A stretch of DNA of 24,827 nt, from the IMG/VR virus record IMGVR_UViG_3300025789_000812, positions 1-24,827 of that record, one strand, 5' to 3'. The translations under genes were made by a program, and so were the position numbers. The notes below the pieces were generated by a model. That model was not told the origin of the DNA. It did no database searches and was given only the letters and a program-made list of their open reading frames with translations. This DNA is from a virus. How positions within the stretch are numbered: position 1 is the stretch's first letter; each line of letters opens with the position of its first letter. Positions 1 through 24,827 of the stretch are shown piece after piece.

Positions 1-760
1 CACGATGTTCTTGTCCATTATGGTCGGTCCACCTCTGAAGCATGAGATTGTTCCACGCATATCCGCGGCTCTTACGATCTTCGAACGCTTCAGTAAGACC
101 AACTTTGTTTTTAGAACCTTTAGTACGCACACCTGGATACGCCGAGAAGACATTATCACTGGTATCACCACGCATACATTTCTCGAACAGCATCCACTCT
201 GGATCTTGCGCTGGCTTTGGTTCGTCTGTCTTTTTGTCTTTAACGGGTTTACCTTTTGCATCAAAGATTCCTTCGTGTGTAATATGCAAGTCGCCTACAC
301 CGTTATATTGGCTAACTGTAGGACTTACTAACTGTGCAAAATCTCCATCTGTTGAAATAATTACGTGTTTTGCATCTGGATGAGCTTGTATCCAGCCAGC
401 AATCAAATCATCTGCTTCTAGATTAGGATGTTGCATTACAGTAGCATTGGTCTTCTCTGTAATAAAGTTTTTAAACTCGTCAAATGCTTCCCAGAACAAT
501 TTATCTTCTTCTTGTTCCTTTACAGTCATTGCATCGCGAGTTTCTTTACGATTAGCTTTGTAAGGCTTGTAGTAATCCTTACGCCAGCTACGACCTTCAA
601 GACAGAAGATTACATGAGTACCACCAAAGTCTTGCCATGCTTTTTTGATACTGTTAAAAGTAATATGAAACGCCATACCAAGTTTAATATCGGACGACCC
701 TTGGACTACATGTCTAGCACGAAAGAACGTGTTAGCAGTATCGACTATAATATGTGTCAT
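1..760 (-). CDS. rnh: 5'-3' exonuclease / RNase H (T4 Rnh, FEN-1 superfamily), C-terminus cut by window edge
   Basis: This encodes a structure-specific 5'-3' nuclease that would remove RNA primers and flaps during phage lagging-strand synthesis. Reading back from ATG at 760, 253 residues are visible and the frame stays open to base 1, so the 3' end is missing; T4 RNase H has about 305 residues. The FEN/PIN metal-binding motifs are all seen: IIVDTAN (Asp7), LEADDLIA (residues 114-121), STDGDFAQLV (136-145) and RGDTSDNV (197-204). The start overlaps the stop of the upstream oxygenase gene as ATGA. Motif order and spacing match the phage 5'-3' exonuclease family. The specific assignment to T4 Rnh rather than another phage flap nuclease is inferred from the T4-like context. 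Confidence 0.9.
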   Translation of the reverse strand, partial: MTHIIVDTANTFFRARHVVQGSSDIKLGMAFHITFNSIKKAWQDFGGTHVIFCLEGRSWRKDYYKPYKANRKETRDAMTVKEQEEDKLFWEAFDEFKNFITEKTNATVMQHPNLEADDLIAGWIQAHPDAKHVIISTDGDFAQLVSPTVSQYNGVGDLHITHEGIFDAKGKPVKDKKTDEPKPAQDPEWMLFEKCMRGDTSDNVFSAYPGVRTKGSKNKVGLTEAFEDRKSRGYAWNNLMLQRWTDHNGQEHR

Positions 761-1449
761 TTTAAGTTTTCTGTTATACTATCAAAAATGGATTGATCCA
801 TAAAGGCTACTGATTTTGTTATACTAACATAATTGTTTACTTTAGGTCTTAGATCAAATGCTATGCTTACTCTAGGAACTTCTCCAGTATACACATCACT
901 CCAATGCGGAACGCAACTAGGAAATAAAGTAATATCGCCTTTGTTATTTCCTACACTAATGCTAGATGTTGGGTCGTATACTGATTTATATGTGTTAAAC
1001 GTATTATACGTATCTAAGTGCATGTTTCCACTTAGATACGATTCTGGATCAGCACCGTGCCCGTGTTCTTGTATTGATTCGCCAGCTCTTGCAATATTGA
1101 ACCAGGAATACAATTGTAGTTCTCTCCAATTACCATCTTGATTAGCAATAAATTTAAGATATGAAATCCTAATAAAATTTAGCATATCGGTTAATTCTGG
1201 GCAGTCATTGGCAAATTGAAATAGATTGTACTTGCCATGTCGTGCAGTAACACTATTATCGCCTAGGCCAGTTCCACCGTCATGATGTACTGGATATCGA
1301 TTTATAAACACCTGCTCTTGTGAAATGAGCCAGTTTCGAATCGTGTCTATTTTATCATGATCCGTCCAATTATCCATGCCTATTGGAAAATTCCAAGTTG
1401 GCGCATACTCAGTCTTTGCATCTGGACTTTTTAATCTAGAAATTCTCAT
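757..1449 (-). CDS. 2OG-Fe(II) oxygenase family protein
   Basis: A putative non-haem iron, 2-oxoglutarate-dependent oxygenase of 230 residues. The double-stranded beta-helix core shows an EHGHG histidine pair (H129, H131) followed by the YLSGN turn typical of the phage 2OG-FeII_Oxy_5-like family. After it come GDITLFPS and a distal metal-ligand His in VPHWSD (H182), then PRVSIAFD, whose Arg193 should hold 2-oxoglutarate. The substrate cannot be read from the sequence; homologues are common in T4-like marine phages. The gene overlaps both neighbours by 4 bases, downstream with the 5'-3' nuclease and upstream with the 150-residue unknown protein, so it is probably translationally coupled. A role in modifying a phage protein or nucleotide is possible but not shown. 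Confidence 0.78.
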   Translation of the reverse strand: MRISRLKSPDAKTEYAPTWNFPIGMDNWTDHDKIDTIRNWLISQEQVFINRYPVHHDGGTGLGDNSVTARHGKYNLFQFANDCPELTDMLNFIRISYLKFIANQDGNWRELQLYSWFNIARAGESIQEHGHGADPESYLSGNMHLDTYNTFNTYKSVYDPTSSISVGNNKGDITLFPSCVPHWSDVYTGEVPRVSIAFDLRPKVNNYVSITKSVAFMDQSIFDSITENLK

Positions 1450-1898
1450 TTAACTTCAGCCTTTCCGCCACCTATTTTACTTACATTAATATATCCAGCT
1501 GTGGATCTATTAGGATCTACACCTTCTTCTGCTAACATGTTTCTAGCTAAATCTCTAAACCAACGATCTACAATTTGTTCCTCAGGATCACCATCAAACC
1601 CGTAACCTGCTTGTTTCAATTGTACTATAAACTCTGGGTTCCAGTCAAGTTCAAAAAAGCCATTCCTAATATTGTCTTTATTAACATGAGTGTCTAATAC
1701 GCTTACCCAAGGCTCGCCACGCAATGTAGCACGTTCCTTCGGCCCCATCTTAGCAAGCTCTACAGCTTTTTCAGCTTCAACTACTTCTTCTAATTTTTGT
1801 TTGGCTAGTTTCTCAGCAACTGCGGCTTCGGCTAGTGCTTGATCTTTTTGAGCTTCAATTTTATCAATGCCAAATAATCGTTTAATTAAGTTTTTCAT
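1446..1898 (-). CDS. Conserved phage protein with N-terminal coiled coil, function unknown
   Basis: Function not recognised. The protein has about 150 residues. After a basic start (MKNLIKRLFG), residues roughly 12-55 form an Ala/Glu/Lys-rich helix with coiled-coil character. The globular remainder includes RGEPWVSVLDTHV and GFFELDWN, a combination I recall as conserved in T4-like marine phages, always without a function. The ATG at 1898 is chosen because AAGGAT lies four bases before it; an in-frame ATG at 1916 has no such site. The 5' end overlaps the tiny Cys-rich ORF by 17 bases and the 3' end overlaps the oxygenase gene by 4. Confidence 0.7.
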   Translation of the reverse strand: MKNLIKRLFGIDKIEAQKDQALAEAAVAEKLAKQKLEEVVEAEKAVELAKMGPKERATLRGEPWVSVLDTHVNKDNIRNGFFELDWNPEFIVQLKQAGYGFDGDPEEQIVDRWFRDLARNMLAEEGVDPNRSTAGYINVSKIGGGKAEVK

Positions 1899-2031
1899 TT
1901 TTATCCTTACAATCACAAAGTCTGCCTTGTCGGCAATTACCAGTACATGCCGTATTATTAGTAGGAGTATTAATAATAATCACTCCTACTAAAACTGCTA
2001 CTAACAGTAATGCAACAATCATAGCTATCAT
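1882..2031 (-). CDS. Small single-TM Cys-rich protein (49 aa)
   Basis: A 49-residue ORF fills the otherwise empty stretch between QueE and the next gene. Its ATG overlaps the QueE stop codon (TAATG-type, one base shared) and its end overlaps the next gene by 17 bases. Residues 1-20 are strongly hydrophobic (MIAMIVALLL VAVLVGVIII), giving one membrane helix or signal anchor. They are followed by the motif ACTGNCRQGRLCDC (residues 28-41), with four cysteines. From memory, a similar CxGxCxQGRxCxC motif occurs in small membrane proteins of unrelated phages, without known function. The start has no clear Shine-Dalgarno site, so expression would rely on coupling to QueE. Confidence 0.6.
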   Translation of the reverse strand: MIAMIVALLLVAVLVGVIIINTPTNNTACTGNCRQGRLCDCKDKNEKLN

Positions 2032-2897
2032 TAGGTTCCCCACTCGTTTTTAAATAATGGAACTTGTAGTCGATCACTATAGCGCCAGCCACGTTTCATT
2101 GCGGCAAGGGCAACAGATTTAGCGTTGAGAGTATACACAGACTCAACACCGCCGACAGGCATAAGGTATATGTGACCTTTAAAGCCAGCTTCTCTAAATT
2201 GTTCAACTGCTCGTTCTGCATCTTTAACATCTTCTTCTGTTGCTACTACTAATTTTAAATATGCTGTTCCAACTTGTTCGTACTCACATACTACTTCAGG
2301 TTTGATAGCATCTTCCCAAGATTCACCGCTTGCTGGCAATTTAGCACTAACACTAAATGTTAGACTATTACTGTCTCTGCAATGCCCATCAGCATCAGCA
2401 TCAATCCAGTTTGCTAGATATGATTTAAATTCTGGAGTTAGCTTTTGAGTACCATTTGTTTCGAAAGTAATCTCTTTTAGGCCAGCCATCTTAGGATGAT
2501 CTAATAAGTCTGGATAAGCACGTTGCCAACCTAGCAGTGGCTCACCACCTGTAATAACAAGATGCTCATCTTGCCATTTGCCGTGCGGAATAATTTCCAT
2601 AATACGTTCTGCAATAGCATCGCTAGTAAGCATTGGGCTAAGGTCTTTAAAATCGGGATGCCAACTAGCATAACTATCACACCCTGTACTAACCAAAGGA
2701 AGTTCTTCATATTTTGTAAACATATGGGATACAGTGGCAATATCCTCTGCTTCTGTACTCATTTGTCCACGTGGCATACCAAAGCCAGCACACTTAAAGT
2801 TGCAACCGAATGTACGCAAGAAAACAGACGGTACACCCATGTAGCGGCCTTCACCTTGAATACTATAAAATAATTCTGCGATTTTAATCTTGCCCAT
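2031..2897 (-). CDS. queE: 7-carboxy-7-deazaguanine synthase, radical SAM
   Basis: QueE converts 6-carboxytetrahydropterin to 7-carboxy-7-deazaguanine, the ring contraction that creates the deazaguanine core of preQ0. The 288-residue protein begins with the family signature ELFYSIQGEG (residues 8-17). The cluster-binding region is odd. Cys32 and Cys36 are spaced CX3C, but the third cysteine appears to be Cys73, in TGCDSYASW, which matches the CDTxYxW segment that follows the last cluster cysteine in ordinary QueE. That leaves a 36-residue insert where the canonical motif has two residues. TGGEP (116-120) is the SAM-amine motif. The gene sits with FolE and, further upstream, QueD-like and DpdA-like genes. 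A phage DNA-modification role is therefore favoured over tRNA queuosine. Confidence 0.88.
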   Translation of the reverse strand: MGKIKIAELFYSIQGEGRYMGVPSVFLRTFGCNFKCAGFGMPRGQMSTEAEDIATVSHMFTKYEELPLVSTGCDSYASWHPDFKDLSPMLTSDAIAERIMEIIPHGKWQDEHLVITGGEPLLGWQRAYPDLLDHPKMAGLKEITFETNGTQKLTPEFKSYLANWIDADADGHCRDSNSLTFSVSAKLPASGESWEDAIKPEVVCEYEQVGTAYLKLVVATEEDVKDAERAVEQFREAGFKGHIYLMPVGGVESVYTLNAKSVALAAMKRGWRYSDRLQVPLFKNEWGT

Positions 2898-3120
2898 CGT
2901 TGTCTCTTTCTAAAAATTGTGATACTTGATCTTCTGCATCCTGAATACTTTCTGCCCATACTTCAAATGTAGCAATACCGTTTTTAGCTGTGAGGTCAAA
3001 AGGAATAGTGCCATTAGGTAACCAGTTTGGACCAACTTCGCGTTTAATCTCAAACTTATTTAGATCTGTAGTTTTCATACGATAAAATAATTCATCAAAT
3101 ACTTGTTTGGCGTTCGTCAT
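2884..3120 (-). CDS. Hypothetical protein (78 aa)
   Basis: Not recognised. A 78-residue soluble protein that is acidic toward the C-terminus and has no transmembrane segment or Cys/His metal motif. The central segment (KNGIATFEVWAES, about residues 46-58) and the helix after it look like a small alpha/beta fold, and the C-terminus is very hydrophilic (ERDNDGQD). AGGAAAGAA precedes the ATG, supporting this start. The gene overlaps QueE by 14 bases and the upstream gene by 26, so it belongs to the same transcript. Position alone suggests possible co-regulation with queE and folE; nothing in the sequence shows a function. Confidence 0.6.
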   Translation of the reverse strand: MTNAKQVFDELFYRMKTTDLNKFEIKREVGPNWLPNGTIPFDLTAKNGIATFEVWAESIQDAEDQVSQFLERDNDGQD

Positions 3121-3454
3121 TTTGTTCTTTCCTAAATGTTTCTACATCATCTACAGCACTTAATAATGTATGAGCATAATTAAATGCTTGTTGTTTACGC
3201 ATAACTAGTGTAGACTCTGTATCAACATAGCCTTTAGTCAACAATGTCCAGATAGCATGCCAGCGGGTCTTACTCCACCAATTGCTTCTTACAGTTGTAT
3301 ACACAGTAAGACTGACTTCGCCATGATCGTCAGCTTCTACCCATACATGATGATCATGCTCCGAAGCACCACACTCGCAAGCAACTCGATAAACTTTGGA
3401 TTTACCCCAGTCGTTTGTTTGCATAATGCCTTCTGCTGGTACTTGGTATTTCAT
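3095..3454 (-). CDS. Conserved phage hypothetical protein (119 aa)
   Basis: No function recognised. Residues 25-38 carry a C-x-C plus histidine-rich patch (ACECGASEHDHHVW) that could bind a metal, followed by a beta-rich segment (VSLTVYTTVRSNWW) and a helical C-terminus. I recall proteins of this type in T4-like marine phages, always annotated as hypothetical. The ATG overlaps the stop of the upstream 57-residue gene as ATGA, which fixes the start and suggests coupled translation. Downstream it overlaps the 78-residue gene by 26 bases. Confidence 0.65.
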   Translation of the reverse strand: MKYQVPAEGIMQTNDWGKSKVYRVACECGASEHDHHVWVEADDHGEVSLTVYTTVRSNWWSKTRWHAIWTLLTKGYVDTESTLVMRKQQAFNYAHTLLSAVDDVETFRKEQNDERQTSI

Positions 3455-3624
3455 AACTTCATTATCCGTTCTATGACTTCTTTAGCTTGCGGGCATTCAT
3501 TACGCTCTACTTGTGCTTCAATAGCACGTTCTACAGCTTCGTGCAATTGCCGCAAGTATGGACGCTCATAGTCTGTAGAGTAGGGTTGTGACCATTTAAT
3601 GGTATATAAATGTCTTGAGTTCAT
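3451..3624 (-). CDS. Small hypothetical protein (57 aa) between FolE and the 119-aa gene
   Basis: A short ORF that fills the gap between folE and the next gene exactly. Its ATG overlaps the folE stop (ATGA) and its TGA overlaps the next start (ATGA), a strong sign that it is translated. The product begins MNSRHLYTIKWSQPYSTDYE and ends in an amphipathic, Glu/Arg-rich helix (about residues 24-57) with one cysteine. No family is recognised. Without this ORF there would be about 165 bases of empty sequence inside an otherwise gap-free operon. Confidence 0.6.
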   Translation of the reverse strand: MNSRHLYTIKWSQPYSTDYERPYLRQLHEAVERAIEAQVERNECPQAKEVIERIMKL

Positions 3625-4385
3625 CGTGGTGCAAATTCCTGTTGCATTTTAATATTATCAAAGAATTCTTTCTTTGTACCTGCATCTTCTTTAAACGCAC
3701 CTTTGAGAACAGTAGTTTGTGTAAGACTACTGTGTGCCATAATTCCTCTATTCTCACAACAACCATGTGTCATTTGAATATAAACACCTATGTCATTTGT
3801 GTCTGTGGCTTTACTTATTTCCCTAGCAATGTCATTACAAAGTTCCTCCTGGAGAGTTCCACGTCGCGCACACCACTGTGCGATTCTTGTGTATTTAGAT
3901 AATCCGATAAGTTTCTGTGCGGCAATAATGCCAATATAAGCAACACCAGTAACGGGTTGATGATGATGACTACACATACTGCGAAGCTCGCTACGAACAA
4001 CCAACATACCTTCATAACGGTCCGCCGAGTCGTTTGGAAATGCTGTTGCGTCTGGTGCTGGGTCATATCTGCCACTCATTACTTCATTAAAATACATCTT
4101 AGCAAGACGACGTGCCGTGCCTTTGCTATTAGGATCGTTTTCGCGATCGATAAGCAATCGATCTAGAACAGTTTCAAATGCTTCTGTTGCTTCGTCAATT
4201 AGTTTATCTTTAAATTCTTCTGTAACATATTCGCTAATGTTGTCGCCGGCCCAAAAGCGTTTGCCTTCGCGTTTCATTTTAAATCGAAGATGATCTCCAA
4301 GATATGCTTCTTGATAATCTTTGTTATCATCGTCTTGCATGTCTGCGCCTATTTTAATATTTTCGTATGTTCTTGATTCAGTCAT
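3621..4385 (-). CDS. folE: GTP cyclohydrolase I
   Basis: FolE opens GTP to 7,8-dihydroneopterin triphosphate, the first step of both folate and 7-deazaguanine synthesis. The 254-residue protein is somewhat longer than E. coli FolE (about 222), with an extra N-terminal region of some 60 residues. The catalytic core is clear. MCSHHHQPV (residues 137-145) holds the zinc Cys138 and active-site histidines, GLSKYTRIAQWCARR (161-175) is the substrate-loop region, and MTHGCCENRG (205-214) has the second zinc Cys. A strong Shine-Dalgarno AGGAG stands before the ATG, behind a sigma70-like promoter, so this gene heads the operon that also contains queE. With QueE, QueD-like and DpdA-like genes nearby, deazaguanine synthesis is the likeliest use of its product. 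Confidence 0.93.
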   Translation of the reverse strand: MTESRTYENIKIGADMQDDDNKDYQEAYLGDHLRFKMKREGKRFWAGDNISEYVTEEFKDKLIDEATEAFETVLDRLLIDRENDPNSKGTARRLAKMYFNEVMSGRYDPAPDATAFPNDSADRYEGMLVVRSELRSMCSHHHQPVTGVAYIGIIAAQKLIGLSKYTRIAQWCARRGTLQEELCNDIAREISKATDTNDIGVYIQMTHGCCENRGIMAHSSLTQTTVLKGAFKEDAGTKKEFFDNIKMQQEFAPR

Positions 4386-4403
4386 TATTACTCCTATGTG
4401 TAT

Positions 4404-4432
4404 ATTATATAGGTTTATTTAGGTTTTTGCAA
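4404..4432 (-). promoter_or_regulatory. Sigma70-like promoter upstream of folE
   Basis: On the minus strand, TTGCAA (4432-4427) and TATAAT (4409-4404) are separated by exactly 17 bases, close to the bacterial sigma70 consensus. The folE ATG follows about 20 bases beyond the -10, after an AGGAG site. An 18-base block covering the -10 is repeated exactly at the sliding-clamp promoter (14538-14555), suggesting common early control by host polymerase. The start site itself is inferred. Confidence 0.7.
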
Positions 4433-4633
4433 TATATTTTCTGCTCGAAGTTTGCGACAGCCTTCTTTAACTGCTGGAGGATAGTCTGGACTAATCTCAG
4501 CAATTGAGCAATCATATCTTACTACTAAATGCGGATGTTCTAAATTCCACCAAATGGCAAATGCTATAGCACATGAGGCAAGTATAAGAACTAGTATTCC
4601 ATCTAGATTTTGTCTGACAGTAGAATTTTGCAT
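4415..4633 (-). CDS. Small single-TM protein (72 aa)
   Basis: A 72-residue protein with a single membrane helix (about residues 12-30, GILVLILASCAIAFAIWW) and a charged tail containing YDCSIAEISPDYPP and a second Cys in EGCRKLR. I recall the YDCSIAEISPD segment as conserved in marine T4-like phages, with no known function. AAGGA lies nine bases before the ATG. The 5' end overlaps the previous gene by 31 bases, while the 3' end stops just before the -10 element of the folE promoter. The two cysteines after the helix would lie on the same side of the membrane and could form a disulfide if periplasmic. Confidence 0.65.
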   Translation of the reverse strand: MQNSTVRQNLDGILVLILASCAIAFAIWWNLEHPHLVVRYDCSIAEISPDYPPAVKEGCRKLRAENILQKPK

Positions 4634-4815
4634 AAGTTATAATCCTTTTTTGATTTGAAACGAAACAACATACAATCTTCATGCGGATGACTAGTAAATC
4701 GATCCCCCGGAAGTCCAAATACTTCTACTACGTCTGCGCAAGCCTCACTCCACCATTTGTTGTTTTGGTTGTACCAGTTCAATCTAATTTCCCAAACAAC
4801 ATTAGACTGTTGCAT
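4603..4815 (-). CDS. Hypothetical protein (70 aa)
   Basis: Not recognised. A 70-residue soluble protein rich in aromatic residues (VVWEIRLNWYNQNNKWW near the N-terminus) that ends in a basic segment (FRFKSKKDYNLCKILL). No membrane helix is present. The fold is probably a small alpha/beta protein, with the pattern of a strand, a helix containing SEACADVVEVFG, and a second strand. AAGGG precedes the ATG by about five bases. It overlaps the HIT gene by 14 bases and the downstream membrane-protein gene by 31, consistent with being part of the same polycistron. Confidence 0.55.
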   Translation of the reverse strand: MQQSNVVWEIRLNWYNQNNKWWSEACADVVEVFGLPGDRFTSHPHEDCMLFRFKSKKDYNLCKILLSDKI

Positions 4816-5176
4816 AGTTACCCTTTTCTGGAATAACGTGACGAACTCCGCCGCGTGGATCTTCCATATCTCCCTTGCGCCTAGGTATCATATGGACATG
4901 TGGATACATTACTGTTTGACCAGCAACCTTCCCGATGTTTTGCCCAATGTTGAAGCCTTCCCACTTCTCTGCTTCGACTCCATCATATCCAAATTTGTAT
5001 GCGGCTTTGAAGCAGTCATATAAGTTTTCAGATTTTTCATAGGTAGGCACAAATAACAAATGCCCTTCGGTAACTGGATATGCATCTTTAAACACCCAAA
5101 AAGTTTTTGTTCGGTACTCAATTTCTTTCCACGGAGCAGAATTATTATCTAATGCACGTTCAAGGTCTGTTAACAT
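4802..5176 (-). CDS. HIT family protein (putative nucleotide hydrolase/transferase)
   Basis: A 124-residue histidine-triad protein. HIT enzymes cleave nucleotide-phosphoramidates, dinucleoside polyphosphates or related NMP conjugates through a covalent His-NMP intermediate. N-terminal strands with EGHLLFVPTYEKSENL (residues 37-52) match the family's GH-x-L-hydrophobic-P motif. The catalytic segment is QTVMYPHVHMIPR (87-99). Aligned on the IPR tail, the middle (nucleophile) His93 and last His95 are present, but the first triad position is Tyr91. The C-terminal DPRGGVRHVIPEKGNY extension is typical of small phage and bacterial HIT proteins. Its neighbour two genes upstream is a phosphoribosyltransferase, which hints at nucleotide salvage, but the substrate is unknown. 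Confidence 0.82.
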   Translation of the reverse strand: MLTDLERALDNNSAPWKEIEYRTKTFWVFKDAYPVTEGHLLFVPTYEKSENLYDCFKAAYKFGYDGVEAEKWEGFNIGQNIGKVAGQTVMYPHVHMIPRRKGDMEDPRGGVRHVIPEKGNYATV

Positions 5177-5354
5177 TTTCTAAATTTTTTAATTCGTCTT
5201 TTAAATAATCTTTATACTCAGTTAGTGCAGTGATCTTACGATCACTACTGCCTTCACCTTGCAATCGTATAATGTCTGCTTCGACATATGCAATCTTGTC
5301 TTTTAATTCCTGAGCAGATAACTGTAAGTTATTCAACTGATCTACTTGTCTCAT
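5160..5354 (-). CDS. Small coiled-coil protein (64 aa)
   Basis: A 64-residue protein that is almost entirely helical. Heptad-like hydrophobics run from residue 6 to 60 (LNNLQLSAQELKDKIAYVEA, then TEYKDYLKDELKNLENV), suggesting a short coiled-coil hairpin. No family is recognised; similar small coiled-coil proteins are common in T4-like phages. The start overlaps the stop of the upstream membrane-protein gene as ATGA, and the end overlaps the HIT gene by 17 bases, so the gene is translationally embedded in the operon. Confidence 0.6.
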   Translation of the reverse strand: MRQVDQLNNLQLSAQELKDKIAYVEADIIRLQGEGSSDRKITALTEYKDYLKDELKNLENVNRP

Positions 5355-5548
5355 TTTTTGCTACCAAAACTCAATCCAGTTGCGCTGCCGAACAATAAAC
5401 CAAACGCCGCCCATGTTTCTAGTGTGTATGGAATTGCTAATACTGGAAATAGTGTATTAAGTGACCAAATGCCAAGCAATGGTCCAAAGATAACTGCTAC
5501 TGCTATTAGAAACAGGCCAAAAATAAGTTTAATTAATGCTGATGTCAT
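5351..5548 (-). CDS. Small membrane protein, two TM helices (65 aa)
   Basis: A hydrophobic protein of about 65 residues with two membrane helices: roughly residues 5-24 (LIKLIFGLFLIAVAVIFGPL) and 40-60 (TLETWAAFGLLFGSATGLSF). It ends in a short basic tail (GSKK). The ATG at 5548 is preferred over the in-frame ATG at 5584: it has GGAGG ten bases upstream and forms an ATGA overlap with the phosphoribosyltransferase stop. Function is unknown. A holin-like role is conceivable from size and topology but has no specific support. Confidence 0.6.
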   Translation of the reverse strand: MTSALIKLIFGLFLIAVAVIFGPLLGIWSLNTLFPVLAIPYTLETWAAFGLLFGSATGLSFGSKK

Positions 5549-6066
5549 AACCAAAAATCCTCCCAAGGATAAACTAACCAACAATCTTCTTCTGCTTTAT
5601 TGACTTCCCATACTGAATAGTCAACTTCTTCTTTGCTAGCTAGATTGTTAGTAAGCGTAGCAAAGCGTACATTTTGTCCCCATACATGTTCCCAACGAGC
5701 ATCGTTAGGTAAACACGCTGATTGCCAATCTTGTTTAATCCACGCAATAGTAGATCCTTGATCGTTAATATCATCTACAACTAAGATATTTTTACAAAGT
5801 GGATCGCTATCTTTTTCAGCGGAATTAAACCCGTAGGCATCCTCTGCCATACCACAATTGGTAACAGTATCCCCGCCGTCACGCAGACTAACGTCTAACG
5901 ATTTCATAGGAACTTCTAAATACTGACTTAGTAAGACAGCAGGCACTAGCCCGCCTCGGGTAATGCCTACAATGTAGTCTGGCTTCCAATTGCTATTATT
6001 AATTTGCCTAGCAATGTCTAAACAAGCACCTTCTACTTGTTGCCAAGTATAGTAGACTTTCTTCAT
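5545..6066 (-). CDS. Phosphoribosyltransferase family protein
   Basis: A type I phosphoribosyltransferase of 173 residues, which would attach a purine-like base to PRPP or use the same fold for a related reaction. The PRPP-binding loop NILVVDDINDQGSTI (residues 93-107) has the paired acidic residues and the following Gly-Ser-Thr expected. GITRGGLVPAVLLSQYL (34-50) is the N-terminal Arg-Gly-Gly motif of xanthine/hypoxanthine-type enzymes. The C-terminal hood is short and Trp-rich. The base is not deducible: guanine/xanthine salvage is the usual role, but with deazaguanine genes in the same region a deazapurine base is also possible. ATGA overlaps link it to both neighbours. Confidence 0.8.
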   Translation of the reverse strand: MKKVYYTWQQVEGACLDIARQINNSNWKPDYIVGITRGGLVPAVLLSQYLEVPMKSLDVSLRDGGDTVTNCGMAEDAYGFNSAEKDSDPLCKNILVVDDINDQGSTIAWIKQDWQSACLPNDARWEHVWGQNVRFATLTNNLASKEEVDYSVWEVNKAEEDCWLVYPWEDFWL

Positions 6067-6296
6067 GCAGTCAAACCGTATGCCAATGCTTGTAATTCTT
6101 CTTTGTCCATAAAGAAGCTGTATGTTTGTGAGTCAATAACGTCACCGTCTTTTAGAGACTCTTGAACCATATCAATACTAAACAGGCCTTTAGGGGCAAG
6201 TACTTCGTGTTTGTTAAGAGTCAAGCGAAACCCTTCGTGCTCTTTGATAACCATTGTTTTAAATGTATCTCTAACTGATTCATGTAGTTCCATCAT
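6063..6296 (-). CDS. Hypothetical protein (about 76-77 aa)
   Basis: Not recognised. A soluble protein of 76 or 77 residues with predicted beta structure in the middle (FRLTLNKHEVLAPKGLF) and a short helical C-terminus (MDKEELQALAYGL). Two adjacent ATGs at 6296 and 6293 follow AAAGGAGA, and either fits. The in-frame ATG further upstream at 6341 would put 45 extra bases inside the preceding gene and lacks a binding site. The stop overlaps the phosphoribosyltransferase start as ATGA. No membrane or metal-binding features. Confidence 0.6.
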   Translation of the reverse strand: MMELHESVRDTFKTMVIKEHEGFRLTLNKHEVLAPKGLFSIDMVQESLKDGDVIDSQTYSFFMDKEELQALAYGLTA

Positions 6297-6678
6297 CTTC
6301 TCCTTTAATTGCTTCAAATGTTCTATATTTGCCCAAAGCATTTATGTACGCATCGTACAGTTCTTTGAGCTTTGGATGCTTCTTTTCTAGTATAACATCT
6401 CGTTCGGGTATTTGCAACACCTTTTCGATTGTTTCTAACCGTTCTTCTAAGTCACGACCGTTAATAACCATATTACCCTTGACTTCTATTGTGGGCGGAT
6501 TGGTTTGATTAATCCTAATCGCTTCATTTGGAACGCTTGTAGTACCAGTAGTCCAAGTCATACCGTTACTTCCAGCACTTGTTAAGAACTGTCCAGCGGT
6601 ACCTGAAGTAGTAGTTATATACGACGGTACTGTTGTAGTACTAGACATTCTGTTTACGGGAAGCGAGATAATTGTCAT
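6280..6678 (-). CDS. Ser/Thr/Gly-rich protein with C-terminal helical domain; putative virion/fibre-associated protein
   Basis: About 132 residues in two parts. The N-terminal half is Ser/Thr/Gly-rich beta-type sequence containing SGTAGQFLTSAGSNGMTW (about residues 25-42), a motif style common in phage tail-fibre and adhesin repeats (GQxLTSxG). The C-terminal half is helical: NGRDLEERLETIEKVLQIP, then LEKKHPKLKELYDAYINAL, similar in arrangement to the C-terminus of the protein encoded at 7086-7481. The start at 6678 is chosen because both paralogues then begin MTI[IS]S-x-PV; an in-frame ATG at 6717 lies deeper inside the cupin gene. The ribosome binding site is weak. A virion structural role is inferred from composition only. 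Confidence 0.6.
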   Translation of the reverse strand: MTIISLPVNRMSSTTTVPSYITTTSGTAGQFLTSAGSNGMTWTTGTTSVPNEAIRINQTNPPTIEVKGNMVINGRDLEERLETIEKVLQIPERDVILEKKHPKLKELYDAYINALGKYRTFEAIKGEDDGTT

Positions 6679-7120
6679 TGTGTATCCATTCGTTGTTGAC
6701 CCAAAATCCCCACTCACGACGTTGAGGCCCTGGCATAAACAATGTCCAAGCAGTCACACCTTCTTTCAATTCAATACGATGATAGCTGTTAGGACTACAA
6801 ATGCGAAAGTGACCGGGACCACGCCATTTGCGTATTTCACAGTTCAATTTACCATCTTCGGTAAATTGTGGAATCCATTCATAATACCCACCTGCCAAAA
6901 TTAATGTGGCATACGGCCATGGATGATCATGAACATCATCTGGATCGCCTTTTAAGAACTTATGCAAGAATACATTAAACGGAAAACGTTTACGATCTTT
7001 TAAAAAAATGTAATAGCGTTCAAGGTACGGTTCGTTATCAATCCGATCCATAATGACACGTTTGCGATCGTGCTGTTCTAACCAATTAAGGACGTGGTCT
7101 TTGATCTTCTGGAGTATCAT
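6641..7120 (-). CDS. Cupin-fold protein
   Basis: A 159-residue protein with a single cupin beta-barrel. The first cupin motif is around DDVHDHPWPYATLILAGGYYEW (residues 61-82), with metal-type histidines 64 and 66 and the conserved Gly pair. The second is around GHFRICSPNSYHRIEL (103-118), with His114. The ending PGPQRREWGFW is shared by a family of phage and bacterial cupin-like proteins resembling thiol-dioxygenase or sugar-isomerase folds. Substrate unknown. It is wedged between two similar Ser/Thr/Gly-rich proteins, overlapping both by 35-38 bases, an arrangement suggesting a duplication around the cupin gene. No strong Shine-Dalgarno is visible, so translation may be coupled. Confidence 0.72.
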   Translation of the reverse strand: MILQKIKDHVLNWLEQHDRKRVIMDRIDNEPYLERYYIFLKDRKRFPFNVFLHKFLKGDPDDVHDHPWPYATLILAGGYYEWIPQFTEDGKLNCEIRKWRGPGHFRICSPNSYHRIELKEGVTAWTLFMPGPQRREWGFWVNNEWIHNDNYLASRKQNV

Positions 7121-7481
7121 AATGGTCTTTTACTAGTTTATATGTTGTCTTAAATTTTTCAAATGCTATTTTTAATCCCGGATATTCTTCACACATCTTT
7201 TGTATTCGATGAACATCGGGCATGCAATCTATAAATTCTTCAGGAGTATTAAAACTGAATGATGATGTATTAATAGTACTGCTACTAATACCACTACCAA
7301 CAGTGATAGTACTGCCACTTAACCCACCGATGCCTGCACCTGTGTAGTAATAACTTGACCCTGTACTGTTACTAATAGTTATATTGCCTAATGCAGATAT
7401 CTGATCAGTAGTAAACGGTGATACTGTTATAGTGTCACTTGATGTTAGCGAGTAATCCACTGGCACTGAAGAAATTGTCAT
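7086..7481 (-). CDS. Ser/Thr/Gly-rich protein with C-terminal helical domain (paralogue of the 6280-6678 product)
   Basis: A 131-residue protein. Residues 1-82 are dominated by Ser, Thr, Gly and Ile in alternating patterns expected of fibrous beta structure (SDTITVSPFTTDQISALGNI; GLSGSTITVGSGISSSTIN). Residues 83-131 form a helical domain with EFIDCMPDVHRIQKMCEEYP and LKIAFEKFKTTYKLVKDHYD; the second segment recurs as a C-terminal domain in T4-like phage proteins. AAGGA lies five bases before the ATG. The gene overlaps the glycosyltransferase gene by 47 bases at its 5' end and the cupin gene at its 3' end. A virion or fibre-associated role is inferred, not shown. Confidence 0.6.
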   Translation of the reverse strand: MTISSVPVDYSLTSSDTITVSPFTTDQISALGNITISNSTGSSYYYTGAGIGGLSGSTITVGSGISSSTINTSSFSFNTPEEFIDCMPDVHRIQKMCEEYPGLKIAFEKFKTTYKLVKDHYDTPEDQRPRP

Positions 7482-8532
7482 ACAAGTCCTTTGATTGTTT
7501 GCGTATGGAAGGTATTCTTGTAGAATAGTTATCCATGTGTTCTATTATTTTACGGCATAAATCTGGTCTATATACAGTATATGCATCATAGCTTTCTGTC
7601 CATTTACTGTCATATTTGAACATATCATAATACATCTCTGTGTAACTGAGTCTGTCCGGGACCATGGGAATAGCATCAACCACCGCACCCTCATAGCAAC
7701 TAATGCCTAAAGTTTCTTGTAAGTTAGCACTAAACACCATCTTCGCTTCGCCTAACAAGTTATGATATTCATTTTTTGTTAGTTGTTGATCCTGACACAC
7801 TACGAATTCATACTGCGGTAAGTGTGTAGCTAAGTCTCTGAAAATCTCAACTTGCTTCTCAGGTGCGATGCGATGCGGAAAAAGAATTAAATCACGCTTG
7901 GGCATATTCTTATACATTGTTAATGTATCTTCCATATACTCCATAGGCCACCCTGTGCGTACAAATCTTGAATCCTTGCCGGCAAGTATATCAGTTAGGT
8001 CTTCTTCTAACCAAGGATTTTCTGTAGGATAATCATTTAACAGATTAGTAACAAACATTCTGATATGAAAATCTGTGGCAAAGTAGTTGTGATCAAATGC
8101 GTGGAAGAAACTTTTTTCTGCATTTCTTACCCAAGGCTTATTTCCAACAAGACGTCCAAGAAAGTCTTGAGGGTCATAACTACCAGCATGCCATAGTCCG
8201 TGTGTCGTTACAGGAATTTGTAACAATTCACTCATGTACTTTAAGTTTATGATGCCAGGATGCCAAGCATCGGTAAACAAGAAGTGATCGCCAGGCTGTA
8301 CTGATCCGGAGCAAAAAAGCCTGCCCATTTGTTCAACTTGACTAGACTTGTATATATTGGTGCCACCAAAATTAAGAAAAGCACCAGGAGTAGTGGCTGT
8401 AGGAATATCCGTAGGCCCAGATATAATTTGAACATTGTGTCCTGCCTTTCGTAAGAGATTAGGTACATGGCGTTTCCATTCGCCAGTGTACCTTGTCTCA
8501 ACAGCTTCTAGATCAATTAGAAATACGTTCAT
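7435..8532 (-). CDS. GT-B fold glycosyltransferase (GT4-like)
   Basis: A 365-residue putative glycosyltransferase with two Rossmann-like halves. The N-terminal acceptor domain starts MNVFLIDLEAVETRYTGEWK. The C-terminal donor domain has LILFPHRIAPEKQVEIFRDL (residues 215-234), the first strand-loop-helix of GT4-type enzymes, and ANLQETLGISCYEGAVVDAI (269-288). The latter contains the E-x7-E donor-sugar motif region (Glu273 to Glu281). The acceptor is not deducible. In T4, glycosyltransferases modify DNA bases. Here the gene lies directly downstream of the QueD-like/DpdA-like cluster, so a modified-base acceptor is an attractive inference, but protein or lipopolysaccharide glycosylation is not excluded. 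The 5' end overlaps the preceding small basic protein gene by 20 bases. Confidence 0.78.
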   Translation of the reverse strand: MNVFLIDLEAVETRYTGEWKRHVPNLLRKAGHNVQIISGPTDIPTATTPGAFLNFGGTNIYKSSQVEQMGRLFCSGSVQPGDHFLFTDAWHPGIINLKYMSELLQIPVTTHGLWHAGSYDPQDFLGRLVGNKPWVRNAEKSFFHAFDHNYFATDFHIRMFVTNLLNDYPTENPWLEEDLTDILAGKDSRFVRTGWPMEYMEDTLTMYKNMPKRDLILFPHRIAPEKQVEIFRDLATHLPQYEFVVCQDQQLTKNEYHNLLGEAKMVFSANLQETLGISCYEGAVVDAIPMVPDRLSYTEMYYDMFKYDSKWTESYDAYTVYRPDLCRKIIEHMDNYSTRIPSIRKQSKDLYDNFFSASGLLANIK

Positions 8533-8770
8533 TGTAAGGACGTGGATTTTTGCCTAAGTAAGGCTTGCGTTCGCCTGTAAATGGCTTCTTAGGACGGCGT
8601 GTTTTATCAAAGTTACGCCACTGCCAACTTTCTCTGTTGTAGAGGTGAGCTTCATTAAACTCACAAAGTTCTAACCGGCACCAGTTATGAAATGCCTCTA
8701 AGTCGTCGAATAATTTAACAACATCTGGACGGTTCTCGAAATAAGAATAATCCTTGTAGTTCTTAGCCAT
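8513..8770 (-). CDS. Small conserved phage protein with basic C-terminus (85 aa)
   Basis: Function unknown. An 85-residue protein. The N-terminal half is acidic and helical (FENRPDVVKLFDDLEAFHNW, then CRLELCEFNEAHLYNRES). The last 30 residues are strongly basic and proline-rich (KTRRPKKPFTGERKPYLGKN), suggesting nucleic-acid contact. I recall the DVVKxFxDLxA...LCxFNxAxLYNR pattern as conserved in T4-like marine phages. AAGGAAAG before the ATG supports the start. It lies between the QueD-like gene (11-base gap) and the glycosyltransferase (20-base overlap), so it is likely co-expressed with the modification genes. Confidence 0.68.
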   Translation of the reverse strand: MAKNYKDYSYFENRPDVVKLFDDLEAFHNWCRLELCEFNEAHLYNRESWQWRNFDKTRRPKKPFTGERKPYLGKNPRPYNERISN

Positions 8771-8781
8771 TATAGCTTTCC

Positions 8782-9177
8782 TTAATATTTAATAAATGAA
8801 CCATTTTCTCCATCTTCGGAGACCTCAATCCAAACCTCACGGTCGGGATACTTTTGTGAAATAATGTCGTACAAATCGTCTGACATCATCTCGCAACTTT
8901 TATAATCTAATTTTAAAACGGCACCGTCACCTGAATACAACGCTTCGAGCCATCGTTTGAATTGGATGAATTCAATGTCTCTGTCATTGTGTGACACGCC
9001 AATCCACACCCGGAAATGGAAAATGTGACGGTGAGGAGTAGCAAGAAACGATACGTCATACATATCTCCTGTAGCTAAGTTTGGATCTGTTGCAGCCGCT
9101 GGATAGCAATGAATGCCTTCCTTCTGGAAGGTAACCCAGATCATTTTGTTTGGTCTAATGTCTTGTTTAATTATCAT
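8782..9177 (-). CDS. QueD-like T-fold protein (6-pyruvoyl/6-carboxy-tetrahydropterin synthase superfamily)
   Basis: About 131 residues, close to the length of QueD, which makes 6-carboxytetrahydropterin from dihydroneopterin triphosphate. The order of elements follows QueD. GIHCYP sits where the first zinc His and catalytic Cys would be, then HRHIFHFRVWIGV (compare HGH plus strand), then DIEFIQFKRWLEAL (compare DFxxLK), then LDYKSCE (compare LDHxxLN, with His replaced by Tyr), then a helix, and finally WIEVSEDGENGSFI (compare the VxET...G ending with the catalytic Glu). The identification rests on this element-by-element reading rather than high identity. The start at 9177 forms ATGA with the upstream stop; an ATG at 9207 is inside that gene. 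Presence of FolE, QueE and DpdA-like genes supports the call. Confidence 0.68.
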   Translation of the reverse strand: MIIKQDIRPNKMIWVTFQKEGIHCYPAAATDPNLATGDMYDVSFLATPHRHIFHFRVWIGVSHNDRDIEFIQFKRWLEALYSGDGAVLKLDYKSCEMMSDDLYDIISQKYPDREVWIEVSEDGENGSFIKY

Positions 9178-9713
9178 GTTGGTGTATCTTGTGTGTACTG
9201 ATCCCAATGAGTATACTTGTCTTTACTCATTAAGCTCTGTAAGTGATGTGTCCACACACCTGGATTTGTAGCACCCCAAGTTCGGTCATCCAGTTTAAGT
9301 GTGGCGTTATAGTTGAGTTGATTAATGTAAGGTAACTTAACACTAATCATAGGGACAAAGCGAGGATATTCGTTATAGGCAGACTCTAGTACACCTTCGA
9401 TATGTTCAACACCGAAGTCTAGTGACACCCAATAGCCTGCTTTTAGACAACCTATGATAACATCATCCCACGCTTTATATTCTTCGTGACTAATTGATTT
9501 AGGATTAAAACTTTGACTAGTGCCAAAATAAATGTGTTTAATACGTTTAGACTCATCCAGGTATGCCTGTGTGTCATCTGCCTTACGTAGTATTTCTTCG
9601 AGAGGAGGAGTACCTACAACAAACAATGTAAACATACCGTGACAAATAGTATGCTCGACTTCGTAACCTGTAAAGTAGACAATGTCTTGTCTTTCTTCAG
9701 TGTTTAATCCCAT
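9174..9713 (-). CDS. Conserved phage protein of unknown function in the deazaguanine cluster (179 aa)
   Basis: No function recognised. The protein has 179 residues, no membrane segment, and looks like an alpha/beta enzyme domain. Segments that appear conserved-type are MFTLFVVGTPPLEEIL (residues 27-42), IKHIYFGTSQSFNP (58-71), LKAGYWVSLDFGVEHIEGVL (90-109) and FVPMISVKLPYINQLNYNAT (118-137), followed by TNPGVWTHHL. I recall similar hypothetical proteins in T4-like marine phages. GAGG precedes the ATG. It is joined by overlaps to the MDR dehydrogenase upstream (10 bases) and the QueD-like gene downstream (4 bases), making it a candidate extra component of the base-modification pathway. Confidence 0.65.
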   Translation of the reverse strand: MGLNTEERQDIVYFTGYEVEHTICHGMFTLFVVGTPPLEEILRKADDTQAYLDESKRIKHIYFGTSQSFNPKSISHEEYKAWDDVIIGCLKAGYWVSLDFGVEHIEGVLESAYNEYPRFVPMISVKLPYINQLNYNATLKLDDRTWGATNPGVWTHHLQSLMSKDKYTHWDQYTQDTPT

Positions 9714-10609
9714 TTAATATAACCTCTGCTATAACCACTCGGACGATTAACGCCGTCCGCAAATGCTTGTTCCCACTCTGTGCTTCTATTATACTCTCTA
9801 GTCCAAAAAGAATCAACCTCTAAGTAACCGTTTTCAATAAAGTACTTTGCCATTCGCATACAATCAATAAAAGCAGGATTTCGGGGACTTGGTTTAATAG
9901 TAGTAACAGCTTTCCAAAGTTGACTTTGTGCTTCTTGTTTGGAAACAGCTTTACCAACCCCGTCGATAATTAAAGCATTGTTATTTAGGTTAATTTGTGT
10001 GCCTAGTTCATAATTTCCACTAAGGTCTACAATAACATCGTAATTTTCAATAGTGCTGGATAGTAATTTGTCGCCCCATAGTTCTTTATTACTGTGTCCT
10101 AATACATCTACGTGATAGATATATCCATTAAGACGCATAGTATGATAGGCAACCCAAGCAAGGAATCCACTACCAATAATCAACATACGGGTGTTTTCAT
10201 TGCGACCTTGTCTATCTAACAATTGATCCTTAGCTTGATTAATTAAATTCATACCACAAGCTACTGGTTCTAAGATATACTTTGGGCTAGCTTCAGGAAC
10301 TACTACAAATTCTTCAATTTTAGTATTATAATAATCAGCATAAGCCGGCTCGCCTCGCGTTGCTACAATATCACCAACCATAACTTTGGCAACACCCATT
10401 CCAACTTTAGTTACAATACCTAAACCTTCGTGTCCTTGCATGTGTAATGGTAACGGACCAAAGTCGCCCATCATCATATCAATATCACTACGACAAACAC
10501 CTGTCATCAAAGCCTTAACTTCAATTTCGTATTGACCAGGTTCTGGTTTATCGTATTCTACTTCTTCGAAATAACCTTGTCCGGTTGTTTGTAGGCAGTT
10601 AACAATCAT
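9704..10609 (-). CDS. Zinc-type alcohol/sugar dehydrogenase, MDR superfamily
   Basis: A medium-chain dehydrogenase/reductase of about 301 residues. The catalytic zinc ligands are recognisable: Cys39 in TGVCRSDID with the following Ser-Asp, His60-Glu61 in GHEGLG, and Glu114-Pro-Val-Ala-Cys118 (LEPVACG), in the typical order. The nucleotide-binding Rossmann turn is at about 143-153 (LIIGSGFLAWV). There is no four-cysteine structural zinc loop, and the protein is shorter than most MDR enzymes (about 340-350). The start at 10609 makes an ATGA overlap with the upstream oxidoreductase; a longer in-frame ORF to 10729 would lie inside that gene. MDR plus Gfo/Idh pairs often act on sugars or cyclitols, but the substrate here is unknown. 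Confidence 0.83.
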   Translation of the reverse strand: MIVNCLQTTGQGYFEEVEYDKPEPGQYEIEVKALMTGVCRSDIDMMMGDFGPLPLHMQGHEGLGIVTKVGMGVAKVMVGDIVATRGEPAYADYYNTKIEEFVVVPEASPKYILEPVACGMNLINQAKDQLLDRQGRNENTRMLIIGSGFLAWVAYHTMRLNGYIYHVDVLGHSNKELWGDKLLSSTIENYDVIVDLSGNYELGTQINLNNNALIIDGVGKAVSKQEAQSQLWKAVTTIKPSPRNPAFIDCMRMAKYFIENGYLEVDSFWTREYNRSTEWEQAFADGVNRPSGYSRGYIKWD

Positions 10610-11496
10610 AATGTTTCTATCTGTTGATGGATCCAAAGATCCTGGGTTAATTGTTTCTTCCAAAATATTGCTTCGTGCTGACTTAATACAGCATCTTGTA
10701 TCATAGTTTGATATGCGTCTTCTGGGCAAAGTCCTAGTTCTACTCGAACTTGACTATCATCTGGCATGGTAAAGATAATAGCACGGTCATCTTCGCCCAA
10801 TGTACGCCAATTGGCATCTAATGTCCATGTTCTATTATGACATACATATTCTAAACGGCAACTATCATCTACATCATAGGTTCCGTTTAAATTTACAGTA
10901 CCATAATCTGTGTTAGACACATCTTCTAACAACCAGTTTTGCATTGCGATACTTGATATTTGACGAGATGTTTGGTAATAAGGTTCTAGTACCATAAACA
11001 AACTTAGCAAGTGTGGCATCAAGTCTCTACTAACTCCGCCAAAGGCTAGTTTCTTTGTAGTAAACCAAGTACCAGGGTTAGGTACTCGATCTTTATTGTG
11101 CCAGCGTATTTCTACACTTTTAGATTCTTGTGTTAATTTAACTAGATCTTTAATGTTATCACGCCATTGATTATTCTTAACCATCATGAAACGTGTATAA
11201 GGAAACGTCTTAACTAGTGTTTCCCAGATATTACTAGTACTAACACCTGGTTTTTCGATAAACACTATATTAGAACATTTGGCAACTTTTGTAGCAATAT
11301 CAAAATGTGTGAAATTAGGAGTACAGATATGTACAGTATCGAACATATGGCAAGCAACAATAGCCGCATCGACTGATTCAAAGTCTGCGCCTTTAGCAGG
11401 ATCCTGATCTACAGTAACAACACCGTGACCGAGGTTTTGTAATACTGTGGCATATAAATTGCCAATACCCATTCCAATAATAAGACTAGTTTTCAT
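10606..11496 (-). CDS. Gfo/Idh/MocA family oxidoreductase
   Basis: A 296-residue NAD(P)-dependent oxidoreductase. The N-terminal Rossmann domain has SLIIGMGIGNLYATVLQNLG (residues 4-23) with the GxGxxG-like turn, followed by VHICTPNFTHFDIATK (55-70) and the signature VFIEKPG (78-84), where Lys82 is the conserved catalytic lysine position of this family. The C-terminal domain begins near residue 120 and contains GGVSRDLMPHLLSLF (153-167), the usual His-containing helix. These enzymes oxidise or reduce sugars, inositols and aminosugars. Its direct coupling to an MDR dehydrogenase and proximity to DpdA-like, QueD-like and glycosyltransferase genes suggest a role in making or altering a sugar-like group. 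It overlaps both neighbours (11 and 4 bases). Confidence 0.85.
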   Translation of the reverse strand: MKTSLIIGMGIGNLYATVLQNLGHGVVTVDQDPAKGADFESVDAAIVACHMFDTVHICTPNFTHFDIATKVAKCSNIVFIEKPGVSTSNIWETLVKTFPYTRFMMVKNNQWRDNIKDLVKLTQESKSVEIRWHNKDRVPNPGTWFTTKKLAFGGVSRDLMPHLLSLFMVLEPYYQTSRQISSIAMQNWLLEDVSNTDYGTVNLNGTYDVDDSCRLEYVCHNRTWTLDANWRTLGEDDRAIIFTMPDDSQVRVELGLCPEDAYQTMIQDAVLSQHEAIFWKKQLTQDLWIHQQIETL

Positions 11497-11746
11497 TTGT
11501 AAATTTCTTTCCTTCTTCCCAGTACTTGATCATTCGTTGTACATCTTCCATACGTTCTGTGATAACTTCTGGAGCCGCACGTTCTAATTCTTTTAGATTA
11601 TGATAACTAGGATAATGCCGCAAACACCAACGAGCTTTCTCACGTATTTCTTTTGGAATACGTGGAGTTTTTTGAGGATTCATTAGATCCTGTAAAAACT
11701 CCTCAGTTCGTTGTATACTTCTAAATCGTTCGTCAGGTAATGTCAT
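11486..11746 (-). CDS. BPSL0761-like small protein (86 aa)
   Basis: An 86-residue helical protein beginning MTLPDERFRSIQRTEEFLQD and continuing PQKTPRIPKEIREKARWCLR, then HYPS. This pattern (LPDER, KTPRxPKxIRxxARxLLRHYP) matches, from memory, a family of small proteins called BPSL0761, found in many Proteobacteria and some phages; no function is established. The start at 11746 is preferred because it begins with the family's MTLPDER; an ATG two codons earlier also exists. It overlaps the end of the DpdA-like gene by 14 bases and the Gfo/Idh gene by 11, so it lies within the modification operon. Confidence 0.7.
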   Translation of the reverse strand: MTLPDERFRSIQRTEEFLQDLMNPQKTPRIPKEIREKARWCLRHYPSYHNLKELERAAPEVITERMEDVQRMIKYWEEGKKFTNEN

Positions 11747-13436
11747 GTACACTAGTCTCTAAAGCGTCTAGTTTATCGGAAACTTCATCACTAAAGTCTG
11801 GTTCTTCGTTTGATTGTACAGTCGTTGTATCCACTTCGTCAAACAAAACGGAAAATTGAGTGCTAGCATTAACCGTTTTCTTACCTGTTGCGCCACGTGT
11901 TCCAGGAATAGCTTGCCAATATTTGTCATAAAAATCAATAATTGCTATGGCATCTTCTCTAGTATCCGCAGAAAATATAGCTTCTACTATATCTTTGAAA
12001 TAAACTCTTGAAAATCTTTCGTCTACTAGCATAGCAGGACATAGTCCTGCGTCATATTGTCGATTGGCTTCTTGTACACTATTCAAATGTAACCAAACAT
12101 TATGCCCCATCATGATAGCATAGGTAAAACTATCCCAACTAGTCTTACCTTCTTTGCCAATCTTATTTAGGTCTCCAGGACCGTATATACAAATTTCATT
12201 AACTTTGACACCGTCCATTAAGGGACTAGTAGTGAAAGATTCGAAATGGCCGTCTTGTACTACTACGTCTTGGAATAATCGTGTGTCGCTGGCGTATTTT
12301 TTGTCATCAAGAGACGGCAACATACGGTAGAGCCATTTTTCTCTGTCTTTGATTTCTGTTTGGACATAGATTTGACCGTTTGCTGTTGCAAGGAACGGTG
12401 AGGCGCAATCAAAAGAGATGGTAAAGTTTTCATTATGATGTTTCCTTATAGCACGTTGTATGTCAGTTAATAATAATGCCCACTCTAATTTAGAGGTGCC
12501 CAAGAAGTGCATCCAGTCTTGATGACCTTTTTCAAGAAGACCATCGAACTTTAGTGCCACTAATCTACGTAGTACAAGGTCAACGTCGCACATGTTTTGT
12601 CCACCCATAGCCCAGCCGTTAAATGGCTTGTCATATTTGGTAGGATCGCAAAAATCTTTCATTTGCTGATACCAATCTTCTGCTTGTGCGTGATTCTCGC
12701 CCTGTAATACATTTAAAAACTTACAAGCGCCTGTACGATGCTTAATAAAGTATTCATTATTATACTTTGTTGCCGCGACTGCTTGCGGATAATCAGCAAC
12801 ACCACTATTCTTAGCACCTACTGGACTGCGACCAACCCATGCTGGAATATCAAGTACCATACCATAGTCCATAAGCGTGTCCATCCATGCTAGAACTTGC
12901 TCACGTTTCTTTTGTGCCGCATCCAACTTTGATTGATAAACTTTTACATGATCAATTTTTGTATATTTCGGATTGCCGTTCTTATCAGTTTTAGGATGAC
13001 CGGTAGGATGTAATTGAGGAATTAACTCAACACCTTTGGCTTGTGCTTCAGCCATACGTTGTGCTACTACAGGGACGTTAGGATCATTCCATTCGCCTTC
13101 CCACACACCTTTACCAATCTGGAATCCACCAGAGTCACCTAATACCCAACTAGTCGAACGGTCTCTGTTACGAAACATGTCTTCGCTCGGATCAGGTTTA
13201 GACAAATCTAAGTTAGCATGACCTGCCGAATACAAGCAATGATCATAATAAAATGCCGCATTAGGATCCAAATAGTTCATTGCTTCAATGCCTTTAGGGC
13301 CAAAGCTCTTTGGAATACGTGCTGGATCTACATAGTTACTGTAGCGTTGTTTGCCTATGTAAGTACTATAGAATCCAGATGTTGCTGGAAGAAAATATGC
13401 GTAATCGTTTTGTGTAGCTGTTAAGTTTTTATTCAT
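11733..13436 (-). CDS. dpdA: DpdA-like DNA 7-deazaguanine transglycosylase (TGT superfamily)
   Basis: A 567-residue homologue of tRNA-guanine transglycosylase, best explained as DpdA, which exchanges guanine in DNA for a 7-deazaguanine base. TGT hallmarks appear in order: GDSGGFQIG (residues 100-108, general-base Asp), VLQGENHAQAEDWYQQ (243-258, compare the TGT QGG region), NGWAMGGQ (273-280, compare GYAIGG) and SFDCASPFLATANG (341-354, compare the nucleophile segment FDCVMPTRxARNG). No CxCxxC zinc motif is visible, unlike bacterial TGT, and the protein is about 190 residues longer than TGT. The start at 13436 lies two bases after the preceding stop; an in-frame ATG at 13484 would overlap that gene. 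FolE, QueE and QueD-like genes supply the context. Confidence 0.85.
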   Translation of the reverse strand: MNKNLTATQNDYAYFLPATSGFYSTYIGKQRYSNYVDPARIPKSFGPKGIEAMNYLDPNAAFYYDHCLYSAGHANLDLSKPDPSEDMFRNRDRSTSWVLGDSGGFQIGKGVWEGEWNDPNVPVVAQRMAEAQAKGVELIPQLHPTGHPKTDKNGNPKYTKIDHVKVYQSKLDAAQKKREQVLAWMDTLMDYGMVLDIPAWVGRSPVGAKNSGVADYPQAVAATKYNNEYFIKHRTGACKFLNVLQGENHAQAEDWYQQMKDFCDPTKYDKPFNGWAMGGQNMCDVDLVLRRLVALKFDGLLEKGHQDWMHFLGTSKLEWALLLTDIQRAIRKHHNENFTISFDCASPFLATANGQIYVQTEIKDREKWLYRMLPSLDDKKYASDTRLFQDVVVQDGHFESFTTSPLMDGVKVNEICIYGPGDLNKIGKEGKTSWDSFTYAIMMGHNVWLHLNSVQEANRQYDAGLCPAMLVDERFSRVYFKDIVEAIFSADTREDAIAIIDFYDKYWQAIPGTRGATGKKTVNASTQFSVLFDEVDTTTVQSNEEPDFSDEVSDKLDALETSVHDIT

Positions 13437-13438
13437 TA

Positions 13439-13789
13439 TTATACCAAATGTTGGGCTAATATCATTACACTTATCCAGTACCATATGGTATTAAAACCAA
13501 CTAGTGTAGGCAAAGCCTTTTTACGACTTGCCCAAATAAGTGTAGCACTAGTAATCAATGTTAAAAAATAAAATTGCCAAATTTGAATACCAAAAATTAG
13601 TCCGGGAACAATAATAATGGCTTTAGCCGCCCAGGAAACAAATTCAACAGTATTATAATCTGTCCAGTATTCTTTCTTAAACCACATTCCATAACATTCT
13701 TTAATAGCCGGCCATGTAATGTGATTATATAAAATAGCTATAGTTACAATACTAAAAATTGTTGCGTATAAAATTTGATCAAGAGTCAT
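13439..13789 (-). CDS. Small integral membrane protein, about four TM helices (116 aa)
   Basis: A 116-residue membrane protein. Hydrophobic segments lie at about residues 5-22 (QILYATIFSIVTIAILYN), 50-67 (FVSWAAKAIIIVPGLIFG), 70-87 (IWQFYFLTLITSATLIWA) and 96-114 (VGFNTIWYWISVMILAQHL). There is a basic loop (SRKK) between the last two. Function unknown; no transporter signature was recognised. The ATG at 13789 follows the sliding-clamp stop by one base. The stop precedes the DpdA-like start by two bases, so it links the replication and modification genes in one transcript. A PnuC- or QueT-like transporter was considered but no diagnostic motif is present. Confidence 0.62.
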   Translation of the reverse strand: MTLDQILYATIFSIVTIAILYNHITWPAIKECYGMWFKKEYWTDYNTVEFVSWAAKAIIIVPGLIFGIQIWQFYFLTLITSATLIWASRKKALPTLVGFNTIWYWISVMILAQHLV

Positions 13790-13790
13790 A

Positions 13791-14522
13791 TTATTTGCTC
13801 TGTGCTGGTAAAATATATTCGTATTCAGCAATTCCGCTATCTACAGTAATTTGTAGTGCGCCAACGTCTGCGATACGAACAGTCTTATCGCCTGTTAAAT
13901 TCAAGATGCTTTGAACTTGAGTAACTGGCCATGCCCATGCTTGTTTTAGTTTGCCAGTAACTCCTGATTGGAATACAAAAGTTCCTGCGTGTGTTGTAGC
14001 ATCACCAAACTTGAATACTAAGTTTCCGTTGTCTGTACTGACTTGAAAGACTTTTTCTTCTGTGTGTGCTGCACTTTGGAATTTTAATTTTTGAATACTA
14101 GCCATAGATGGAGTAAACTCGATATCCCACTTAGTGCCTTTAAATTTAACAGACTTCATTTTTTCATTAATAATATCGCTATTCATAAAACGATAATCAT
14201 TTTCAAAGTCACCGGCACCGTTGGCAAAGTGTAATCCTGTTGGAATGTCTTCACCATTACGATTTTGTACAACAACATCGATAGTAAAGTTTTCTTTATA
14301 TTCTGGACACTTCAAATGAATATCTAACTTATTTAGGTCTGGCATACCAAATGTGCCTTCTAAATTGTCGATTGGTTCCTTTGTTCTAGCGTTAAGAATA
14401 ACACTACGATCTTCAGCCATTGATTCAATAGCTGTTTCTTTGTCGCTAGCACTAACTTTAACCAAAGGTAAAAATCCTAGGCTGTGTGTATGTGCTACTA
14501 AATCTTGTAAAAAGTCTTTCAT
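13791..14522 (-). CDS. gp45: DNA polymerase sliding clamp (T4 gp45)
   Basis: The processivity clamp that encircles DNA, tethers gp43 and in T4 also activates late transcription. The protein has about 243 residues (T4 gp45: 228). I identify it by overall resemblance to T4-like marine phage clamps: an N-terminal helix (MKDFLQDLVAHTHSLGF), a central IDVVVQNRNGEDIPTGLHF segment, the repeated beta-sheet layout, and the ending ITVDSGIAEYEYILPAQ. The ATG at 14522 is chosen because GGAG lies six bases before it; the in-frame ATG at 14534 overlaps that same site and would lack its own. It has a consensus sigma70-like promoter. Its neighbours, a nucleotide-sugar dehydrogenase then gp43, fit a replication cluster. 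Confidence 0.82.
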   Translation of the reverse strand: MKDFLQDLVAHTHSLGFLPLVKVSASDKETAIESMAEDRSVILNARTKEPIDNLEGTFGMPDLNKLDIHLKCPEYKENFTIDVVVQNRNGEDIPTGLHFANGAGDFENDYRFMNSDIINEKMKSVKFKGTKWDIEFTPSMASIQKLKFQSAAHTEEKVFQVSTDNGNLVFKFGDATTHAGTFVFQSGVTGKLKQAWAWPVTQVQSILNLTGDKTVRIADVGALQITVDSGIAEYEYILPAQSK

Positions 14523-14542
14523 AAGTTTCTCCATGTTTGTAT

Positions 14543-14570
14543 ATTATATAGGTTTTTCTGACAATGTCAA
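14543..14570 (-). promoter_or_regulatory. Consensus sigma70-like promoter upstream of gp45
   Basis: On the minus strand, TTGACA (14570-14565) and TATAAT (14548-14543) both match consensus perfectly, with a 16-base spacer. The clamp ATG follows about 20 bases after the -10. The -35 overlaps the stop codon of the upstream dehydrogenase gene and is half of a TGACATTGTCA inverted repeat (5-base arms, one centre base). The 18-base block around the -10 is identical to that at the folE promoter. Strong early expression by unmodified host polymerase is expected. Confidence 0.78.
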
Positions 14571-15340
14571 GGATTTTTCCTAACCTTTTTGTTATATTTT
14601 ACAGCTGATTCTACCAATGTATGTGATATTTGTTGTCTATCACAATAGTGTATAAAGGCGCTTGTATCTTTAGGAAAACAAGCTCCACCAAATCCTCTGC
14701 TCATATCAGGTCCTGGTACCATCATATGGCTATTACCAATACGCTCATCGTGTGTCAATACTTGTCTAACTAGACTATAATCAGCACCGTTCTTTTCGCA
14801 CACATCGTACAATTGATTAAAGAATGCCACTTTGACACTTAGGAAACAATTGGTAGCATATTTGATTGTACTAGCTTCGGTAATACTAGTATTAAAAATA
14901 ATACGTAGTTTAGTCAAAGAATCTTTAAAAAGAGCAGACCAAAATCCTTCTGGATCATCTCCGCCCATAACCATATATTCTTGATTGGCAAAATCTTCAT
15001 TAGCTGATACAGCACGTAAAAATTCTGGACTATAACAAATACTGTGTTCTGGATATTTTTGTAATATCGTTTGTAAATAGTCTGGAGGTATAGTTGATTT
15101 AATCAGCACTGGTAAGTATACCGGTACTTGATCAAGTACGTTAATTACTTGATTAATATCGCAATCGCCTAATTGATCACTAGGCGTACCTACGCAAACA
15201 ACAATACCATCTGCGTCGGCAAAGTCCATTACTTTGTAATCACCATATTTAGGATCAACAATATGAATCCTGTTTTTTTCTTGTATGGCATTGCCAACAG
15301 CCTTGCCAACAAATCCGTATCCTGCAATTATAATTTTCAT
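14567..15340 (-). CDS. UDP-glucose/GDP-mannose dehydrogenase family protein, short form
   Basis: A 257-residue NAD-dependent nucleotide-sugar dehydrogenase homologue, the family that oxidises UDP-glucose to UDP-glucuronate or GDP-mannose similarly. The Rossmann start MKIIIAGYGFVGKAVG (1-16), KSTIPP (81-86), YSPEFLRA (103-110), KYATNCFLSVKVAFFNQ (160-176, Lys160 and Asn164) and the catalytic-Cys segment GFGGACFPKD (216-225, Cys221) are all present. The chain ends about 35 residues after the catalytic Cys, so the C-terminal UDP-binding domain of the usual 390-450-residue enzyme is missing. This may be a phage-specific short form rather than decay, since the frame is clean and the core motifs are intact. 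It lies between gp43 and gp45. Confidence 0.83.
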   Translation of the reverse strand: MKIIIAGYGFVGKAVGNAIQEKNRIHIVDPKYGDYKVMDFADADGIVVCVGTPSDQLGDCDINQVINVLDQVPVYLPVLIKSTIPPDYLQTILQKYPEHSICYSPEFLRAVSANEDFANQEYMVMGGDDPEGFWSALFKDSLTKLRIIFNTSITEASTIKYATNCFLSVKVAFFNQLYDVCEKNGADYSLVRQVLTHDERIGNSHMMVPGPDMSRGFGGACFPKDTSAFIHYCDRQQISHTLVESAVKYNKKVRKNP

Positions 15341-15341
15341 A

Positions 15342-18011
15342 TTAAAACTCGAATAAACTGTTAAATGTATTTTTTTCTTCTGTGCTAGTAATATTCCATT
15401 CTAGTACACCTATTAAGTTGTCTAGCTTTTTATCAATGATAGTAGCTTCCATTTCAGCATGATCAAAAGGTAAATCTTTGAACCACTGCGGTAACCTCAG
15501 TTCGTCTACAGGGTAAGCGACTGATGTATAGCCTAACGGATTAGGCTTGAGTTTACAAACAATAACTTTAGCACCATCTGTAATACTCATAGAATATTTG
15601 TCATTGTACATACGTTTTAGCGTGTTCCAATTGATACTAGCACGAACATGTCCTGGCATATTAGTCTTACCGGCTTTGGCTTCTTTGCCTTGATACTCGG
15701 TAATCTTGTTAGCACGTTTAGGAGATCCTTTTTCCCAACCTGGTCGAGCTTTAAATTTGATACGGAATGCGCTGATATGATCCAATACATCCTGTTCATC
15801 TTTACCCATTAGAACCATTTCAAGAACTTCACTTAAAAAGTCTTGAATAAATTCTGGAGTATCACTACGCTTCAAGTCCAAGCCCATAGCTTTAATCTTA
15901 CCAGCTTTACCATCTATGTCAGTACGTTTGCCTTCTTTGTCATAGTAAAGAACAGCATAGCGTTTCTTAGTAATAAACAAACTTTTAGATCCGACAATTT
16001 CACGACCTGCTTTAATAACTTCTCCACGGGTCTTTGGCACATGAAACGTATCCAACATAAACTGTGGGAATGTTTGATTTACTTCTTCTCCGATGGTATC
16101 ATACAGTTGAATTACCGTTTCTTTCGTCCAGGGAATTCGTCCGGCTTCAATGTCCTTCTGTAAAGTGCGATAAGCACTAAAATAACAACTATCAGTATCA
16201 CCATAAATTACCGCCTTTCCTACGTGATCATACTCTCCGGTAATGATCTCATTTACTTTACTCGCCATATGTTTTGCGATTTGGCGACCGACCAGCGTTG
16301 TTGATTGTCCGATTCGTTTATCAAAGAATCTACAACCGCTATTAAGAATAGCACCGTACAAGCTATTAAGATTAATCTTCTTAACAAGTTGTCGTTTATC
16401 CCAATACTCTTCTTCCACTTTATTCCCAGCATTTATAGCCTCCTTTAACTTGGCCTGCATCTCTTTACGTTCAGCATACCAGCGTTTTAGTAGCCCTGGA
16501 ATAATACCTTCCTTTTCATGGGTGAAGATTGTCCCGTTACTTGAAAGCATCCAAGGCTGATTGCTTTCAAATATTAATCTATATACTTCGGCGGCACTTA
16601 GTACATCGCTAGATCCATCTTCCCAGTCGATAGTAATGTCTGTGCCAATCTCTTGTGCCATCACAGCTTCGTATTCGTCAGTACCAAATTTACCTTCCCA
16701 AGCAGCCGCAAATGATTTACCTTTGGCAATTTGTAGCTCAATGTATTCTTCTGTCTTAGTTTGACGTAACTGTCCAATAATAGTTTCCGGACCCATGTTT
16801 AACGCACGAATCGCAGATGGATATAGTGAGTTAATATCTAATGATCCTACCCAGTCTTGAATACCTGTTTTAGGAAATGCTACATACGCACCTGCCGCAC
16901 CTTCGTTGTCTTCACGTTCGCTCATCTTAGTACGATTAGGAACTTGGAAACCTCTACGATGTGCTTCGTTAATAATAGCCTGTTCAGTCACAGCTACAGC
17001 ACCCATTGTAGTTTGTAGTAGTACTGTATTTTCATGTGCCAACGTGTTAGTTAGATCCATGAATTTTAACTTCTTGTCTAAGTCGTCAAGCAGTTTACAG
17101 TCATTAATGTTATATTCAACAAACGTTTTAAAGTCATTGTTGTACAACTGATCCAATGTACCTTCGTATTGTGTTTTACGTTTGCCCAATTCATATTCAG
17201 CAATAGCATCTAGTCTATAACTATGACGTTCTTCATATGTGTACTTACGATATAGTTCGAGATAGTCGAGGTGAACACGACCAATATAATCATAAGTTGT
17301 ACTAGTACGACCATACTTTTCATATTCACGTTTTTTAGGAAATTGATTAAACAAACAAAAGCGTCTAGTATCTTCTTTTGATAACGCTTTTGTTACTCTA
17401 TTTGTAGTGTATGGAATATCAAAGCCTTCCGAGTTCCAACCACTTAATATATCTGCGTCTTTAATCAAGTCAAGGAATGTGTCCAACAAGTCTGCTTCGT
17501 TGTCGAACAGCATAGTATTAGGAAAATCTTTAACCATTTCCTTAGCATCTTCCATACTAAGCTTCTTAGGAGGAATAGCTAAACAAACCATTGTTTCTAA
17601 CCATTGTAAGTAGACAGCAATCGCAGTAATTGGCATAAATGCGTCGTCTGGACTAGCATAGCCACGCTCTGGATCGAAGTCTACCTCAATATCGAAAAAT
17701 GCTACATTTAGTTTAGGAGCATCTTGATTTAAGTAGTGTTCGCTTAGTGTTACAAAGATTGGATTAATATCCGATTCGTATAAAGTCTTGCCACTGTTAA
17801 TGGCTTGTTCTTTGCGTAGTTCTTTTGTGTTTTTACAAACGATACGAGTGAGTGGATCACCGTAAATTGATTGAAATTTCCCTCTGGGATCTTTCACATA
17901 AAATGTATGACGTACAGGAATATCTCTAAATTCCCTGTCGCCTTTTTTATTGCGTTCAACAACTCGAACGATATCGTTCTCGCGGTCAAACCATGCGTCT
18001 ACATAAGACAT
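15342..18011 (-). CDS. gp43: DNA polymerase, family B (T4 gp43)
   Basis: The replicative polymerase with 3'-5' proofreading, 889 residues (T4 gp43: 898). Exonuclease motifs: FFDIEVDF (residues 105-112), ILSGWNSEGFDIPY (188-201) and EYNINDCKLL (299-308). Polymerase motifs: A at SLDINSLYPSA (390-400), B at KKINLNSLYGA (544-554), C at IYGDTDSCYF (602-611), followed by the thumb region with KRY near 690. The ending NTFNSLFEF resembles the C-terminal clamp-binding peptide of T4-like polymerases. The ATG at 18011 has GGAG ten bases upstream, immediately after a hairpin resembling the T4 gp43 autogenous operator. It is complete and without intein or split. Confidence 0.97.
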   Translation of the reverse strand: MSYVDAWFDRENDIVRVVERNKKGDREFRDIPVRHTFYVKDPRGKFQSIYGDPLTRIVCKNTKELRKEQAINSGKTLYESDINPIFVTLSEHYLNQDAPKLNVAFFDIEVDFDPERGYASPDDAFMPITAIAVYLQWLETMVCLAIPPKKLSMEDAKEMVKDFPNTMLFDNEADLLDTFLDLIKDADILSGWNSEGFDIPYTTNRVTKALSKEDTRRFCLFNQFPKKREYEKYGRTSTTYDYIGRVHLDYLELYRKYTYEERHSYRLDAIAEYELGKRKTQYEGTLDQLYNNDFKTFVEYNINDCKLLDDLDKKLKFMDLTNTLAHENTVLLQTTMGAVAVTEQAIINEAHRRGFQVPNRTKMSEREDNEGAAGAYVAFPKTGIQDWVGSLDINSLYPSAIRALNMGPETIIGQLRQTKTEEYIELQIAKGKSFAAAWEGKFGTDEYEAVMAQEIGTDITIDWEDGSSDVLSAAEVYRLIFESNQPWMLSSNGTIFTHEKEGIIPGLLKRWYAERKEMQAKLKEAINAGNKVEEEYWDKRQLVKKINLNSLYGAILNSGCRFFDKRIGQSTTLVGRQIAKHMASKVNEIITGEYDHVGKAVIYGDTDSCYFSAYRTLQKDIEAGRIPWTKETVIQLYDTIGEEVNQTFPQFMLDTFHVPKTRGEVIKAGREIVGSKSLFITKKRYAVLYYDKEGKRTDIDGKAGKIKAMGLDLKRSDTPEFIQDFLSEVLEMVLMGKDEQDVLDHISAFRIKFKARPGWEKGSPKRANKITEYQGKEAKAGKTNMPGHVRASINWNTLKRMYNDKYSMSITDGAKVIVCKLKPNPLGYTSVAYPVDELRLPQWFKDLPFDHAEMEATIIDKKLDNLIGVLEWNITSTEEKNTFNSLFEF

Positions 18012-18021
18012 AAATTTTCTT

Positions 18022-18045
18022 CTCCGATGTCACTTAAGGCTGACA
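18022..18045 (-). promoter_or_regulatory. Candidate gp43 translational operator: hairpin plus Shine-Dalgarno
   Basis: In the gp43 leader, the minus strand reads TGTCA (18045-18041), loop GCCTTAAG (18040-18033), TGACA (18032-18028), then TC and GGAG (18025-18022). The perfect 5-bp stem with an 8-base loop directly before the ribosome binding site has the same geometry as the T4 gene 43 operator, to which gp43 binds to repress its own translation. The loop sequence differs from T4. Function is inferred from position and shape. Confidence 0.6.
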
Positions 18046-18094
18046 AATACCTTCATGCGAATTATGGCTCGCTAACCTTTCCTAGCAATATTTA

Positions 18095-18352
18095 TTAGAT
18101 ACGTTTTGTGATATCTAAAATTGCTTCAATTTCTTCCCAATCAGCATTATAATTTTGCCAATCGCCTTTATGTGCGATCTTAATTGCTTTGGTAATAACG
18201 CTTGGTTTGATTTGTAATTCTTCGGCAACTGCCTTGACAGTTTCCTTTAAGCCTTCTTGTAAGTCTTCAACTTCACGTAGGACTGTTGAGCCTTCACTAA
18301 TTAAACGCTCTAGTTTTGCTTTTTCTTCTGCACCGTATGAACGACCGCCCAT
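18095..18352 (-). CDS. DsbA-like small DNA-binding/transcription regulator
   Basis: An 85-residue, mostly helical protein: a start MGGRSYGAEEKAKLERLISE, a helix with LREVEDLQEGLKETVKAVAE, then ELQIKPSVITKAIKIAHKG, which looks like a helix-turn-helix-type end, and an acidic tail (NADWEEIEAILDI). The length and layout resemble the T4 double-stranded DNA-binding protein DsbA (89 residues), which assists late transcription. The layout match is from memory, not alignment, and the T4 name is therefore tentative. AGGAG precedes the ATG. It has its own sigma70-like promoter and sits directly upstream of gp43, with which it probably shares a transcript. Confidence 0.6.
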   Translation of the reverse strand: MGGRSYGAEEKAKLERLISEGSTVLREVEDLQEGLKETVKAVAEELQIKPSVITKAIKIAHKGDWQNYNADWEEIEAILDITKRI

Positions 18353-18376
18353 GTAAATCTCCTAATGTATATGCCT

Positions 18377-18405
18377 ATTGTATACTACTTATACTACAAG
18401 AGCAA
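18377..18405 (-). promoter_or_regulatory. Sigma70-like promoter upstream of the DsbA-like gene and gp43
   Basis: On the minus strand, TTGCTC (18405-18400) and TACAAT (18382-18377) are spaced 17 bases apart in the 67-base gap between the virion-type block and the DsbA-like gene. The ATG follows 24 bases downstream after AGGAG. It is a weaker match than the gp45 promoter, but it stands at the natural boundary between functional blocks. Confidence 0.55.
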
Positions 18406-18419
18406 CCTATATGAAATTT

Positions 18420-19316
18420 TTAATAGCCAAAACTTTTAATTAAGTTTTCAGCAAGATGCGTAGATTCGAATCTCTTATCTGGAACTGGAATAAATCCTTG
18501 AGGAGGAGTTGCGCCAGCGTCTTTTAGTGCGGCAAGAGTTTTCTTACCAATCAATCCGTCGGCTACTAATCCATGTGATTGCTGGAATGACTTGATTTCG
18601 GCATCAGTGGTTGGCCATTTGGTTTGACCAGCAACTCCTGCGTCGGGAGCTTTTGATAAGGTACTTGGATCTATAGTTATAAAGTCAGTAGATCTGCCAT
18701 GCTTTTTCCAATAACCCATTTGACCAGTACGTGGATTTTTAACTAATGGTTCGCCATTCGGACCTTTGCCATCTTTGCCTACGTGTGCTTTGCTATCGTA
18801 TACGTGATCAACAATAGCATTAATAAGTTGATCGATGCCTTTTTCACCTAAGAAATAACTAGCGGCCATACCGCCTACACCGCCACCGATAAATCCTGCC
18901 AATGCTCCGGCACCGCCAGTAACAGCTCCGGCAATAGCTCCACCAATAATCGATCCTACCCAGAACAATCCAAAGTTAGCAACAAGATTAGTAACTATTT
19001 TAGTAACTTGTGCTCTGTATTCTGTTTCAGGAGTATCTACGGGTATAGCTTGTATTGATTCCCAACCGTCCCAAATCTCAGCGGCAATAGCTATTGGTAA
19101 TGCGGCCTTACCAAAAAAACCTTTAATACCGCCCCACATCTTACTCATTACACTTGCTTCTTTGCCAACATCGGCGGCAACAGTTGTAGCTACAGGAGCG
19201 GCTTGCGATGCTTTCGCGGCCCAGTAAGGACTATTACTATAGGCGTTGGTTGCGCCAACAGCTACTTCGTCTAATTCTGCTTCGTCAATTTTATTGATTA
19301 ATTCGCGGATATTCAT
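18420..19316 (-). CDS. Virion-type protein with glycine-rich hydrophobic region and peptidoglycan-binding domain
   Basis: A 298-residue modular protein. The N-terminus MNIRELINKIDEAELDE resembles T4 capsid-targeting peptides with possible prohead-protease sites (IDE-A). Residues about 105-155 are hydrophobic and glycine-zipper-like (WVGSIIGGAIAGAVTGGAGA, then GFIGGGVGGMAASYF), able to span or insert into membrane. Residues about 234-268 match a PG_binding_1 domain (AEIKSFQQSHGLVADGLIGK, then KTLAALKDAG). The combination would suit an injected or baseplate-associated protein that contacts the cell envelope, or a lysis factor; no catalytic hydrolase motif is seen. It overlaps the upstream gene by 4 bases and is the last gene before the replication block. 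Confidence 0.68.
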   Translation of the reverse strand: MNIRELINKIDEAELDEVAVGATNAYSNSPYWAAKASQAAPVATTVAADVGKEASVMSKMWGGIKGFFGKAALPIAIAAEIWDGWESIQAIPVDTPETEYRAQVTKIVTNLVANFGLFWVGSIIGGAIAGAVTGGAGALAGFIGGGVGGMAASYFLGEKGIDQLINAIVDHVYDSKAHVGKDGKGPNGEPLVKNPRTGQMGYWKKHGRSTDFITIDPSTLSKAPDAGVAGQTKWPTTDAEIKSFQQSHGLVADGLIGKKTLAALKDAGATPPQGFIPVPDKRFESTHLAENLIKSFGY

Positions 19317-20443
19317 TTTTTACTAGGTACACAATTAGGAACTGTGCGTCCGCCTTTCTTTTTAGTGCCCACTGGATGATATCCTGTCCAGCATGGGTTT
19401 GAATTCTTTAATGATTTTTTCTTAGCGTTGGCTTCTTTAATAGGATTAGTTTCGCCTATGTTTTTATCTATATTATGAACTCTACGTCCACCACCTTTGC
19501 GTATCTTGGCAAGTTCTTCTATACCATGACGGATCTGTTCTATATTCATAGCTAGTTCTGGAAAATGACTAGCAATACTTTCCCATACAACTAAATTATC
19601 GCTTTCTGCTGATTTAGCCAACTCTCTAAGTTGACCACGTGCTCGCATAATACGTGCTTCTATACTAGCAGGGTTTACTCCTTGATGACTATGAATAGTA
19701 CTAGCTGTTGGGTTTTCTTTGTCAAAATCTAACGGAGTTTCTGCTACCGCACTTTGTATGCCCGGGCCAACACCGCCGGTGAATCCCATGCTATGATCTG
19801 GAATTTCGTTTTCATTAACTGGCTTACCTTTCTTAACACGTTTAGGTAATGTTTTTAATTTTTTACCAGTATCGGCTTTGTTAAACTCTTTAGCAACTGA
19901 TTGCTTAATACCAACTTTCTTAGCAAACTCTGGATTGTGAGCCGCGGCAGCCATTGTACGTGCTTGTGCTTGACTAACCGAACGTTCGTCTAATTCTAAT
20001 CCGTGATGCCCGAATGAATTTTGATATGTTTTATGATCTAAATCTAATTCTTGAACAGCTCGTTGTTTAGCGGCTTGTTCAATGCGATCCTTTTTACCTT
20101 CTTTCATCATAACACGTTCAGCAATAACTGACGCATATTGATTCATTATCTGACGCTTACGATCTTTTTCTTGGGAAATTTCTTCTTCAACTGTATGAAA
20201 GTATTTGCCAATAGTAAGCTCACGTCCGATAGGTTTACTAACAGGCTTATCTTCTTGGGGCGCTTGATAGTGTTGCATTGCCATTTGTACTGGCAATGAT
20301 ACTTTATGAGGATTACCTTCGTTAAGGATTTGAATACTGGCATTCTTATCTACAATGGATAAGAACTTAACCATATCACTAGCACCTTCTACAGGTTTAG
20401 AAGATGCTCCGTCTAACGCCTGTAGAATGCGCTTCATGTCCAT
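19313..20443 (-). CDS. Virion-type protein with C-terminal NPCW...PNCVP tag (376 aa)
   Basis: A 376-residue hydrophilic, Lys/Glu-rich protein with no enzyme motif. N-terminal segment: MDMKRILQALDGASSKPVEG, followed by SIQILNEGNP, where LNE-G fits the T4 prohead-protease rule. The middle is helical and highly charged, with HHGLELDERSVSQAQARTMA and a helix around IMRARGQLRELAKSAESDN. The last 30 residues carry SNPCWTGYHPVGTKKKGGR and TVPNCVPSKK, a two-cysteine tag that I recall at the C-terminus of other marine phage proteins. An alternative ATG two codons downstream is equally plausible. A virion or head-internal role is inferred from composition and neighbours. Confidence 0.62.
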   Translation of the reverse strand: MDMKRILQALDGASSKPVEGASDMVKFLSIVDKNASIQILNEGNPHKVSLPVQMAMQHYQAPQEDKPVSKPIGRELTIGKYFHTVEEEISQEKDRKRQIMNQYASVIAERVMMKEGKKDRIEQAAKQRAVQELDLDHKTYQNSFGHHGLELDERSVSQAQARTMAAAAHNPEFAKKVGIKQSVAKEFNKADTGKKLKTLPKRVKKGKPVNENEIPDHSMGFTGGVGPGIQSAVAETPLDFDKENPTASTIHSHQGVNPASIEARIMRARGQLRELAKSAESDNLVVWESIASHFPELAMNIEQIRHGIEELAKIRKGGGRRVHNIDKNIGETNPIKEANAKKKSLKNSNPCWTGYHPVGTKKKGGRTVPNCVPSKK

Positions 20444-20449
20444 TGGAGT

Positions 20450-22195
20450 TTATCCCAATAGTTTGCGTGTCAATGCGCGGATCTGATCAACTTCACGTGA
20501 TTCAACAATCGCTGGTTTTTCAGAACGATTTAAACGAGCTAACTGATCTTGCATGCGTGAAAAATCTGTAGACTCTTTAACAGTCTCTTTCTTTTTGTCA
20601 GCAACTGCTTTCTTCATTGGCTCTTTCTTGTCACTGTCTTTGTCCATGTCTAAGAAATCTGGCTTAGTAGCTTTTGCTTTTTCAGCAATATACGCAGTAG
20701 TTTCTTTGATGTTCTTCCACATAGCGGCTGCGGCAATTTTCTCGCCTTTCTCACCACCACCAGCTTTCTTAGCTAGTTTAGCAAAACCTTTACCTGGCTT
20801 ACCAATGTCTCCACCTGCTTTGGCTTTTTTAACTGTAGCAGATTTCTTAGCGGCACTTAATCCAGCACTCGGCTTCCCTTTTGAACTTTCTCTCATAGGA
20901 TTAGCTTGCCCTTGTGGCATAGCCGTATTTGATTTTGAGTATCCACCTGTTGCTGAACCTGAATTTAATCCAATAACTGTACCTACTGGAATTGGTTGAC
21001 GCGGATCAATTCCTGGATTGTTAGATATAATATCTTGAACAGTTGTTTCCTTCATCTTAGCTAAAGCTTCTACAGTAATACCCGGTTTATCAATTTTAAC
21101 TGTACCAGTTACTTTGTCAGTGTCGTATGAGCCATATGGACTTTTACTTTCTTTGAATGGCTTACCTGATTTAGCGGCAGCCTTAGCACGTGAACCCCAT
21201 ACTTCGTCTTTATCACTTTCTACTTTGCCATCGCCATCGTAATCTTTATCAGCTTTCTTTTCTTTAGCTTCTTCCATTTTCTTACCAAACTTCTCGCCAT
21301 TCTTCATGCCCCATGTGTTGCCTGAGTGTTTAGGTAATTTGATATCGTTGCCACGTTCAGCTTTCTTAGTTGCGGCATCTTTAGCTTTAGCATGAGTCTT
21401 AATACCCTTGCCTGACTTTTCTTCTGCTTCGCCGTCGTCGGCATAGCTAGTGTTCTTATGTACAACACCTGTGTGAGTCTTAGTTAACTCGCCGGTACGA
21501 GTTTTCTTAGTATCACCGACTTTCATTTCGCCCTTACCTTTTGAAGTAAACGCATTTTCGGCTTCTTCGTCTACTTCTGTTTCTGGGCTCATTTGTCCAT
21601 CCATACGCTTATGAGCGGCTTTAGTAGCTTTGATCATTGTATTGTATTTGGCAACTTTACCTTTTACATGAGCTGGAATTGGTTTTGGCTCTTCGTAAAC
21701 CATGCCTGTTCCTCCGCACTCTGTACAAGGACGCTCACCGCCGCTTAGAATACCTTCTTCAACTTTGTGCTCATGCTTGCCTTTCATCTTTTCAGCGTCA
21801 GCTTTCTTAAGCTCTTTCATCTTATCTTTTGCTTCGGCTAACAATTCTTTAATTTTCATTTTTTGTCCTTCGCTTAGTGTATCGCTGTTGTCTAAATGAT
21901 GTCCATACTCGCTGAACTTCATTTCATACTCTAAATAGTGATAAACACTAGCGATGTAATCTGCGGCTTTAGTAATCTTAGCCTGTACCCATGCTTCCAT
22001 TTGATCATCATCGCTGATTTGTTGGAATAGCTTGTGTGAATAATTAGCTAGTTTATATAAATCAGCTTTAGCCATAGCACCTTCACGGTCTACTTCGCCG
22101 TTACTTGATCCTAATGCTTGTGTTGGTTCTGCGCCTGCGTCTGGAGCTGGTGCTCCTGCGTCTGGGCTCATTGTTGGGTCTAATTCTGGTGGCAT
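20450..22195 (-). CDS. Modular virion-type protein with Cys motif, EF-hand-like loop and LysM-like segment (581 aa)
   Basis: A 581-residue low-complexity protein. A Pro/Ala-rich start is followed by a helical domain (about 40-130; AWVQAKITKAADYIASVYHY) that I recall from other T4-like marine phages. Then a CTECGGTGMVY zinc-type CxxC motif (157-167) and a Lys-rich linker. DYDGDGKVESDKDE (318-331) looks like a calcium-binding loop, and residues about 367-410 form a LysM-like segment (ITVEALAKMKETTVQDIISN, NPG, then IPVGTVIGL). A second acidic motif is DMDKDSDKKEPM (516-527). The start at 22195 is chosen because GGAG lies eight bases before it but only two before the ATG at 22201. A structural role is inferred; LysM could bind peptidoglycan. 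Confidence 0.66.
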   Translation of the reverse strand: MPPELDPTMSPDAGAPAPDAGAEPTQALGSSNGEVDREGAMAKADLYKLANYSHKLFQQISDDDQMEAWVQAKITKAADYIASVYHYLEYEMKFSEYGHHLDNSDTLSEGQKMKIKELLAEAKDKMKELKKADAEKMKGKHEHKVEEGILSGGERPCTECGGTGMVYEEPKPIPAHVKGKVAKYNTMIKATKAAHKRMDGQMSPETEVDEEAENAFTSKGKGEMKVGDTKKTRTGELTKTHTGVVHKNTSYADDGEAEEKSGKGIKTHAKAKDAATKKAERGNDIKLPKHSGNTWGMKNGEKFGKKMEEAKEKKADKDYDGDGKVESDKDEVWGSRAKAAAKSGKPFKESKSPYGSYDTDKVTGTVKIDKPGITVEALAKMKETTVQDIISNNPGIDPRQPIPVGTVIGLNSGSATGGYSKSNTAMPQGQANPMRESSKGKPSAGLSAAKKSATVKKAKAGGDIGKPGKGFAKLAKKAGGGEKGEKIAAAAMWKNIKETTAYIAEKAKATKPDFLDMDKDSDKKEPMKKAVADKKKETVKESTDFSRMQDQLARLNRSEKPAIVESREVDQIRALTRKLLG

Positions 22196-22222
22196 GTTCA
22201 TAACTCCGTTGTCTTTATATAT

Positions 22223-22885
22223 TTAGCGTCTTTTGATGACTACTGACTCTTTTGGCTGACCAAATAAGCTGGCGCCCATATCTAATCCGTTCTTAGCAGT
22301 TCCATCACTATTTTTAGGCTGTACAACCTTAGGCTGTGCTGGTGCTTTTTTACCTGATCCTGTGCTAGGACTGCCTAAATAACTACGTTTTCCACGTGAT
22401 TTACCAGGACTTAATTGTGGCGCATCTACAGTTCCAATGTTAGCGGCACTTGTAGCACCCGCTGTAGCTGTTTCTTTAATATCTTTTTTCTTCTTCTTAG
22501 CAATAGCAATAGCGGCCTGTTGTGCGGCGTTTGCGGCTTCTGCTACACCTTGTGGTTTACCAAATGGATGTACTTCGACCCATTTACCGCCTTGATTTTG
22601 AATCCATTTACCTTGGTGATATTTGCTTTTTATAATATTATGCACTCTTAGTGCGGCTTCTATACCATCTCTGTAGCCTAAATTACGTGCTTCGCGTTCT
22701 TGATGCCCGGCAATCATGTTTTGTTTAAGTCTGCCTTCATGTGGATCATATCTGTACCAAAGATTGGCTTCGTCATTTCCGCCACGCAAATCGTTGCCAT
22801 CGCTGTCATAATAGTTTGTAAAACTACCGTGTCTGCCTTCTACTAATTCTTTAGTATTAAATCCCGTTAAGTCTTTAATTTTCAT
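22223..22885 (-). CDS. Virion-type protein, function unknown (220 aa)
   Basis: A 220-residue protein with the N-terminal segment MKIKDLTGFNTKELVEGRHG, where LVE-G could be a prohead-protease site. A more globular part follows, with YYDSDGNDLRGGNDEANLWY (residues 25-44) and a helix around NLGYRDGIEAALRVHNIIKS (68-87). The C-terminal half is Ala/Ser/Gly/Lys-rich low complexity (ETATAGATSAANIGTVDAPQ; LSPGKSRGKRSYLGSPSTGS; APAQPKVVQPKN). I recall this SPGKxRGKxSYxGSP motif as recurrent in T4-like marine phages. AGGGG precedes the ATG. Its ATG forms a 4-base overlap with the upstream gene's stop. No enzymatic motif is seen. Confidence 0.65.
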   Translation of the reverse strand: MKIKDLTGFNTKELVEGRHGSFTNYYDSDGNDLRGGNDEANLWYRYDPHEGRLKQNMIAGHQEREARNLGYRDGIEAALRVHNIIKSKYHQGKWIQNQGGKWVEVHPFGKPQGVAEAANAAQQAAIAIAKKKKKDIKETATAGATSAANIGTVDAPQLSPGKSRGKRSYLGSPSTGSGKKAPAQPKVVQPKNSDGTAKNGLDMGASLFGQPKESVVIKRR

Positions 22886-23112
22886 TTTTTAATTCCCCTG
22901 AATCCAGTGCCTACGGCACGTTCGCCATTCATAAACTTAGGTAAACTAAACCACAACTTGAACCATTCTTCAGTGCCAGGTTGTATATTTTGTTCACGCA
23001 TAATCTTTGCTTTCTCTGTACCAGTTATACTGATATTACTTCCGCCGTAAGGTTGTAGGCCTTTAAACTCGTTAATGCCTGCTAACTTCTTAAGACGTGC
23101 TATTTCATCCAT
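22882..23112 (-). CDS. Small virion-type protein (76 aa)
   Basis: A 76-residue protein beginning MDEIARLKKLAGINEFKG; the RLKKLAGI and INE elements recur at the N-termini of many T4-like marine phage proteins. The second half has KAKIMREQNIQPGTEEWFKL and WFSLPKFMNG, a compact motif that I recall from related phages, where it is also unnamed. The stop overlaps the downstream gene (ATGA) and the start shares one base with the upstream stop (TAATG), so translation is coupled to both. A small head or tail accessory protein is the best guess; no function can be assigned. Confidence 0.65.
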   Translation of the reverse strand: MDEIARLKKLAGINEFKGLQPYGGSNISITGTEKAKIMREQNIQPGTEEWFKLWFSLPKFMNGERAVGTGFRGIKK

Positions 23113-23486
23113 TATACACCGTACTTATTCTTTTTAGATTTAGCTACTGGACTAACTTTATGTGTATCGTCTGGTTCAGCACTTTTAGCCCAAGGTAAAA
23201 CTTGATCATGTTCTGTAGGCACAGCTTTACGTGCCTGTTTAAACATATTATGTTCTACTTCTGTAAAAGGATGTTGTGTCCAATAAGGACCCATCCAACT
23301 TTCATGATCTACATCAATTTGTTTATTTGAGCCATCACTCATAGCTAATGCTATACCGGTGCGCAACTGATGGTAGTTAGGATAAAATCCACCAGGATCG
23401 CGATCTCTACTAACACCATTGTGTACACTTGCGTGTTGTTTATGGTGTTTTCCAGTACGTTCGGAAAGAAATTCTTTAGCTCGCAT
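23112..23486 (-). CDS. Virion-type protein, paralogous to the C-terminal domain of the 23486-24751 product (124 aa)
   Basis: A 124-residue protein. MRAKEFLSERTGK at the start resembles T4 internal-protein targeting peptides, with LSE as a possible cleavage site. The remainder is related to the last 110 residues of the upstream gene's product. YHQLRTGIALAMSDG corresponds to YMQYRFGMAMANPNM, PFTEVEHNMFKQARKAV to AYTDADLQKVKDAAKTL, and the ends KVSPVAKSKKNKYGV and TVSPVAKPKKNKYGI are nearly identical. It appears to be the same domain as a stand-alone protein, probably from a duplication. Start and stop are each shared with neighbours as TAATG. Function unknown; a capsid-internal role is inferred. 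Confidence 0.68.
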   Translation of the reverse strand: MRAKEFLSERTGKHHKQHASVHNGVSRDRDPGGFYPNYHQLRTGIALAMSDGSNKQIDVDHESWMGPYWTQHPFTEVEHNMFKQARKAVPTEHDQVLPWAKSAEPDDTHKVSPVAKSKKNKYGV

Positions 23487-23534
23487 TATATTCCGTATTT
23501 GTTCTTTTTAGGTTTAGCCACAGGGCTAACTGTA
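23112..23534 (-). repeat. Diverged direct repeat of about 48 bases encoding the VSPVAKxKKNKYG[IV] tail
   Basis: The 3' ends of two adjacent genes, at 23112-23160 and 23486-23534, are recognisably the same sequence with scattered, mostly third-position differences. Both encode VSPVAK, then S/P, then KKNKYG and a final V/I. It marks tandem duplication of a coding domain rather than a mobile-element or attachment-site repeat. Confidence 0.75.
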
Positions 23535-24751
23535 TTACCATCTTTTAATTCGTTACTTTCGCCGTCAGTAAGATGAGTAATAGCACCAGCACCTAATGTC
23601 TTTGCCGCATCTTTTACTTTTTGTAAATCTGCGTCTGTATAAGCAGTGATTAAAGGATCTCCGCTCATTGCGCCAGCACGTGGCATATTAGGATTAGCCA
23701 TAGCCATACCAAAACGATACTGCATGTAAGGACTACCGTTGGCTTTGTTCATACTGATATTAGGGATACTCATAGCATTTTTTAATGCTTGAATATGAAC
23801 ATCGTGCCATTTTTCCTCGCCTTTACCTGCGTATGGAACATCTTCTGCTAATTGTTTACGTGCGAATTCTCTTGCTCTCATTTCTCTTATTACCTTATTA
23901 GCATATTTAACCGAATCTTCATATGCGTGTCTTGTATGAACAGCTTGAATATTCTTGTCATCGCCAGGTTCTTTGTGCTTGGGTTGTTCTTTGGCTTTTT
24001 CTTTTTCAAAATACTTACGCATTTCTTCTGCTGTAGCCGCTTTCTTTTTAACATCCTTCTTGGTCTTAGATAGCAAATCCATCATGCCTTCGGCTGTTTT
24101 CTTTTCTTTCTTTCCAAAGCTAGGATCATTCATACGATTCATTGCTTTAACCATTAGCTCGCGTACTTCTTCGTCACTAAGTTCAGGGCTCATAGCATCG
24201 CGCCATGTTTGAAATTTTTCATCGTCTGACACATTAGGATCTTTAAGTACAGCTCGCATTGGAGTAGCACGTGGTCCTTCTTCCCCTGCGCTTGGGTCAT
24301 TAGTTTGTTGACGACTAATAACATCTAAACCATCTGTGAAATTAAAAGGAATATTACCTGCTTTATCTGGATTACCATTGTAATTTTTTACATAACCTAG
24401 AGCTTTAACCTGATCAGCACCTACTACAACTGTACATTTTGTATATCCGTGTTCGTTTAATTTTTGTAATACACGAGTTAAGTCTGGCATTTCTTCTGTA
24501 GCAGTATGGAATATATGTCCATGCTTAGGAAACACCTTTTGATAAATTGCTAATTTTTCGTCTGGCGTAATAGGATCATCTTTACCAACAGTACGACTAA
24601 CAACAAAATACGGATCTGCTCCTTCTTCTTTAGCTTGAGTAATAACACTACTGGCTAGGAACATATGACCTTTGTGACCCATACCACGGCCCCAACCTAC
24701 TACACAGGCTTTGCCTTCTCCGGTACGATTTAAAAATTCACGTAAAAACAT
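23486..24751 (-). CDS. HxGH nucleotidyltransferase-domain protein with virion-type C-terminus (421 aa)
   Basis: A two-part protein. Residues about 15-165 are a cytidylyltransferase/NMN-adenylyltransferase-type Rossmann domain: CVVGWGRGMGHKGHMFLASS (16-35) with the HxGH motif at 25-28, FVVSRTVGKDDPITPDEKL (49-67), and KCTVVVGADQVKALGYV (104-120). The usual ISSTxxR element is not clear. A long charged linker (about 165-300) leads to a C-terminal domain homologous to the 124-residue protein next downstream, ending TVSPVAKPKKNKYGI. The start MFLREFLNRTGEG looks like a capsid-targeting peptide, and AAGGAAAG lies just upstream. An enzyme carried in the capsid, comparable in concept to T4 Alt, is inferred. 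The nucleotide substrate is unknown. Confidence 0.72.
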   Translation of the reverse strand: MFLREFLNRTGEGKACVVGWGRGMGHKGHMFLASSVITQAKEEGADPYFVVSRTVGKDDPITPDEKLAIYQKVFPKHGHIFHTATEEMPDLTRVLQKLNEHGYTKCTVVVGADQVKALGYVKNYNGNPDKAGNIPFNFTDGLDVISRQQTNDPSAGEEGPRATPMRAVLKDPNVSDDEKFQTWRDAMSPELSDEEVRELMVKAMNRMNDPSFGKKEKKTAEGMMDLLSKTKKDVKKKAATAEEMRKYFEKEKAKEQPKHKEPGDDKNIQAVHTRHAYEDSVKYANKVIREMRAREFARKQLAEDVPYAGKGEEKWHDVHIQALKNAMSIPNISMNKANGSPYMQYRFGMAMANPNMPRAGAMSGDPLITAYTDADLQKVKDAAKTLGAGAITHLTDGESNELKDGNTVSPVAKPKKNKYGI

Positions 24752-24827
24752 TAGTCTTTCCTTGGAGCCCAGTTAGCCTGGTCAATAGTTTTAACAAACT
24801 GTCCTGGTAAGTCGTTTTGGAATCCTG
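24751..24827 (-). CDS. C-terminal end of an upstream gene, cut by window edge
   Basis: Only the last 24 codons are inside the window, reading GFQNDLPGQFVKTIDQANWA, then PRKD and a TAA stop that shares a base with the next ATG (TAATG). The other two frames close or lack continuity, and the gapless layout of the block supports this frame. The hydrophilic ending with ANWAPRKD resembles virion-type proteins of the same block. Nothing more can be said without upstream sequence. Confidence 0.5.
   Translation of the reverse strand, partial: GFQNDLPGQFVKTIDQANWAPRKD

Follow-up and report, generated by a model that had tools for sequence, protein, structure and literature searches.

A conserved pseudoknot element and putative operator in the DNA polymerase leader of uncultured phages

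The window (the whole stretch of DNA analysed, 24,827 nt of IMG/VR virus record IMGVR_UViG_3300025789_000812) carries on its minus strand gp43, which encodes a family B DNA polymerase. Read on that strand, the gp43 leader is GGTATT TGTCA GCCTTAAG TGACA TC GGAG AAGAAAATTT ATG. The genes and features of the locus are as follows.

14567-15340, minus strand: gene for a UDP-glucose/GDP-mannose dehydrogenase domain protein, directly downstream of gp43
15342..18011, minus strand: gp43, family B DNA polymerase, 889 aa (PHROG 262, E 5e-197; Pfam DNA_pol_B)
18022..18025, minus strand: gp43 Shine-Dalgarno (SD) GGAG, read from the sequence and kept in relatives
18028-18045, minus strand: hairpin with a 5-bp stem and an 8-nt loop, 2 nt from GGAG, read from the leader sequence
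18028..18051, minus strand: unit 2, predicted H-type pseudoknot adjoining the SD, from comparison of relatives; S1a GGT 18051-18049, L1 ATT 18048-18046, S2a TGTCA 18045-18041, S1b GCC 18040-18038, L3 TTAAG 18037-18033, S2b TGACA 18032-18028
18057..18077, minus strand: unit 1, predicted upstream pseudoknot on the plan of unit 2, from comparison of relatives; GGT 18077-18075, TA, GCGA 18072-18069, GCC 18068-18066, ATAAT, TCGC 18060-18057
~18080-18096, minus strand: TAATAAATA, upstream of unit 1
18095..18352, minus strand: small gene upstream of the gp43 leader, DsbA-like transcription regulator (PHROG 639; Pfam PF11126 just under the cut-off)

TATAAT-like letters occur in this upstream position in the relatives L004, L066 and L104; these and TAATAAATA could be promoters, in which case the mRNA would begin with the element.

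An earlier note on this DNA had singled out the hairpin TGTCA/TGACA, with its 8-base loop two bases before GGAG, as a candidate operator of gp43. The hairpin is present as claimed, at 18045-18028 on the minus strand. Its 5-bp/8-nt shape alone is weak evidence, with a perfect hairpin of these dimensions found by chance in 3.6% of the window's 40-nt stretches. The minimum-energy fold of the gp43 leader did not contain the hairpin, and its energy was no better than that of shuffles (z -0.41). Such a fold cannot show a pseudoknot, because a nested fold cannot hold both helices. Judged from the aligned leaders, it is conservation, not folding energy, that shows the hairpin to be more than chance. 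Indeed, it is conserved in related gp43 leaders with compensatory stem changes (TGTCA/TGACA, TGCAA/TTGCA, TGAGA/TCTCA).

Related loci were collected by an IMG/VR protein search with the polymerase, yielding 80 loci at 88-100% identity; a pattern scan extended the loci to ~70% polymerase identity, and alignments of diverged polymerases used as queries reached 41-88%. Comparison supports the view that the leader hairpin is half of an H-type pseudoknot, and that this element is doubled in the window. In both units a GGY triplet lies 2-3 nt ahead of the stem and can pair with GCC, the first three letters of the loop. The unit plan is thus GGY, 2-3 nt, stem, GCC, NNAA(A/G/U), stem, corresponding to a 3-bp helix S1, a helix S2 of 3-6 bp among relatives, zero nt between the helices and an A-rich 5-nt loop. 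The window loops are GCCATAAT and GCCTTAAG, those of relatives GCCATAAA and GCCNNAA(A/G/T). Relatives at 88-100% identity carry the upstream hairpin as GCGG GCCATAAA CCGC, GCTG/CAGC or GTCG/CGAC, with a loop similar to that of the SD-side hairpin.

Both helices were assessed by covariation. Unit 1 has five stem pairs changed on both sides in alignment A1, for which covariation was 0.336 against 0.115 when shuffled and 0.02-0.07 when the structure was slid. As A1 includes loci picked by motif, the invariant unit 2 GGT:GCC helix seen there is not evidence, and polymerase-selected sets were therefore used. For S2 in 56 polymerase-selected units, 5/5 pairs changed on both sides, with covariation of 0.424 versus 0.158 shuffled; over both helices, this gapless set had two-sided changes in 6/8 pairs, one being a replacement of G-C by A-U in S1. 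In alignment A4 the rows had to pair, making its 100% pairing circular but not its covariation. S1 was examined separately in hairpins picked by S2, a C at loop position 2 and AA in the loop, ignoring the upstream letters: it was fully paired in 175 of the 179 chosen hairpins, compared with a mean of 22 (maximum 37) after shuffling the upstream letters. The S1 partners change together, GCC occurring with GGY, GCU with AGY (14/14) and ACC with GGU; unit 1 of L109, for example, has AGT paired with GCT. At least three changes on the polymerase tree are required for the GCC/GCU switch.

Of 238 polymerase-selected loci, 161 have a unit whose end is no more than 40 nt from the gp43 start, as opposed to 0.3% of shuffled leaders; chance-level matches among the 238 (e.g. 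L256, L326) were excluded as elements. Almost all loci above 70% polymerase identity have the unit; at 60-70% its occurrence is patchy, and below ~60% it was not found. Above ~70% identity the element is mostly doubled, being tandem in the window and its close relatives, and distant relatives have another hairpin in place of the upstream unit. This replacement is observed ~30-70 nt before gp43 in the L212-L369 leaders as a conserved hairpin type, CGNNCAC..GNNCATG. In one subclade (e.g. L347, L356, L362) the 3' strand of the stem lies inside the SD itself (CCG/CGGAG, CCA/TGGAG). The element type tracks the polymerase tree, requiring 37 changes versus 107 when shuffled. Cultured phages yielded no close relative at the DNA level; their related polymerases are all below 60% identity, and no unit was seen in the leaders of ten such phages read by eye (Phosso, Atu_ph07, 121Q, RaK2, CBB and others). 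In some lineages the element has been lost, or separated from gp43 by an antisense gene, and it is therefore dispensable there.

The covariance model R1 gave one strong match per contig, at gp43, in 16 contigs of 24-238 kb, these being contigs already known to hold the element before gp43. Two weak second R1 matches in large contigs proved on inspection to be stretches without a recognisable unit; the third stretch inspected is the displaced element of L244. Of the units counted over the first 1.8 Mb of loci, 312 immediately precede the polymerase and 32 lie elsewhere, the latter comprising displaced elements and chance-like matches (~14 expected, from one Markov draw). When a 22-nt unit, in the form typical of one subclade, was scanned blind to the polymerase, all 120 matches were either directly before gp43 (96) or one gene ahead of it (24). 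In bacterial genome contigs the tandem pattern had 15 matches, none near gp43 and approximately the chance expectation. Both helices, their position and the restriction to gp43 are supported by this comparison.

The genes found between element and gp43 encode a tryptophan halogenase, a putative 2OG-Fe(II) oxygenase, small Cys-rich proteins and proteins without a Pfam match, and the displaced state requires 13 changes on the tree. The stop codon of the sense insert touches or overlaps the gp43 start in 15 of the 16 loci checked, as expected if translational coupling keeps gp43 under the operator; gene neighbours with stop-start overlap are common in phages anyway. The halogenase lies between unit and gp43 in L404 (1033-2532; Pfam E 2e-91), L438, L477, L496 and L502. 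The putative oxygenase, of ~200 aa, occupies this place in L218 (898-1500), L219, L228, L229, L280 and L281, and in this group too the stop touches or overlaps the gp43 start. Cys-rich frames of 46-63 aa are present in L096, L123, L249, L283, L327, L328 and L330, most overlapping the gp43 start by ATGA. In L042 (2229-2972, minus strand), L035 and L076, operator and gp43 are separated by an antisense gene, perhaps a mobile or homing endonuclease, that matches DUF723 and, weakly, a treble clef; gp43 has a new, different leader there. In L364, ~840 nt before gp43, the frame following the unit starts MSYVDAI like gp43, then breaks off, ending 590 nt ahead of the polymerase restart; this is possibly an insertion just inside gp43.

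We propose, from sequence comparison, that the leader element is a new pseudoknot operator through which gp43 is controlled at translation, most likely by its own product, a reading we hold to be rather likely. The element is probably a switch limiting the phage's polymerase output, since hundreds of related phages keep the structure there and, as far as the searches went, nowhere else. The operator would comprise small H-type pseudoknots in the gp43 leader, a tandem pair in the window and its close relatives. We infer that in each unit the 3-bp GGY-GCC helix would stack on the 3-6 bp helix, with the A-rich 5-nt loop crossing the short helix, and that the element would act at translation with gp43 as ligand. 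A bound repressor would hold the SD-side unit such that the 30S subunit could not start, and may have a second binding site in the upstream unit. This repressor would most likely be polymerase not engaged on DNA, matching synthesis to need. Control at translation initiation fits because the unit is at the SD, merges with it in one subclade, and inserts are tightly coupled to gp43. The earlier suggestion of an operator at the gp43 leader is borne out to this extent: the SD is adjoined by an RNA structure that is conserved and shows compensatory changes, and a translational operator is its best reading. Autogenous repression in turn is favoured because gp43 is the sole constant partner and the T4 and RB69 gp43 proteins are autogenous repressors of their own translation (PMC3014915, PMC535899). 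Counted against it are that some T4-related polymerases do not autoregulate (PMC3014915), that the present polymerase is far from T4 gp43, that the unit was not found below ~60% identity and that it is dispensable in some lineages.

It is less likely, though the strongest of the alternatives, that the ligand of such an operator is another phage or host protein, such as a single-stranded DNA-binding protein, the upstream DsbA-like protein or an unknown repressor. T4 gp32 does use a pseudoknot in its own leader (PMC535899), and the DsbA-like gene is directly upstream. However, a regulator other than gp43 should also have targets at its own gene or at further genes, and the element is found only at gp43 in contigs of up to 238 kb. 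As for RegA, it was not found in 11 relatives' contigs (possibly incomplete) or three cultured jumbo phages, with T4 and RB49 as positive controls. The units might also need no ligand, the self-folding pseudoknots setting a low translation rate or shielding the 5' end of the mRNA. Self-stable pseudoknots typically have A-rich loops, and the unit adjoins or merges with the SD; we nevertheless regard such an attenuator as improbable, because the conservation of the loop GCC and AA, beyond the needs of pairing, and the frequent doubling of the element suggest ligand recognition.

Riboswitches built on small H-type pseudoknots are known (preQ1-I, SAM-II), as are riboswitches in tandem, and the units could be two aptamers for a small molecule, for example a nucleotide. 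A sensor of nucleotides should occur at genes of nucleotide synthesis as well, whereas there is one copy per contig, at gp43 only; Rfam 15 gave no match to the element, even at E 5, and we consider such a riboswitch very unlikely. Least credible of all is that the operator is a plain 5-bp hairpin, inherited from that of T4 gp43 or equivalent to it. The T4 operator (AGCCT AATAACTC GGGCT; in RB69, AGAC AATAACTC GTCT) has equal stem and loop lengths, UAA in the loop and a position near the SD, but here the GGY:GCC helix covaries, the stem ranges over 3-6 bp and nearer cultured phages are without the element.

The proposed pseudoknot operator shares with the T4/RB69 gene 43 operator the gene, the place before the ribosome-binding site and, as put forward here, autogenous control. 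The T4 geometry claimed in the earlier note stands for the window as a stem of ~5 bp and a loop of 8 nt shortly before the ribosome-binding site of gp43. It fails as the key to the element, which unlike the T4 operator is a predicted H-type pseudoknot with a conserved GGY:GCC helix, of variable stem length and doubled in the window. The core is -UAAC- in T4/RB69 and -UAAA- in RB49; the window shares UAA, at another loop position. Nor does co-evolution of polymerase and operator account for the differing loop as had been supposed: across the clade it is the stem letters that vary, the loop letters GCC..AA being conserved. The shape shared with T4 is probably coincidence, as the window polymerase is only ~26% identical to T4 gp43, nearer cultured phages are without the element, and no evidence for a pseudoknot was reported for the T4 gene 43 operator (PMC3014915, 2010). 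The first two of these points likewise give no indication of descent from the T4 operator, and no continuity towards T4 through intermediate relatives was found below ~60% identity or in cultured jumbo phages.

Another phage replication gene with an H-type pseudoknot in its leader is T4 gene 32, whose operator may be the sole viral example in translational autoregulation (PMC3014915, 2010). That operator precedes the gene of a single-stranded DNA-binding protein, in contrast to the family B polymerase and lack of a second copy elsewhere seen here. The gene 32 pseudoknot is single, at the 5' end, and followed by a long unstructured UUAAA-repeat stretch that is covered cooperatively (PMC535899), whereas here the unit abuts the gp43 SD, is often doubled and has a first helix of 3 bp. 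These differences aside, the element would be a pseudoknot operator of a phage replication gene, a kind already known, in a gp43 form that appears new. In rpsO/S15-type ribosomal-protein operators a pseudoknot at the ribosome-binding site likewise serves autogenous translational control, with gene, sequence and dimensions setting them apart. A library of open-access papers yielded no description of such a gp43 pseudoknot element, though one may exist elsewhere.

In T4-type phages, autogenous control by the replicative polymerase has been worked out in detail. Our confidence is evenly balanced on the broader claim that tandem H-type pseudoknots bound by a family B polymerase form a new RNA family, which would control the polymerase autogenously in a large uncultured phage clade, and that passenger genes unrelated to one another (tryptophan halogenase, 2OG oxygenase, small Cys-rich proteins) have repeatedly settled between operator and polymerase, where they would come under polymerase-responsive control. 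If true, a pseudoknot operator on a polymerase so distant from that of T4 would mean that the autogenous habit is wider, or arose more than once. The clade would then offer many natural operator-polymerase pairs for learning how a DNA polymerase reads RNA, and the unrelated genes inserted time and again between the two would serve as a natural test of translational coupling.
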